A stretch of 64,000 bases of DNA from Agromyces bracchium. Its GTDB lineage: Bacteria > Actinomycetota > Actinomycetes > Actinomycetales > Microbacteriaceae. Below, piece after piece: positions 1 to 64,000 of this stretch. The notes beneath the pieces are model-generated. The model did not search any database. It saw only the letters and a program-made list of their open reading frames with translations, and was not told the origin of the DNA. Within the stretch, counting starts at the first letter, position 1; every line of letters begins with the position of its first letter. The translations under genes were made by a program, and so were the position numbers. The stretch covers positions 1-64,000 of the forward strand of contig NZ_WMLB01000025.1 of the NCBI RefSeq assembly GCF_009709675.1, given 5' to 3'.

Positions 1-26
1 GAATCTTGCGATTCATCAGGGGTTTT

Positions 27-102
27 TGGTGGATCTGAGGGGACTCGAACCCCTGACCCCCTGCATGCCATGCAGGTGCGCTACCAGCTGCGCCACAGAC
101 CC
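27..102 (-). tRNA. tRNA-Ala (anticodon GGC)
   Basis: The minus strand folds as a standard 76-nt cloverleaf with an encoded CCA end. The acceptor arm GGGTCTG pairs with CAGATCC (one G-U) and the discriminator is A. The anticodon stem CCTGC/GCAGG holds the loop ATGGCAT, so the anticodon is GGC, reading GCC alanine codons, and the T-loop is the usual TTCGAGT. A short hairpin, GAATC-GCAA-GATTC (positions 1-14), follows the 3' end and may begin a terminator or processing site outside the window. Confidence 0.97.
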
Positions 103-139
103 GTTTCGGATTTCGCTGCCCGCTCGGGGCAACGGATTC

Positions 140-145
140 AGCCTA
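140..145 (-). promoter_or_regulatory. candidate -10 of tRNA-Ala
   Basis: On the minus strand TAGGCT lies about 37 nt before the mature tRNA 5' end, which would leave a short trimmed leader. No good -35 is visible. It matches the TAGGCT hexamers found before several genes in this window. Confidence 0.35.
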
Positions 146-181
146 CACCAGCCCCCCGAGGGAAATGAAATCGAGCCGACC

Positions 182-589
182 TCAGCTGCGCGATGCGCTT
201 CCGGCACCCGTCGTCGACTCGTCGCGCTCGATGAGCGGGGCCACAGGGATCGCCGGGCAGTCGCGCCAGAGGCGCTCGAGACCGTAGTACATGCGCTCCT
301 CGCGGTGGAAGACGTGAACGACGAGGTCGCCGAAGTCGAGCAGGGCCCAGCGTCCGCCGTCGCGTCCCTCGCGGCGCGCGACGTCCTGGCCCTCCTCGCG
401 GAGCGCCTCGACGACCGCATCGGCGATCGCGACGACGTTGCGCTCGGCAGAGCCGGTGACGAGCAGGAAGACGTCCGCGAACGGAAGCGGCTCGGACACG
501 TCGAGTGCGACGAGGTCCTCACCGCCCTTCGCGTCCGCTGCGCGCGCAGCGATGGCGAGCAGGCGGTGTGCGTGGTCGGTTGCGGTCAT
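182..589 (-). CDS. rsfS: ribosomal silencing factor RsfS
   Basis: A 135-residue protein of the RsfS/Iojap family. Family members bind ribosomal protein L14 on the 50S subunit and block subunit joining, damping translation when nutrients run low. The conserved core is visible: ALDVSEPLPFADVFLLVTGS (about residues 28-47), GRWALLDFGDLVVHVFH, and the REERMYYGLERLW end, where most homologues read FYxLExLW. It is the last gene of the nadD cluster, 52 nt after the proline-rich membrane protein, which matches the usual nadD-rsfS linkage. ATG start with GAGG just upstream. Confidence 0.93.
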   Translation of the reverse strand: MTATDHAHRLLAIAARAADAKGGEDLVALDVSEPLPFADVFLLVTGSAERNVVAIADAVVEALREEGQDVARREGRDGGRWALLDFGDLVVHVFHREERMYYGLERLWRDCPAIPVAPLIERDESTTGAGSASRS

Positions 590-641
590 GTCCTCGACTT
601 CCCGGGAGCCGGCGGTCGGCCCGCCCCCATCATGCCCTCGA

Positions 642-1913
642 TCAGAAGAGCCCCGCCATCGCGCCGACGACGAGGGTCGCCACCACGCCGAGCGCGAGCA
701 CGCCCGCGGTGACGGCGAGCACGAGCGGCACGTTCATGCCCTCCTTGCTCGGCGGAGCCATCATGGCCTTGCTCGGCTGCTGCGTGCTGATCGCCCGGGT
801 CGCCGCGACCGGCGCGACACCGGGGCCCGCCAGGTCTTCGACCGAATCGAACAGGCGGTCGACGTCGCTCGAGTCGATCTGGCTCGGGTGCACACCGGTC
901 GCACCGTAGCTGCGGGGCAGGTCGATCGACCCGGTCACGATGATCTCGCCGCTCGGTGCGAGCTGCTGGCCGAGCGGGCCCTCGTCGGGCAGCGACGGCA
1001 GGATCAGCGCGTTCGTCGTGGTAGGGACCCCACGCGGCGAGCCGCCGCGCGAGAGCAGCTGGTCGTACGGCTCGGAGTGGTCCTCCGGGAGGTTCAGCTG
1101 CGAGGTCCAGTGACCGACGGGCTTCGGAGCGGCGACGGGCTCGTCGAGCCCGGCGTCGACGGTCGTGTGCGGTGCCGCGGCGCGAGACGGCGCCGGCTGG
1201 TGGGGGTGCCGCGGCGGTTGGAACTCGTCGCGCGGCCGCCCTGAAGCGGGCGCCTGCGGCTGGCGCTGCGCAGCGCCGCCGGCGGGCATCGGTCGCTGCG
1301 GGGCGGCCTCCTGCTCGACTTCGTCGATGTCGTCGAAGCCGTCTCCCGAGTGCGACTCGAGCATCGCGCGCAGCTCGCGACGGGTCAGCGTGCGCTCGGG
1401 CGTCGTCTGCGGCGCGGGCGCGCTTCGCGGCGGCCCCTGCGGGGGCCGCGGCGAGCCGCCGCCGGGCGGAACCTGCCCCGGATACGGCCGGTTGTCGACC
1501 GGAACGGGCATCGGTCCCGACGTCGTCGCGGACCGCGGCGGCTGCGCGGCGCGCTGCGGGGCCTGGGCCGGCGCACCGGGCGCGGGCGCAGGCGACCGCC
1601 TGCGCGGGTCGTTCCACCCCTGCGGCGGTCGCTGCGCCGGCGGGGCCTGGCGCGGGTCGGCCTGACGCTGGGGCGGGCCCGACGGCCCGCCGGGGGCGGT
1701 TCGGGCGGGCTGCGCGGCGCGTGGGTCGGGGCCCTGCGAGTAGGCCGGCTGTGCCGGCTGCTGCGGGTACGGCTGCGCCGCCGGCGCTGGAGGCTGGGCC
1801 GGAGCTGGTGCGGCGCCCTCGGGCGACGACGACGCGGCGCGCTGCTGCTCCAGCATGCGCTCGCGCTCGCGCATCTCGCGGCGCGTGAGCGGCGGTTCCT
1901 GCGACGACGTCAT
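642..1913 (-). CDS. proline-rich tail-anchored membrane protein of unknown function
   Basis: 423 residues, not recognised as a named family. The N-terminus is charged ([17 protein letters not shown], about residues 9-25). It is followed by roughly 250 residues rich in Pro, Ala, Gln and Arg that look disordered. A second copy of the same short motif, [12 protein letters not shown], occurs near residue 175 before an acidic patch. The last ~25 residues form one hydrophobic helix ([20 protein letters not shown]), so the protein is probably anchored by its C-terminus with the long tail in the cytoplasm. The start codon overlaps the nadD stop by 4 nt (ATGA), indicating translational coupling. Many actinobacteria have an LCP-family envelope protein at this position, which suggests but does not prove an envelope or division role. 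Confidence 0.85.
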
Positions 1914-2509
1914 TCGACACTCCGGTAGAGGTGGTGCTTGGAGATGTACTGGACGACCCCGTCAGGCACCAGGTACCACACCGGTGATCCCCGGTGCACT
2001 CGATCCCGGCAATCGGTCGACGAGATCGCCAACGCCGGGACTTCCAGCAAGCTTACGTCCTGCTCGGGCAGTCCCGAAACGGACAGTACATGTCCCGGTC
2101 GACTCACAGCCACGAAGTGCGCGAGGTTCCAGAGCTCCTCCACGTCCTTCCAGGACAGGATCTGCGCGATCGCATCGGCGCCAGAGATGAAGAAGAGGTC
2201 GGCGTCGGGCCGCTCCCGGCGGATGTCTCGGAGCGTGTCGATCGTGTAGGTCGGCTTCTCTCGGTCGATGTCGACCCGGCTGACCGTGAACCGCGGATTC
2301 GACGCGGTGGCGATCACGGTCATGAGGTAGCGGTGCTCCGCCGGCGTCACGACCTCCTTGTAGTACGGCCGGCCGGTCGGGACGAACACGACCTCGTCGA
2401 GACCGAACTCCTGCGCCACCTCGCTGGCCGCCACGAGGTGCCCGTGGTGGATGGGGTCGAACGTGCCGCCCATCACGCCGAGGCGCGGGCGCCGCGCTGC
2501 CGAGGTCAT
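1910..2509 (-). CDS. nadD: nicotinate-nucleotide adenylyltransferase
   Basis: 199 residues, typical length. It joins nicotinate mononucleotide and ATP to give deamido-NAD in NAD biosynthesis. The nucleotidyltransferase signature [12 protein letters not shown] near the N-terminus contains the HxGH active-site motif, and SSTDCR near the C-terminus is the second ATP-binding motif (SSTxxR). It starts at ATG 16 nt after the 72-residue membrane protein and its stop overlaps the next gene, so 72-aa gene, nadD, proline-rich protein and rsfS look like one transcript. Confidence 0.96.
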
Positions 2510-2525
2510 GGCCGGGCCGATGCGA

Positions 2526-2744
2526 TCAGTGACCGCCGTGCTCGCCTCCGGCGTGGCGGGCCGCGTACGCCTCGGCCTTCGAGCGGTGGCGGTTCGCCAC
2601 GTCGCGGTACGAGTAGACGACGAAGCCGAGCGTCACGAAGATTCCGAAGACGATGACGCCGTACCAGATCGGGTCGAACGGGAGCTCCCTCGCGAACTCG
2701 GTCTCGGTCAGGACGCGTGTCTGCAGTGCGGTCGCCAGGCTCAT
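2526..2744 (-). CDS. small single-pass membrane protein
   Basis: 72 residues. A hydrophobic helix ([20 protein letters not shown], about residues 28-47) is followed by a basic stretch and a His/Gly-rich tail ending GGEHGGH. A GGAGG ribosome site 8 nt before the ATG supports translation. I do not recognise a named family. It lies between proA and nadD and is probably the first gene of the nadD transcript. The His-rich tail could bind metal, but that is speculation. Confidence 0.8.
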
Positions 2745-2782
2745 CAGCCGTTCCTCCAGGTGTTTCGGGTGACGCTCGGGAC

Positions 2783-2788
2783 AGTCTA
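2783..2788 (-). promoter_or_regulatory. candidate -10 for the nadD cluster
   Basis: TAGACT on the minus strand (within GATAGACTG) lies about 39 nt upstream of the small membrane protein gene and downstream of the proA stop. The same hexamer precedes uvrA and uvrB. No convincing -35 was seen. Confidence 0.4.
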
Positions 2789-2813
2789 TCGGTGCGGGCG
2801 GCCCCGCCGCGGC

Positions 2814-4094
2814 TCAGGCGCGCACGTGGCCCGCGCCGCGCACGATCCACTTCGTGCTCGTGAGCTGGGGCAGGCCCATCGGGCCGCGGGCGTGGAGCTT
2901 CTGCGTGGAGATCCCGACCTCGGCGCCGAAGCCGAACTCCGCGCCGTCCGTGAAGCGGGTGGAGGCGTTGACCATGACCGCCGCGGCATCCACCTCGTCG
3001 AGGAACCGCTCGGCGTTGCCCAGGTCGTTCGTGACGATCGATTCGGTGTGCTTGGTCGAGAACCGCCGGATGTGGGCGAGCGCGTCGTCGAGCGAGTCGA
3101 CCACGCCGACGTTGAGGTCGAGGCTCATGTGCTCGGTGGCCCAGTCCTCGTCGGTCGTCGGCAGCGCGCCCGGGTGCATGGCGCGCACGCGCTCGTCGCC
3201 GTGCACGGTGACGCCGGATGCCTCGAGCCGGGCGAGCACGGGAGGCAGCAGCCGCTCGGCGGCGTCGGCGTGCACGAGCAGCGTCTCGAGCGCGTTGCAG
3301 ACGCTCGGTCGCTGCACCTTGGCGTTGTGCACGAGGTCGACCGACCAGTCCTCGCGCGCGCTCGCGTCGAGGAACATGTGCACGACGCCGGCACCGGTCT
3401 CGATCACGGGCACGGTCGCCTCGTCGACGACGGCGCGGATGAGGGCCGCGCTCCCCCGCGGGATCAGCACGTCGACGTGGTCGCGAGCACGCATCAGGTG
3501 TCGGGCGCCCTCGCGGCCGTAGTCGTCGACAGTCTGCACGAGGTCGCCCGGGAGGCCGGTGCTCGCGATCGCCTCGCGGAGCACCTCGACGAGCACGGCG
3601 TTGGTGCGCTCGGCTGCGGAGCCTCCGCGCAGGGCGACCGCGTTGCCGCTCTTCAGCGCGAGGGCCGCGATGTCGACCGTGACGTTCGGGCGCGCCTCGT
3701 AGATCGCGCCGACGACGCCGAGCGGCACGCGCACCTGCTCGATGCGCACGCCGTTCGGGAGCGTGCGACCGCTCACGGTCTCGCCCACGGGGTCGCCGAG
3801 CCCGACGACGTCGAGCACCGCGTCGGCGATCGCGCCGATCCGGCGTTCGTCGAGCGTGAGTCGGTCGAGCAGGCCCGTGCCGAGCCCCGCCGCGCGACCG
3901 CGTTCGAGGTCTTCACGGTTCGCCGCGACGATGTCGTCGACCCGTGCCCGGAGCCGGTCCGCGATCGCCGCGAGCGCGGCATCCTTCTCGGCGGTCGTCG
4001 CACGCGCGAGGCGGCGCGAGGCCTCCTTCGCGGCGGCGAGGCGCGCGTCGAGCACCTCGGCGAGGTCGGCGGGAGCGGTGGCGACGTCGGTCAT
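2814..4094 (-). CDS. proA: glutamate-5-semialdehyde dehydrogenase (gamma-glutamyl phosphate reductase)
   Basis: 426 residues, normal length. It reduces gamma-glutamyl phosphate to glutamate semialdehyde with NADPH, the second step of proline synthesis. Family hallmarks are [33 protein letters not shown], and the catalytic cysteine in [13 protein letters not shown] (about Cys266). It follows proB after 46 nt. That gap holds a -10 element 6 nt before the ATG, so proA probably has its own leaderless promoter besides read-through from proB. Confidence 0.97.
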
Positions 4095-4100
4095 GCGTCC

Positions 4101-4106
4101 AGCCTA
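4101..4106 (-). promoter_or_regulatory. leaderless -10 of proA
   Basis: TAGGCT on the minus strand ends 6 nt before the proA ATG (4092-4094), placing the expected transcription start at or next to the A of the start codon. There is no Shine-Dalgarno site in the intervening bases. Confidence 0.6.
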
Positions 4107-4140
4107 GTTCCGGCTCAGGGGCCGGATGCCGCGTGTGACG

Positions 4141-4926
4141 TCAGCGTTCGGCGGGCTCGAACCAGGTGCCTACGGGCTCGCCCGCGAGCGCCTCGTCGAC
4201 GAGCGAGGTCGCGGTCACGAGCACCCCGGTGCCGGATGCCGCGGCGATGCGTGCGGCCGACACCTTCGTCTCGGCGCCGCCGGTGCCGACGCCGGCACGG
4301 CCGACCGAGCCGATCTCGACGCCCTCGAGCTCGTCGCCGAAGGGCACGTGCGCGATGCGCTCGGCACCCGGCAGGTGCGGGGGGCGGGTGTAGAGCGCGT
4401 CGACGTCGGAGAGGAGCACGAGAAGGTCTGCGCCGGTGAGCTCGGCGACCATCGCGGCGAGCCGGTCGTTGTCGCCGAAGCGGATCTCGTGGGTGGCGAC
4501 CGTGTCGTTCTCGTTCACGATCGGCAGGATGCGGAGGCCGAGCAGTCGCTCCATCGCGCGCTGGGCGTTCAGGCGGTGGGTCGAGTTCTCGAGGTCGCCG
4601 GCGGTGAGCAGCACCTGGCCGGCCACGATCCGGTAACGCCGGAGCGACTCCTGGTACCGGTAGATGAGGATGTTCTGGCCGACGGATGCCGCGGCCTGCT
4701 GGGTCGCGAGGTCGTCAGGTCGCGCGTCGAGCTGCAGGTACGGCATGCCGGTCGCGATCGCGCCGGAGGAGACGAGCATCACCTCGGCGCCGCGTGCGTG
4801 CGCGGACGCGAGGGCGTCGACGAGCGGCGCGATCTGGCCGACGTTCTCACCGGAGATCGAGGAGGAGCCGACCTTGACGACGATGCGACGCGCGGTGGTG
4901 ATCGCATCGCGGGTGAGGCCCGTCAT
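4141..4926 (-). CDS. proB: glutamate 5-kinase, short form
   Basis: 261 residues. It phosphorylates glutamate, the committed and usually proline-inhibited step of proline synthesis. The amino-acid kinase fold is clear: [15 protein letters not shown] at the N-terminus, [29 protein letters not shown], and [16 protein letters not shown] near the end. The protein stops at [13 protein letters not shown], directly after the kinase domain, so the C-terminal PUA domain of the ~367-residue E. coli enzyme is absent. The start overlaps the obg stop by 4 nt. Confidence 0.95.
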
Positions 4927-6458
4927 CCCCGTCCCTCGTCGTCGACGTCGGCGGCATCGTCCTCGTCGACCCAGATCCCGGCCTCGCGCTCGCGCTCGAG
5001 CTCGGCGCGGGCCTCGGCCTTGGCGTCCATGCGGTCGTGGTAACCGGCGCGCCGCTCGGCGCGCGTGGCGCGACGGTTCTCATCGAGGCGATCATCGGTG
5101 CCACGGGGCGACGAGATGAGCTCGGCCGTGGAGGTGAGCGTGGGCTCCCAGTCGAAGACGACGCCGGCTCCGGGGCCGATCACCACGGTCGAGCCGGCGA
5201 CGGCGCCGGCCCGGACCAGCTCGTCTTCGACACCGAGGCGGGCGAGCCGGTCGGCGAGGTAGCCGACGGCCTCGTCGTTCTGGAAGTCGGTCTGCGCGAC
5301 CCACCGCTCGGGCTTCGTGCCGAGAACCCGGTAGATCGTGCCGTAGCTGCCGCCCTCGGGCTTCACGACGAACTCCACCTCGCGCACGGCCTTGGGCCGG
5401 AGCACGATGCGCGGTGCCTCGGGCGCCTGAGCCGCCTCGGCTCGGGCGTGGTCGACGACCTCGCCGAGCGCGAAGCCGAGCTGGCGGAGGCCCTCGTGGC
5501 TGACGGTGGAGATCTCGAACACGCGGTAGCCGCGCGATTCGAGCTCGGGGCGAACGAATTCGGCGAGCTCGCGCGCCTCGGGCACGTCGATCTTGTTGAG
5601 CGCGACGAGCTGCGGGCGCTCGAGGAGCGGCACCTGGCCCTCGGGCACCTCGTACGCCTCGAGCTCGCGGAGGATCACGTCGAGGTCGGTGATCGGGTCG
5701 CGGCCGGGCTCGAGCGTCGCGCAGTCGAGCACGTGCAGCAGCGCCGAGCAGCGCTCGACGTGGCGGAGGAACTCGAGGCCGAGGCCCTTGCCCTCGCTCG
5801 CGCCCTCGATGAGGCCGGGGACGTCGGCCACGGTGAACCGGTGATCGCCGGCCTGCACGACGCCGAGGTTCGGGTGCAGGGTCGTGAACGGGTAGTCGGC
5901 GATCTTCGGCCGCGCCGCGGAGAGCGCGGCGATGAGGCTCGACTTGCCGGCCGACGGGAAGCCGACGAGCGCGACATCCGCGATGGTCTTCAGCTCGAGC
6001 GTGACCTCGCCCTCGTGGCCCGGCGTACCGAGCAGTGCGAAGCCGGGCGCCTTGCGCTTCGGGGAGGCGAGGGCCGCGTTGCCGAGACCCCCCTGGCCTC
6101 CGGGGGCGACGACGAAGCGCATGCCGGGCTCGGTGAGGTCGACGAGCTCGGTGCCGGCCTCGTCCTTGACGACGGTGCCCACGGGCACGGGCAGTTCGAG
6201 GATCTCGCCGGCGGCGCCGGAGCGGTTGTCGCCCGCGCCGGGCTGGCCGTTCTCGCTCGAACGGTGCGGGCGCCCGTGGTAGGCGAGGAGCGTGGTGACC
6301 TGTGGGTCGGCCACGAGCACGATGTCGCCGCCGTCGCCCCCGTTGCCGCCGTCGGGGCCGGCGAGCGGCTTGAACTTCTCACGGCGCACCGACACGCAGC
6401 CGTTGCCGCCGTGGCCGGCGCGCAGGAACAGGCGCACCTGGTCGACGAAGCTCACCAT
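4923..6458 (-). CDS. obg: GTPase Obg
   Basis: 511 residues. Obg GTPases associate with the 50S subunit and act in ribosome maturation and stress control. The N-terminal glycine-rich Obg fold occupies about residues 1-158 ([20 protein letters not shown]). The G domain follows, with the P-loop GFPSAGKSS, the switch [19 protein letters not shown], and NKID. The C-terminal OCT domain is about residues 345-430, with a charged tail after it. ATG start with AGGAG about 10 nt upstream. It lies between rpmA and proB, the standard rplU-rpmA-obg order. Confidence 0.97.
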
Positions 6459-6486
6459 CGCCGCATCACTCCTTCTGTGGAAACAC

Positions 6487-6514
6487 GTGAGGGCGAGCCG
6501 AAGCTCGCCCTCAC
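6487..6514 (-). terminator. rpmA-obg intercistronic hairpin with UUCG loop
   Basis: A perfect 12-bp inverted repeat (GTGAGGGCGAGC and its complement) closes a loop that reads UUCG in the minus-strand transcript, followed by GTGTTTCC. It lies between the rpmA stop and the obg ribosome site. It may be a partial terminator or an mRNA stabiliser that lowers obg relative to the ribosomal protein genes. Confidence 0.7.
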
Positions 6515-6530
6515 GACTACCGGTCGCTGC

Positions 6531-6788
6531 TTACGCGTCGACCGAGACGATGTTCACGACCTTGCGGCCGCCCTTGTTGCCGAACTCGACGGCGCCTGCC
6601 TCGAGGGCGAACAGCGTGTCGTCGCCGCCACGACCCACACCCGCACCGGGGTGGAAGTGCGTGCCGCGCTGGCGGACGAGGATCTCGCCGGCCGAGACGA
6701 CCTGACCGCCGAAGCGCTTCACGCCGAGGCGCTTGGCGTTCGAGTCACGACCGTTGCGAGTGGAGCTCGCACCCTTCTTGTGTGCCAT
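6531..6788 (-). CDS. rpmA: 50S ribosomal protein L27
   Basis: 85 residues, full length. L27 sits near the peptidyl-transferase centre of the 50S subunit. The start [20 protein letters not shown] is the classic N-terminus, with no extra cleaved leader as in Firmicutes, and [20 protein letters not shown] and [12 protein letters not shown] are diagnostic. An AGGAG site precedes the ATG. It is 21 nt downstream of rplU and cotranscribed with it. Confidence 0.98.
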
Positions 6789-6809
6789 TGTCCCTGTCTC
6801 CTCTGGCCG

Positions 6810-7118
6810 TTACTTGATGCCGGTGATCTTGACGCGCGTGAGCTCCTGACGGTGGCCCTGGCGCTTCTTGTAGCCGGTCTTGTTCTTGAACTTCTGGATC
6901 ACGATCTTCGGACCGCGCAGGTCGTTCAGGACCTCGGCCGTGACCGTGACCTTGGCGAGCGACTTCGCGTCGGAGGTGATCTTGTCGCCGTCCACGAGGA
7001 GGACGGGCGTGAGCTGGACGTTGCCGTCCTTGTCGGCCGCGATCCGGTCCATCGTCACGATGGTGCCGACCTCGACCTTCTCCTGCCGGCCACCGGCGCG
7101 CACTACTGCGTAAACCAC
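6810..7118 (-). CDS. rplU: 50S ribosomal protein L21
   Basis: 102 residues, full length, with a GTG start. L21 binds 23S rRNA in the large subunit. Visible family features are [18 protein letters not shown] at the start and [18 protein letters not shown] at the C-terminus. It is the promoter-proximal gene of rplU-rpmA-obg-proB and has a leader of about 138 nt containing a hairpin and a duplicated 13-mer. A GGAG ribosome site precedes the start. Confidence 0.98.
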
Positions 7119-7137
7119 TTCTCGTACCTATCTCCAG

Positions 7138-7153
7138 GGAGTCTCGCGACTCC
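7138..7153 (-). promoter_or_regulatory. rplU leader hairpin
   Basis: Perfect inverted repeat GGAGTC-GCGA-GACTCC with a GNRA tetraloop in the transcribed strand, 20 nt upstream of the rplU start and just before its ribosome site. It could be an autoregulatory binding site for a ribosomal protein, but no match to a known leader is claimed. Confidence 0.45.
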
Positions 7154-7262
7154 TACGAATTTGATGGGATGTCACTGCGCGGATGACCCCAGCGGGAAGG
7201 AGGGTCGTCACTGCCAGAAAACTGTGCGTGCCGGCCGGGATAAGCGGCGGCACCAACGGTCG

Positions 7263-7291
7263 AGTTTACCGGATGCCGGCAGGGCGGTCAA
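7263..7291 (-). promoter_or_regulatory. sigma70-type promoter of rplU-rpmA-obg
   Basis: On the minus strand, -35 TTGACC (7286-7291) and -10 TAAACT (7263-7268) are separated by exactly 17 nt. This is the best consensus promoter in the window, fitting a strongly expressed ribosomal protein operon. The predicted start near 7256 gives a ~138-nt leader. Confidence 0.75.
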
Positions 7292-7345
7292 ACGGGCGCC
7301 GACCGCGTGTCGAACGTGCTCCGAGCGGATGCCGCGGGCGCGGCG

Positions 7346-7351
7346 TACACT
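7346..7351 (+). promoter_or_regulatory. leaderless -10 of the DUF4031 gene
   Basis: TACACT ends 6 nt before the ATG at 7358. No Shine-Dalgarno site is present in between, so the mRNA probably begins at the start codon. Confidence 0.55.
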
Positions 7352-7357
7352 CGCCCC

Positions 7358-7639
7358 ATGGCCGTGCTGATCGACCCGCCGCTCTGGCCCAAGCACGGCA
7401 CCGTCTGGTCGCACCTGGTGAGCGACACGTCGATCGAGGAACTCGTCTCCTTCGCCGATCGGATGGAGATCCCCCGGCGCGGCTTCGACCTCGACCACTA
7501 CGACGTGCCCGCCGAACGCTACGACGAGCTCGTCGCGGCCGGCGCCGAGCCCGTGCCGCCGCGCGACCTGGTCCGCCGGCTCGCGGCGAGCGGCCTGCGG
7601 GTCACGCCGCGCGAGCGGCGGGCCTCACTCGGACGCTGA
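7358..7639 (+). CDS. DUF4031 domain protein
   Basis: 93 residues. It starts MAVLIDPPLWPKHGTVWSHL and contains EELVSFADRMEIPRRGFDLD HYDVP, the conserved core of the DUF4031 family of small proteins with no established function. The conserved Asp, His and Arg residues would suit an enzyme active site, but this is inference. The start at 7358 is fixed by the family N-terminus and the -10 element 6 nt upstream. The last 15 nt overlap the end of rne on the other strand, so the two transcripts are convergent. Confidence 0.85.
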   Translation: MAVLIDPPLWPKHGTVWSHLVSDTSIEELVSFADRMEIPRRGFDLDHYDVPAERYDELVAAGAEPVPPRDLVRRLAASGLRVTPRERRASLGR

Positions 7640-10348
7640 GTCCGCCGACGAGCCGTCGGGCCGCGTGATGACCGGCGGTGCACCCGCCGGGCTGAGCGCG
7701 GCCGTGGAGACGCGGCGGCTGCGCGAACGCGAACGCCCCTCCCCCGCGGCCTTCGGCGCCGGAAGCGCGTCGAGCACCGAGTCGAGCAGGTTCTCGGCTT
7801 CCGAAACGCGAGCGGGCCGTTCGCGGCGCGCGGGCGCCTCGGGCAGATCGATGAGCGCCGTCGGGCGCGTCTCCGCCTGCTCCGGAGTGGGCGCCGACTC
7901 ATTCGCCGGTCGGTCTGCGGATGCCTCGGCCGCGCGCTCCTCGCGCTCGCCCGACGGCGAGCGGTCGCCGTTCTGCTGCGAGCCCGACCCGCGCGAGCGG
8001 CGACGGCCGCGGCGACGCTCGCTCCGCTGGCCGGACTCGGTGCCGGCGGGCGCGGCATCCGTCGTCTCGGACTCGGCGGCGGGAGCCGTCGACGTGGCCT
8101 CGGCGGTCGCGTCTGCGGACGCCGGCGCCTCAGCGGGCGCGGCCGGACGGTGCTCCTGGTGCGCGACGGTCGACGCGGCGATCTGGGCGAGGGCGTTCTT
8201 CACGTCCTCCGTGATCGCATGAGTGCCCTGGTGCGCCTTGTCGACGGCGGGCGGCTGCGACTGGCCGCCGCCGTTGCCGCCGCCGCGGTTGCGGCGACGC
8301 TCGACCTGCTGCTGCGGGGCGCGGTGCTTCGCGACGGGCTCGTGGTGCACGATGATGCCGCGGCCGGCGCAGACCTCGCACGGCTCGCTGAAGGTCTCGA
8401 GGAGCCCGAGGCCGAGCTTCTTGCGCGTCATCTGGACGAGGCCGAGCGACGTCACCTCGGCGACCTGGTGCTTCGTGCGGTCGCGCGAGAGGCACTCGAC
8501 GAGACGTCGCAGCACGAGGTCGCGGTTGGACTCGAGCACCATGTCGATGAAGTCGACGACGATGATGCCGCCGATGTCGCGCAGGCGCAGCTGGCGGACG
8601 ATCTCCTCCGCCGCCTCGAGGTTGTTCTTCGTGACCGTCTCCTCGAGGTTGCCGCCGGAACCGACGAACTTGCCCGTGTTGACGTCGACGACGGTCATCG
8701 CCTCGGTGCGGTCGATGATGAGCGAGCCGCCGGAGGGCAGCCAGACCTTGCGCTCGAGCGCCTTCTCGATCTGCTCGGTGATGCGGAACTCGTCGAACGC
8801 GTCGCGCTCGCCCTCGTACGCCTCGACGCGCTCGAGGAGGTCGGGGGCGACCTGGCCGAGGTACTTCTCGATGGTCCGGCGCGCCTCGTCGCCCGCGATG
8901 ATCATCTTCTGGAAGTCCTCGTTGAAGACGTCGCGGACGATCTTGATGAGCAGGTCGGGCTCGGAGTGCAGCAGCGCCGGCGCCTGGACCTTCTCGATGG
9001 TCTGCGAGATGTCGGCCCACTGGCTGATGAGCCGGTTCACGTCGCGCGTGAGCTGCTCCTCGGTGGCGCCCTCCGCGGCCGTGCGCACGATGACGCCCTG
9101 GTTCTCGGGGAGCACCTCCTTCAGGATCTTCTTGAGGCGTGCGCGCTCGGTGTCGGGGAGCTTGCGGCTGATGCCGTTCATCGAACCGTTCGGCACGTAC
9201 ACGAGGTAGCGGCCCGGGAGCGAGATCTGGCTGGTCAGGCGCGCGCCCTTGTGGCCGACCGGGTCCTTCGTGACCTGGACGAGCACCCGGTCGCCGGGCT
9301 TCAGCGCGAGCTCGATGCGGCGCGGCTGGTTCTTCTCGCCGTTCTCGGCTGCGGCCTCCCAGTCGACCTCGCCCGAGTAGAGCACGGCGTTGCGGCCGCG
9401 GCCGATGTCGACGAACGCCGCCTCCATCGAGGGCAGCACGTTCTGCACGCGACCGAGGTAGACGTTGCCGATGAGCGACGCGTCCTGGTTGCGGGCGACG
9501 TAGTGCTCGACGAGCACGTCGTCCTCGAGCACGCCGATCTGGATGCGACCGCCCTTCTGGCGGACGACCATCCGGCGGTCGACCGACTCGCGGCGCGCCA
9601 GGAACTCGGCCTCGGTGATCACCGCGCGGCGGCGACCCGCGTCACGGCCGTCGCGACGGCGCTGCTTCTTCGCCTCGAGCCGGGTCGAGCCCTTGACCTT
9701 CTGCGGCTCGGTGATGAGTTCGGGCTCGCGGGGCTTGCGGACCTTGACGACCGTGTTCGCGGGGTCGTCATCGTTCGATCGCGACTCCTCGCCGCTGCGG
9801 CGGCGCGACCGGCGACGCACGCTCGACCCCTCGCGGTCGGCTTCGCGCGCGCCGTCGCGGTCGTCGCCGCGCTCGGGACCGGACCCGGCGGGCGGCGCGT
9901 ACACGGGCGGCGCGTGGAAGATCAGGGAGGTGGTCGAGAGCACCGACGGGATCGGCGACCCGGGCTCGGCCGAGTCATCCGTGGCGGATGCCTCGTCCGC
10001 GACGACGTCGGCGGCGGCATCCGGTTCGGCATCGGTCGTCGCGGCCTCGGCGGGCTCGGCCTGCTCGGCCGCCACGTCAGCCTCGGACGGCTCGGTCGTG
10101 GGCGCTTCGGCGACCGCGGATGCCTCGGCGGCCGGCTGCTCGACGACGGCCTCTTCGACGGAGGTGGTCACGGGCTCGTCGGCGGGCGGCGGCACGTCGG
10201 CGGCGAGATCGCCTGCCGGAGCATCCGCCGCGTTCCGCGGCACGACCTGCGCACGGCGGCCGGTACGGCGACCCCCGAAGATTCCGCCCCGACGTCGAGG
10301 CTCGTCGCCTCCGGGTTCGCTCGGCGGTGTTGCGTTGTCTTCCACCAT
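7625..10348 (-). CDS. rne: ribonuclease E/G
   Basis: 907 residues. This is the endoribonuclease that initiates mRNA decay and processes rRNA and tRNA precursors. The catalytic core is central: the S1 domain (GNVYLGRVQNVLPSMEAAFV, GRNAVLYSGEV) and the DNase I-like site (VVDVNTGKFVGSGGNLEETV and IGGIIVVDFIDM) with its metal-binding aspartates. The CEVCAGRG knuckle is the Zn-link. Long acidic/Ala-rich N-terminal (~270 residues) and Arg/Ala-rich C-terminal arms flank the core, the usual actinobacterial layout, where RNA and partner contacts lie in the arms. ATG start. The probable promoter is ~220 nt upstream. Confidence 0.96.
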   Translation of the reverse strand: MVEDNATPPSEPGGDEPRRRGGIFGGRRTGRRAQVVPRNAADAPAGDLAADVPPPADEPVTTSVEEAVVEQPAAEASAVAEAPTTEPSEADVAAEQAEPAEAATTDAEPDAAADVVADEASATDDSAEPGSPIPSVLSTTSLIFHAPPVYAPPAGSGPERGDDRDGAREADREGSSVRRRSRRRSGEESRSNDDDPANTVVKVRKPREPELITEPQKVKGSTRLEAKKQRRRDGRDAGRRRAVITEAEFLARRESVDRRMVVRQKGGRIQIGVLEDDVLVEHYVARNQDASLIGNVYLGRVQNVLPSMEAAFVDIGRGRNAVLYSGEVDWEAAAENGEKNQPRRIELALKPGDRVLVQVTKDPVGHKGARLTSQISLPGRYLVYVPNGSMNGISRKLPDTERARLKKILKEVLPENQGVIVRTAAEGATEEQLTRDVNRLISQWADISQTIEKVQAPALLHSEPDLLIKIVRDVFNEDFQKMIIAGDEARRTIEKYLGQVAPDLLERVEAYEGERDAFDEFRITEQIEKALERKVWLPSGGSLIIDRTEAMTVVDVNTGKFVGSGGNLEETVTKNNLEAAEEIVRQLRLRDIGGIIVVDFIDMVLESNRDLVLRRLVECLSRDRTKHQVAEVTSLGLVQMTRKKLGLGLLETFSEPCEVCAGRGIIVHHEPVAKHRAPQQQVERRRNRGGGNGGGQSQPPAVDKAHQGTHAITEDVKNALAQIAASTVAHQEHRPAAPAEAPASADATAEATSTAPAAESETTDAAPAGTESGQRSERRRGRRRSRGSGSQQNGDRSPSGEREERAAEASADRPANESAPTPEQAETRPTALIDLPEAPARRERPARVSEAENLLDSVLDALPAPKAAGEGRSRSRSRRVSTAALSPAGAPPVITRPDGSSADSASE

Positions 10349-10566
10349 CTCTGGTGCACTCCTACACCGGGTGCGACGGCCGCGCCATCGTTCCCGTACT
10401 CCTCAGAGCGGTCCGGCGCGTTTCCTGCCGTTCCGCCAATCCTTCACTGCTGCGCCCGGCGGGTGCCGGTGACGCCAAATCTCGCGGTTCCTCCGCGGAT
10501 GGGATGCGGTGCATCCTCGAAGCCCTCGTTGGCGTCGCACCGGGCGCGGCCCGGGCGACTGCAACG

Positions 10567-10572
10567 ATTATC
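10567..10572 (-). promoter_or_regulatory. extended -10 candidate of rne
   Basis: Minus strand TGCGATAAT has an extended TGn element before GATAAT. Transcription from here would give a leader of about 210 nt, reminiscent of the long autoregulated 5' UTR of E. coli rne. Confidence 0.45.
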
Positions 10573-10607
10573 GCACGCTCTCCCAGCGACCCGGCGAATC
10601 GCCGTGC

Positions 10608-10613
10608 CAGAAT
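10608..10613 (+). promoter_or_regulatory. possible leaderless -10 of the VKOR gene
   Basis: CAGAAT ends 7 nt before the ATG at 10621. It deviates from TANNNT at the first base, so the call is weaker than the others. No ribosome binding site precedes the ATG. Confidence 0.4.
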
Positions 10614-10620
10614 CGTGGGC

Positions 10621-11244
10621 ATGCCCGACTCCCCCCGCGGATCCCGACCGATCGGCGTCGCCGTCTTCCTCCTCGTCGCGGGGGCGCTGGGGCTCCTCGC
10701 CGCGTTCGAGCTGTCGCTCGAGAAGGTGCTGACGCTCGCCGATCCGAGCCACATCCCGAACTGCAACGTCGGCGTGCTCGTCGGCTGCAGCACCAACCTC
10801 GCGTCGTGGCAGGGCAGCCTCTTCGGGTTCCCGAACCCCTTCATCGGGCTCATGGCCTGGCCCGTCGTCATCACGATCGCGATGGCCCTGTTCGCCGGCG
10901 CCGGCTTCGCGCGCTGGTTCTGGATCGGGCTGAACGTCGGCGTCACGGGCGCCGTCGTGTTCGTCGGCTGGCTGATCTACCAGAGCATCTACGTGCTCGA
11001 CGTGCTGTGCCCCTGGTGCATGCTCACCTGGGCGGTCACGATCCCGACCTTCCTCGTCGTCACGCTGCGGAACCTCCGCGAGGGCGTGTTCGGCGACGCA
11101 CCGGGCCTCCGGCGGTTCGGGGCATCCGCCATGGGCTGGATCGTGGTGATCACCGCGGCCTGCTACGCGGTCGTGATCGTCCTCGCGCAGGCGCAGATGA
11201 ACGCGATCCCGCGCGTCATCATCGACCTGCAGAACCTCTTCTGA
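10621..11244 (+). CDS. vitamin K epoxide reductase (VKOR) family membrane protein
   Basis: 207 residues with five predicted membrane helices (about residues 8-28, 75-97, 100-125, 130-150, 170-190). Bacterial VKOR homologues reoxidise the disulfide-forming protein DsbA using quinone. The active-site pair CPWC is seen in VLCPWCMLTW, and a second cysteine pair lies in the first extracellular loop (NCNVGVLVGCS), where the electron-shuttling cysteines are expected. No DsbA-like thioredoxin domain is fused. Divergent from rne, convergent with ndk, with no operon partner. Confidence 0.92.
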   Translation: MPDSPRGSRPIGVAVFLLVAGALGLLAAFELSLEKVLTLADPSHIPNCNVGVLVGCSTNLASWQGSLFGFPNPFIGLMAWPVVITIAMALFAGAGFARWFWIGLNVGVTGAVVFVGWLIYQSIYVLDVLCPWCMLTWAVTIPTFLVVTLRNLREGVFGDAPGLRRFGASAMGWIVVITAACYAVVIVLAQAQMNAIPRVIIDLQNLF

Positions 11245-11286
11245 ACCGCCCGGCGCGCGTCCGCGCCGGTTCGGCGCACAGACGGC

Positions 11287-11329
11287 GGCGGGGCCGCGAC
11301 ATCCGCTGATCGGATGCCGCGGCCCCGCC
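11287..11329. terminator. bidirectional hairpin between VKOR gene and ndk
   Basis: A 19-bp inverted repeat with one mismatch and a 5-nt loop lies between two convergent genes. There is no U-tract on either side. The right arm contains GGATGCCGC, the 9-mer enriched across the window. Confidence 0.8.
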
Positions 11330-11340
11330 ACGCAGGTTCG

Positions 11341-11763
11341 TCAGGCGAACCAGAGCGAGAGCTCGCGCTCGGCCGACTCGACCGAGTCGGAGCCGTGCAC
11401 GAGGTTCTGCTGGACCTTCAGGCCCCAGTCGCGCCCGAAGTCGCCGCGGATCGTGCCGGGCAGCGCCGTGGTCGGATCGGTCGCACCCGCGAGCACGCGG
11501 AAGCCCTCGATCACGCGGTTGCCGGCGACGCGCATCGCGACGACCGGGCCCGACTCCATGAACTCCATGAGCGGCTCGTAGAACGGCTTGCCCTCGTGCT
11601 CGGCGTAGTGCTGTGCGAGCAGGTCGCGATCGGCCTGCACCATGCGGACGTCGACGAGCGAGTAGCCCTTCGCCTCGATGCGGCGCAGGATCTCGCCGGT
11701 GAGGTTGCGCGCGACGCCGTCGGGCTTGACGAGGACGAGGGTCTCTTCGATGGCGGTGGTCAT
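11341..11763 (-). CDS. ndk: nucleoside diphosphate kinase
   Basis: 140 residues, normal size. It transfers the terminal phosphate from ATP to nucleoside diphosphates. VLVKPDGVARNLTGEILRRI opens the fold, and the phospho-accepting histidine is in NLVHGSDSVESAERELSLWF. The start at 11763 is chosen because it begins the conserved N-terminus, has an AGGAAAGGAA ribosome site, and overlaps the DUF4233 stop by 4 nt. Longer in-frame extensions would run through the upstream gene. Last gene of the ileS operon. Confidence 0.97.
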   Translation of the reverse strand: MTTAIEETLVLVKPDGVARNLTGEILRRIEAKGYSLVDVRMVQADRDLLAQHYAEHEGKPFYEPLMEFMESGPVVAMRVAGNRVIEGFRVLAGATDPTTALPGTIRGDFGRDWGLKVQQNLVHGSDSVESAERELSLWFA

Positions 11764-12254
11764 GCGGATTCCTTTCCTGGGTCGGCGACCGCGGCGGCCT
11801 CGGCCGCCCGGGCACGATCGATGCGCGCGCCGACGATCATGCAGTACGCCCACATGCCGCCGAACAGCGCGCCGACGACGAACATCGCCGGGTTGAGGAG
11901 CCCCGAGAGGATGAGCAGCACCTGCAGGGCCCAGCCCAGCACGTACGCCCACCCGTAGCGGAGCAGGGGGATGGTGATGACGAGGCCGAGGATCACGACG
12001 CCGCCCGCGGCGAGCGGCACCCAGGTCGGCAGGCCGAACGCGCCGCCGTCCTCGCGCGAGAGCCCCCAGATCACGAGGGCCGCGAGGAAGACCACGACGA
12101 CCTCGAAGGTGAGCACGATCGACGCGAGGCTCTCGCGCACCGAGCGGGGGCGGCGCGCCGGTCGCGCAGGCGCGGCGTCCGCGCTCGCGGCGCCGTCGGC
12201 CGGATCCTCCGCGCCCGTCGGCTCGTCGCCCGGGCTCGGCGCGGCGGCGGTCAT
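11760..12254 (-). CDS. DUF4233 membrane protein
   Basis: 164 residues. After a ~45-residue Ala/Pro/Asp-rich cytoplasmic start there are about four membrane helices (VLTFEVVVVFLAALVIWGL, VPLAAGGVVILGLVITIPL, GWALQVLLILSGL, AMFVVGALFGGMWAYCMIV). DUF4233 proteins occur almost always between folC and ndk in actinobacteria and have no assigned function. It overlaps both neighbours by 4 nt, so its synthesis is coupled to theirs. Confidence 0.88.
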   Translation of the reverse strand: MTAAAPSPGDEPTGAEDPADGAASADAAPARPARRPRSVRESLASIVLTFEVVVVFLAALVIWGLSREDGGAFGLPTWVPLAAGGVVILGLVITIPLLRYGWAYVLGWALQVLLILSGLLNPAMFVVGALFGGMWAYCMIVGARIDRARAAEAAAVADPGKESA

Positions 12255-13624
12255 CGGTCGCTCCAGCCGCGGTCCTCGGCGATCGCGAGGACGTCGCCGA
12301 CGAGCGTGATCGAGCCGGTGACGACGACGGCGCGCTTCTCGGCGCGCTCGGCCCAGTCGCGTGCCTCGTCGAGCGCGTCGTCGAGTCGCTCGGCGACGTC
12401 GACGCGTTCAGGTGAGACGACGGATGCCACGACGGCCGCGAGCTCCTCGGCGGGCACGGCGCGGTCGGACTCCGATCGGGTCACGATGAAGTGGGCGCCC
12501 GTCGGCTCGAGCGCGCGAACGATGCCCGCTGCGTCCTTGTCGCCGAGCACGCCGAGCACGATCACGAGCTCATCGAAGTCGAACACCTCGCCGAGCGCGG
12601 CGACGAGCGCCGTCGCGCCGTGCGGGTTGTGCGCGGCGTCGACGAGGATCGTCGGGTCGGTCGAGACGAGCTGCAGGCGGCCGGGCGAGGTGACGGCGCC
12701 GAGGCCGGCCTCGAGCACGTCGTCGGCGAGCCGCACGGCGCGGCCGAGGAACGCCTCGACCGCGGCGATCGCGACGGCCGCGTTCTCGGCCTGGTGGCGG
12801 CCGTGCAGCGGCAGCGCGAGGTCGCGGTACTCCCCCGCGAGCCCGCGGACCGAGACGAGCTGCCCGCCGACGGCCACGCGCGAGTCGAGCACGGCGAACG
12901 CGCCGCCCTCGACCGCGAGGCTCGCCTCGTTCCGCTCGGCGACCTCGCTCAGCACCGTGAGGGCCGCCGGGTCCTGGAACGCGGTCACGACCTCGGCGCC
13001 GGGCTTGATGATGCCCGCCTTGGTGCGCGCGATCTCCGCGATCGTCCGGCCGAGGCGCTGCTCGTGGTCGATCGCGATCGGCGTGATCACGGCGACCTGG
13101 CCGTCGGCGACGTTGGTGGAGTCCCACTCGCCGCCCATGCCGACCTCGAGCACGACGACGTCGACGGGCGCGTCGGCGAACGCCGCGAACGCCAGCACGG
13201 TGAGCGCCTCGAAGTAGGTCAGCGCCTCCTCGCCCGCGGCCCGCAGCTCGTCGTCGACGATCGCGACGACGGGCGTGATCTCCTCCCAGATGCGGGCGAC
13301 GGCTTCGTCGGCGATGGGCTCGCCGTCGATGCGGATGCGCTCGGTGAACCGCACGAGGTGCGGGCTCGTGAGCAGGCCCGTCCGGAGACCCTGCGCGCGC
13401 AGGATGGACTCGATCATCCGGCTCGTCGACGTCTTGCCGTTGGTGCCGGTGAGGTGGATGACGGGGGCCGCGCGGTGCGGGTCGCCGAGGAGCTCCACGG
13501 CCCGCCTGGTCGCGTCGAGCCGCGGCTGCGGCGCCGACTCGCCGACGCGCTCGAGCAGGTCGGCGTACACGGCGTCGGCCGCGTCGCGCTCCTCGGGCGT
13601 CGACTCGGGGATCGCGTCGGTCAT
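12251..13624 (-). CDS. folC: bifunctional folylpolyglutamate synthase/dihydrofolate synthase
   Basis: 457 residues. It adds glutamate to dihydropteroate and extends the polyglutamate tail of folates, with ATP. The Mur-ligase-type P-loop [17 protein letters not shown] is near residue 65. [17 protein letters not shown] and [11 protein letters not shown] are the central folate/Mg motifs, and [13 protein letters not shown] lies in the C-terminal domain. ATG start, overlapping the ileS stop by 4 nt. Coupling ileS to folC and ndk under a T-box places folate and nucleotide genes under isoleucine control. Confidence 0.96.
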
Positions 13625-16600
13625 CGGGCGGCCTCCGTCAGCTTCGCGACGGCGACGAGCAGCTTCGAGCCGTCGCCGAGCTTGTGGGCGGCCTCGCCGT
13701 CGACGTCGCCGATCGTGACGAGCACCTCGGGCGCGAGCGTCTCGCGGCCGATGAGGTCGCGGTGCGCCTCGGCGGCCGCGGCCCCCGCGGCGTCGAGCGT
13801 GAGATCGAGGCGGATGCGGTCACCGACCTCGAGCCCGGCGGCCTTGCGCGACTCCTGCACGGCGCGGACGATGTCGCGCGCGAGGCCCTCGGCCTCGAGC
13901 TCGGGCGTCGTGCGCACGTCGAGGATCGCGAAGCCGCCGTCGGCGAGGAGGCCGAGCGCGTTGCCGCCGTCGGCGCCGCCGCTCGCCTCGAGCACGAGGT
14001 CGTACTCGCCCGGCTCGAGCGCGATGCCTCCGGCCACGACCACGTCGCCGTCGAGCGACCAGTCGCCGCCGCGCGCCGCCTGGATCGCCTGCTGCACCTG
14101 CTTGCCGAGACGCGGACCCGCGGCGCGGGCGTTCACCGTGAGCCGCTTGGTCACGCCGTAGGCCGCCGCGCTCGAGTCGTCGAGCTCGACGAGGTCGACG
14201 CGCTTGACGTTCAGCTCGTCGCGCAGGATCGACTCGAACGGCGCGAGGCTCGCGGCATCCGTCGTCACGACCGTGAGCGACGCGAGCGGCAGGCGCACGC
14301 GGCGACCGGCCTGCTTGCGGAGCGCCAGCACGGCGCCGGTGACCTCGCGGACGGCGTCCATGGCCGCGACGAGCTCGGGGTCGGCCGGGAACTCATCGGC
14401 GACCGGCCAGTCGGCCAGGTGCACGCTGCGGCCGCCCGTGAGCCCGCGCCAGATCTTCTCGGTCACGAGCGGCAGCATCGGCGCCGCGAGACGCGTGAGC
14501 GTCTCGAGCACGGTGTACAGCGTGTCGAACGCCTCGGTGCCGGTCGAGGCGCCCGCGCCGTCGTCGCCCACGCCCTGCCAGAACCGGTCGCGCGATCGAC
14601 GCACGTACCAGTTGGTGAGCACGTCGCCGAAGTCACGGAGCTTCTGCGACGCGAGCGTCGTGTCGAAGTCCTCGTAGTCGGCGGTCACGGCCTCGACGAG
14701 GTCGCGGAGCTTCGCGAGCAGGTACCGGTCGAGCACGTCGGTCGACGCGGTCGAACGGGATGCCTCGTAGCCGCCCTCCGTCGCCGTGTTGGCGTACAGC
14801 GAGAAGAAGTACCAGGTGCTCCAGAGCGGCAGCATGAGCTGGCGCACGCCCTCGCGGATGCCCTCCTCGGTCACGACGAGGTTGCCGCCGCGCAGCACCG
14901 GGCTCGACATGAGGAACCAGCGCATCGCGTCGGACCCGTCGCGCTCGAACACCTCGGAGACATCCGGGTAGTTGCGCAGCGACTTCGACATCTTCTGCCC
15001 GTCGCTGCCGAGCACGATGCCGTGGCTCACGACGTTCTTGAACGCCGGACGGTCGAAGAGGGCGGTGGCGAGCACGTGCATGACGTAGAACCAGCCGCGC
15101 GTCTGCCCGATGTACTCGACGATGAAGTCGGCCGGGTTGTGCGTGTCGAACCAGTCCTGGTTCTCGAACGGGTAGTGCACCTGTGCGAACGGCATCGAGC
15201 CCGAGTCGAACCACACGTCGAACACGTCGGAGATGCGTCGCATCGTCGACTTCCCGGTCGGGTCGTCGGGGTTCGGCCGCGTGAGCTCGTCGATATACGG
15301 GCGGTGCAGGTCGGGCTCGCCCTCGGGGTTCGTCGGCACGCGGCCGAAGTCGCGCTCGAGCTCCTCCAGGGAGCCATAGACATCGACGCGCGGGTACTCG
15401 GGGTCGTCGCTCTTCCACACCGGGATCGGCGAGCCGAAGTACCGGTTGCGGCTGATCGACCAGTCGCGGGCGTTGCCGACCCACTTGCCGAACTGGCCGT
15501 ACTTGACGTTCTCCGGCACCCAGGTGATGTCCTCGTTGAGCTCGCTCATGCGGTCGCGGAACTCGGGCACGCGCACGAACCAGCTCGAGACCGCCTTGTA
15601 GATGAGCGGGTTCCGGCAGCGCCAGCAGTGCGGGTACGAGTGCTCGTAGCTCGCCTGTCGGAGCAGGCGACCCTCGGCCTTGAGCAGCTGCGTAAGCGGC
15701 TTGTTCGCGTCGGACCACAGCAGCCCCGCGACATCCGTCACCTCGGGGAGGAACCGGCCCGAGTCGTCGACCGAGATCACGACGGGGATGCCGTGCGCCT
15801 CGCAGACCTTCTGGTCCTCCTCGCCGTAGGCGGGGGCCTGGTGGACGATGCCCGTGCCGTCCTCGGTGGTGACGTAGTCGGCGACGAGCACGCGCCAGGC
15901 GCGCTCGAGGCCGAACTTCTCGACGTCGGCGTAGTAGTCGAAGAGCCGGTCGTAGGTCACGCCGTCGAGCTCGGCGCCCTGCACCGTGCGGGAGACCGCC
16001 GCGCGCGCCTCGTCGGCGGAGTCGTAGCCGAGCTCCTTGGCGTAGTTGCCGACGAGGTCCTGCGCGAGCAGGTACTCGGCGCCCAGCACCTCGGTGTCGT
16101 CGGCGCCGCCGGGGGCGTGCTCGCGGAGGACCGTGGCATCCGGCGTGCCGTTCGGGCCGGCGGGCACGACGGCGTACGTGATCTCGGGCCCGACGGCGAG
16201 CGCGAAGTTCGTCGGCAGGGTCCAGGGCGTGGTCGTCCAGGCGAGGGCGCGCACCGCGGTCAGGCCGAGCGCCTCGGCCTTCGCGCCCGTGAGCGGGAAG
16301 GTGACCGTGACGGTCTGGTCCTGGCGCGGCTTGTAGACGTCGTCGTCCATGCGCAGCTCGTGGTTCGACAGCGGCGTCTGGTCGCGCCAGCAGTAGGGCA
16401 GCACGCGGTGGCCCTCGTAGGCGAGGCCCTTCTCGTGCAGCGTCTTGAACGCCCAGAGCACCGACTCCATGAAGGTCACGTCGAGCGTCTTGTAGTCGTT
16501 CTCGAAGTCGACCCAGCGCGCCTGGCGGGTGACGTAGTCCTGCCACTCCTCGGTGTAGCGGAGCACGGCGTCGCGCGCGGCGCGGTTGAACGCCGCGATG

Positions 16601-16959
16601 CCCATCTCCTCGATCTGCACCTTGTCGGTGATGCCGAGCTGGCGCTCGGCCTCGAGCTCGGCGGGCAGGCCGTGCGTGTCCCAGCCGAAGCGGCGGTGCA
16701 CCTGCTTGCCGCGCATCGTCTGGAAGCGCGGGAAGACGTCCTTGGCGTAGCCGGTGAGGAGGTGCCCGTAGTGCGGCAGGCCGTTCGCGAAGGGCGGGCC
16801 GTCGTAGAAGACCCACTCCTCTGCACCTTCGCGCTGGTCGATCGAGGCCTGGAAGGTGCCGTCGGCCTTCCAGTGCGCGAGCATCTCCTGCTCGATCGCC
16901 GGGAAGGACGGCGACGGCGTGACGGACTGCGGCTCGGGGTCCTGGCCCTTGGGGTACAA
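13621..16959 (-). CDS. ileS: isoleucine--tRNA ligase (eukaryote-like type)
   Basis: 1112 residues. It charges tRNA-Ile. The HIGH motif appears as HYGH in [33 protein letters not shown] is typical of the eukaryote-like class associated with mupirocin resistance, and KMSKS is in [13 protein letters not shown]. The CP1 editing domain and long C-terminal region are present. I take the TTG at 16957-16959 because AGGAG lies 6 nt before it and no in-frame ATG or GTG is suitably placed. A T-box leader precedes it. First gene of ileS-folC-DUF4233-ndk. Confidence 0.96.
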
Positions 16960-16979
16960 CGCTCGCTCCTGCTGGATCT

Positions 16980-17174
16980 CGCCGGTTCACGAGGACGGCT
17001 GGCTCGTCGAGCTCCACCGCGGTACCACCCCGCTTGCCCCGGCGATGCCGGAACCTCTCGTTCGTCAGCTGTGACGGGCTGGACCCGTTCGGTTCTACTG
17101 ACGGGCCGGATGCCTGGGCACCCGTTCCGCGTTCTTCCGAAGACTCCCCGGTGATGGCCGGATCGACGTCGCTG
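16980..17174 (-). promoter_or_regulatory. T-box leader of ileS with ultra-short Stem I
   Basis: The canonical T-box bulge sequence GGGGTGGTACCGCGG is at 17017-17031 (minus strand). Upstream, a mini-hairpin CCGG-CCAUCA-CCGG (17148-17161) carries the isoleucine codon AUC in its loop (17153-17155). A UCUUC/GAAGA element and a long pairing region follow. Actinobacterial ileS T-boxes are known to have such a reduced Stem I and to control translation rather than transcription. No U-tract terminator is visible here, and UCCU about 25 nt upstream of the AGGAG site could sequester it. Uncharged tRNA-Ile would therefore expose the ribosome site. Confidence 0.9.
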
Positions 17175-17180
17175 CCGTCA

Positions 17181-17186
17181 ATGGTA
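17181..17186 (-). promoter_or_regulatory. candidate -10 for the ileS leader
   Basis: TACCAT on the minus strand would start transcription about 7 nt downstream, just before the T-box Stem I. No clear -35 is present in the GC-rich upstream sequence. Confidence 0.4.
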
Positions 17187-17245
17187 CCGCGCGCTCCGGC
17201 GCGGCGCGCGCCCGGTCGCGACAGGGCCGGCGGCGGGGCGGGGCG

Positions 17246-17596
17246 CTAGCGCCAGGCCTCGCGGACGAGCGCGAGCAGCGCCTCCCGGTCGACGCCGTTC
17301 AGCCGCGCCTCGTCGACGAGGTCGTGGATGGCTCCCGCCAGCGCAGTGTGGTGGCCGAGCCGTTTCGCGACCGTCGCGCCCCGGCCGGGGTGCAGCTCGA
17401 TGAACCCCTCGTCGCGGAGCAGGCGGTAGGCGCGGAGCGCGGTGTTCACGTTGACCCCGAGCTGGCCGGCGAGCCCGCGCGCGGGCGGCAGTCGCTCGCC
17501 GAACCCGATCCGCCCGTCGACGATCGCGGCGCGCAGGGCGTCGGCGAGCCGTTCGAAGATCGGCCCCGGGGCCGCGGGATCGATGGCGATGCGCAC
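17246..17596 (-). CDS. GntR-family regulator, YtrA-like
   Basis: 116 residues with a GTG start. It contains the winged-helix domain of GntR regulators (about residues 10-77: PIFERLADALRAAIVDGRIG, LPPARGLAGQLGVNVNTALR, LLRDEGFIELHPGRGATVAK) and only a ~40-residue tail, so there is no large effector domain. This is the YtrA subfamily layout, whose members usually repress adjacent transporter genes. A -10 element lies 6 nt before the GTG, and a large palindrome sits between it and the divergent MFS gene. Likely represses itself and possibly the transporter; the signal is unknown. Confidence 0.9.
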   Translation of the reverse strand: MRIAIDPAAPGPIFERLADALRAAIVDGRIGFGERLPPARGLAGQLGVNVNTALRAYRLLRDEGFIELHPGRGATVAKRLGHHTALAGAIHDLVDEARLNGVDREALLALVREAWR

Positions 17597-17602
17597 GCGC
17601 CG

Positions 17603-17608
17603 AGCGTA
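17603..17608 (-). promoter_or_regulatory. leaderless -10 of the GntR regulator
   Basis: TACGCT on the minus strand ends 6 nt before the GTG start. It abuts the palindrome at 17611-17637, so a bound repressor would block it. Confidence 0.6.
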
Positions 17609-17610
17609 CC

Positions 17611-17637
17611 AGTTGTGCTCGTCGGAGCATCACAACT
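17611..17637. promoter_or_regulatory. palindromic operator between GntR and MFS genes
   Basis: AGTTGTG and its exact complement CACAACT flank a 13-nt spacer with an inner GCTC/GAGC pairing. Position and spacing resemble operators of YtrA-type GntR proteins (from memory: half-sites separated by 13 bp). It lies upstream of and next to the regulator's -10, and 12 nt before the candidate -35 of the transporter. Confidence 0.65.
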
Positions 17638-17649
17638 GTCGCAATCGGC

Positions 17650-17678
17650 TTGTCGAGGCATCCGCGCGCTGTCAGGAT
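17650..17678 (+). promoter_or_regulatory. candidate promoter of the MFS gene
   Basis: TTGTCG (17650-17655) and CAGGAT (17673-17678) are 17 nt apart. The -10 ends 8 nt before the GTG start at 17687, so the mRNA may be leaderless or nearly so. Confidence 0.4.
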
Positions 17679-17686
17679 GGCTCGAC

Positions 17687-19027
17687 GTGACCTCCGAAGC
17701 CCCATCCCCCGCTTCCCTTCCCGCCTCCTCGTCGCCCGTCCGGCGCGTCGCCTGGGCGTCCATGATCGGCACGTCGCTCGAGTCGTTCGACTTCTACGTG
17801 TTCGCCTACTTCAGCGCGTACTTCATCGGCCCGCTGTTCTTCGACCCGCTCGGGCAGTTCGGCGGCACGCTCGCCGCGTTCGCCACGATCGGCGTCGCGT
17901 TCGTGGTGCGCCCGCTCGGCGCCGCGATCTTCGGCCACATGGGCGACCGGCTCGGCCGACGCGCGACGCTGCTCTGGACGGTCGGCATCATGGGCGTCGC
18001 GACGGGCCTCATCGGCCTCCTTCCGACGTACGCGCAGGCCGGATGGCTCGGCGCCGTGCTCCTCGTCCTCCTCCGCGTCGCGCAGGGCCTCTCCCTCGGC
18101 GGCGAATGGGGCGGCTCGATCCTCCTCGCGACCGAGCACTCGAGCCCCGTCAAGCGTGCGTTCTACGCCGCGGTGCCGCAGCTCGGCTCCCCCGTCGGGT
18201 CGATCCTCTCCGCGGTCGTCTTCATCGTGATGACCCTCGCGCTCCCGGCCGAGGAGCTCGCGGCGTGGGGCTGGCGCATCCCGTTCCTCCTCGCGATCCC
18301 GCTCCTCGCCGTCTCGCTGTACCTCCGCCTCTCGATCGACGAGACCCCGGTCTTCAAGGCCGTCGTCTCGGAGCAGCGCCGCGACCGCGTGCCGTTCGCC
18401 ACGATGTTCCGAGCGCAGCCCACCGCGCTCGTCATCGCGTTCGGCGCGGCCCTGCTCGGCATCGGCTCGTACTCGCTGATGAACACGTACACGATCAACT
18501 ACGGCGTGACGACGCTCGGCTTCACCTTCCAGGACCTGCTCGTCGCGACGACGATCGGCGGGCTCCTCCAGCTCGTCACCATCCCGCTGTTCGGCTGGTG
18601 GGCGACCCGCGTCGGCTCGGCGAAGGTCGTCGCCTACGGCGCGCTCGGGACGCTGCTCATCACGTTCCCGATGTACTGGCTGCTGCAGTTCGCGAGCTTC
18701 CCGGTGCTCGTGGGCACGATGATCGTCGGCGGCATCCTGCCGACCATGTCGTGGGCCGCGCTCGGCGGGCTCATGAACGACCTCTTCGCCGATCACTACC
18801 GCTACTCGGCGCTCTCGGTCGCGTACGCGGTCGCGGCGGCGGTCAGCGGATTCATCCCGCTCGTCACCACGCTGCTCGGCGAGTCGACCGGCTACGTCTG
18901 GTGGCACCCGGGCGTGGTGCTCGCGCTGCTCTCGGCGATCACGCTGGTCTCCGCGTGGGCGGCCGCGCGCATGCGGCGCGCGCCGATCTCCGAGGACGGC
19001 CTGGAGGTCGAGCCCGCGACCGTCTGA
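17687..19027 (+). CDS. MFS transporter, metabolite:H+ symporter (MHS) type
   Basis: 446 residues with about 12 membrane helices. The MHS signature is clear: SLESFDFYVFAYFSAYFIGP in helix 1, HMGDRLGRRATLLWTV in the loop after helix 2, and RVAQGLSLGGEWGGS in helix 4. Relatives carry shikimate, proline/betaine, alpha-ketoglutarate or citrate, so the substrate cannot be named. The GTG start leaves a 20-25 residue cytoplasmic tail. Divergent from a YtrA-like GntR gene with a shared operator, so uptake is probably inducible. A strong hairpin ends the gene. Confidence 0.92.
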   Translation: MTSEAPSPASLPASSSPVRRVAWASMIGTSLESFDFYVFAYFSAYFIGPLFFDPLGQFGGTLAAFATIGVAFVVRPLGAAIFGHMGDRLGRRATLLWTVGIMGVATGLIGLLPTYAQAGWLGAVLLVLLRVAQGLSLGGEWGGSILLATEHSSPVKRAFYAAVPQLGSPVGSILSAVVFIVMTLALPAEELAAWGWRIPFLLAIPLLAVSLYLRLSIDETPVFKAVVSEQRRDRVPFATMFRAQPTALVIAFGAALLGIGSYSLMNTYTINYGVTTLGFTFQDLLVATTIGGLLQLVTIPLFGWWATRVGSAKVVAYGALGTLLITFPMYWLLQFASFPVLVGTMIVGGILPTMSWAALGGLMNDLFADHYRYSALSVAYAVAAAVSGFIPLVTTLLGESTGYVWWHPGVVLALLSAITLVSAWAAARMRRAPISEDGLEVEPATV

Positions 19028-19046
19028 GTCCGGTCGGCCCGAGAAC

Positions 19047-19087
19047 GGGGGCGGATGCCGCGGCGCGAGCCCGCGGCATCCGCCCCC
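19047..19087 (+). terminator. hairpin after the MFS gene
   Basis: A perfect 17-bp inverted repeat with a 7-nt loop, built around GGATGCCGC and its complement, 20 nt after the stop codon. No U-tract follows. It separates the transporter from valS. Confidence 0.8.
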
Positions 19088-19218
19088 GTCGTCGTGGGCC
19101 GCCCCGGCACCCGCATCCCCGCCGGTCACGGCGGATTCCCCCGACTCCGGTAGGCTTGACTGTCGCACATTCAGGCACCCCAATGGACTCGGTGCCGCAC
19201 ATACCGAACCGGAGCATC

Positions 19219-21813
19219 ATGACCGACACCGCGCGCATTCCCGACAAGCCCGCCCTCGAGGGCCTCGAGACCAAGTGGGGCGGCGTCTGGGAGACCGAGG
19301 GCACGTACCGGTTCGAGCGTGACGGCGCGACCCGCGAGCACGTCTACTCGATCGACACGCCGCCGCCCACCGCCTCCGGGTCGCTGCACATCGGGCACGT
19401 GTTCTCGTTCACGCACACCGACGTCGTCGCCCGCTTCCAGCGCATGCGCGGCAAGCACGTCTTCTACCCGATGGGCTGGGACGACAACGGCCTGCCGACC
19501 GAACGCCGCGTGCAGAACTACTACGGCGTGCGCTGCGACCCGTCGCTGCCGTACGTGCCCGACTTCACGCCGCCGCACGAGGGCACCGAGGGCAAGACCA
19601 TCAAGCCGGCCGACCAGGTGCCGATCAGCCGCCGCAACTTCATCGAGCTGTGCGAGCGCCTCACCGCAGAGGACGAGCAGCAGTTCGAGGCGCTCTTCCG
19701 CCAGCTCGCGCTGTCGGTCGACTGGACCCAGACCTACCGCACCATCGCCGACGAGGCGCTCTTCACGTCGCAGCTCGCGTTCGTGAAGAACGTCGAGCGC
19801 GGCGAGGCCTACCAGGCGCTCGCGCCGACGCTGTGGGACATCACGTTCCGCACCGCGGTCGCGCAGGCCGAGCTGGAGGACCGGGAGCAGCCGGGCCACT
19901 ACCACCGCGTGGCGTTCGCGAAGCCCGACGGCGGCCACATCGAGATCGAGACGAGCCGTCCCGAGCTGATCCCCGCGTGCGTGGCGCTCGTGGCCCACCC
20001 CGACGACGAGCGGTACCAGCCGCTGTTCGGCACGACCGTGACCACGCCGTTGTTCGGCGTCGAGGTGCCCGTCGTGGCGCACCACCTCGCGCAGAAGGAC
20101 AAGGGCACCGGCATCGCCATGATCTGCACCTTCGGCGACGTGACCGACGTCGTGTGGTGGCGCGAGCTCGACCTGCCCAACCGCGCGATCATCGGCTTCG
20201 ACGGCCGCATCATCGCCGAGGCGCCCGAGGCGATCACGAGCGAGGCCGGCCGCGAGGCGTACGCGAAGCTCGCGGGTAAGACCGCGTTCTCGGCCAAGCA
20301 GGCCGTCGTGGAGCTCCTCCGCGAGTCGGGCGACCTGCTCGCCGACCCCAAGGCGATCACGCACCCCGTGAAGTTCTACGAGAAGGGCGACCGCCCGCTC
20401 GAGATCGTGTCGACGCGCCAGTGGTACATCGTGAACGGCGCTCGCGACGCGGGCCTGCGCGATCGACTCGTGCAGCGCGGCCGCGAGATCGACTGGCACC
20501 CCGACTTCATGCGCGTGCGCTACGAGAACTGGGTCGGCGGGCTGTCCGGCGACTGGCTCATCTCGCGCCAGCGGTTCTTCGGCGTGCCGATCCCCGTCTG
20601 GTACCCGATCGACGCCGACGGCAACCCGGTGCACGACCAGCCGATCATCGCGCCCCGCGAGATGCTGCCGGTCGACCCCTCGTCGACGCCCGCGCCCGGG
20701 TACGACGAGGCGCAGCGCGACCAGCCGGGCGGCTTCGTCGGTGAGCACGACATCATGGACACGTGGGCGACCTCGTCGCTCACGCCGCAGCTCGCGGCCG
20801 GCTGGGAGCGCGACCCGGAGCTGTTCGACCTGCTCTTCCCGTACTCGCTGCGTCCGCAGGGCCAGGACATCATCCGCACGTGGCTCTTCTCGACCGCGCT
20901 GCGCGCCGAGCTCGAGCACGGCGTCGCGCCGTGGACGAACGCGGCCATCTCCGGCTTCATCGTCGACCCCGACCGCAAGAAGATGTCGAAGTCGAAGGGC
21001 AACGTCGTGACGCCCGCCGGCCTCCTCGACCAGCACGGCGCCGACGCGGTGCGCTACTGGGCAGCATCCTCGCGCCTCGGCACCGACGCGGCCTTCGACC
21101 CGCAGAACCCGACGCAGGTGAAGATCGGCCGGCGCCTCGCCATCAAGGTCCTGAACGCCGCCAAGTTCATCCTCACCTTCGACGGCGCAGCGGATGCCGC
21201 GGTCACGGTGCCTGTCGACCGCAGCATGCTCGCCGGGCTCGCGACGGTCGTCGAGCAGGCGACGCGGGCGCTCGAGTCGTACGACCACGCCCGCGCCCTC
21301 GAGGTCTCGGAGACGTTCTTCTGGACGTTCTGCGACGACTACCTCGAGCTCGTCAAGGAGCGCGCGTACGGCGAGGCGAGCCCCGAGCAGGCCTCGGCCG
21401 TCGCCGCGCTGAAGACCGCGCTCAGCGTGCTGCTGCGCCTCTTCGCGCCCGTGATCCCGTACGCCGCCGAGGAGGCGTGGAGCTGGTCGAACGAGGGCTC
21501 GGTGCACCGGGCCGCGTGGCCGGCCGTCGAGGAGCTCGCCGCACGCGGCGAGGCGGGCGTGGAGCTCCTCGAGCTCGCGAGCCTCGCCCTCACCGGCATC
21601 CGCCGCGCGAAGACCGACGCGAAGGCCTCGCAGAAGACGCCGGTGGCGAGCGCCGTGATCGCCGCACCCGCCGCCGCGACGGCCCTCCTCGCCTCGGCCG
21701 AGGGCGACCTGCGCGCCGTCGGACGCATCGGCGACCTCGGCTTCGCCGAGGCCGAGGTGCTCGAGGTGCGCGACGTCGTGCTGGAGATCCCGCAGGAGGA
21801 GGCGAGCGCATGA
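19219..21813 (+). CDS. valS: valine--tRNA ligase
   Basis: 864 residues. It charges tRNA-Val and edits misactivated threonine. HIGH is in GSLHIGHVFSFTHTD, KMSKS in RKKMSKSKGNVVTP, and GWDDNGLPTERRV follows the first motif. The insert PADQVPISRRNFIELCERLT marks the shorter class of ValS common in actinobacteria and archaea, which lacks the long C-terminal coiled coil. The ATG at 19219 is preceded by GGAG at a short 4-nt spacing. Its stop overlaps the next gene by 4 nt. Confidence 0.96.
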   Translation: MTDTARIPDKPALEGLETKWGGVWETEGTYRFERDGATREHVYSIDTPPPTASGSLHIGHVFSFTHTDVVARFQRMRGKHVFYPMGWDDNGLPTERRVQNYYGVRCDPSLPYVPDFTPPHEGTEGKTIKPADQVPISRRNFIELCERLTAEDEQQFEALFRQLALSVDWTQTYRTIADEALFTSQLAFVKNVERGEAYQALAPTLWDITFRTAVAQAELEDREQPGHYHRVAFAKPDGGHIEIETSRPELIPACVALVAHPDDERYQPLFGTTVTTPLFGVEVPVVAHHLAQKDKGTGIAMICTFGDVTDVVWWRELDLPNRAIIGFDGRIIAEAPEAITSEAGREAYAKLAGKTAFSAKQAVVELLRESGDLLADPKAITHPVKFYEKGDRPLEIVSTRQWYIVNGARDAGLRDRLVQRGREIDWHPDFMRVRYENWVGGLSGDWLISRQRFFGVPIPVWYPIDADGNPVHDQPIIAPREMLPVDPSSTPAPGYDEAQRDQPGGFVGEHDIMDTWATSSLTPQLAAGWERDPELFDLLFPYSLRPQGQDIIRTWLFSTALRAELEHGVAPWTNAAISGFIVDPDRKKMSKSKGNVVTPAGLLDQHGADAVRYWAASSRLGTDAAFDPQNPTQVKIGRRLAIKVLNAAKFILTFDGAADAAVTVPVDRSMLAGLATVVEQATRALESYDHARALEVSETFFWTFCDDYLELVKERAYGEASPEQASAVAALKTALSVLLRLFAPVIPYAAEEAWSWSNEGSVHRAAWPAVEELAARGEAGVELLELASLALTGIRRAKTDAKASQKTPVASAVIAAPAAATALLASAEGDLRAVGRIGDLGFAEAEVLEVRDVVLEIPQEEASA

Positions 21814-22256
21814 ACGTGACCGTCCGGGAGGTCGCCGAGAACGACTTCTTCGCCTGGCTTCCGCTCTTCGACGCGTACTGCACCAGTCGCGGGCGACGGC
21901 TCGACGACACCAAGGCGCTCATCGTGTGGAGCTGGATCCAGGAGCCGCGCAATGCGCTCCGCGCCGCCGTCGCGGTCGACGACGAGGGGAACCTCGTCGG
22001 TCTGGTCCACGCGCACCCCGAGCCGCGCACGCTCGACGCCAGCACCGGCATCGTCGTCGACGACCTCTTCGTCGTCGAGGCGCACCGCGGAGCCGGCGTC
22101 GCCGGGCGCCTGCTCGAGCACGTGCGCACGCTCGCGGCCGAGCTGCACGCCACCCGCATCACGTGGGCGACCGATCCTAGCGACGCCGAGGGCCTGCGGC
22201 TCTCCGACGAGATCGCGCGCCGCTCCCCCGCCGTCGTCTTCGAGATGGAGCTCTGA
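21810..22256 (+). CDS. GNAT-family N-acetyltransferase
   Basis: 148 residues. Family members transfer acetyl from acetyl-CoA to small-molecule or protein amines. The acetyl-CoA loop is in VEAHRGAGVAGRLLEHVRTL (about residues 86-105), after the beta strand DASTGIVVDDLFVV. The substrate is unknown. The start is fixed by the ATGA overlap with valS, so the two are translationally coupled. Its stop (TGATG) overlaps the start of the next small gene. Confidence 0.88.
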   Translation: MNVTVREVAENDFFAWLPLFDAYCTSRGRRLDDTKALIVWSWIQEPRNALRAAVAVDDEGNLVGLVHAHPEPRTLDASTGIVVDDLFVVEAHRGAGVAGRLLEHVRTLAAELHATRITWATDPSDAEGLRLSDEIARRSPAVVFEMEL

Positions 22257-22486
22257 TGCAACTCGGAACACGCTGGGCCTTCGGGGACGAGCCGCCGCGA
22301 TCGGTGCCCATGGAACTGCGACCGGGAATCGTCGCGGCGGAGTCGGGCACGCCCGACGGCGCCGGCCGGCACTGGACCCTCACCTGGCTCGAAGGCCGGC
22401 CGATCGCCGAGCTCGATGACGGCACGGTCGTGACGCTCGAAGCCCCGGGCGGCCAGGGCGCGGGCGACGACGGCGACGACTGGTAG
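22256..22486 (+). CDS. small acidic protein of unknown function
   Basis: 76 residues, not recognised. It reads MQLGTRWAFGDEPPRSVPME at the start, then WTLTWLEGRPIAELDDGTVV, and ends in an acidic glycine-rich tail GAGDDGDDW. The sequence predicts a short beta-rich fold with no membrane segment. Its ATG shares a base with the GNAT stop codon, so it depends on translational coupling, and it is probably the last gene of valS-GNAT. Confidence 0.75.
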   Translation: MQLGTRWAFGDEPPRSVPMELRPGIVAAESGTPDGAGRHWTLTWLEGRPIAELDDGTVVTLEAPGGQGAGDDGDDW

Positions 22487-22514
22487 CACGCCCGGCAGGG
22501 GCGTCCGGTGCGAT

Positions 22515-23336
22515 CTACACCCGGGCGAGGATCTCGCCGTGCGGCATGAGGAACCACCCGTCCGGGTCGGCCGCCCACCGACGCCAGGCCGCTGAGATCG
22601 CCTCGAGCTCCGTGCGCGAGGCGTGGCCCGATTCGATCGCGTGGGCGGCGAAGGTCGACTCGAGCGCGCGCTCGGCCCAGTTGCCGCCCCACCACTCCCG
22701 ATCGCGGTCCGACGCGAACACCCAGACCGAGCCGCTCGCCTCGACCTCGGCGAACCCGGCCGCACGCGCCCAGCGCGTGAGGTGGCGGCCGGCGTTGCCG
22801 TCGCCGCCGTTCCACGCGCAGACGAGCTCGTTCAGCTCACGCCACCGCAGCAGCTCAGGCGCCTCCGGACTCCAGATCACGCCGCCGTAGTCGACGTCGC
22901 GCGCGGCGAGCAGACCACCCGGCCGCAGCACGCGCCGGAACTCCCGCAGCGCGTCGATCGGGCGAGCCAGGTGCTGGAGCACCTGATGCGCGTGCACGAC
23001 GTCGAACACGCCGTCGGGGAAGTCGAGGCGGTAGGCATCGCCCGTACGGAACTCGGCGTTCGGCACGCCCTCGCTCTCCGCGAGGCCCTGCGCACGCGCG
23101 ACGACCTCCTCGGAGGCGTCGACGCCGACGACGTGCCCCGGACGCACGCGGCGCGCGAGGTCGAGCGTGATGGAGCCAGGCCCGCTGCCGATGTCGAGCA
23201 CCCGCATCCCCTCGCGGAGGTGCGGGGCGAGGTAGGCCGCGGAGTTGTCGACCGTGCGCCATTCGTGCACGCGGAGGACGCTCTCGTGGTGGCCGTGCAT
23301 GTATGCGTCGCGGGTCGACGCCGCGGTGTGCTGCAT
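22515..23336 (-). CDS. class I SAM-dependent methyltransferase (UbiE-like)
   Basis: 273 residues. The SAM-binding motif I is VLDIGSGPGSITLDLA (about residues 45-60), followed by VVGVDASEEVV and the post-motif FDVVHAHQVLQHLARPIDAL. The chain after residue 200 is larger than the minimal fold and may cap the substrate. The acceptor is unknown. The gene is single. TAGGCT lies 6 nt before the ATG, arguing for a leaderless transcript. It follows the terminator of the suf cluster, so it is not part of that operon. Confidence 0.88.
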   Translation of the reverse strand: MQHTAASTRDAYMHGHHESVLRVHEWRTVDNSAAYLAPHLREGMRVLDIGSGPGSITLDLARRVRPGHVVGVDASEEVVARAQGLAESEGVPNAEFRTGDAYRLDFPDGVFDVVHAHQVLQHLARPIDALREFRRVLRPGGLLAARDVDYGGVIWSPEAPELLRWRELNELVCAWNGGDGNAGRHLTRWARAAGFAEVEASGSVWVFASDRDREWWGGNWAERALESTFAAHAIESGHASRTELEAISAAWRRWAADPDGWFLMPHGEILARV

Positions 23337-23342
23337 GACCCG

Positions 23343-23348
23343 AGCCTA
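23343..23348 (-). promoter_or_regulatory. leaderless -10 of the methyltransferase
   Basis: TAGGCT on the minus strand is followed by 6 nt and then the ATG (23334-23336), with no ribosome binding site between them. Confidence 0.6.
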
Positions 23349-23384
23349 TGCCTCCACGGGCCCCGACGCGCCGGGAAAAGAAAC

Positions 23385-23412
23385 GAGGGAGGCCCCGTCC
23401 GGGACCTCCCTC
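23385..23412 (-). terminator. intrinsic terminator of the suf cluster
   Basis: GAGGGAGG pairs with CCTCCCTC around an inner CCC/GGG stem. In the minus-strand transcript the stem is followed by GTTTCTTTTC, so this is a classical hairpin plus T-rich terminator, 14 nt after the sufT stop. Confidence 0.8.
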
Positions 23413-23425
23413 ATCGATCGAAGAC

Positions 23426-23755
23426 TCAGATCGCGAAGCCGAGCGCGCGCATCATGTCGCGCCCGTCGTCCGTGATCCGCTCGGGACCCCACGGCGGCAT
23501 CCACACCCAGTTGATGCGGAACCGCTCGACGGTGCCGTCGAGTGCCTCGGCGGTCTGCTCCTCGATGACGTCGGTCAGCGGGCAGCCCGCGCTCGTCAGG
23601 GTCATGTTGATGACGAGCGCATCGTGCTCGTCGTCCCAGTTCAGGTCGTAGATGAGCCCGAGGTCGACGATGTTGACGCCCAGCTCGGGGTCGACGACAT
23701 CCTTCAGCGCCTCACTGATCTCGTCGAAGCGCTCGGGTGCGAGTGAGGTGACCAT
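23426..23755 (-). CDS. sufT: SufT/MIP18-like Fe-S assembly protein
   Basis: 109 residues of the DUF59 (MIP18/SufT) family, which helps mature Fe-S proteins. It has the conserved DVVDPELGVNIVDLGLIYDL near the N-terminus and TLTSAGCPLTDVIEEQ, whose cysteine is the conserved family residue; the end carries the VWMPPWGPERITDDGRDMMR segment. It is 19 nt downstream of sufC and is the last suf gene. A -10 element in that short gap suggests an additional promoter of its own. The symbol is given by family and context. Confidence 0.88.
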   Translation of the reverse strand: MVTSLAPERFDEISEALKDVVDPELGVNIVDLGLIYDLNWDDEHDALVINMTLTSAGCPLTDVIEEQTAEALDGTVERFRINWVWMPPWGPERITDDGRDMMRALGFAI

Positions 23756-23761
23756 GCGTTC

Positions 23762-23767
23762 AGCCTA
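23762..23767 (-). promoter_or_regulatory. leaderless -10 of sufT
   Basis: TAGGCT (minus strand) ends 6 nt before the sufT ATG. It lies inside the 19-nt gap after sufC, so sufT could be transcribed independently. Confidence 0.5.
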
Positions 23768-23774
23768 CGCCCGA

Positions 23775-24542
<768 letters not shown>

Positions 24543-24607
24543 GGTGATTCGGTGTCTCTTTCGTTGGTGGCCGGCCGCTCGGGCCGGGAGTTCATGGGAG
24601 TCGGTGG

Positions 24608-24934
24608 TCAGACGGCGAGCTTCACCGCGGGGTCGATGAAGACGCCCCCGTCGGTGATCTCGACCTGGTAGACGGGCACGGGCTCGTACGCCGGCAGCGT
24701 GAGCGGCTTGCCCGTGAGGAGGGAGAACTTCGAGCCGTGGGCCCAGCACTCGAGCGTGTCGTCCTCGACGAATCCCTCGGAGAGCGAGATGTCGCCGTGG
24801 GTGCAGGTGTCGCCGATGGCGAAGATGTCGCCGGCCGCGTCCTTCACGACAGCGATCGGCACGCCGTCGACGACGAACTTCTGCGCCTCATTGGTCGCGA
24901 GGTCGTCGACCCCGCACACGCGAGTGGATGCCAC
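24608..24934 (-). CDS. Rieske-type ferredoxin subunit of the suf cluster
   Basis: 108 residues with a GTG start preceded by AGGGGAG. The Rieske [2Fe-2S] ligands are visible: CTHGDI (Cys-His pair 1) and CWAHGSKF, which gives the second Cys and His ligands (C-x2-H). These proteins are annotated as non-heme iron oxygenase ferredoxin subunits and are regularly found between sufD and sufC in actinobacteria, where they may act in electron supply or as a cluster recipient; the role there is not settled. One nucleotide separates it from sufD. Confidence 0.9.
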   Translation of the reverse strand: MASTRVCGVDDLATNEAQKFVVDGVPIAVVKDAAGDIFAIGDTCTHGDISLSEGFVEDDTLECWAHGSKFSLLTGKPLTLPAYEPVPVYQVEITDGGVFIDPAVKLAV

Positions 24935-24935
24935 G

Positions 24936-26117
24936 TCAGCTCCCCTGGAGTTCCGCTTCGAGCGCCCGGATGAGACGCTCCTCGAGTTCGGCGTCGCCGA
25001 TCTGCTGCACGACCTCGGCGAGGAAGCCGCGCACGACGAGACGGCGCGCCTCGTCCTCCGGGATGCCGCGAGCCTGCAGGTAGAACAGCTGCTCATCGTC
25101 GAACCGGCCGGTCGCCGACGCGTGGCCGGCGCCCTCGATGTCGCCCGTCTCGATCTCGAGGTTCGGGACCGAGTCGGCGCGCGTGCCGTCGGTGAGCACC
25201 AGGTTGCGGTTCTGCTCGTAGCTGTCGGTACCGGTCGCCGTGTTGCCGATGAGCACGTCGCCGATCCAGACGCTGCGCGCGCCCTCGCCCTGCAGGGCGC
25301 CCTTGTACGTCACGCGCGAGCGCGTGTGCGGGGCGTCGTGGTGGACGAAGACCTGCTGCTCGAGGTGCTGGCCGGCGTCGGAGAAGTAGAGTCCGAGCGC
25401 CTCGACGTCGGCGCCCTGCTCGGCGAGGTGCGTCGACGGGTTCACCCGCACGACCTTCCCGCCGAGGGAGACGACGATGTGCTTGAGCTTGGCGTCGCGG
25501 CCGATGCGCGCGAAGTGGCTCGCGAGGTGGACCGACTCGTCGGTCCACTCCTGGAGGGAGACGACGGTGAGGTTCGCGCCCTCGCCGACGACGACCTCGA
25601 CGTTCTCGGTGAGCCGGGCGTCGCCGATGCCGCGCAGCACGACGAGTGCCTGACTGAAGGGCGCGGCCTCGATGACGGTGTGGGCGGCGCGCGGGGCCGT
25701 GCCGAGTCCCGAGCGGGTCACGGTGACGGTCTTCGCCTCCTCGCCGGCGACCTCGACGAGCAGCGCCTCGCCGAAGCTCGACCAGGCGTTCGCCGACGCG
25801 CGCTCCTCCGGGGTGCCGGCACGGCCGACGCGGGCGTCGTCGCGCGGGATCCAGGAGAGGGAGACGCCCGTGGCATCCGTCGCCTCGACCTCGACGCGCG
25901 AGCCGTCGAGCTCACCCGAGGTGAGGTCGGCGAACGCGGCGACGGGCGAGTACTTCCACTCGTGCTCTCGGCCGGTGATGGGCGCGAAGTCGGCGACGTC
26001 GGTCGAGCGGAACCGCTCGGAACGCGTCTGGACGGGCACGATCGGGCCGTCGGAGTGCGCACGGATGCCGTGCTGCTCGGGGGTGGGCAGGGCGGTGCTC
26101 TGCATCGCGGTGCTCAT
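24936..26117 (-). CDS. sufD: Fe-S cluster assembly protein SufD
   Basis: 393 residues. It forms the SufBC2D scaffold with SufB and SufC. The C-terminal beta-helix region of the SufBD family is clear: SRVTYKGALQGEGARSVWIG, PNLEIETGDIEGAGHASATG (the conserved His region), and QLFYLQARGIPEDEARRLVV. The N-terminal ~130 residues are less conserved, as usual. ATG start 3 nt after the sufB stop. Confidence 0.95.
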   Translation of the reverse strand: MSTAMQSTALPTPEQHGIRAHSDGPIVPVQTRSERFRSTDVADFAPITGREHEWKYSPVAAFADLTSGELDGSRVEVEATDATGVSLSWIPRDDARVGRAGTPEERASANAWSSFGEALLVEVAGEEAKTVTVTRSGLGTAPRAAHTVIEAAPFSQALVVLRGIGDARLTENVEVVVGEGANLTVVSLQEWTDESVHLASHFARIGRDAKLKHIVVSLGGKVVRVNPSTHLAEQGADVEALGLYFSDAGQHLEQQVFVHHDAPHTRSRVTYKGALQGEGARSVWIGDVLIGNTATGTDSYEQNRNLVLTDGTRADSVPNLEIETGDIEGAGHASATGRFDDEQLFYLQARGIPEDEARRLVVRGFLAEVVQQIGDAELEERLIRALEAELQGS

Positions 26118-26120
26118 CGG

Positions 26121-27539
26121 TTAGCCGACCGATCCTTCCATGCCCATCTCGATGAGCTTGTTGAGTTCCATCGCGTACTCCATGGGCAGCTCGCGCGCGA
26201 TCGGCTCGATGAAGCCGCGCACGATCATGGCCATCGCCTCGTCCTCGGGGAGGCCGCGCGACATCAGGTAGAAGAGCTGCTCCTCGCTGACCTTCGAGAC
26301 GGTCGCCTCGTGGCCGAGCTGCACGTCGTCGACGCGGATGTCGATCGCCGGGTAGGTGTCGGAGCGCGAGATGGTGTCGACCAGGAGCGCGTCGCAGCGC
26401 ACGGTGTTCGCGGAGTGGTGCGCATTGGCATCCACCCGCACCTCGCCGCGGTAGCCCGCACGGCCGCCGCCGCGCGCGATCGACTTCGAGACGATCGACG
26501 ACTGCGTGTACGGCGCCATGTGGATCATCTTCGCGCCGGCGTCCTGGTGCTGGCCCGGGCCCGCGAACGCGACCGAGAGGGTCTCGCCCTTGGCGTGCTC
26601 GCCCATGAGGAAGATCGACGGGTACTTCATCGTCACCTTGGAGCCGATGTTGCCGTCGACCCACTCCATGGTGGCGCCCTCATGGGCGACCGCACGCTTG
26701 GTGACGAGGTTGTAGACGTTGTTCGACCAGTTCTGGATCGTCGTGTAGCGCACGCGGGCGTTCTTCTTCACGATGATCTCGACGACGGCCGAGTGCAGCG
26801 AGTCGGACTTGTAGATCGGGGCGGTGCAGCCCTCGATGTAGTGGACGTAGCTGTCCTCGTCGGCGATGATCAGGGTCCGCTCGAACTGGCCCATGTTCTC
26901 GGTGTTGATCCGGAAGTAGGCCTGGAGCGGGATCTCGACGTGCACGCCCTTCGGGACGTAGACGAACGACCCGCCCGACCAGACGGCGGTGTTCAGCGCG
27001 GCGAACTTGTTGTCGCCCGCCGGGATGACCGTGCCGAAGTACTCCTCGAAGAACTCGGGGTGCTCCTTCAGCGCCGTGTCGGTGTCGAGGAAGATGACGC
27101 CCTGCTCCTCCAGGTCCTCACGGATCTGGTGGTAGACGACCTCGGACTCGTACTGGGCGGCGACGCCCGCGACGAGGCGCTGGCGCTCGGCCTCGGGGAT
27201 GCCGAGGCGCTCGTAGGTGTTGCGGATGTCCTCGGGGAGGTCCTCCCAGGTCTGCGCCTGCTTCTCCGTGGACCGGACGAAGTACTTGATGTTCTCGAAG
27301 TCGATCTCCGACAGGTCGGCGCCCCAGGACGGCATGGGCTTGCGGTCGAAGAGCTGCAGGCCACGCATGCGACGCTGCAGCATCCACTCGGGCTCGTCCT
27401 TCAGCTGCGAGATGTCGGCCACCACTTCGGGCGACAGGCCGCGGCGAGCGGATGCTCCGGCCACGTCGGAGTCGGACCAGCCGAACTCGTACGTGCCGAG
27501 CCCCTCCAACTCGGGGCGGTCGATGAGTACGTCCGTCAT
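26121..27539 (-). CDS. sufB: Fe-S cluster assembly protein SufB
   Basis: 472 residues. It is the main subunit on which nascent clusters are built. Family motifs include [37 protein letters not shown] with a conserved Cys, [20 protein letters not shown], which contains the cluster-linked cysteine, and [18 protein letters not shown]. The ATG at 27539 follows a strong GGGAGGAGAAGAGGGAG purine tract. First gene of sufB-sufD-Rieske-sufC-sufT and divergent from ctaA. No sufS, sufU or sufR is adjacent. Confidence 0.97.
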
Positions 27540-27648
27540 GCTCTCCCTCTTCTCCTCCCGCGTACCGGCTATCAGTCCGGCCCACCCCCGGCCTTCCGGT
27601 CGAGGTGCCGGTTCGGTCGTGGGGTGATGTGCGGGTGGCTTCGTCGCG

Positions 27649-27654
27649 AACCTA
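27649..27654 (-). promoter_or_regulatory. candidate -10 of the suf operon
   Basis: TAGGTT on the minus strand, 110 nt before sufB. The 245-nt sufB-ctaA gap also holds TACAAT on the plus strand at 27653-27658 and TAGACT on the minus strand near 27711-27716, so the divergent promoters may overlap. None has a convincing -35. Confidence 0.3.
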
Positions 27655-27784
27655 CAATGGTGATGTTCCGCGCGCGCGAGCGCGACGGGTCGCATCAACC
27701 AATCAAGTCTATAGGGTCGAAGGTCCCGGAGTCCCGACTCCCAGAACCCTCCCACTCCGACCCGGATCAGGAACCCGACGAGCC

Positions 27785-28723
27785 GTGAACCGCGTCACCG
27801 CCTGGCTGCCCGACCGCATCGACCGGCGAGTCCGCGTCGTCGCGTGGCTGTCCTTCCTCGCCCAGACGATCATCATCGCCACCGGCGGAGCGGTGCGGCT
27901 GACCGGGTCGGGCCTCGGCTGCCCGACCTGGCCCATGTGCACGGCCGATTCGCTCGTCACGACGCCCGAGATGGGCATCCACGGCGTCATCGAGTTCGGC
28001 AACCGCCTCATGACCGGCGTCGTCGGCATCGTCGCCCTGCTCGTGCTGCTCTCGATCTGGCGCCTGCGCCGCGAGCGGCGCGACCTCTGGAGGCTCGCCC
28101 TCGTCGTGCTGCTCGGCATCGTCGCGCAGGCGATCGTCGGCGGCATCACGGTCTGGACGGGCCTGAACCCGTTCATCGTCGGCTTCCACTACGTGGCCTC
28201 GCTCGCACTCGTCTGCGTGACGGCGGCCTACCTCGTGCGCCTGGATGCGACGCCCGGTCCGCGCGAACTCGCGGTCCCCCGATGGTTCGCGATCCTCACG
28301 CACCTCACGACCGCGGTGCTCGCGATCTCGATCGCGTTCGGCGTGCTCACGACCGCCTCCGGCCCGCACTCGGGCGATGCCGACGCCGGACGCACGGGCT
28401 TCAACGCCGAGGTGCTGGAGCACGTGCACGCGTGGCCCGGGTACGCGCTCTTCGCGCTGACCGTGGTGCTCGCGATCGCCGCGTGGCGCCTGCGGCTCCC
28501 GGTCTCGCGCTGGACGCTCGTGCTCCTCGGGGTGGAGATCGTGCAGATCGCCGTCGGCCTCTACCAGGCCCGCAACGGCCTCCCGCCGCTCGCGGTGGGC
28601 GTGCACATGGTCCTCGCCGCGCTCATGGCCGCAGCGATGACCGTCGTCGTGCTGAAGCTCAAGCGCCCGGTGGCGACGGATGCCTCCGCCGGCGCCCCGG
28701 CCGTGGCGGCATCCGCTCGCTGA
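27785..28723 (+). CDS. ctaA: heme A synthase
   Basis: 312 residues with about eight membrane helices. It oxidises heme O to heme A for cytochrome aa3 oxidase. CtaA/Cox15 features include [19 protein letters not shown] in the first loop, the heme-ligand region [22 protein letters not shown], and [12 protein letters not shown] and [12 protein letters not shown] in the second half. The GTG at 27785 is preferred over the longer frame, whose extra ~60 residues are Arg-rich and unlike the family. Convergent with ctaB. Confidence 0.94.
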
Positions 28724-28776
28724 CGACCGTTCTCACGGCGGAGCGTCGGCAGGATCGCCGTCGCGGTCGCCGTCGT

Positions 28777-29697
28777 TCAGAATGGCAGCAGCGGGTCGAC
28801 GCCCACCGCGAGGAAGAGCAGCGACAGGTAGACGATCGACCCGTGGAAGACCCGCATCGGCGAGACTTCCTGGCCGCGGATCGCGAGGTTGTAAAGGCGG
28901 TGGCACTCGGCGACGAACCACACGCCGGCGACGAGCGCGACGCTCGAGTAGAGCAGCCCCATGCCGGCGACCGGGATGAGCAGCAGTGACGCGGCGACCG
29001 TCGCGTAGGCGTACAGGATGACCTGCAGGCCCACCTGCGCGCGGCCGCGCACGACCGCGAGCATCGGCACGCCGGCGGCGGCGTAGTCGTCCTTGTACTT
29101 CATGGACAGCGGCCAGTAGTGCGGCGGGGTCCAGAGGAAGATGATGAGGAACAGGATGAACGGCGCCCAGCTGAGGCTCTCGGTCACCGCCGCCCAGCCG
29201 ATGAGCACCGGCATGCAGCCGGCGACGCCGCCCCAGACGATGTTCTGCGCCGTGCGACGCTTCAGGATCAGGCTGTAGAAGACGACGTAGAGCAGGATCG
29301 CGGCCAGCGAGAGCAGTGCGGCGAGCCAGTTGGCGAACACCCAGAGCCAGACGATGGATGCCGCGCCGAGCGCGTACGCGAAGACGAGGGCCTCGCGGTC
29401 GGTGAGCTCGCCCGTGACGAGCGGGCGCCCCTTCGTGCGCTTCATGACCCGGTCGATGTCGCGGTCGATGTAGCAGTTGAAGGCGCCGGCGGACCCGGCG
29501 CTCATCGCGCCGCCCACGAGGGTGGCGAGGAGCAGCCAGACGTCGGGCAGCCCGTTCGAGGCGAGGATCATGGTCGGCGCGGTCACCACCAGGAGCAGCT
29601 CGATCACCCGGGGCTTGGTGAGCGCGACGTACGCGGCGACCTTGCGTCGCACGTTCGTCGTCCGTCGAGCGTCACGGATGGTCGGCGCGGCCTGCAT
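28777..29697 (-). CDS. ctaB: protoheme IX farnesyltransferase (heme O synthase)
   Basis: 306 residues with about nine membrane helices. It adds a farnesyl group to heme B, giving heme O, the substrate of CtaA. The UbiA-family Asp-rich motif is [20 protein letters not shown] (about residues 75-94). The second conserved region is the loop [19 protein letters not shown]. The start at 29697 has AGAGGA 7 nt upstream; the longer frame adds 34 unlike residues. It shares pathway, but not strand, with ctaA. Confidence 0.96.
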
Positions 29698-29750
29698 GTG
29701 TTCCTCTTCCGGGCGCGCGCCGACGAGGCGGGGCGCGCGCAACCCGTTCG

Positions 29751-29756
29751 ATTCTA
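29751..29756 (-). promoter_or_regulatory. candidate -10 of ctaB
   Basis: TAGAAT on the minus strand, 54 nt before the ctaB ATG. The -35 region shows no clear match. Confidence 0.4.
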
Positions 29757-29817
29757 GGCCATCCGATCGTCGCCGGACGGACGCGTCAAGCCCCGTCATA
29801 GAGTGAGGGCTACTCCA

Positions 29818-29823
29818 TATACT
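29818..29823 (+). promoter_or_regulatory. candidate -10 of the tkt operon
   Basis: TATACT, one mismatch from TATAAT, about 160 nt before tkt. It would give a long leader containing GGGCTCC (29892-29898), GGGAGCC (29928-29934) and GGCTCCC (29944-29950), which can form two mutually exclusive helices. Confidence 0.45.
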
Positions 29824-29983
29824 GAACCCAGCGCGCCCGGTGGCGCGGATTCGACGTGCTACTCCACCTGACGCATGACCGGATCGGTCCCGGGCTCCAC
29901 CGCGCCGTCGCGTTTCCCGGCGGGTCCGGGAGCCGAATGGAGAGGCTCCCCGACGCCGTCACGACCGGAAGGAACCCCAACCC

Positions 29984-32080
29984 GTGGCAACTCTGCACTG
30001 GGACCCCATCGACGATCGCGCGGTCGACACGGCGCGCGTGCTCGCCGCCGACGCCGTGGAGAAGGTCGGCAACGGCCACCCCGGCACGGCGATGAGCCTC
30101 GCTCCCGTCGCGTACCTGCTCTTCCAGAAGGTGATGCGCCGTGACCCGGCCGATCACGACTGGCTCGGGCGGGACCGCTTCATCCTCTCCGCGGGCCACA
30201 GCTCGCTGACGCAGTACGTCCAGCTCTACCTCGCCGGCGACGGCCTCGAGCTCGCCGACCTCGAGGCCCTCCGCACGTGGGGTTCGAAGACCCCCGGCCA
30301 CCCCGAGTACGGCCACACGGCCGGCGTCGAGATCACGACCGGACCGCTCGGCCAGGGCCTCGCGTCCGCGGTCGGGTTCGCCTACGCGTCCCGGTACGAG
30401 CGCGGCCTGTTCGACCCCGAGGCGCCCGCCGGCGAGAGCCCGTTCGACCACCACATCTACGTGATCGCCTCCGACGGCGACCTCGAGGAGGGCGTGACGA
30501 GCGAGGCCTCCTCGCTCGCCGGCCACCAGCAGCTCGGCAACCTCGTCGTGTTCTACGACTCGAACCAGATCTCGATCGAGGACGACACCGACATCGCCTT
30601 CACCGAAGACGTCGCCAAGCGCTACGAGGCGTACGGATGGCACGTGCAGACGGTCGACTGGAAGAAGACGGGCGAGTACGTCGAAGACGTCGCCGAGCTG
30701 AACGACGCCGTCGAGGCCGCGAAGGCCGAGACCGGCAAGCCCTCGATCATCATCCTGAAGACGATCATCGGCTGGCCCGCCCCGAAGAAGCAGAACACGG
30801 GCAAGATCCACGGCTCGGCGCTGGGCGCCGAGGAGCTCGCCGCGACGAAGGAGGTGCTCGGCTTCGACCCCGAGCAGAACTTCGTCGTCGCCGACGAGGT
30901 CATCGAGCGCACGCGCACCAATGCGCGCGATCGCGCGGCCGAGGCCAAGCAGTCGTGGGATGCCTCGTTCGAGGCCTGGGCGGCCGCGAACCCCGAGCGC
31001 AAGGCGCTGCTCGACCGGCTCGAGGCGGGCGAGCTGCCCGACGGCCTCGAGGCGGCGCTGCCGGTCTTCGAGGGCGGCACCGAGGTCTCGACGCGTGCCG
31101 CGTCGGGCAAGGTCATCAACGCGCTCGCCGCGCAGCTGCCCGAGCTGTGGGGCGGATCGGCCGACCTCGCCGAGTCGAACCTCACGACGATCAACGGCGC
31201 GCCCTCGTTCATCCCGGCCGAGCACTCGACGCACGAGTTCCCCGGCAACCGGTACGGGCGGGTGCTGCACTTCGGCATCCGCGAGCACGCCATGGCCTCG
31301 ATCCTGAACGGCATCGTGCTGCACGGAAAGACGCGCGCGTTCGGCGGCACGTTCCTGATCTTCAGCGACTACATGCGGCCCGCCGTCCGACTCGCGGCAC
31401 TCATGCAGATCCCGTCGATCTTCGTCTGGACCCACGACTCGGTCGCGCTCGGCGAGGACGGCCCCACGCACCAGCCGATCGAGCAGCTGAGCTCCCTCCG
31501 CGCCATCCCGCACCTCTCGGTCGTGCGCCCCGGCGACGCGAACGAGACCGCGTACGCGTGGCTCGAGATCCTGAAGCGCCGCGGCGGGCCCGCGGGCATC
31601 GCGCTGACCCGCCAGAACATCCCCGTGTTCGAGCGTGGCGAGGGCGCGGCATCCGGGGACACACTCGCTGCGGCCTCGAACGTCGCGAAGGGCGCGTACG
31701 TCCTCGCCGAGGCGGCCTCCGGCACGCCCGACGTGATCCTGATCGCCACGGGTTCGGAGGTGCAGGTCGCGCTCGCCGCGCGCGAGCAGCTCGCCGCCGA
31801 GGGCGTGTCGGCCCGCGTCGTGTCGGCGCCGAGCCTCGAATGGTTCGAGGAGCAGGATGCCGCGTACCGCGAGTCCGTGCTCCCGAGTTCGGTCACCGCG
31901 CGCGTCAGCGTCGAGGCCGGCCTCGCGCTCACCTGGTACCGCTACCTCGGCACGCGCGGGCGCGCCGTCTCGATCGAGCACTTCGGCGCATCCGCCGACT
32001 ACAAGACCCTCTTCCGCGAGTTCGGCATCACGCCTGAGCACGTCGTGGCCGCCGCGAAGGAATCGCTCGCGTCGAACTGA
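29984..32080 (+). CDS. tkt: transketolase
   Basis: 698 residues, full length. It moves two-carbon units between sugar phosphates with thiamine diphosphate, linking glycolysis and the pentose phosphate pathway. Visible are GNGHPGTAMSLAPVAYLLFQ, the ThDP motif beginning SDGDLEEGVTSEA and ending near NQISI, and in the Pyr domain LFRVRE-like FGIREHAMASILNG and SDYMRPAVRLAALM. GTG start with GGAAGGAA upstream. First of six pentose-phosphate genes on the plus strand. Confidence 0.97.
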   Translation: MATLHWDPIDDRAVDTARVLAADAVEKVGNGHPGTAMSLAPVAYLLFQKVMRRDPADHDWLGRDRFILSAGHSSLTQYVQLYLAGDGLELADLEALRTWGSKTPGHPEYGHTAGVEITTGPLGQGLASAVGFAYASRYERGLFDPEAPAGESPFDHHIYVIASDGDLEEGVTSEASSLAGHQQLGNLVVFYDSNQISIEDDTDIAFTEDVAKRYEAYGWHVQTVDWKKTGEYVEDVAELNDAVEAAKAETGKPSIIILKTIIGWPAPKKQNTGKIHGSALGAEELAATKEVLGFDPEQNFVVADEVIERTRTNARDRAAEAKQSWDASFEAWAAANPERKALLDRLEAGELPDGLEAALPVFEGGTEVSTRAASGKVINALAAQLPELWGGSADLAESNLTTINGAPSFIPAEHSTHEFPGNRYGRVLHFGIREHAMASILNGIVLHGKTRAFGGTFLIFSDYMRPAVRLAALMQIPSIFVWTHDSVALGEDGPTHQPIEQLSSLRAIPHLSVVRPGDANETAYAWLEILKRRGGPAGIALTRQNIPVFERGEGAASGDTLAAASNVAKGAYVLAEAASGTPDVILIATGSEVQVALAAREQLAAEGVSARVVSAPSLEWFEEQDAAYRESVLPSSVTARVSVEAGLALTWYRYLGTRGRAVSIEHFGASADYKTLFREFGITPEHVVAAAKESLASN

Positions 32081-32104
32081 CCGAGCACGAAGGAGACATT
32101 CATC

Positions 32105-33214
32105 ATGAGCACCACTCCCACCGCCGCCCTGTCCCAGGCCGGCGTCAGCATCTGGCTCGACGACCTCTCGCGCGAGCGCATCGTCTCGGGCGGCCTCGAG
32201 CGGCTCATCGCCGAGCGCGACGTCGTCGGCGTGACCACCAACCCGACCATCTTCGCCGGCGCCCTCGCGAAGGGCGAGGCGTACCGCGACCAGGTCGCCG
32301 CCCTCGCGGCCGACGGCGCCGACGTCGACCGCGCGGTCTTCGAGATCACGACCGACGACGTGCGCGACGCAGCCGACCACTTCCGGCCGGTCTACGACCG
32401 CACCGACGGCTACGACGGCCGGGTGTCGATCGAGGTCTCGCCCGACCTCGCGAACGAGACCGAGGCGACGATCGCCGAGGCGCACCGCCTCTGGGACAAG
32501 GTCGACCGCCCCAACGTCATGATCAAGATCCCCGCCACGCGCGCGGGCCTGCCCGCGATCACCGCGGCGATCGGAGCGGGCATCAGCGTCAACGTGACCC
32601 TGATCTTCAGCCTCGACCGGTACCGCGAGGTCATCGACGCGTACCTCACCGGCCTCGAGCAGGCCAAGGCGGCCGGCATCGACCTGTCGACCATCCACTC
32701 GGTGGCCTCGTTCTTCGTCTCGCGCGTCGACACCGAGATCGACAAGCGGCTCGAGGCGATCGGCTCACCGGAGGCGATCGCGCTGAAGAGCCGGGCCGGC
32801 GTCGCCAACGCGCGCCTCGCGTACGAGCTCTACCTCCAGCAGTTCGCCGCGCCGCGCGCGGTCGCACTGCTCGACGCCGGCGCGAACCGGCAGCGCCCGC
32901 TGTGGGCCTCGACCGGCGTGAAGGACCCGGCGCTGCCCGACACGCTCTACGTGACGGAGCTCGTGGCCCACGGCGTCGTCAACACGATGCCCGAGAAGAC
33001 GCTCGAGGCGACCTTCGACCACGGCGTCGTCGAGGGCGACACCGTGACCGGCGCGTTCGCCGAGGCGGGCCGGGTGCTCGACGCCCTCGCGAGCGTCGGC
33101 GTCGAGTACGACGACGTGACCGAGCTCCTCGAGCGCGAGGGCGTCGACAAGTTCATCGTCTCGTGGAACGAGCTGCTCGAGACCGTGCGTTCCGCCCTGG
33201 AGGCAGCTCGGTGA
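32105..33214 (+). CDS. tal: transaldolase
   Basis: 369 residues, the longer actinobacterial type. It transfers a dihydroxyacetone unit between sugar phosphates. [13 protein letters not shown] is the N-terminal signature, and the Schiff-base lysine is in [18 protein letters not shown] (about Lys140); [10 protein letters not shown]-like [18 protein letters not shown] follows it. A GGAG site precedes the ATG, 24 nt after tkt. Its stop overlaps the pgi start by 4 nt (GTGA). Confidence 0.96.
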
Positions 33215-34815
33215 ATGTCCGCATCTCCGTGAACGGCCCTGCGGCCGACGCGGTGCGACGGACCGTGCCGCGCCTGGTGGCCGACCGTGTGGCGACGGGC
33301 ATCACCGTGCTCGATTCGAGCCTCTGGGGGCCGGCCGCCGAGGAGGAGGCCGCGAAGCGGCTCGGGTGGACCGAGGCCATCGCGGTCTCGCGTCCCCTCC
33401 TGCCCGAGATCGCGGCGCTCCGCGACGAACTCCGCGCGCGCGGCGTCGATCACGTCGTGCTCGCGGGCATGGGCGGGTCCTCGCTCGCCCCGGAGGTCAT
33501 CGCCCGGACCGCGGGCGCGAACCTCACGGTGCTCGACTCGACGGAACCCGACCAGGTGCGCGCGGCACTCGCCGACCGGATCGAGCGGACGGTGCTCGTC
33601 GTCGCGTCGAAGTCCGGCTCGACCGTCGAGACCGATTCGCAGCGGCGCGCCTATGAGCAGGCGTTCGCCGACGCGGGCATCGATCCCGCGACGCGCATCG
33701 TGGTCGTCACCGACCCGGGCTCGCCGCTCGAGGAATCCGCACGCGCCGCCGGGTACCGGGTCTTCACCGCCGACCCGACGGTCGGCGGGCGCTACTCGGC
33801 GCTCACGGCGTTCGGCCTCGTGCCGACCGGCCTCGCCGGCGTCGACCTCGACGAGCTGCTCGACGAGGCCGAGGCGATCGAACTCGCCCTCGCGCTCGAC
33901 TCCGACGAGAACCCCGGCCTGGTGCTCGGCGCCGCCATCGCGGCGACCGACCCGCGACGGGACAAGCTCGCGGTCGTCGCCGACGGAACCCACATCGTCG
34001 GCTTCGCCGACTGGGCCGAGCAGCTCATCGCGGAGTCGACCGGCAAGGAGGGCACGGGCATCCTGCCCGTCGTCCTCGGCCCGGACGCGCCCGAACTCGT
34101 GTCGCGTCCCTCCGACCTGCAGGTCGTGCGCCTCGTCGACGACGCCGGCACCGAACGGTTCGTCGATGGCACCGACGGCGAGATCCGCGTGTCCGGGACC
34201 CTCGGCGCGCAGTTGCTCGCATGGGAGTACGCCACGGCGGTCGCCGGCCGGCTGCTCGGCATCAACCCGTTCGACCAGCCCGACGTCGAGTCGGCGAAGG
34301 TCGCGGCACGGGGCCTGCTCGAGGCCCGGCCCGAGCCGGCACCCGCGGCGTTCGTCGCCGACGGCATCGAGGTCCGCGGCACGCCCGACGTGATCGGCGC
34401 GGCCAGCGACCTCGCCTCCGCGATCGAGGTCCTGCTCGAGGAACTCCCCGCAGACGGGTACCTGTCGGTCCAGGCGTACGTCGACCGAGTGGCGCACCCC
34501 GCATTCGCCGAGCTCCGCGACCTGCTGGCGGCCCGCAGCGGCCGCCCGGTCACGTTCGGGTGGGGTCCGCGATTCCTCCACTCGACCGGTCAGTACCACA
34601 AGGGCGGTCCGGCGAACGGCGTGTTCCTCCAGCTCGTCCAGCGACCGACGGACGACCTGCCCATCCCAGGGCGGCCGTTCACGTTCGGCGAGCTCCTCAC
34701 CGCCCAGGCCTCCGGCGACGCATCCGTCCTCGCCGAGCACGGCCGGCCGGTCCTCACACTGACCCTGCCCGATCCGAGCGCCGACCTCCGGTCGTTGCGC
34801 GAGGCCATCGGCTGA
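33211..34815 (+). CDS. pgi: glucose-6-phosphate isomerase
   Basis: 534 residues. It interconverts glucose-6-phosphate and fructose-6-phosphate. The SIS fold is evident from [17 protein letters not shown] and [12 protein letters not shown] (sugar-phosphate binding). [16 protein letters not shown] is conserved, and [18 protein letters not shown] holds the family's His and Lys. The sequence is of the divergent type found in tal-pgi-zwf clusters rather than the E. coli type. GTG start overlaps the tal stop. Next to zwf it sets the split between glycolysis and the oxidative pentose pathway. Confidence 0.93.
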
Positions 34816-34828
34816 CCCTGGAGCACAC

Positions 34829-36370
34829 ATGCATCCGGTCGAGATCACGGCATCGCACAATCCGTTGCGATCGCCCAAGGACTACCGCCTGAACCGGATC
34901 GCCGGCCCGTCGAGCCTCATCATCTTCGGCGTCACCGGCGACCTCTCCCGCAAGAAGCTCATGCCCGCGGTCTACGACCTCGCGAACCGCGGGCTCCTGC
35001 CGCCGGGCTTCGCGCTCGTCGGCTTCGCTCGGCGCGACTGGGAGGACCAGGACTTCGCCCAGGTCGTGCACGACTCGGTGAAGCAATACGCCCGCACCGA
35101 GTTCCGCGAGGACGTCTGGAAGCAGCTCTCGCAGGGCATCCGCTTCGTCCAGGGCACCTTCGACGACGACGAGGCGTTCGAGCGTCTGCGCACCACCGTC
35201 CAGAACCTGGATCGCGAGCGCGGCACGATGGGCAACCACGCGTTCTACCTGTCGATCCCGCCCAAGTCGTTCCCCCAGGTGACCGAGCAGCTCAAGCGCT
35301 CGGGCCTGACGGAGCAGAAGGGCGACCAGTGGCGACGCGTCGTCATCGAGAAGCCGTTCGGGTCCGACCTCAAGACCGCGATCGAGTTGAACGACGTCGT
35401 CGCATCGGTCTTCCCGCCCGATTCGGTGTTCCGGATCGACCACTACCTCGGCAAGGAGACCGTCCAGAACATCCTCGCGCTGCGGTTCGCCAACCAGCTG
35501 TACGAGCCCATCTGGAACGCCAACTTCGTCGACCACGTGCAGATCACGATGGCCGAGGACATCGGCGTGGGCGGTCGCGCGGGCTACTACGACGGCATCG
35601 GCGCGGCACGCGACGTCATCCAGAACCACCTGCTGCAGCTGCTCGCGCTCACCGCGATGGAGGAGCCCATCTCGTTCGACGCCGCGGACCTGCGCGCCGA
35701 GAAGGAGAAGATCCTGCGCGCGGTGCGCCTGCCGTCCGACCTCGCGACGGCGACGGCCCGCGGGCAGTACTCCGGCGGATGGCAGGGCGGCGAGAAGGTC
35801 ACCGGCTTCCTCGACGAGGACGGCATGAACCCCGAGTCGACGACCGAGACGTACGCGGCCATGAAGCTGCTCATCGGCACGCGCCGCTGGGCCGGCGTCC
35901 CCTTCTACCTGCGGGCCGGCAAGCGCCTCGGGCGACGGGTCACCGAGATCGCGGTCGTCTTCAAGCGCGCACCCCAACAGGTGTTCGCCGACAGCCAGAC
36001 CTCGCAACTCGGTCAGAACGCGCTCGTGATCCGGGTCCAGCCCGACGAGGGCGTGACCATCCGCTTCGGATCCAAGGTCCCGGGAGCGGGCATGCAGGTG
36101 CGCGACGTGACCATGGACTTCGGGTACGGGCACGCGTTCACCGAGGCCAGCCCCGAGGCGTACGAGCGCCTCATCCTCGACGTGCTCCTCGGCGACCCGC
36201 CCCTCTTCCCCCGGCAGGAGGAGGTCGAGCTCTCCTGGAAGATCCTCGACCCGATCGAGGAGTTCTGGGCGACCCAGGGCCAGCCCGAGCAGTACAAGCC
36301 CGGTTCGTGGGGCCCGTCTTCGGCCGACGAGCTCCTCGCCCGCGACGGACGCACCTGGAGGCGCCCATGA
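34829..36370 (+). CDS. zwf: glucose-6-phosphate 1-dehydrogenase
   Basis: 513 residues, typical. It oxidises glucose-6-phosphate to 6-phosphogluconolactone with NADP. The nucleotide-binding GVTGDLSRKKLMPAVYDL is near residue 37, the active-site block is RIDHYLGKETVQNILALRFA, and EKPFGSDLKTA lies just before it. ATG start with TGGAG upstream. Its stop overlaps opcA by 4 nt, fitting the known need of actinobacterial Zwf for OpcA. Confidence 0.97.
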   Translation: MHPVEITASHNPLRSPKDYRLNRIAGPSSLIIFGVTGDLSRKKLMPAVYDLANRGLLPPGFALVGFARRDWEDQDFAQVVHDSVKQYARTEFREDVWKQLSQGIRFVQGTFDDDEAFERLRTTVQNLDRERGTMGNHAFYLSIPPKSFPQVTEQLKRSGLTEQKGDQWRRVVIEKPFGSDLKTAIELNDVVASVFPPDSVFRIDHYLGKETVQNILALRFANQLYEPIWNANFVDHVQITMAEDIGVGGRAGYYDGIGAARDVIQNHLLQLLALTAMEEPISFDAADLRAEKEKILRAVRLPSDLATATARGQYSGGWQGGEKVTGFLDEDGMNPESTTETYAAMKLLIGTRRWAGVPFYLRAGKRLGRRVTEIAVVFKRAPQQVFADSQTSQLGQNALVIRVQPDEGVTIRFGSKVPGAGMQVRDVTMDFGYGHAFTEASPEAYERLILDVLLGDPPLFPRQEEVELSWKILDPIEEFWATQGQPEQYKPGSWGPSSADELLARDGRTWRRP

Positions 36371-37332
36371 TCGTCGAACTGCCCGACACGACCACGAGCA
36401 AGGTCTCGAAGACGCTCGTGAAGATCCGCGAGGAGGGCGGCGTCGTCGCCCTCGGTCGCGTGCTGACCCTCGTCATCGCCACCACGCACGACGGCGAGGA
36501 GGAGGCCATCGAGGCCGCGAACGACGCGTCCCGCGAGCACCCGATGCGCGTCATCGTGGTCTCGACCGAGGACGAGGGCGACGCGGGCCCCAGTCGCCTC
36601 GACGCGGAGATCCGCGTCGGCGGCGACGCCGGTGCCAGCGAGGTCGTCATCCTCCGCGCGAGCGGCGATGCGTCCCAGGACGAGCAGGGGCTCGTGATGG
36701 GCCTGCTCCTGCCCGACGCCCCGGTCGTCACGTGGTGGCCGGGCGCCGCGCCGGCCGTGCCGGGCGACTCGCCGCTCGGTCGGATCGCCCAGCGCCGCAT
36801 CACGGACGCCTCGACGCAGCCCGACCCGCAGGCGGCGCTCGACGCCCTCGCCGCGAGCTACCGCCCGGGCGACGCCGACTTCGCCTGGACGCGCCTGACG
36901 CTGTGGCGCGCGCAACTGGCCGCGGTGCTCGACCAGCCGCCGTTCGAATCCGTCAACACCGTCCAGGTGACCGGTTCCATCGACTCCCCGTCGACCACGC
37001 TGCTCGCCGCATGGCTCTCGATGCAGCTCGGGGCGTCGACGAACTGCGCCCTCACCGGGCTCGAGCACGGATCGCACGGCATCCGCGGGGTCCACCTCGG
37101 CCGCGCCTCAGGCACGATCGAGCTCGTGCGGGATCACCCGGGCGTCGCGACGCTCCGCCAGCCGGGGCAACCCGTGCACGACGTCGCACTCCCCCGACGC
37201 AGCCTCCGCGACTGCCTCGCCGACGAGCTGCGCCGCCTCGATCCCGACGAACTGTACGGTGAGGTGATCACCCGCGGTCTCGGGCTGCTGCCCGACCACC
37301 GCACCGCCGAGAGCGAAGGAGCCTCCGCATGA
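36367..37332 (+). CDS. opcA: glucose-6-phosphate dehydrogenase assembly protein OpcA
   Basis: 321 residues. OpcA promotes assembly and activity of Zwf in cyanobacteria and actinobacteria. Family features include RVLTLVIATTHDGEEEAIEA near the N-terminus, LLLPDAPVVTWWPGAAP in the middle and LRDCLADELRRLDPDELYGE near the end. Both ends overlap their neighbours by 4 nt (zwf upstream, pgl downstream), so the three products are translationally coupled. Confidence 0.95.
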   Translation: MIVELPDTTTSKVSKTLVKIREEGGVVALGRVLTLVIATTHDGEEEAIEAANDASREHPMRVIVVSTEDEGDAGPSRLDAEIRVGGDAGASEVVILRASGDASQDEQGLVMGLLLPDAPVVTWWPGAAPAVPGDSPLGRIAQRRITDASTQPDPQAALDALAASYRPGDADFAWTRLTLWRAQLAAVLDQPPFESVNTVQVTGSIDSPSTTLLAAWLSMQLGASTNCALTGLEHGSHGIRGVHLGRASGTIELVRDHPGVATLRQPGQPVHDVALPRRSLRDCLADELRRLDPDELYGEVITRGLGLLPDHRTAESEGASA

Positions 37333-38099
37333 CGAACGAGCGGCGCGTACTCGTCCACCCCGACAAGGGCACCCTCGCCGGGGCGGTCGCCGCTCGATTC
37401 ATCACCAAGGTCCTCGACCTGCTCGACGTGCAGGAGACGATCCACGTGGTCCTCACCGGCGGATCGATGGGCGGCGCCGTGCTCGAGGCCGTCGGGGCGT
37501 CGCCCGCCCACAAGTCGGTGGACTGGCAGCGCGTGCACTTCTGGTGGGGCGACGAGCGATGGGTCCCCGCGGGTGACGACGAGCGCAACGACCGCCAATC
37601 GCGGGAGGCGCTCCTCGACGCGCTGCACCTGCCCGAGGAGCACATCCACCCGTTCCCGGCCTCGGACTCCGGTCTCTCGCTCGACGAGGCCGCCGACGCC
37701 TACACCGCCGAGCTCGCCCGGTACGCCGCCGAGGGGTTGCCGCACCCGGTGTTCGACATCGTGTTCCTCGGCGTGGGTCCGGACGGGCACATCGCCTCGC
37801 TGTTCCCGCACCGGTCGGGCATCCAGGTCGTCGATCGGCCGGTCATCGCGGTGCGCGAGTCGCCGAAGCCGCCGCCGGAGCGACTGAGCCTCACGCGACC
37901 CGTCATCAACGCCGCGCAGCGCGTCTGGCTGGTGCTCGCCGGAGCCGACAAGGCGTCGGCCCTCGGGCTCGCCCTCGCCGGCGCCAGCCGCGACGAGGTG
38001 CCCGTCGCTGGAATCAAGGGCCGCCGGCGCACCGTGTTCTTCGTCGACCGGGACGCCGCCGCCGAAGTGCCCGACGCGCTCATCGCGCGCGACTACTGA
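37329..38099 (+). CDS. pgl: 6-phosphogluconolactonase
   Basis: 256 residues. It hydrolyses 6-phosphogluconolactone made by Zwf. Hallmarks are VLTGGSMGGAVLEAV, the WQRVHFWWGDERWVPAGDDE block, and DIVFLGVGPDGHIASLFPH. Last gene of tkt-tal-pgi-zwf-opcA-pgl. The following enzyme Gnd is not in the window. A bidirectional terminator lies 39 nt after the stop. Confidence 0.97.
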   Translation: MTNERRVLVHPDKGTLAGAVAARFITKVLDLLDVQETIHVVLTGGSMGGAVLEAVGASPAHKSVDWQRVHFWWGDERWVPAGDDERNDRQSREALLDALHLPEEHIHPFPASDSGLSLDEAADAYTAELARYAAEGLPHPVFDIVFLGVGPDGHIASLFPHRSGIQVVDRPVIAVRESPKPPPERLSLTRPVINAAQRVWLVLAGADKASALGLALAGASRDEVPVAGIKGRRRTVFFVDRDAAAEVPDALIARDY

Positions 38100-38138
38100 G
38101 CCGGCCGGTCGAGTACCGGGACACCGAGTCGTCAGCCA

Positions 38139-38173
38139 CGAGAAAGGGCCGCCCGAAGGCGGCCCTTTTCTCG
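38139..38173. terminator. bidirectional terminator between pgl and rbpA
   Basis: A ~15-bp stem GAGAAAGGGCCGCC/GGCGGCCCTTTTCTC with a CGAA loop (UUCG in the other direction) and one bulged T. The A-rich and T-rich ends give a U-tract in both directions, matching two convergent operons. Confidence 0.9.
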
Positions 38174-38188
38174 TTCCCGTGATCGGGA

Positions 38189-38554
38189 TCAGTCGTTCGA
38201 GGCGGTGCCCCGACGAGCGCGCAGCTGCTGCAGCGCCTCCTCGAGGAGTGCGGCCGCCTCCTCCTCGCTGCGTCGTTCCTTCACGTACGCGAGGTGGGTC
38301 TTGTACGGCTCGAGCTTCGCGACAGCCGGCGGGTTGTCCTTGTCGCGACCGGCTGGCAGGCCGGTCGACGGGCTGTCGATGACGTCCGGGATCTCCTCCT
38401 CGGGCACGTTCGCCGCGAAGTACCGCACGGTCTCGTTGCCCTGGGCGTCCCAGTAGCTCACGGCGACCCGCTCGGCGTGGAATCCACGGTCCTGCTCGCC
38501 CATCGGCCCCGACCCGACCCGCGAACCGCGGATGGCGCTGTTTCCAGAAACCAC
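38189..38554 (-). CDS. rbpA: RNA polymerase-binding protein RbpA
   Basis: 121 residues. RbpA is an actinobacterial transcription factor that binds RNA polymerase and the primary sigma factor and helps open promoters. The sequence has SAIRGSRVGSGPMGEQDRGF (N-terminal tail and core), VAVSYWDAQGNETVRYFAAN (core domain), and the C-terminal sigma-interacting helix PYKTHLAYVKERRSEEEAAA. GTG start with GGAGGA close upstream. It follows secG by 10 nt and is probably cotranscribed with it. Confidence 0.95.
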   Translation of the reverse strand: MVSGNSAIRGSRVGSGPMGEQDRGFHAERVAVSYWDAQGNETVRYFAANVPEEEIPDVIDSPSTGLPAGRDKDNPPAVAKLEPYKTHLAYVKERRSEEEAAALLEEALQQLRARRGTASND

Positions 38555-38564
38555 GTCTCCTCCG

Positions 38565-38816
38565 TCAGATTCCGGCGTCGAACTTGGTGATGAGGCCGAG
38601 CACCACGATGCACGTCACCCAGACGAGTCCGAGGATGATCGTGATGCGGTTGAGGTTGCGCTCCGCGACCCCGGAGGCACCGAGGTTCGAGGTGACGCCG
38701 CCGCCGAACATGTCGGACAGCCCGCCGCCGCGGCCCTTGTGCAGCAGGATCAGGAGCGTGAGCAGGATGCTCGTGAGGCCGAGCAGCACCTGCAGGACGA
38801 CCTGGAGAATCTCCAC
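38565..38816 (-). CDS. secG: preprotein translocase subunit SecG
   Basis: 83 residues with two membrane helices (about residues 4-24 and 58-78) joined by the conserved glycine-rich loop HKGRGGGLSDMFGGGVTSNL. It stabilises the SecYE channel during SecA-driven export. GTG start with AAAGG upstream. A -10 TATACT at 38864-38869 suggests a promoter between it and tpiA. Confidence 0.95.
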   Translation of the reverse strand: MEILQVVLQVLLGLTSILLTLLILLHKGRGGGLSDMFGGGVTSNLGASGVAERNLNRITIILGLVWVTCIVVLGLITKFDAGI

Positions 38817-38863
38817 GGTGAAACCTTTCCGGGCATGACCGAATATGTCGATGCCGCCTGTCG

Positions 38864-38869
38864 AGTATA
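38864..38869 (-). promoter_or_regulatory. -10 of secG-rbpA
   Basis: TATACT on the minus strand, 48 nt before the secG start and immediately after the tpiA terminator hairpin. Confidence 0.55.
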
Positions 38870-38875
38870 GCCGCA

Positions 38876-38921
38876 GCGCCGTCCGGCCGACGTCCGCGAG
38901 GCGGACGCGGCCGGACGGCGC
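38876..38921 (-). terminator. hairpin after tpiA
   Basis: A perfect 13-bp outer stem (GCGCCGTCCGGCC and complement) and a 6-bp inner stem (GTCCGC/GCGGAC) separated by a small internal loop, 23 nt after the tpiA stop. No U-tract. It separates tpiA from secG. Confidence 0.75.
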
Positions 38922-38944
38922 GGCAGTGGTTCGGGGTCTTCGGC

Positions 38945-39733
38945 TCAGGCCCCGACGTGCTTCTTGAAACGGACGATGCTCGAGAACTCGTCGAGGTCGA
39001 GGCTCGCACCGCCGACGAGCGCGCCGTCCACGTCGGGCTCGCGCATGAACGCCGCGATGTTCGCCGCCTTCACCGAGCCGCCGTAGAGGATGCGCGTCGA
39101 CGCCGCGAGGTCGGCGCCGGCGATCTCGGCGAGCACGCCGCGGAGGGCCGCGGCGACCTGCTGCGCCTGCTCGGGCGTCGCCGCCTGGCCCGACCCGATC
39201 GCCCAGACCGGCTCATAGGCGACGACGAGGCCCTTCGACACGTCGACACCCTCCAACGCGCCGCGGAGCTGCGCCACGGGCACGGCGCTCGCACCGTGCT
39301 GTTCGAGGTCCTCCGCGGTCTCGCCCACGCAGAGCACCGGCACGAGCCCGTGTCGGTGCGCCGCGACGACCTTGGCGTTCACGACCTCGTCGGTCTCCGC
39401 GTGCATCGTGCGCCGCTCCGAGTGCCCGATGATGACGTAGGCGCAATCGAGCTTCGACAGGAACGCGCCCGACACCTCGCCGGTGTAGGCGCCGGAGTCC
39501 TTCGCCGAGAGGTCCTGCGCGCCGTACTTCACGGGCAGGTCGTCGGCGGCGACGAGCGTCTGCACCGACCGGAGGTCGGTGAACGGCGGGAACACGGCGA
39601 CCTCGGCGTCGGCGAAGTCGTGCTTCGCGTCGGAGAGGTTCCACGCGAGCTTCTGCACGAACGCGATCGCCTGCAGGTGGTCGAGGTTCATCTTCCAGTT
39701 GCCCGCGATGAACGGGGTGCGGGTCACTGCCAT
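38945..39733 (-). CDS. tpiA: triosephosphate isomerase
   Basis: 262 residues. It interconverts dihydroxyacetone phosphate and glyceraldehyde-3-phosphate. FIAGNWKMN contains the active-site Asn and Lys, [10 protein letters not shown] the catalytic His, and [12 protein letters not shown] the catalytic Glu; [12 protein letters not shown] binds phosphate. The ATG lies 10 nt inside the end of pgk, so the genes overlap and are coupled. Confidence 0.97.
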
Positions 39734-40938
39734 CCGAGGACCTCCAGTCCGGGGAGCTTCTTGCCTTCGAGGAATTCCAGGCTCGCGCCGCCGCCCGTCG
39801 AGATGTGCCCGAAGGCCGACTCGTCGAATCCGAGCTGACGCACGGCCGCGGCCGAGTCGCCGCCGCCGACCACGCTGAGGCCCTCGACCTCGATGAGGGC
39901 GGATGCCACGGTGCGGGTGCCGTCGGCGAACGGGGCGAGCTCGAACACGCCCATCGGGCCGTTCCAGAACACGGTCTTCGCGCCGCGGACGCGCTCCGCG
40001 AAGGCGGCCGCCGTGTCGGGGCCGATGTCGAGGCCGAGCCCGGAAGCGCCGAACGGCGTCTCCTCGATCGCGTCGGCCGCGGCGACCTGGTGGTCGGCCT
40101 CGGCCGAGAACGACGCGGCGACCACGACGTCCGTCGGCAGGACGATGTCGACGCCGCGCTCTGCGGCATCCGCCAGGTAGCCCTTCACGGTGTCGATCTG
40201 ATCGGCCTCGAGCAGGCTCGAGCCCACCTTGTGGCCCTGCGCCGCGAGGAACGTGAACAGCATGCCGCCGCCGATGAGCAGGGCGTCGACGCGCGGGAGC
40301 AGGTGCTCGATGACGCCGAGCTTGTCGGACACCTTCGAGCCGCCGAGCACGACCACGTACGGGCGCTCGGGGTTCTCGGTGAGCCGGTCGAGCACGTCGA
40401 GCTCGGCCGCGATGAGGAGGCCGGCGGCGCTCGGACGCAGCTGCTCGAGCTCGTACACGCTCGCCTGCTTGCGGTGCACGACGCCGAAGCCGTCGGAGAC
40501 GACGGAATCCGCGAACTCGGCGAGCTGCCCGGCGAACGCGGTGCGCTCGGCCTCGTTCTTGCTCGTCTCGCCCGGGTTGAAGCGGAGGTTCTCGAGCACG
40601 AGCACCTCGCCGTCGCCGAGTGCGGCGACCTTGGCCGCGGCATCCTCGCCGACCGTGTCGGTCGCGAACGAGACGGGCGCGTCCAGCACCTCGCCGAGGC
40701 GCACGGCTACGGGTTCGAGGCTGTACTTCGGGTCGGGCGCGCCCTCGGGGCGGCCGAGGTGCGAGATCACGATCACCTTCGCGCCCTGTTCGACGAGCGC
40801 GGTGAGCGTGGGGACCGACGCGCGCACGCGGCCGTCGTCCGTGATGACCCCGTCCTTGAGCGGGACGTTGAGGTCGCAGCGGACGACGACGCGCGTGCCG
40901 GCGAGCGGACCCAGGGAATCGATGGTCCTGAGGGTCAC
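39724..40938 (-). CDS. pgk: phosphoglycerate kinase
   Basis: 404 residues, normal length. It makes ATP from 1,3-bisphosphoglycerate. [13 protein letters not shown] is the N-terminal substrate motif, [10 protein letters not shown] and [10 protein letters not shown] follow, and [15 protein letters not shown] with [14 protein letters not shown] forms the C-terminal nucleotide site. The GTG at 40938 gives the family N-terminus (VTLRTIDSL); the longer frame runs through gap. 11 nt after gap. Confidence 0.97.
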
Positions 40939-40949
40939 GTCGTCGCGCC

Positions 40950-42679
<1,730 letters not shown>

Positions 42680-42740
42680 TGCTTCTCCTTGTCAGCAGCC
42701 GGGTGAACCGGACGTCTGCCCGGGGACCGCGGCGTTCTCG

Positions 42741-42746
42741 ATCCTA
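42741..42746 (-). promoter_or_regulatory. candidate -10 of sodA
   Basis: TAGGAT on the minus strand, about 60 nt before the sodA ATG, giving a normal leader with an AGGAG site. Confidence 0.45.
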
Positions 42747-42806
42747 TGCCCGTGGTCGGGCCGGATGACGGGGGTTGACGGCGTTCGGGCCCCGCTCGGG
42801 CGCCGT

Positions 42807-43787
42807 TCAGACGTCGTCGAGGTCGGGCGGCAGGTTCGCCTCGGTGCCCGGCACGCCGAGCTCGACGGCGCGCTTGTCGGCCATGGCCAGCAGGCGGCGG
42901 ATGCGTCCGGCGACCGCGTCCTTCGTCAGTGGCGGGTCGGCGTGGTGGCCGAGCTCGTCGAGGCTCGCGTCGCGATGCGCGAGGCGCAGGTCGCCGGCGT
43001 ACTTCAAGTGCTCCGGGATCTCGTCGCCCAGGATCTCCATGGCGCGCTCGACCCGCGCGCAGGCCGCGACCGCGGCCTGCGCGGAGCGCCGGAGGTTCGC
43101 GTCGTCGAAGTTCACGAGCCGGTTCGCCGTCGCCCGGACCTCACGACGCTGGCGCAGCTCCTCCCAGTTGCGGACCGTCTCGTCGGCACCCATGACCGCG
43201 AGCATCGAGCTGATCGCCTCGCCGTCGCGGATGACGACGCGGTGCACGCCGCGGACCTCGCGCGCCTTCGCCGAGACGCCGAGACGGCCGGCGGCGCCGA
43301 CGAGCGCCATCGCCGTCTCGCCCCCGGGGCAGGTCACCTCGAGGGCGGCGGACCGACCGGGGTCGGTGAGGCTCCCCCGCGCCAGGAACGCGCCGCGCCA
43401 GACGGCGGCGACCTCGTCGCGCGAGCCCGTCGTCAGCTTGTTCGGGAGGCCCCGCACCGGACGACGTCGCGCGTCGAGCAGCCCGGTCTGGCGCGCGAGC
43501 GTCTCGCCGCCGTCGAGCACGCGCACGAGGTACTGGTTGGTGCGGCGCAGGCCGGACGCCGAGATGACGGAGACGTCAGGCCGCACGCCGTACAGTTCCC
43601 CGAGGTCGCGGGTGACCCTGCGCGCGATCGATGGCGCGTCGAGTTCGGCCTCGATGGCGATGCGCCCCGAGATGATGTGGAGTCCCCCGGCGAATCGGAG
43701 CACCGATGCGAGCTCCGCGGCGCGGACCGAGGTCCGGGTCACCTCGACCTTCGCCAGCTCCTCTTTCACCTCAGCGGTCAGGGCCAC
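42807..43787 (-). CDS. whiA: DNA-binding protein WhiA
   Basis: 326 residues. WhiA is a regulator with a degenerate LAGLIDADG homing-endonuclease fold (about residues 20-215: [31 protein letters not shown]) and a C-terminal helix-turn-helix ([20 protein letters not shown]). In streptomycetes it controls sporulation septation; in non-sporulators it influences division and growth. GTG start with AGAGG upstream. Last gene of uvrA-uvrC-rapZ-whiA. Confidence 0.96.
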
Positions 43788-43830
43788 GTGGTCGTCCTCT
43801 CTGTGTTGCGTCGGCGCGGTGGGCGCCCGT

Positions 43831-44703
43831 TCATTCGCGCCCGAGGTCGCGGTGCTTGATGCTGACCGCGAGGCCGGGGATCGTTCTCAGTCGCGACGCG
43901 AGCTCGCGGACCAGGGCCACCGAGCGATGCTTGCCGCCGGTGCAGCCGAGCGCGATCGTCGCATGGCGCTTGTTCTCGCGCTGGTAGCCCTCGAGCACCG
44001 GTCGGAGCGCCTCGACGTACGCGTCGAGGAACTCGCGGGCCCCGGGCTGCCCGAGCACGTAGTCCGCGACCTCGGCGTCCTCGCCGGTGTGCGCGCGCAG
44101 CTCGGGCTCCCAGAACGGGTTCGGCAGGAACCGCGCATCGGCCACCATGTCGGCGTCGGGCGGCAGGCCGTACTTGAATCCGAAGCTCTGGACGATGACG
44201 CGGAGGCCCGCGCGGTCCTCCTCGGCGAAGGTCTCGGTGACGAGCGTGGCGAGCTGGTGGATGTTGAGGTCGGAGCTGTCGACGATGATGTCGCTCGATT
44301 CGCGCACCTCGGCGAGCCTCGCGCGCTCGGCGGTGATGCCGTCGAGCAGCGTGCCGTCGCCCTGCAGCGGGTGGGGTCGGCGCACGGACTCGAATCGGCG
44401 CACGAGCACCGCGTCGTTGGCGTCGAGGAAGACGACGCGGACGTCGACCTTGTCGCGCAGGGACTCGACCATCTCCTGCAGCTCCGAGAAGAACGTGCCG
44501 CCGCGGATGTCGACGACCGCCGCGATCCGCGGCAGCGATGCCCCCGCCCGTTGCGCCAGTTCGACGAGCGGCCTGAGCATCTGGGGCGGCAGGTTGTCGA
44601 CGACGTACCAGCCGAGGTCCTCGAGCGCGTCGGCGACGGTGGAACGGCCTGCTCCCGACATCCCCGTGACGATGAGCATCTCCTGGCGATCGCCGTCGGT
44701 CAT
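43831..44703 (-). CDS. rapZ: RNase adapter RapZ (YvcJ family)
   Basis: 290 residues. It is a nucleotide-binding P-loop protein; in E. coli it delivers a small RNA to RNase E, while in Gram-positives its role is less clear. Walker A is [20 protein letters not shown], and the C-terminal domain has [20 protein letters not shown] and [13 protein letters not shown]. The ATG is 42 nt after uvrC, and whiA follows after 43 nt, which is the standard actinobacterial order. Confidence 0.95.
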
Positions 44704-44745
44704 CTCGCTCGGCGCTCCCTTCCTGCGTTCCCCCGGTGGTCCAGC

Positions 44746-46716
44746 CTAGTCCGCGGCGGAGCGGCGCGTTCCCTCCAGGTGCGCTCGGATCGCCGCCGCG
44801 AGGCTCGGACCGATGCCGGGCACTTCCGCGATCGCGGACTCGTCGGCCTGACGGAGTCGGGCGACCGAACCGAAGTGCTTCAGCAGTGCCTTCACACGTG
44901 CGGGCCCGAGCCCCGGCACCTCGGAGAGGATCGTCGTGATGTCGCGCTTGCGGCGCTGGCGCTGGTGGGTGATCGCGAAGCGGTGGGCCTCGTCGCGGAT
45001 GCGCTGGAACAGGAACAGCGCGTCGCTGTTCCGCGGGAGGATGACCGGGAAGTCCGACTCGGGGGTCCAGATCTCCTCGAGGCGCTTGGCGATCCCGCAC
45101 AGGTAGATCCCCTCGACGCCGGATTCGCGGAGTGCGCGCTCCGCGGCCGTGACCTGCGGCTGACCGCCGTCGACCACGAGCAGGTTCGGGCGGTACGCGA
45201 ACTTCGCGCGGCGCGTCGGCGTGACGACCTCGCCGTCGCCCGCGGGGTCGAGGGCTGTCTCGGCGACCCGCGCCACGGTGCCGCCCTCCGTGGGACCGGC
45301 GCCCGCGGCATCCGATTCGCCCCCGCCGTTCGCCGACGCGGTCAGGTAGGCGAGGCGCCGCGTGAGCACCTGGTGGATGGAGTCGGTGTCGTCGGTGGTG
45401 CTCGGGATCGTGAAGCGCCGGTACTCGTCCTTCCGCGGCAGGCCGTCCTCGAACACGACCATCGAGGCGACGACGTTCGTGCCGCTGAGGTGCGAGACGT
45501 CGAAGCACTCGATGCGCAGCGGTGCGTCGGCCATACCGAGCGCCTCCTGAATGTCTTCCAGCGCGCGCGATCGCGCGGTGAAGTCGGCGCTCCGCCGCGT
45601 CTTGTACAGCACGAGCGTCTGGCGCGCGTTCTGGGTCGCGGTCTCGAGCAGCGCCGCCTTGTCGCCCCGCCGGGCGGCTCTGAGGCGCACCTTCCGACCC
45701 CCGAGCGCCGCCAGCCAGCCCTCGAGCGCCTCGGCGTCGTCGGGCAGCGCCGGCACGACGACCTCTGCGGGGGGACGGATGTCGTCGCCGTACGCGTTCT
45801 GCACGACCGAATCGACGAGGTCGCCGAGGCTCATGTCGAGCTCGGTGTCGACGGTCCACGACCGCACGCCTCGGATGCGGCCGCCGCGGACCATGAACAG
45901 GTGCACCGCAGCGGCGAGCTCGTCGTGGTCGATGCCGAAGACGTCGACGTCGACGTGCTCGCGGAGCACGACCGCGCTCTTCTCGAAGAACGACTCGGCC
46001 GCCTGCAATTCGTCGCGCCGACGGGCGGCGGTCTCGTAGTCCTGCACGGCGGCCGCCGCGCGCATCTGCTGCGTCAGGTCGGTGATGATGCGGCGGTCCT
46101 GGTTCTGCATGAACGCCACGAAGCGGTCGACGTTCGCCCGGTGCTCGGCCATCGTGACCCGGCCCGAGCAGGGACCGAAGCATCGCCCGATCTGGCCGGC
46201 GAAGCAGGGCTTGCCGGTCTGCATCGCGCGCTTGTAGTCGGAGTCCTTGCAGGTGCGGATCGGGAAGAGCTTCAGCAACAGGTCGAGCGTCTCGTTCACC
46301 GCCCAGACCTTCGGGTACGGGCCGAAGTACTTCGCGCCGGGGATGCCGCGACGGCGCGTGACGATCGCGCGCGGCGCCTCGTCGCCCATGGTCACCGCGA
46401 GGTACGGGTACGACTTGTCGTCGCGGTACTTGACGTTGAACGGCGGATCGAACTCCTTGATCCACGTGTACTCGAGCTGGAGCGCCTCGATGTCGTTGCC
46501 GACGACGGTCCATTCGACCGAGGCCGCCGTCGTCACCATCCGACGCGTGCGCTCGTGGAGGGTGTGGAGCGGTGCGAAGTAGTTCGACAACCGGGCGCGC
46601 AGGTTCATGGCCTTGCCGACGTAGAGCACGCGCCGGTCGGCGTCGCGGAACCGGTAGACGCCGGGGTTCGTCGGGATCTCGCCCGGACGCGGACGGTACG
46701 GGACGGTGCTCGCCAT
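44746..46716 (-). CDS. uvrC: excinuclease ABC subunit C
   Basis: 656 residues. It makes the two incisions flanking DNA damage. The GIY-YIG domain is at the N-terminus ([20 protein letters not shown]), the UVR motif near residue 215 ([20 protein letters not shown]), the RNase H-like second nuclease in the middle ([20 protein letters not shown]), and the helix-hairpin-helix pair at the end ([19 protein letters not shown]). The start at 46716 is 2 nt after the uvrA stop; longer frames run through uvrA. Confidence 0.96.
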
Positions 46717-46718
46717 GC

Positions 46719-49610
46719 TCAGCTGGCGGCGACCGCCGGGCCGGCGGCGGCCTCGAAGATCTCGCGCAGGAAGTACCCGGTGTGGCTCTCGTGGACCTCG
46801 GCGACCTGCTCGGGCGTGCCCGTCGCGACGACCTGCCCGCCGCCGGAGCCGCCCTCGGGCCCGAGGTCGATGATCCAGTCGGCCGACTTGATGACATCGA
46901 GGCTGTGCTCGATGACGATCACCGTGTTGCCCTTCTCGACGAGCTTGCCGAGGACCTTCAGCAGCTTGCGCACGTCTTCGAAGTGCAGGCCCGTCGTCGG
47001 CTCGTCGAGCACGTAGACGCTGCGGCCGTTCGACCGACGCTGCAGCTCGGTGGCGAGCTTGACGCGCTGCGCCTCGCCGCCGGAGAGCGTGGTCGCGCTC
47101 TGGCCGAGCTGCACGTACCCGAGGCCGACGTCGACGAGGGTCTTGAGGTAGCGGTGGATCGCGGAGATCGGCTCGAAGAACTCGGCCGCCTCGCTGATCG
47201 GCATCTCGAGCACCTCGGCGATGTTCTTGCCCTTGTAGTGCACCTGCAGGGTCTCGCGGTTGTAGCGCTGGCCGCCGCACACCTCGCACGCGACGTACAC
47301 GTCGGGGAGGAAGTTCATCTCGATCTTGATCGTGCCGTCGCCCGAGCACGCCTCGCAGCGACCGCCCTTGACGTTGAAGCTGAACCGCCCCGGCAGGTAG
47401 CCGCGTGCCTTCGCCTCGGCCGTCTCGGAGAACAGCGTGCGGATGCGATCGAAGACGCCGGTGTAGGTCGCCGGGTTCGATCGCGGCGTCCGCCCGATCG
47501 GCGCCTGGTCGACGTGCACCACCTTGTCGAGGTGCTCGAGACCGCTCACGCGGCGGTGCTTGCCGGGCACCTTGCGCGCCCCGTTCAGGCGGTTGGCGAG
47601 CACGCGGTACAGGATGTCGTTCACGAGGGACGACTTGCCCGACCCGCTCACGCCCGTGACGGCGGTGAAGGTCCCGAGCGGGAACTCGACGTCGACGCCG
47701 CGCAGGTTGTTGGCCTGCGCACCCTCGACGCGGATGACCCGCGACGGGTCGACGGCGCGACGCGTCGGCGGGATCGCGATCTCCTTGCGACCGGCGAGGT
47801 AGTCGCCCGTCAGCGATCGGGTGTTCTTCATGAGGTCGGCGTAGCTGCCGCTGTGCACGACCGTGCCGCCGTGCACGCCGGCGCCCGGGCCGATGTCGAC
47901 GATCCAGTCGGCCGTTCGGATGGTGTCCTCGTCGTGCTCGACCACGATGAGGGTGTTGCCGAGGTCGCGCAGGGCCACGAGCGTGTCGATGAGGCGACGG
48001 TTGTCGCGTTGGTGGAGGCCGATGCTGGGCTCGTCGAGCACGTAGAGCACGCCGGTCAGGCCCGAGCCGATCTGGGTCGCGAGCCGGATGCGCTGCGCCT
48101 CGCCGCCCGAGAGCGTGCCGGCGGCACGCGCCAGGTCGAGGTAGCTGAGGCCGACGCGGATGAGGAAGTCGAGTCGGAGCTTGATCTCGCGGAGCACCTG
48201 GGCCGCGATCGCCTGCTCGCGGTCGGTCAGCTCGAGGCGGTCCATGAACGCCCTCGCATCGTGCAGGCTGAGCCGGCACACGTCGGCGATCGACGCGTCG
48301 TGGATCAGCACCGAGAGCACCTCGGGCTTCAGCCGGTCGCCGCGGCAGACCGGGCAGGGGATCTCGCGGAGGTACTCGGCCCAGCGCGCGCGCTGCACGT
48401 CGGTCTCGGCCTGGAGGTACTGCCGCTCGATGTAGGGCACGACGCCCTCGAAGCCGGAGGTGTAGCTCATCTCGCGCCCGTACCGGTTGCGCCAGCGCAC
48501 GCGCACCTCGAAGTTGTCACCCCGCAGCACCGCGTGACGGGCGTCCGCGTCGAGTTCCTCCCACGGGGTGTCGAGCGAGAACCCGAGGTCGCGGGCCAGC
48601 CCGTCGAGGAGCTTCTCGTAGTAGTTGTAGAGGCTCTTGCCCTGCGAGGTCCACGGGAGGATGACGCCCTCCGCGATGCTCATCGCAGGGTCGCCGAGCA
48701 GCAGCTCCTCGTCGACCGACATGCGGGTGCCGAGCCCCGAGCACTCGGGGCACGCGCCGAAGGGGGCGTTGAACGAGAACGTGCGCGGCTCGATCTCGGT
48801 GAGCGCGATCGGGTGCTGGTTCGGGCAGCTGAGCTTCTCGGAGAAGGTCTGCCACGCGGCCTCCCCCTCGCGGTCGACGTAGTTGACCTGCACGAGGCCG
48901 TCGGTGAGTCGCAGCGCGGTCTCGAGCGAGTCGGTGAGCCGCCCGAGGATGTCGTCGGAGGCGACGAGCCGGTCGATGACGACCGAGATGTCGTGCTTGA
49001 CCTGCTTCTTCAGCTTGGGCGCCTCGTCGAGGCGGATGAGCTCGCCGTCGACGACCGCGCGGGAGTAGCCCTGCCCGGACAGCTCTCGGAAGAGGTCGAC
49101 GAACTCGCCCTTCTTCTGCGAGACGACGGGGCTCAGCACCTGGAAGCGCGTGCCCGCCTCGAGCTCCATGAGCCGGTCGGCGATCTGCTGCACCGTCTGC
49201 CGCTGGATCCGCTCCCCGCAGACCGGGCAGTGCGGCACGCCGATGCGCGCCCAGAGCAGCCGCATGTAGTCGTAGATCTCGGTGATCGTGCCGACCGTCG
49301 ACCTCGGGTTGCGGTTGGTGGACTTCTGGTCGATCGACACCGCAGGACTGAGCCCCTCGATGAAGTCGACGTCGGGCCGATCGACCTGACCGAGGAACTG
49401 CCTCGCGTATGCGGAGAGCGACTCGACGTACCGGCGCTGGCCCTCGGCGAAGATCGTGTCGAACGCGAGCGACGACTTGCCCGACCCCGACAGGCCGGTG
49501 AACACCACCATCGCATCGCGAGGGATCTCGACGTCGACGTCACGCAGGTTGTGGACGCGTGCCCCGCGGACACTCAGGCGCGAATGGGCATCGAGACGTG
49601 AAACTGGCAC
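46719..49610 (-). CDS. uvrA: excinuclease ABC subunit A
   Basis: 963 residues. It is the damage-recognition ATPase. There are two ABC modules: Walker [16 protein letters not shown] and [15 protein letters not shown], signatures [14 protein letters not shown] and [14 protein letters not shown], and Cys pairs for zinc (CPVC, CPEC, CPVC, CEAC, CEVC). GTG start with no Shine-Dalgarno site; a -10 TAGACT lies 6 nt upstream, so the message is probably leaderless. A LexA-type box lies 57 nt upstream. First gene of uvrA-uvrC-rapZ-whiA. Confidence 0.97.
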
Positions 49611-49616
49611 CCTACG

Positions 49617-49622
49617 AGTCTA
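49617..49622 (-). promoter_or_regulatory. leaderless -10 of uvrA
   Basis: TAGACT on the minus strand, 6 nt before the GTG start. It explains the absence of a ribosome binding site. Confidence 0.65.
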
Positions 49623-49666
49623 CGAACGGCCTCCGACACTCTCGCCGTGAGCGCACCTGCTGAGAG

Positions 49667-49680
49667 CGAACACACGTTCG
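49667..49680. promoter_or_regulatory. SOS (LexA) box upstream of uvrA
   Basis: CGAACACACGTTCG matches the Gram-positive LexA consensus CGAAC-N4-GTTCG exactly. It lies about 45 nt upstream of the uvrA -10 hexamer, so LexA would sit just upstream of the promoter. DNA damage should induce uvrA and, through the operon, uvrC. Confidence 0.85.
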
Positions 49681-49717
49681 AAGTCCGCCCGGATGTCGCG
49701 CGATCGCGCCCGTGCGT

Positions 49718-51781
49718 TCAGCCGAGGTGCCCCGCCTTCTCCATCTGGCGCAGCTCACGCTTCAGCTCCGAGACCTCGTCGCGCAGCCGCGCCGCGAGCT
49801 CGAACTTCAGCTCGCCCGCGGCCTCGAGCATCTGGTCGTTGAGGTCGCGGATGAGCTCCTCGAGGTCGTTCGCCCCCGCCGCGGCGATGCCGTCGCGCCG
49901 CATCGGGACCGGCGAGGTCTTCCGCCCATCGCGCCCGGCGAGGAGTGCGGCGGTGTCGGCCTCCTCGCGCGCGAGCACCTCGGTGATGTCGGCGATCCGC
50001 TTGCGAAGCGGGGTCGGGTCGATGCCGTTCACGCGGTTGTAGTCGACCTGCCTGTCGCGGCGCCGGTTCGTCTCGTCGATCGCGAGCTGCATCGACTCGG
50101 TCATCACGTCGGCGTACATGTGGACCTGGCCCGAGACGTTGCGGGCCGCTCGACCGATCGTCTGGATGAGCGAGGTCGAGGACCGCAGGAAGCCCTCCTT
50201 GTCGGCGTCGAGGATCGCCACGAGCGACACCTCGGGCAGGTCGAGACCCTCGCGGAGGAGGTTGATGCCCACCAGCACGTCGTAGACACCCGCCCGCAGC
50301 TCCGTCAGGAGCTCGACGCGCCGGAGCGTGTCGACGTCGGAGTGCAGGTACCGCACGCGCACGCCGGCCTCGGTCAGGAAGTCGGTGAGTTCCTCCGCCA
50401 TCCGCTTGGTGAGCGTCGTGACGAGCACGCGCTCGTCGCGCTCGGCCCGGGCCCTGATCTCCTCGAGCAGGTCGTCGATCTGTCCCTTGCTGGGCTTCAC
50501 GACGATCTCGGGGTCGACGAGCCCGGTCGGACGGATGATCTGCTCGACCACGCCGTCGGCGATGCCCATCTCGTACCTGCCCGGCGTCGCCGAGAGGTAC
50601 ACGGTCTGGCCGACCCGGTCCTTGAATTCGTCCCACTTCAGCGGCCGGTTGTCGAGGGCGCTCGGCAGGCGGAAGCCGTGCTCGACGAGCGTGCGCTTGC
50701 GCGACGCGTCGCCCTCGTACATCGCGCCGATCTGCGGCACGGTGACGTGCGACTCGTCGATCACGACGAGGAAGTCGTCGGGGAAGTAGTCGAGCAGGCA
50801 GTGCGGCGCCTCGCCCGGTGCACGGCCGTCGATGTGGCGCGAGTAGTTCTCGATGCCCGAGCAGAAGCCGATCTGCTCCATCATCTCGAGGTCGAAGGTC
50901 GTCCGCATGCGGAGCCGCTGCGCCTCGAGGAGCTTGCCCTCGCGCTCGAGCTCCTGCAGCCGCTCGTCGAGCTCGTCGCGGATCGTGCCGATCGCCCGCT
51001 GCATGACGTCGACGCTCGCTACGTAGTGCGACGCCGGGAACACCGGCACCGCGTCGAGCTTCGCGACGACCGTTCCGGTCAGCGGATGCAGGCTGTGCAG
51101 CGCCTCGATCTCGTCGCCGAACATCTCGATCCGGATCGCGTGCTCCTCGTACACCGGGATGATCTCGATCGTGTCGCCGCGGACGCGGAACGTGCCGCGC
51201 GAGAAGTCGACGTCGTTGCGCTGGTACTGCATCGACACGAACTTGCGGATGAGCCAGTCGCGGTCGACCCGCTGGCCGACCTGGAGCGGCATCATCGCGC
51301 TGAGGTACTCCTCGGGCGTGCCGAGGCCGTAGATGCACGAGACGGTCGAGACCACGACCACGTCGCGGCGACTGAGCAGCGAGTTCGTCGTCGAATGGCG
51401 GAGCCGCTCGACCTCGGCGTTGATCGACGAGTCCTTCTCGATGAAGGTGTCGGTCTGCGGCACGTACGCCTCGGGCTGATAGTAGTCGTAGTACGAGACG
51501 AAGTACTCCACCGCATTGTTCGGCATGAGTTCGCGGAACTCGTTCGCGAGCTGCGCCGCGAGCGTCTTGTTGTGCGCGAGCACGAGCGTCGGCCGCTGCA
51601 CCTGCTCGATCAACCACGCCGTCGTGGCGGACTTGCCGGTGCCGGTCGCGCCGAGCAGCACCACGTCGGTCTCGCCCGCGTTGATGCGCGCCGCGAGGTC
51701 GGCGATCGCCTGGGGCTGGTCGCCGCTCGGCGCGTACTCGCTGACGACCTCGAACGGGCGCACGGAACGGGTCGACTGCAT
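49718..51781 (-). CDS. uvrB: excinuclease ABC subunit B
   Basis: 687 residues. It is the helicase-like damage-verification subunit. Walker A is [18 protein letters not shown], the beta-hairpin region contains [20 protein letters not shown], the DEAD-like motif is [13 protein letters not shown], and the C-terminal UVR motif is [19 protein letters not shown]. The ATG at 51781 ([16 protein letters not shown]) is chosen over the GTG 30 nt upstream because TAGACT lies 7 nt before it, implying a leaderless message. Confidence 0.96.
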
Positions 51782-51788
51782 GGATTCG

Positions 51789-51794
51789 AGTCTA
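51789..51794 (-). promoter_or_regulatory. leaderless -10 of uvrB
   Basis: TAGACT on the minus strand, 7 nt before the ATG; the same hexamer is used at uvrA. Confidence 0.65.
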
Positions 51795-51818
51795 GGTCGG
51801 CCCACCGACACGCGGGCC

Positions 51819-51839
51819 GGGTACGCCGAGGGCGTACCC
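51819..51839. repeat. perfect inverted repeat upstream of uvrB
   Basis: GGGTACGCC-GAG-GGCGTACCC, 9-bp arms with a 3-nt spacer, between the coaE stop and the uvrB -10. It may end coaE transcription (no U-tract) or bind a regulator just upstream of the uvrB -35 region. Confidence 0.7.
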
Positions 51840-51889
51840 CCGACCGTCTCGACGCGACGCCCGCCCGTCGGCCCGCGGGCCGGGACCGA

Positions 51890-52507
51890 TCAGGCGTGCT
51901 TGGCGCGCCTCGCCCGGTCGATGTCGACCCACAGCGCGTCGGCCTGGCTCATGGTGTGCGCGATCGTGCCGCCCGTGTCGATGACGACATCCGCCACCGC
52001 GCGTCGCTCCTCGTCGCTCACCTGCGCGTCGACGCGAGCCTCGGCCTGGATCGGATCGAGGCCGCGCTCCTCGACCAGTCGCTTGACCTGCGCCCGCTTC
52101 GGGGCGCTCGTGACGACGACGAGGTCGAACGGGTGGTCGACCTGCGCCTCGACGAGGAGCGGGACGTCGTACACGACGACGGCCTGCGGGTCCTCGGCCT
52201 CGGCCTTCGCGATGAGCTTGGCGGAGAGCTCGCGGACCGCCGGATGCACGATCGCGTTCAGTCTGGCTCGCGCGTCGTCGTCGTGGAACACGAGATCGCC
52301 GAGCCGCTGCCGGTCGAGGGTCCCGTCGGGCTTCCGGACCTCCTCGCCGAACGCGGCGACGATCTCCTCCAGGCAGGTCGTTCCCGGTTCGACGACGCGG
52401 CGGGCGAGCTGGTCGGCGTCGAGGTGGATGGCGCCGTGCTCCACGAGCCGACGCGCAACGGTGGATTTGCCCGACGCGATGCCGCCGGTGAGGCCGATCA
52501 GATACAC
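51890..52507 (-). CDS. coaE: dephospho-CoA kinase
   Basis: 205 residues. It phosphorylates dephospho-CoA in the last step of coenzyme A synthesis. The P-loop is LIGLTGGIASGKSTVARRL at the start; HLDADQLARRVVEPG and VVYDVPLLVEAQVDHPFDLV are family motifs. GTG start (MYLIGLTGG) with no Shine-Dalgarno site; TAGAGT lies 6 nt upstream. It stands between rpsA and uvrB, as in many actinobacteria, with DUF4126 inserted divergently. Confidence 0.96.
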   Translation of the reverse strand: MYLIGLTGGIASGKSTVARRLVEHGAIHLDADQLARRVVEPGTTCLEEIVAAFGEEVRKPDGTLDRQRLGDLVFHDDDARARLNAIVHPAVRELSAKLIAKAEAEDPQAVVVYDVPLLVEAQVDHPFDLVVVTSAPKRAQVKRLVEERGLDPIQAEARVDAQVSDEERRAVADVVIDTGGTIAHTMSQADALWVDIDRARRAKHA

Positions 52508-52513
52508 ACCACC

Positions 52514-52519
52514 ACTCTA
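52514..52519 (-). promoter_or_regulatory. leaderless -10 of coaE
   Basis: TAGAGT on the minus strand, 6 nt before the GTG start. The bases between are GGTGGT and cannot serve as a ribosome binding site at that distance. Confidence 0.6.
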
Positions 52520-52565
52520 TTGGTGTGCGACACTTCACCCGAAGGCGAGGCGACGGGAGACGCGG

Positions 52566-53174
52566 ATGCTCGAGGTGCTGACCGCATCGGGCCTCGCGCT
52601 CGCGGCCGGACTCAACGCCTGGATCCCGCTCATCCTGCTCGGAGCGCTCGACCGCTGGACCGACCTCGTCGACCTGCCCTCCGGCTGGGAGTGGCTGTCG
52701 AACGAGTGGGTCCTCCTCATCCTGTTCGTCCTCCTCGTCGTCGAGGTCGTCGCCGACAAGATCCCGGGGCTCGATTCCGTGAACGATGCGATCCAGACGT
52801 TCGTCCGGCCGACGGCGGGCGGCCTCGCGTTCGGATCGGGCATCGGCGCGACGACCGTCGCCGTGCAGGATCCAGAGGCATTCTTCTCCTCGCCCGACTG
52901 GATCCCGGTCGCGGTCGGCGTCGTGCTCGCGTTGGGCGTCCACGTCGCCAAGGCTGCGGCACGGCCCGTCGTCAACGCGTCCACCGCGGGCGTCGGCGCA
53001 CCGATCGCGAGCTCGATCGAGGACGTCGGGAGCGTCTCGCTGTCGATCGCCGCACTGCTCGCTCCCCTGCTCGTCATCATCGCGCTCGTCATCATGATCG
53101 CGCTCCTCGTCGTGCTCGCGCGGCGCCGGCGCGACCGGCGACGACGACGGGATGCCGCGGCATCCGGCCCCTGA
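52566..53174 (+). CDS. DUF4126 membrane protein
   Basis: 202 residues. It has four or five predicted helices (LTASGLALAAGLNAWIPLIL, WVLLILFVLLVVEVVADKIP, WIPVAVGVVLALGVHVAKAA, and SLSIAALLAPLLVIIALVIM running on to VVLA) and an Arg-rich cytoplasmic tail. DUF4126 proteins have no established function. The ATG at 52566 follows GGGAG. The coding end contains a 16-nt palindrome made of GGATGCCGC and its complement (53150-53165). Divergent from coaE, convergent with rpsA. Confidence 0.86.
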   Translation: MLEVLTASGLALAAGLNAWIPLILLGALDRWTDLVDLPSGWEWLSNEWVLLILFVLLVVEVVADKIPGLDSVNDAIQTFVRPTAGGLAFGSGIGATTVAVQDPEAFFSSPDWIPVAVGVVLALGVHVAKAAARPVVNASTAGVGAPIASSIEDVGSVSLSIAALLAPLLVIIALVIMIALLVVLARRRRDRRRRRDAAASGP

Positions 53175-53211
53175 ACCGGGACGCGCCCCACGGCGCAGGC
53201 GTGCAGACGCC

Positions 53212-53243
53212 GGAAGGCCGGCCCCCGAGGGGACCGGCCTTCC
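53212..53243. terminator. bidirectional hairpin between DUF4126 gene and rpsA
   Basis: A perfect 10-bp outer stem GGAAGGCCGG/CCGGCCTTCC and an inner CCCC/GGGG stem lie between two convergent genes. No strong U-tract. Confidence 0.8.
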
Positions 53244-53279
53244 GTGTGCCGTTCGCGCAGCGCGAGCCGCGCGTCGCGA

Positions 53280-54728
53280 CTAGTTGCTCGAGAGCTTCTC
53301 GCGCAGCGCCGCCAGCGAGGCGTCGTCGGCGAGGGTGCCCGCGCCGGCCGACTCGCTGGAGTACGACGAGGTGCCCGACGAGAACGAGTCGTCCGAAGCC
53401 TGCGCCGCGAGCGAGGCCGCGACCTGCTTCTTGTGCGCTTCCCAGCGAGCCTGGGCTGCAGCGTACTCCTGCTCCCACTTCTCGCGCTGGGCTTCGAAGC
53501 CCTCGCGCCACTCGTTGGTCTCGGGGTCGAAGCCCTCGGGGTACTTGTAGTTGCCCTGCTCGTCGTACTCGGTGAGCATGCCGTAGAGCGCCGGGTCGAA
53601 CTCGGTGCCCTCGGGGTCGACGCCCTCGTTGGCCTGCTTGAGCGAGAGCGAGATGCGGCGACGCTCGAGGTCGATGTCGATGACCTTGACGAAGACCTCC
53701 TCGCCCACCGAAACGACCTGCTCGGCCAGCTCGACGTGACGGCCCGACAGCTCCGAGATGTGCACGAGGCCCTCGATGCCGTCCGCGACGCGGACGAACG
53801 CACCGAACGGGACGAGCTTCGTGACCTTGCCCGGGGTGACCTGGCCGATCGCGTGCGTGCGCGCGAAGACCTGCCACGGGTCCTCCTGGGTCGCCTTGAG
53901 CGACAGCGAGACGCGCTCGCGGTCGAGCTCGACGGAGAGCACCTCGACGGTGACCTCCTGGCCGACCTCGACGACCTCGGACGCGTGCTCGATGTGCTTC
54001 CACGAGAGCTCCGAGACGTGGACGAGACCGTCGACGCCACCGAGGTCGACGAACGCACCGAAGTTGACGATCGACGAGATGACACCCTTGCGGATCTGGC
54101 CCGGGTGGAGGTTCTGCAGGAAGGTCGAGCGCGACTCCGACTGGGTCTGCTCGAGGAGGGCGCGACGCGACAGGACCACGTTGTTGCGGTTCTTGTCGAG
54201 CTCGAGGATCTTCGCCTCGATCTCCTGGCCGAGGTACGGCGTGAGGTCGCGGACGCGGCGCAGCTCGATGAGCGACGCGGGCAGGAAGCCGCGGAGGCCG
54301 ATGTCGACGATGAGGCCGCCCTTGACGACCTCGATGACCGAGCCGGTGACGACGCCGTCGTTCTCCTTGATCTTCTCCACGTCGCCCCACGCGCGCTCGT
54401 ACTGCGCGCGCTTCTTCGACAGGATCAGGCGGCCTTCCTTGTCCTCCTTCTGGAGGACGAGGGCCTCGACGGTGTCGCCGACCTCGACGACCTCGCTGGG
54501 GTCGACGTCGTGCTTGATGGAAAGTTCGCGCGAGGGGATGACACCCTCGGTCTTGTAGCCGACGTCGAGGAGGACCTCGTCGCGGTCGATCTTCACGACG
54601 GTGCCCTCGATGAGGTCGCCGTCGTTGAAGAACTTGAGCGTCTTCTCGACCGCGGCGAGGAAATCGTCAGCAGATCCGATGTCGTTGATCGCGACCTGCT
54701 TGGGCGCCTTGGTCGTTGCGGTTGTCAT
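53280..54728 (-). CDS. rpsA: 30S ribosomal protein S1
   Basis: 482 residues. It binds mRNA at the 30S subunit. Four S1 domains are visible (about residues 35-105, 120-190, 205-275, 290-360), for example GLIVDIGLRGFLPASLIELR, GAFVDLGGVDGLVHVSELSW and GAFVRVADGIEGLVHISELS. The C-terminal ~120 residues are acidic and Ser/Ala-rich, ending LREKLSSN. Actinobacterial S1 has four domains instead of the six of E. coli. ATG start; the leader is ~105 nt. Confidence 0.97.
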   Translation of the reverse strand: MTTATTKAPKQVAINDIGSADDFLAAVEKTLKFFNDGDLIEGTVVKIDRDEVLLDVGYKTEGVIPSRELSIKHDVDPSEVVEVGDTVEALVLQKEDKEGRLILSKKRAQYERAWGDVEKIKENDGVVTGSVIEVVKGGLIVDIGLRGFLPASLIELRRVRDLTPYLGQEIEAKILELDKNRNNVVLSRRALLEQTQSESRSTFLQNLHPGQIRKGVISSIVNFGAFVDLGGVDGLVHVSELSWKHIEHASEVVEVGQEVTVEVLSVELDRERVSLSLKATQEDPWQVFARTHAIGQVTPGKVTKLVPFGAFVRVADGIEGLVHISELSGRHVELAEQVVSVGEEVFVKVIDIDLERRRISLSLKQANEGVDPEGTEFDPALYGMLTEYDEQGNYKYPEGFDPETNEWREGFEAQREKWEQEYAAAQARWEAHKKQVAASLAAQASDDSFSSGTSSYSSESAGAGTLADDASLAALREKLSSN

Positions 54729-54819
54729 GTAGTGGATGCTCCGAATGGACAGTATCGGGCCCGACGCGGGAAGAGCGGTGTCTTTGGTTGGTCCGCGACG
54801 GGCAGGCGGACAGGATCGT

Positions 54820-54866
54820 CACACGAGTGACGCTCCATCCTAGCGGGACACGGCAGCGCCGGGCAA
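54820..54866 (-). promoter_or_regulatory. promoter and leader hairpin of rpsA
   Basis: On the minus strand TTGCCC and TAGGAT (54837-54842) are about 18 nt apart. Just downstream, CGTCAC-TCGT-GTGACG forms a small hairpin early in the leader. The rpsA start has only a distant GGAG, so the leader may matter for control. Confidence 0.55.
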
Positions 54867-54958
54867 CCCGGGCGTGTCGCGATGCGAGCCGCCGGCGCCG
54901 CACCCCCGGTCGCCCACGCCCCGTCGGCGCGCGATACCGATGGTCGGGCGGGTCCGCC

Positions 54959-56623
54959 TCACGCCGCCAGCGCACCCCGCAGCGTGTCGAGCCCGACCCC
55001 GCCGAGCGAGAGCGCCCGGCGGTGGAAGGCGCGGATGTCGAAGCGCTCCCCCTCGCGCCGGCGCACGTCGTCGCGCAGCTGCTCCCAGATCCGCTGCCCG
55101 ACCTTGTACGACGGCGCCTGTCCGGGCCAGCCGAGGTAGCGGTGCACCTCGAAGCGCACGAACTCGGGCGGCATGTTCACGTTCCGGCCCATGAACTCGA
55201 ACGCGTACTCCCCCGTCCAGGCGCCCTCACCGTCCGGACGCTGCTTGCCGAGGTGCACGCCGATGTCGAGCACGACGCGCGCCGCTCGCATCCGCTGCCC
55301 GTCGAGCATGCCGAGCCGGTCGGCCGGGTCGTCGAGGTATCCGAGGTCCTGCATGAGCCGCTCGGCGTAGAGCGCCCAGCCCTCGGCGTGCCCCGACGTG
55401 CCGGCGAGCTGGCGTCGCCAGGTGTTCAACTGCCGCCGGTTGACGACGGCCTGGCCGATCTGCAGGTGATGGCCCGGGACCCCCTCGTGGTACACCGTGG
55501 TCTTCTCGCGCCAGGTGTCGAACTCGGTGACGCCCTCGGGCACCGACCACCACATGCGCCCCGGGCGCGTGAAGTCGTCGCTCGGACCCGTGTAGTAGAT
55601 GCCGCCCTCCTGGGTCGGCGCGATGCGGCACTCGAGCGTGCGGATCTCCTCGGGGATGTCGAACTGGGTCGCGCCGAGCTCTGCGACGGCACGGTCGCTC
55701 GTCTCCTGCATCCATCGCTGCAGCGCGTCGGTGCCGACGAGCTTGCGCGCCGGGTCGGACTCGAGGTGCGCGACCGCCTCCTCGACGCTCGCACCCGGGA
55801 GGATCTGGTCGGCGACGGCCTCCTGCTCGGCGACCATCCGGGCGAGTTCCTCGATGCCCCACTCGTACGTCTCGTCGAGGTCGATCACCGCGCCGAGGAA
55901 GTGACGGGACCGGAGCGCGTAGACCTCGCGGCCGACCGCGTCGGCCTCGCCCGCGCGCGGCGCGAGCTCGACCTCGAGGAACTCGGCGAGACGGCCGTAG
56001 GCTGATGCGGCGCCCGCGGCGCCCGCGTCGAGGTCGCGTCGCAGCGCCTCGCCGGCCACCGCGCCCGCGCCCCCGATGAAGGTGGGGAAGAACCCGTCGT
56101 GCCGCGCATGACGCCGTGCCTGCACCGCGACCTCGTGGACCTGTCGGACCGCCGGCACGATGCCGCGCTCCACTCCGAGGCGGAGCGTCTCGACGTATCC
56201 GTCGATCGCTCCGGCGACCGCACCCAGCCTCGTGGCGATCCGCGCCCAGTCCTCCTCGGCGGCGGTGGGCATCAGGTCGAAGACCTCGCGGATCTCCTGG
56301 GCGGGGCTCGCGATGACGTTGAGGTCGCGCAGGTGGAGCCCGGCGGCGTCCGCCCCGAGGTCGAGCCCGAGTTCGCCTCCGAGGTCGGCCACCGTGATCC
56401 GGTCCACGTCGTCGACCGGGTTCGCCGCCTCGAGCGCCGCTCGCGTCGCTCGGACGGCCGCGATGCGGGCCTCGTGGCCGTCGGGCGAGAAGTCCGGAAG
56501 CCGGTGGTCCTGGTCGGTGCGACCGATGTACGTGCCGACGGTCGGATTGAGCACGACGATCGTGTCGACCCACTCCTCGGCGATGCGGTCGACGTCCGTG
56601 GGAGCGCGGTCTTCGGTGGCCAT
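54959..56623 (-). CDS. DUF885 family protein (putative metallopeptidase)
   Basis: 554 residues. The DUF885 family resembles zinc carboxypeptidases. The likely metal site is TVYHEGVPGHHLQIGQAVVN, an HExxxGHH motif near residue 378, with TSGHAEGWALYAERLMQDLG downstream supplying a conserved Glu. There is no signal peptide, so it should be cytoplasmic. The start at 56623 is preferred because TAGGCT lies 7 nt upstream; longer frames enter polA. Function and substrate are unproven. Confidence 0.88.
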   Translation of the reverse strand: MATEDRAPTDVDRIAEEWVDTIVVLNPTVGTYIGRTDQDHRLPDFSPDGHEARIAAVRATRAALEAANPVDDVDRITVADLGGELGLDLGADAAGLHLRDLNVIASPAQEIREVFDLMPTAAEEDWARIATRLGAVAGAIDGYVETLRLGVERGIVPAVRQVHEVAVQARRHARHDGFFPTFIGGAGAVAGEALRRDLDAGAAGAASAYGRLAEFLEVELAPRAGEADAVGREVYALRSRHFLGAVIDLDETYEWGIEELARMVAEQEAVADQILPGASVEEAVAHLESDPARKLVGTDALQRWMQETSDRAVAELGATQFDIPEEIRTLECRIAPTQEGGIYYTGPSDDFTRPGRMWWSVPEGVTEFDTWREKTTVYHEGVPGHHLQIGQAVVNRRQLNTWRRQLAGTSGHAEGWALYAERLMQDLGYLDDPADRLGMLDGQRMRAARVVLDIGVHLGKQRPDGEGAWTGEYAFEFMGRNVNMPPEFVRFEVHRYLGWPGQAPSYKVGQRIWEQLRDDVRRREGERFDIRAFHRRALSLGGVGLDTLRGALAA

Positions 56624-56630
56624 GACGGCG

Positions 56631-56636
56631 AGCCTA
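56631..56636 (-). promoter_or_regulatory. leaderless -10 of the DUF885 gene
   Basis: TAGGCT on the minus strand, 7 nt before the ATG. Confidence 0.55.
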
Positions 56637-56712
56637 GACGAGCGGATGCCGCGTCCGCGAAGTCGCGAGGAGGCCTCGGGTCCGAACCCGGCGAGGGGCG
56701 TCGGCGTCGGGC

Positions 56713-59400
56713 TCAGTGCGCCGCGTCCTCCCAGTCGCGCCCGCGCCCGACCTGCACGTCGAGGGGCACGAGGAGGTCGGTGGCATGCGCCATCCGGTCG
56801 TGCACGAGCGCCTCGAGCTCGTCGCCCTCGCCCGCGGCCACCTCGAAGATGAGCTCGTCGTGCACCTGCATGAGCATGCGCGAACGGAGGTCGCGCTCCT
56901 GCAGCTCGCGCTCGACGCCGATCATCGCGAACTTCATGATGTCGGCGGCTGAGCCCTGGATCGGTGCGTTGAGCGCGGCACGCTCGGCGTTCTCGCGCAG
57001 CACCCGGTTCGGGCTGTTCAGGTCGGGGAACGGACGGCGTCGGCCGAAGATCGTCTCGGTGTACCCGTCGAGCTTCGCCTGGGCGACGACCCCGCGCAGG
57101 TAGTCGCGGACGGCGCCGAATCGCTCGAAGTAGTCCTTCATCAGCTGCGTCGCCTCGGCGCGATCGATGCGCAGCTGCTTCGACAGGCCGAAGGCGCTGA
57201 GCCCATAGGCGAGCCCGTACGACATCGCCTTGACCTTCGTGCGCATGAGCGGCGTGACCTCGCCCGGGTCGACGTCGAAGATGCGTGCGCCCACGAATCG
57301 GTGGAGGTCCTCCCCGGAGTGGAAGGCCTCGATGAGCCCCGGATCCTCCGAGAGGTGCGCCATGATCCGCATCTCGATCTGCGAGTAGTCGGCCGTCAGC
57401 AGCTCGACGTAGTCGGCGCCGTGCGTGAACGCGGCGCGGATGCGCCGCCCCTCCTCGGTGCGGACCGGGATGTTCTGCAGGTTCGGGTCGGTCGAGGAGA
57501 TGCGGCCCGTCGTGGTGCCGACCTGCACGTAGCTCGTGTGCACGCGGCCGTCGGACTGGATCGACTTGTCGAGCGTCTCGACGATCTGCCGGAGCTTGGT
57601 CGCATCGCGGTGCTCGAGGAGGAGGCCGAGGAACGGGTGCGGATTCGTCTCCTGCAGGTCGGCGAGCGCCCCCGCGTCGGTCGAGTAGCCCGTCTTGGTG
57701 GCGCGCGTCTTCGGCATGCCGAGTTGGTCGAACAGCACCTCCTGCAGCTGCTTCGGCGAACCGAGGTTCACCTCGCGCCCGATCTCGTCGTATGCCGACT
57801 GCGCCAGCGCCGCCGCCCGCTCCCCGAGCTGGCCGGAGAGTGCGGCGAGTTTCTCGTGCTCGACCGTGACGCCGCGGAGCTCCATCTCGGCGAGGACGCC
57901 GACGATCGGGATCTCGAGGTCGGCGAGGACCCGCCGCGACCCCTCGGAGAGTGCCGCGAGCACGTGCGGGGCGACGCGCAGCGAGTACCACGCGAACTCC
58001 GGTGCACCGGCCGTGCTGTCGGCGTCGGGCACGAGCTGCGACGGGTCGGCCATGGGAACGGTCTCGCCGAGATAGCGGGAGACGAGGTCGACGAGGTCCT
58101 TCTCCGCCAGGCTCGGGCGGACGAGCCATCCGGCGATGAGCGTATCGACGACGAGTCCGTCGAAGGGCAGGCCCGAGCGGCGCAGCGCCTTGAGCTGCGG
58201 CTTCGCATCGGTCATCACCTTCGGGGCATCGCTCGCGAGCCAGGCCTCGAACGGCGCGAGCTCGACCGTGCCGGCGGCCCAGTCGAGCCGCACGCTCTCG
58301 GTGGTGCTCGCGATGCCGGCGCCGATCACCCGGCCGTCGAGCACCTCGAGGCTGAGTCCGAGGCCGGCGGGCTCGGCCGCCGTCGCGCGGGCGAACCAGG
58401 CTGCGAGCTCGTCGCCGCGAAGTGCCTGCGGGACCGGGGCCACCGCGGCGGGCTCGGCCTCGGCGGACAGTGCGGCGGTGCCGTCGGCCGTCAGCCCGTT
58501 CGACTCGGCCGCCATCTTGGTGACGCGCTCGAGCAGGGTCTTGAACTCGAGCCGGTCGAACAGCTCGCGGACCGCGGCTTCGTCCATCGGCTGCGCCGCG
58601 AGATCGGGGAGCTCGACGTCGAGGTCGAGATCGCGCACGAGTCGGTTGAGTCGGCGGTTGCGCACCGCGTTCTCGCGCTCGCGGCGCAGGTTGTCGCCGA
58701 CGACGCCCTTGATCTCGTCGATGTGCTCGAGGATGCCGTCGAGGCTGCCGTACAGGCCGAGCCACTTGACGGCCGTCTTCTCGCCGACCTTCGTGATGCC
58801 GGGCAGGTTGTCGCTCGTCTCGCCGACGAGCGCGGCGACGTCGGGGTACTGCTCGGGCCGGACGCCGTAGCGCTCGAGCACGGCGTCGGCGTCGTAGCGC
58901 TTCAGCTGCGACACGCCCTGCACGTTCGGGTAGAGCAGGGTGACGTCGTCGTCGACGAGCTGGATGGTGTCGCGATCGCCGGAGACGACGAGCACGTCGA
59001 ACCCCTCGGCGGCACCGCGGGTGGCGAGCGTGGCGAGGATGTCGTCGGCCTCGAAGTCCTCCTTCTCGAGCACCGTGATCCGCATGGCGCGCAGCGCCTC
59101 CTTCAGGAGGCCGATCTGCCCCTTGAACTCGTGCGGCGTCTCGCTGCGGTTGGCCTTGTACTCGGTGTACTCACGAGTGCGGAAGGACTGGCGCGAGGTG
59201 TCGAAGGCGACCGCGAGGTGCGTCGGCTTCTCGTTGCGCAGCAGCATGAGCAGCATCGACAGGAAGCCGTGGATCGCGTTCGTGTGCTGACCGTCTCGGG
59301 TGCTGAAGCTGTCGACGGGGAGTGCGTAGAAGGCGCGGTAGGCCAGGGAGTGGCCGTCGACGACGAGCAGGGTGGGCTTCACGGGGGTGGGGTCGGGCAC
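56713..59400 (-). CDS. polA: DNA polymerase I
   Basis: 895 residues. It removes primers and fills repair gaps. The N-terminal 5'-3' exonuclease is intact (VVDGHSLAYRAFYALPVDSF, EKEDFEADDILATLATRGAA). The middle 3'-5' exonuclease domain lacks the DxE and other acidic residues, so it is probably inactive, as in relatives. Polymerase motifs A (TADYSQIEMRIMAHL), B (RTKVKAMSYGLAYGLS) and C (MQVHDELIFEV) are complete. GTG start with a -10 6 nt upstream. Confidence 0.97.
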   Translation of the reverse strand: MPDPTPVKPTLLVVDGHSLAYRAFYALPVDSFSTRDGQHTNAIHGFLSMLLMLLRNEKPTHLAVAFDTSRQSFRTREYTEYKANRSETPHEFKGQIGLLKEALRAMRITVLEKEDFEADDILATLATRGAAEGFDVLVVSGDRDTIQLVDDDVTLLYPNVQGVSQLKRYDADAVLERYGVRPEQYPDVAALVGETSDNLPGITKVGEKTAVKWLGLYGSLDGILEHIDEIKGVVGDNLRRERENAVRNRRLNRLVRDLDLDVELPDLAAQPMDEAAVRELFDRLEFKTLLERVTKMAAESNGLTADGTAALSAEAEPAAVAPVPQALRGDELAAWFARATAAEPAGLGLSLEVLDGRVIGAGIASTTESVRLDWAAGTVELAPFEAWLASDAPKVMTDAKPQLKALRRSGLPFDGLVVDTLIAGWLVRPSLAEKDLVDLVSRYLGETVPMADPSQLVPDADSTAGAPEFAWYSLRVAPHVLAALSEGSRRVLADLEIPIVGVLAEMELRGVTVEHEKLAALSGQLGERAAALAQSAYDEIGREVNLGSPKQLQEVLFDQLGMPKTRATKTGYSTDAGALADLQETNPHPFLGLLLEHRDATKLRQIVETLDKSIQSDGRVHTSYVQVGTTTGRISSTDPNLQNIPVRTEEGRRIRAAFTHGADYVELLTADYSQIEMRIMAHLSEDPGLIEAFHSGEDLHRFVGARIFDVDPGEVTPLMRTKVKAMSYGLAYGLSAFGLSKQLRIDRAEATQLMKDYFERFGAVRDYLRGVVAQAKLDGYTETIFGRRRPFPDLNSPNRVLRENAERAALNAPIQGSAADIMKFAMIGVERELQERDLRSRMLMQVHDELIFEVAAGEGDELEALVHDRMAHATDLLVPLDVQVGRGRDWEDAAH

Positions 59401-59406
59401 TTCACA

Positions 59407-59412
59407 AGACTA
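59407..59412 (-). promoter_or_regulatory. leaderless -10 of polA
   Basis: TAGTCT on the minus strand ends 6 nt before the GTG start; no ribosome binding site is present. Confidence 0.6.
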
Positions 59413-59452
59413 CAAGCGGGCACCGACACCGCCCGCCCCACGCGGGGGCCCC

Positions 59453-61792
59453 TCAGGGTGCCGTCCCGCCTCGCGCCGCGTCGAGGAGGATCCGCCGCTC
59501 CGCCGCCGCGACGACCCGCCGGGTGCGGTCCGCGGCATCGGGATTGACCGAGATCGAGTCGATGCCGAACCGTACGAGGTGCTCCGCGAACGCCGGCTCG
59601 TTCGAGGGCGCCTGACCGCACAGCGACGACGTGATCCCCGACGTACGACACGCCGTGATGATGCGCTCGATCGCATCGAGCACCGCGGCGTCGGACTCGT
59701 CGAACAGCTCGGCGCAGATCTCCGAATCGCGGTCGACGCCGAGCACGAGCTGCGTGAGGTCGTTCGAGCCGATCGAGACGCCGTCGATGCCCATCGCCGC
59801 ATACTCGGGGATGCGGTACACGACCGACGGCACCTCGGCCATGACCCAGCGCTTCAGCCCGCGCTGCCGGCCGAGCGGGCTCGCGTCGATGAGCTCGAGG
59901 CACGCCTCCAGCTCCCATCGCGTGCGCACGAACGGCAGCATGACGTGCAGGTTCGGCGTCTCCTCGCGCACCCGGGCGAGAAGCTCGAGCTCGAGTGCGA
60001 AGAGCTCGGGCTCCTGCACGTACCGGTACGCACCGCGGAACCCGATCATCGGGTTGTTCTCCTGCGGCTCGAAGCGGTCGCCGCCCTCGAGGCCGCGGAA
60101 CTCGTTCGTGCGGAAGTCGATCGTGCGGTAGACGACCGGCCGTCGCCCGAACGCGCGCGTCACCGCGAGAAGGGACTCGGTCATCCGACGTACGAACTCG
60201 TCGCGCTCGCCGCGCGCGAGCATCTCGCGGGGGTGCAGTCCGCCGAGCGCGTCGGTGATCATGAACTCCGCGCGCAGCAGACCCACCCCGTCGACGTCGA
60301 GGGCGGCGACATCCGCTGCCCGTTCCGCGATCGCGAGGTTGACGTAGAGCTTCGTGGCGAGCGACTCGAGCCCGTCTCGGCCCGCGGAGGTCGGCGCGAC
60401 CGGCGCGGTCGTGGCCGGCGGTGCGGATGGCGCGGCCGACGCCGGCCCCGCGGCATCCGCCCCCTCGACCACCTCGCCCTTCGCACCGTCGACCGTGACG
60501 AGCTCGCCGTCGCGCAGCACGGTCGTCGCCGTGCGCGCACCGACGACCGCGGGGACGCCGAGCTCCCGCGCGACGATCGCGGCATGGCAGGTCATGCCGC
60601 CGCCGTCCGTCACGACCGCGGCTGCGCGGCGCATGGTCGGGACCCAGTCGGGATTGGTCATGGGCGCGACGAGGATCTCCCCCGCCTGCAGCGCGGCTCC
60701 CTCGGCCGGGCTCTGCAGGATCCGGACGCGTCCGGTGACGTGCCCGGGTGCCGCGCCCAGGCCGCGCAGCAGCACCGTCCCGACGGGCGGGCCGCCCGCG
60801 CTGGAGCCCTCGTCCGCCGGACCGCCGCCGAGCGTGGTCACGGGCCGCGACTGCAGCATCCACAACCGTCCGCGGGAATACGCCCACTCGATGTCCTGGG
60901 GCTCGCCGTAGTGGTCCTCGACGCGCAGGCCGAGCGCGGCGACCTCGAGCACCTCGTCGTCGGTGAGCACGCGCGCGTCGGCCTCGGCGCCGCCGAGGTC
61001 CTCCCGGGCGACCGTTCCGTCGGCGGCGGGCACGAGCCGGTGCGTCTGGCGGCCGACCCGCACGGAGAGCAGGCGAGGACCCGGCTTCGCGAGGACGTAC
61101 GTGTCGGGCTCGACCGCGCCCGAGACGACGACCTCGCCGAGCCCCAGCGCCGCCTCGACCACGAGCCGATCGCGGGCGCCCGTCGACGGATCGACCGTGA
61201 ACATCACACCCGAGCGGTCGGACGCGACCTGCGTCTGCACGACCACGGCGAGCATCGGCTCCTCGTCCATGCGCTGGCTCGCGCGGTACGCGATGACCCG
61301 GTCGCCGTAGAGCGAGGCCCAGCAGTCGCGGATGTGATCGAGCACGGCCGCCTCGCCGATGACGTTGTTGTACGTCTCGTGCATGCCGGCGAAGGAGGTC
61401 CCCGCGGCATCCTCGGAGGTCGCCGACGAGCGCACGGCCACGGCGGCGCCTCCGAGGCGTCGGTACTCGCCGAGGACGGCGTCGCGCACGCGCTCGGGGA
61501 ACGTCACCCCGCGCACCGCCTCGCGGAGCTCGGCCGCGGCGCGCGGGAGCGCCTCCGGGTCCTCCGACACCGCGGCCGCGGCCCGGAAGCCGTCCATCAG
61601 CCGCGAGCGGATCCCGGCATGCTCGATGGCCTCGAGGTACGCCTCCGCCGTGACCACGAAGCCCGGCGGGACCGGGAGCCCGGCCGAGGTCATCTCGCCG
61701 AGGTTCGCCCCCTTGCCGCCGACGGATGCCGCGTCGCCGAGGCGCACGTCCTCGAAGCGGGTGACCAGGGTGGACGTGACCTCGTGCAGCAT
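59453..61792 (-). CDS. ppsA: phosphoenolpyruvate synthase
   Basis: 779 residues. It makes PEP from pyruvate and ATP. The N-terminal ATP-binding domain is clear ([40 protein letters not shown]), followed by the phosphohistidine domain ([20 protein letters not shown], His about 420) and, after an Ala/Pro linker, the PEP barrel ([36 protein letters not shown]). The complete barrel rules out rifampicin phosphotransferase. Start at 61792 has GGAG 6 nt upstream. With pyk nearby, both directions of the PEP-pyruvate step are encoded here. Confidence 0.92.
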
Positions 61793-61894
61793 GGTGCGCT
61801 CCGATTCGCTCGGCATCCGGGCCGGGCCGCCCCGGTACGCACACATCCTGCCCACGGGCCCGCTCGCCGGCCTAGGGCCGGAAGGCCCAGCGGG

Positions 61895-62500
61895 CTACTT
61901 CTTGGGCGCGAGCTGCTCGATGATCGCCTGCGAGACGTCCTTCATGGTCAGTCGGCGGTCCATCGAGGCCTTCTGGATCCAGCGGAACGCCTCGGGCTCG
62001 GTGAGGCCCATCTTCTCGTTCAGCAGGCCCTTCGCGCGATCGACCAGCTTGCGGGTCTCGAATCGCTCGACGAGGTCGCCGACCTCGGCCTCGAGCGCGA
62101 TGATCTGCGCGTGGCGGGCCAGGGCGATCTCGATCGCGGGCAGCAGGTCGTTGGGGGTGAACGGCTTGACGACGTACGCCAGGGCGCCCGCCTCGCTCGC
62201 ACGCTCGACGAGTTCCTTCTGGCTGAACGCGGTCAGGAGGACGACCGGGGCGATGTGGCCCTTCGAGAGTCGCTCCGCCGCCGAGATGCCGTCGAGTTGG
62301 GGCATCTTCACGTCCATGATGACCAGGTCGGGCCGCAGCTCGGTCGCGAGCTGGACCGCGGTCTCGCCGTCGCCGGCCTCGCCGACCACCTCGTAGCCGT
62401 TGTCGCGCAGGATCTCGACGATGTCGAGGCGGATGAGCGATTCGTCCTCCGCGACCACGACGCGACGCGGTGCCGGCTGGGTGTCTTCGGTGTCTGTCAC
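61895..62500 (-). CDS. pdtaR: ANTAR-domain response regulator (PdtaR-like)
   Basis: 201 residues. The receiver domain (about residues 14-130) has the acidic pair in VVVAEDESLIRLD, the phospho-acceptor in LVIMDVKMPQLDG, and the conserved Thr and Lys (LLTAFSQ, YVVKPFTP). The C-terminal ANTAR RNA-binding domain reads DRAKGLLNEKMGLTEPEAFR and ends before QLAPKK. ANTAR regulators act by binding hairpins in target mRNAs. I use the GTG at 62500, 7 nt after TAGGCT; the longer frame would run into the tRNA-Leu gene. No histidine kinase is adjacent. Confidence 0.93.
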   Translation of the reverse strand: MTDTEDTQPAPRRVVVAEDESLIRLDIVEILRDNGYEVVGEAGDGETAVQLATELRPDLVIMDVKMPQLDGISAAERLSKGHIAPVVLLTAFSQKELVERASEAGALAYVVKPFTPNDLLPAIEIALARHAQIIALEAEVGDLVERFETRKLVDRAKGLLNEKMGLTEPEAFRWIQKASMDRRLTMKDVSQAIIEQLAPKK

Positions 62501-62507
62501 GCTGGAA

Positions 62508-62513
62508 AGCCTA
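62508..62513 (-). promoter_or_regulatory. leaderless -10 of pdtaR
   Basis: TAGGCT on the minus strand, 7 nt before the GTG. It lies within 10 nt of the divergent tRNA-Leu -10. Confidence 0.6.
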
Positions 62514-62516
62514 CGG

Positions 62517-62522
62517 TATTCT
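62517..62522 (+). promoter_or_regulatory. candidate -10 of tRNA-Leu
   Basis: TATTCT ends 15 nt before the mature tRNA 5' end, giving a start near 62529. The -35 position would overlap the pdtaR start codon. Confidence 0.45.
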
Positions 62523-62537
62523 GGCCGGGGCCCTGAG

Positions 62538-62623
62538 GCCGGTGTGGCGGAATGGCAGACGCGGAGCACTCAAAATGCTTTGCCCGAGAGGGCGTGTGGG
62601 TTCGACCCCCACCACCGGCACCA
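62538..62623 (+). tRNA. tRNA-Leu (anticodon CAA)
   Basis: 86-nt type II tRNA with a long variable arm (TTGCCCGAGAGGGCG region) and encoded CCA. The acceptor GCCGGTG pairs with CACCGGC and the discriminator is A. The anticodon loop CTCAAAA gives anticodon CAA, reading the rare codon TTG. It is divergent from pdtaR. Confidence 0.97.
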
Positions 62624-62662
62624 CGCGATCGGATGCCGCGCCCGCCATGTTCCGGCGCACGG

Positions 62663-62699
62663 CGAACGGCCCGGCCGCTGCACGCGACCGGGCCGTTCG
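62663..62699. terminator. bidirectional hairpin between tRNA-Leu and pyk
   Basis: A perfect 12-bp inverted repeat (CGAACGGCCCGG and complement) with a 13-nt loop, 11 nt after the pyk stop and 40 nt after the tRNA. No U-tract. Confidence 0.75.
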
Positions 62700-62710
62700 G
62701 GCGAACCGTG

Positions 62711-64000
62711 TCAGAGCACCTCACCGACGACGTGCACGCGCACGTCGTTGGTGGTGCCGGGGATGCCGGGGGGCGAGCCGGAGATGATGACGATCTTCTC
62801 GCCGGCCTCGGCCTTCCCGGTCTTGCCGAGGACCTCGTCGACCTGGCCGACCATCTGGTCGGTGTGGGTCACCGGCGCGACGACGAACGACTCGACGCCC
62901 CAGTTGAGGGCCATCCGGCGACGGATCTCGGGATACGGCGTGAACGCCAGGATCGGGATGGTGCTGCGCAGGCGCGACATCCGTCGCACCGACTCGCCTG
63001 TCTCGGTGAACACGCACAGGTACTTGGCCTCGACGAAGTCGGCCACCTCGACCGCGGCGAGCGTGATCGCCCCGGCCTGGGTGCGCGGCTTCGTGCCGAG
63101 CGGAGCGATCCGGTGCAGGCCGTGCTGCTCGGTCGACTCGATGATGCGGGCCATGGTCTTCACGGTCTGCACCGGGTACTCGCCGACGCTCGTCTCGCCC
63201 GAGAGCATGACCGCGTCCGCGCCGTCGAGGATGGCGTTCGCGACGTCCGAGGTCTCGGCGCGGGTCGGCACGGGCGCGTGGGTCATCGACTCGAGCATCT
63301 GCGTGGCCACGATGACCGGCTTGGCGAGGCGCCGGGCGATCTCGATCGCGCCCTTCTGCACGATCGGCACCGCCTCGAGCGGCAGCTCGACGCCCAGGTC
63401 GCCGCGGGCGACCATGATCGCGTCGAACGCCTCGATGATCCCCTCGAGGGCCTCCACGGCCTGCGGCTTCTCGATCTTGGCGATCACCGGCAGGCGGCGA
63501 CCCTCTTCCGCCATGATCTGGTGCACGCGGTCGATGTCGCTCGCGTTGCGGACGAACGACAGCGCGATGAGGTCGGCGCCGAGCTTCAGCGCCCAGCGCA
63601 GGTCGGCCTCGTCCTTCTCGGACAGCGCCGGCACGTTCACGGCGACGCCGGGCAGGTTGATGCCCTTGTTGTTCGAGACCGGTCCGGCGACGACCACCTT
63701 CGTGGTCACGACCGTGCCGTCGGTGTCGAGGACCTCGACGCGCACCTTGCCGTCGTCGATGAGGAGGTGGTCTCCGGCCTCGACGTCGTGCGGCAGGCCC
63801 TTGAACGTGGTGCCGACGATCTCCTTCGTGCCGAGGATGTCCTCGGTCGTGATCTTGAAGATGTCGCCCTCGGCGAGCTCGTGCGGCCCGTCGGCGAACT
63901 TGCCGAGGCGGATCTTCGGCCCCTGGAGGTCCACGAGCACGGCCACCGCGCGACCGGAGTCGTTCGCCGCCTTCCGGACGTTCTGGTAGACCCCCTCGTG
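62711..64000 (-). CDS. pyk: pyruvate kinase (5' end outside the window)
   Basis: 430 codons of the gene are present; the start lies beyond the right edge, since the frame stays open to 64000 and continues upstream of the ATG at 63946 with [19 protein letters not shown]. It converts PEP and ADP to pyruvate and ATP. Family motifs are [35 protein letters not shown] (active site), [20 protein letters not shown], and [19 protein letters not shown]. The C-terminal allosteric domain is intact. Only the first ~50 residues are missing. Confidence 0.97.

Follow-up and report, generated by a model that had tools for sequence, protein, structure and literature searches.

A twin-motif, tail-anchored protein between nadD and rsfS in Microbacteriaceae carries a putative docking motif common to peptidoglycan-cleaving enzymes

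Between nadD and rsfS, the genome of Agromyces bracchium carries a gene whose product belongs to no known family, which raises the question what this protein does and why it bears the same short motif twice. We addressed this question starting from the window, i.e. the whole analysed stretch of 64,000 nucleotides, in which all features described here lie on the minus strand. The gene (642..1913) starts with ATG and encodes a protein of 423 amino acids, hereafter called the slot protein. Its upstream neighbour is nadD (1910..2509), whose stop codon overlaps the start of the gene in the sequence ATGA (1910..1913); downstream, after a gap of 52 nt, follows rsfS (182..589; PF02410, 4.8e-28). An earlier note on this DNA had called the gene translationally coupled to nadD; the ATGA overlap is indeed present, and coupling may be inferred from it. 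A tRNA-Ala(GGC) gene is located directly downstream of rsfS (27-102), and an ORF of 72 amino acids with a hydrophobic stretch and without a Pfam family lies between proA and nadD (2526-2744). A search of plasmid records returned no match.

Profile searches of Pfam, NCBIfam and PDB assigned the slot protein to no known family, in agreement with its earlier description as uncharacterised. Pfam gave zero matches for the window protein up to E = 1, so that it is not an LCP or LytR_C protein (PF03816, PF13399), and 35 family members remained unmatched up to E = 0.1; the family was not found in NCBIfam either. Against the PDB, the profile of the full protein gave two weak matches over the proline-rich part (best E = 0.057), none of them credible, and a profile of the conserved stretch ahead of the membrane helix (C-block, see below) gave 0 matches at E ≤ 10. 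Searches of open papers, judged by the titles and abstract openings of the entries listed, gave nothing that describes the motif or the slot protein. The proteins share an N-terminal motif, a second copy of it, the C-block, a C-terminal membrane helix and nadD as upstream neighbour, and by these features they form a new family.

The architecture given in the earlier note, a 423-residue protein with two copies of LTRRE(M/L)R, a Pro/Gln/Ala region and a single C-terminal helix, was recovered in full from the reading frame, its composition and an AF2 model. Motif copy 1, LTRREMR, comprises residues 9-15 (1869..1889), and a helix predicted at residues 11-28 (1830..1883) with a pLDDT of about 90 starts inside it. 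The linker that follows (residues 29-282, 1068..1829) is disordered according to AF2 and its composition (24% Pro, 16% Ala, 10% Gln) and holds motif copy 2, LTRRELR (residues 176-182, 1368..1388), where a helix is predicted at residues 178-188. An alignment of Microbacteriaceae proteins revealed a feature absent from the earlier note, namely about 110 conserved residues ahead of the membrane helix. This juxtamembrane C-block (residues 283-390, 744..1067) has the pattern TGE..TGSIDLP..GSTG..D..D.D..PV.ASRAVST and occurs in Microbacteriaceae. The protein ends with a membrane helix predicted by AF2 at residues 394-420 (654..734). The AF2 model, based on 50 sequences, reached a mean pLDDT of 57 and contained no overall fold (pTM 0.20); its helices are limited to residues 11-28 and 394-420, both confident, and 178-188 and 349-361, both weaker. 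Copy 1 therefore opens the sole confident helix outside the membrane. The long N-terminal part is probably cytosolic, with the C-terminal helix serving as a tail anchor.

The capping box and the hydrophobic staple are rules for the start of helices; S/T-x-x-E capping boxes favour S and T, and D and N cap helices too. With its T or S, an E or Q (or A) three residues on and hydrophobic residues on the flanks, the motif looks like a capping box with a hydrophobic staple. The two arginines R11 and R15 are spaced by one helix turn. An arginine is by itself unfavourable where a helix begins, so their invariance (see below) would point to contact with a partner.

The earlier note had proposed a comparison of the locus across Microbacteriaceae, and in this comparison the motifs proved to be kept in relatives. 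With nadD as bait, the best 80 loci of a longer list were used, and the window protein was aligned with those of 73 of them (n = 74). The seven loci left out comprise three at contig ends (L016, L035, L038), of which L016 and L035 still show the first motif, three in which the slot holds no gene (L075, L088, L091) and L064, which lacks the first motif in the frame chosen. One frame was set by hand (L027), and another requires a TTG start 215 nt past nadD (L072). Two patterns, both set after inspection of the sequences, were counted, a loose one, [TS]R[RK]xxR, and a strict one, [TS]RR[EQA][ALMIV]R. The first copy is present in all 74 proteins partly by construction, because the motif pattern helped to choose start codons; with L064 included as a negative case, the figure becomes 74 of 75. 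At least two loose copies were found in 69 of the 74 proteins, the other five having one copy only, while shuffling of residues 26 to the end gave an expected second copy in 0.84 of 74 proteins (maximum 4 in 1000 shuffles). The strict motif occurs at least once in 73 and at least twice in 50 of the 74. R11 and R15 are invariant in all 74 aligned proteins; R11 and R/K12 belonged to the start-codon pattern, R15 for most proteins did not. Copy 1 reads RK rather than RR in 11 proteins, and its first position is T (50) or S (24), never D or N. Among the other genes called by a simple GC3 rule near nadD and in the window (499 genes, 156,149 aa), the strict motif was found twice, apparently in one and the same gene of two Arthrobacter-type loci, vs 123 times in the 74 slot proteins.

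A profile of the C-terminal part (A3) matched 184 of 199 Microbacteriaceae genomes and 82 of 85 genera, including some genomes of 0.9-1.5 Mb; it gave no match in the remaining 15 genomes, or in 7 of 179 when only high-quality genomes are counted. In a sample of the order, the C-terminal profile matched 16 of 149 genomes, of which 10 were strong matches and all from Microbacteriaceae; the six out-of-family matches (E 1e-4 to 0.008) lie mostly over the membrane-helix end of the profile and were not accepted as members. The full protein was matched in 12 of 20 genomes of a sample of relatives, namely the own genome and 11 of the 12 further genomes of its genus (G001 gave no match), and none of the 7 from other families. 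In Microbacterium loci such as L036, L039, L041 and L057, each of the two motif copies has a T[AG][SA]xP[VI][IV]-like element behind it, e.g. RTASVPVITP, which suggests a longer repeated unit. A genome of 1.4 Mb (G046), in which the C-terminal profile gave two C-block matches, encodes a second protein of slot-like type that contains SRRQLR and has its membrane segment at the C-terminus (L292, G046:C17:58138).

Outside the family, we inspected the slot at 40 rsfS loci, 20 sampled from the class and 20 from the order, mostly one or two per family. The statement of the earlier note that the position is often occupied by an LCP-family enzyme in other actinobacteria holds for 13 of these loci, in which an LCP and/or LytR_C protein scored above the Pfam cut-off (three of them, L135, L138 and L147, within the order), with two more below it, and so is borne out in part. 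At 12 loci nadD and rsfS are close together (gaps 21-317 nt) without such a gene, and in four the slot was left unclassified (L125, L137, L144, L149). Nine loci (L136, L139, L140, L142, L143, L145, L150, L153, L154) encode in the slot a protein that bears the motif and has a membrane helix close to the C-terminus. All of these except L140 have at least two loose copies, the eight coming from five other families of the order. The tails of the 15 LCP-type proteins contain the loose motif in four cases (shuffle mean 0.96; 17 of 2000 shuffles reach four) and the strict motif in two (shuffle mean 0.06; 3 of 2000 reach two).

Does the motif occur beyond the locus? A profile of 30 positions (A2), made solely from 22 motif windows of slot proteins, was run on 12 genomes. 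Among the matches read beyond the locus were M23 proteins (L157, L170, L180), MltG proteins (L162, L163, L181) and a CHAP protein (L175), all confirmed by Pfam, and three proteins without family, two of which (L161, L173) bear the motif close to the C-terminus while the third (L171) has a degenerate motif; several matches at E > 0.04 (e.g. L165, L176, L184) were by appearance due to chance. In 60 genomes, A2 gave 147 rows at E ≤ 0.05, of which 86 are slot proteins, recognised by a nearby match of the C-block profile or, for seven genomes, by reading the locus (nadD upstream in 7/7, rsfS detected downstream in 6/7). The other 61 rows lie elsewhere, a count that rests in part on detection luck, because A2 misses true copies, as seen from the MltG motif of the own genome, which is not listed even at E ≤ 10. 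Peptidoglycan-cleaving enzymes make up 43 of these 61 rows: 25 M23 rows (24 proteins), 11 MltG, 4 S13 DD-carboxypeptidases, 2 NlpC/P60 (one just under the Pfam cut-off) and 1 CHAP, classed by Pfam except for MltG, which was classed by position and open-frame length. The remaining 18 comprise two bPH_2 proteins, one S26 signal peptidase, two DUF2510 proteins, one FtsX-like permease, one LMWPc protein, one slot-like paralogue, five proteins without family and five short ORFs or spurious frames. Some enzyme tails hold two copies (e.g. L256, L258, L265). In the own genome, A2 found nothing but the slot protein at E ≤ 0.05; at E ≤ 10, with 150 of 240 candidates scored, it gave two slot matches and six others, the best of which (L097) is by eye an acyl-CoA ligase and was judged a chance match.

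MltG provided an independent check, since the tails of this enzyme were picked regardless of the motif. MltG (PF02618) is present in all 60 sampled genomes, which represent 60 genera, and the strict motif was found in 35 of the 60 tails (last 250 residues; absent from 25), whereas 1000 shuffles that kept the composition gave it in 0.31 tails on average and in 3 at most. The loose motif occurs in 44 of 60 (shuffle mean 5.7, maximum 13), the capping-box form in 28 of 60 (shuffle mean 0.11, maximum 4), and the MltG of the own genome carries RTRRELREMEQRQ (L215). Because A2 had found only 11 MltG rows in the 60 genomes and thus missed most true cases, absence of a protein from that search means little. 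In the 36 whole MltG tails with a strict motif, it lies 24-262 residues ahead of the membrane segment (median 64); in slot proteins the median distances are 371 residues for copy 1 and 284 for copy 2. For the tails of MltG and M23 proteins, which were taken as open stretches, the true start codons are unproven. In 13 of 21 motif-bearing M23 proteins, the hydrophobic segment ends with xPAxA (e.g. VPANA), roughly 45-240 residues past the motif, with cleavage sites judged by pattern only and no proper membrane segment detected by the script in two of the 21; for this reason the M23 tail may form the n-region of an exceptionally long signal sequence.

The reading we favour, to which we give an even chance, is that the motif is a cytoplasmic docking or targeting helix of wall enzymes and that the slot protein, with two copies and no enzyme domain, serves as a membrane scaffold or as a competitor. 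The docking element, [LPMTQR]-[TS]-R-R-[EQA]-(L/A/M/I/V)-R, would be a short cytoplasmic helix which, in Microbacteriaceae and some relatives, is common to peptidoglycan-cleaving enzymes that are anchored in the membrane or exported; R11 and R15, on one face of this helix, would contact a putative receptor. The enzymes would present the motif in their tails, tens to hundreds of residues ahead of the membrane segment. The slot protein, with two copies on a long flexible tether, a C-terminal helix as anchor and no enzymatic domain, might gather or occupy this receptor where the wall grows or the cell divides, and its hold on the receptor could set the place and time of wall-enzyme placement. The idea of a docking helix, already raised in the earlier note, gains indirect support from the invariance of R11 and R15, the predicted helix, the twin copies in slot proteins of five other families of the order and the presence of the motif on wall enzymes. 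Neither of the findings that the note would have taken as a refutation, a profile hit to a known family or loss of the motifs in close relatives, turned up. The note's scaffold for a membrane-bound complex stays a proposal. PopZ and PodJ are disordered polar scaffold proteins; by description, the slot protein resembles them in its long Pro-rich disordered region with short interaction helices. In a wider form, which we hold more tentatively and at somewhat less than even, Microbacteriaceae and relatives would have a cytoplasmic address code reserved for their wall cutters: a single hub would recognise the one helix motif on the inward-facing tails of MltG, M23, S13, NlpC/P60 and CHAP enzymes, and the slot protein would serve this hub as membrane scaffold or act as its competitor. 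If true, several different wall cutters would be coordinated at once from inside out. Together with an enzyme-less partner found in almost the whole family, a motif shared by the inward-facing tails of different enzymes offers a concrete handle on the open question of how bacteria control the position and timing of several wall cutters, as it comes down to one peptide, two arginines and one putative receptor. Such a code could also account for the unusually long N-terminal tails ahead of the membrane segment in many M23 enzymes found here, and it constitutes the first functional hypothesis for a near-universal, undescribed gene of Microbacteriaceae.

Several other explanations have to be weighed against a docking helix. 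The slot protein might be a degenerate LCP enzyme which lost its outer domains and kept the cytosolic tail and membrane helix of an LCP/LytR_C ancestor. Both kinds of protein share the gene position, an N-terminal tail and one membrane helix, and the motif in some LCP-type tails (four loose, two strict) would be compatible with such descent. However, the slot protein has neither domain by Pfam, its membrane helix is C-terminal, similarity was found in the motif only, gene replacement fits the data equally well, and wide conservation with invariant residues speaks against a mere relic, so that we consider this origin doubtful. A role confined to the operon, as a membrane tether for RsfS or NadD, would explain the conserved order nadD-X-rsfS and the ATGA overlap; we think it very unlikely, as at 12 of the 40 loci the two genes are close without a gene of this kind and the motif is also found on unlinked wall enzymes. 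The T or S of the motif could instead be the target of a kinase and the motif a phospho-switch for a phospho-binding domain. Neither D nor N, although both can cap a helix, ever stands at its first position, but T/S was part of the start-codon pattern for most proteins and S/T-x-x-E capping boxes prefer these residues anyway; this possibility appears unlikely to us.

Twin-arginine (Tat) targeting motifs follow the consensus S/T-R-R-x-F-L-K and directly precede the hydrophobic region. The slot motif resembles them in its first five positions, [ST]RRx(hydrophobic), and candidate tail-anchored Tat substrates have been noted particularly among actinobacteria (PMC10924467). Nevertheless, the next position, where Tat wants a hydrophobic residue, is R15 in 74 of 74 proteins, copy 1 reads RK in 11 of them, a second, internal copy would be senseless, and the motif is far from the membrane segment both in MltG and in slot proteins, where the median for copy 1 is 371 residues. 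We therefore did not classify the slot protein as a Tat substrate and regard this reading as extremely improbable. A rather improbable alternative is a sorting signal read during export, i.e. a functional counterpart of the YSIRK/GXXS motif of staphylococci and streptococci. That motif directs precursors to septal membranes, where they are secreted, with the murein hydrolase LytN mentioned as one of them (PMC5962339). Likewise, the motif described here would, within very long n-regions, steer precursors to membranes of the septum or growth zone, the slot protein acting as a local organiser. The signal-peptidase-like xPAxA ends of 13 of 21 M23 proteins and the S26 signal peptidase with the motif in its own N-tail (L271) agree with this; as far as sequence tells, however, neither MltG nor the slot protein is a precursor that is cleaved, and the distance from motif to membrane varies widely (24-262 in MltG). 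YSIRK/GXXS is nonetheless the closest functional parallel, as it too is short and lies within the cytosolic portion of wall-associated proteins that are exported, among them a murein hydrolase. It is a parallel and not a case of membership: the string YSIRK is absent from the translated window protein, and the motif found here differs in sequence, lies far from the hydrophobic segment and occurs also on MltG and twice in an enzyme-less protein. Septal targeting by the slot motif is proposed by analogy.

Some motif-bearing proteins deserve mention in their own right. In M23 proteins such as L246, L249, L253, L255, L268, L278 and L280, and in others, the hydrophobic segment starts 80-290 residues into the open frame (starts unproven) and has a signal-peptidase-like, VPANA-like end, with the motif in the preceding stretch. 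The S26-type signal peptidase (L271, G036:C1:2313853) has LTRREAR at residue 18 of its open frame, and two bPH_2 proteins with membrane segments (L272, L276) bear the motif in their N-terminal part. Three adjacent genes, two NlpC/P60-like and one M23, each carry the motif (L261, G039:C32:43500-50000) in a genome in which the slot C-block profile gave no match. L161 (G221) and L173 (G216), both without a Pfam family, have in common WR[QE]TWG close to their ends, and in L161 a membrane segment precedes the motif; the two possibly represent one more motif-bearing envelope family.
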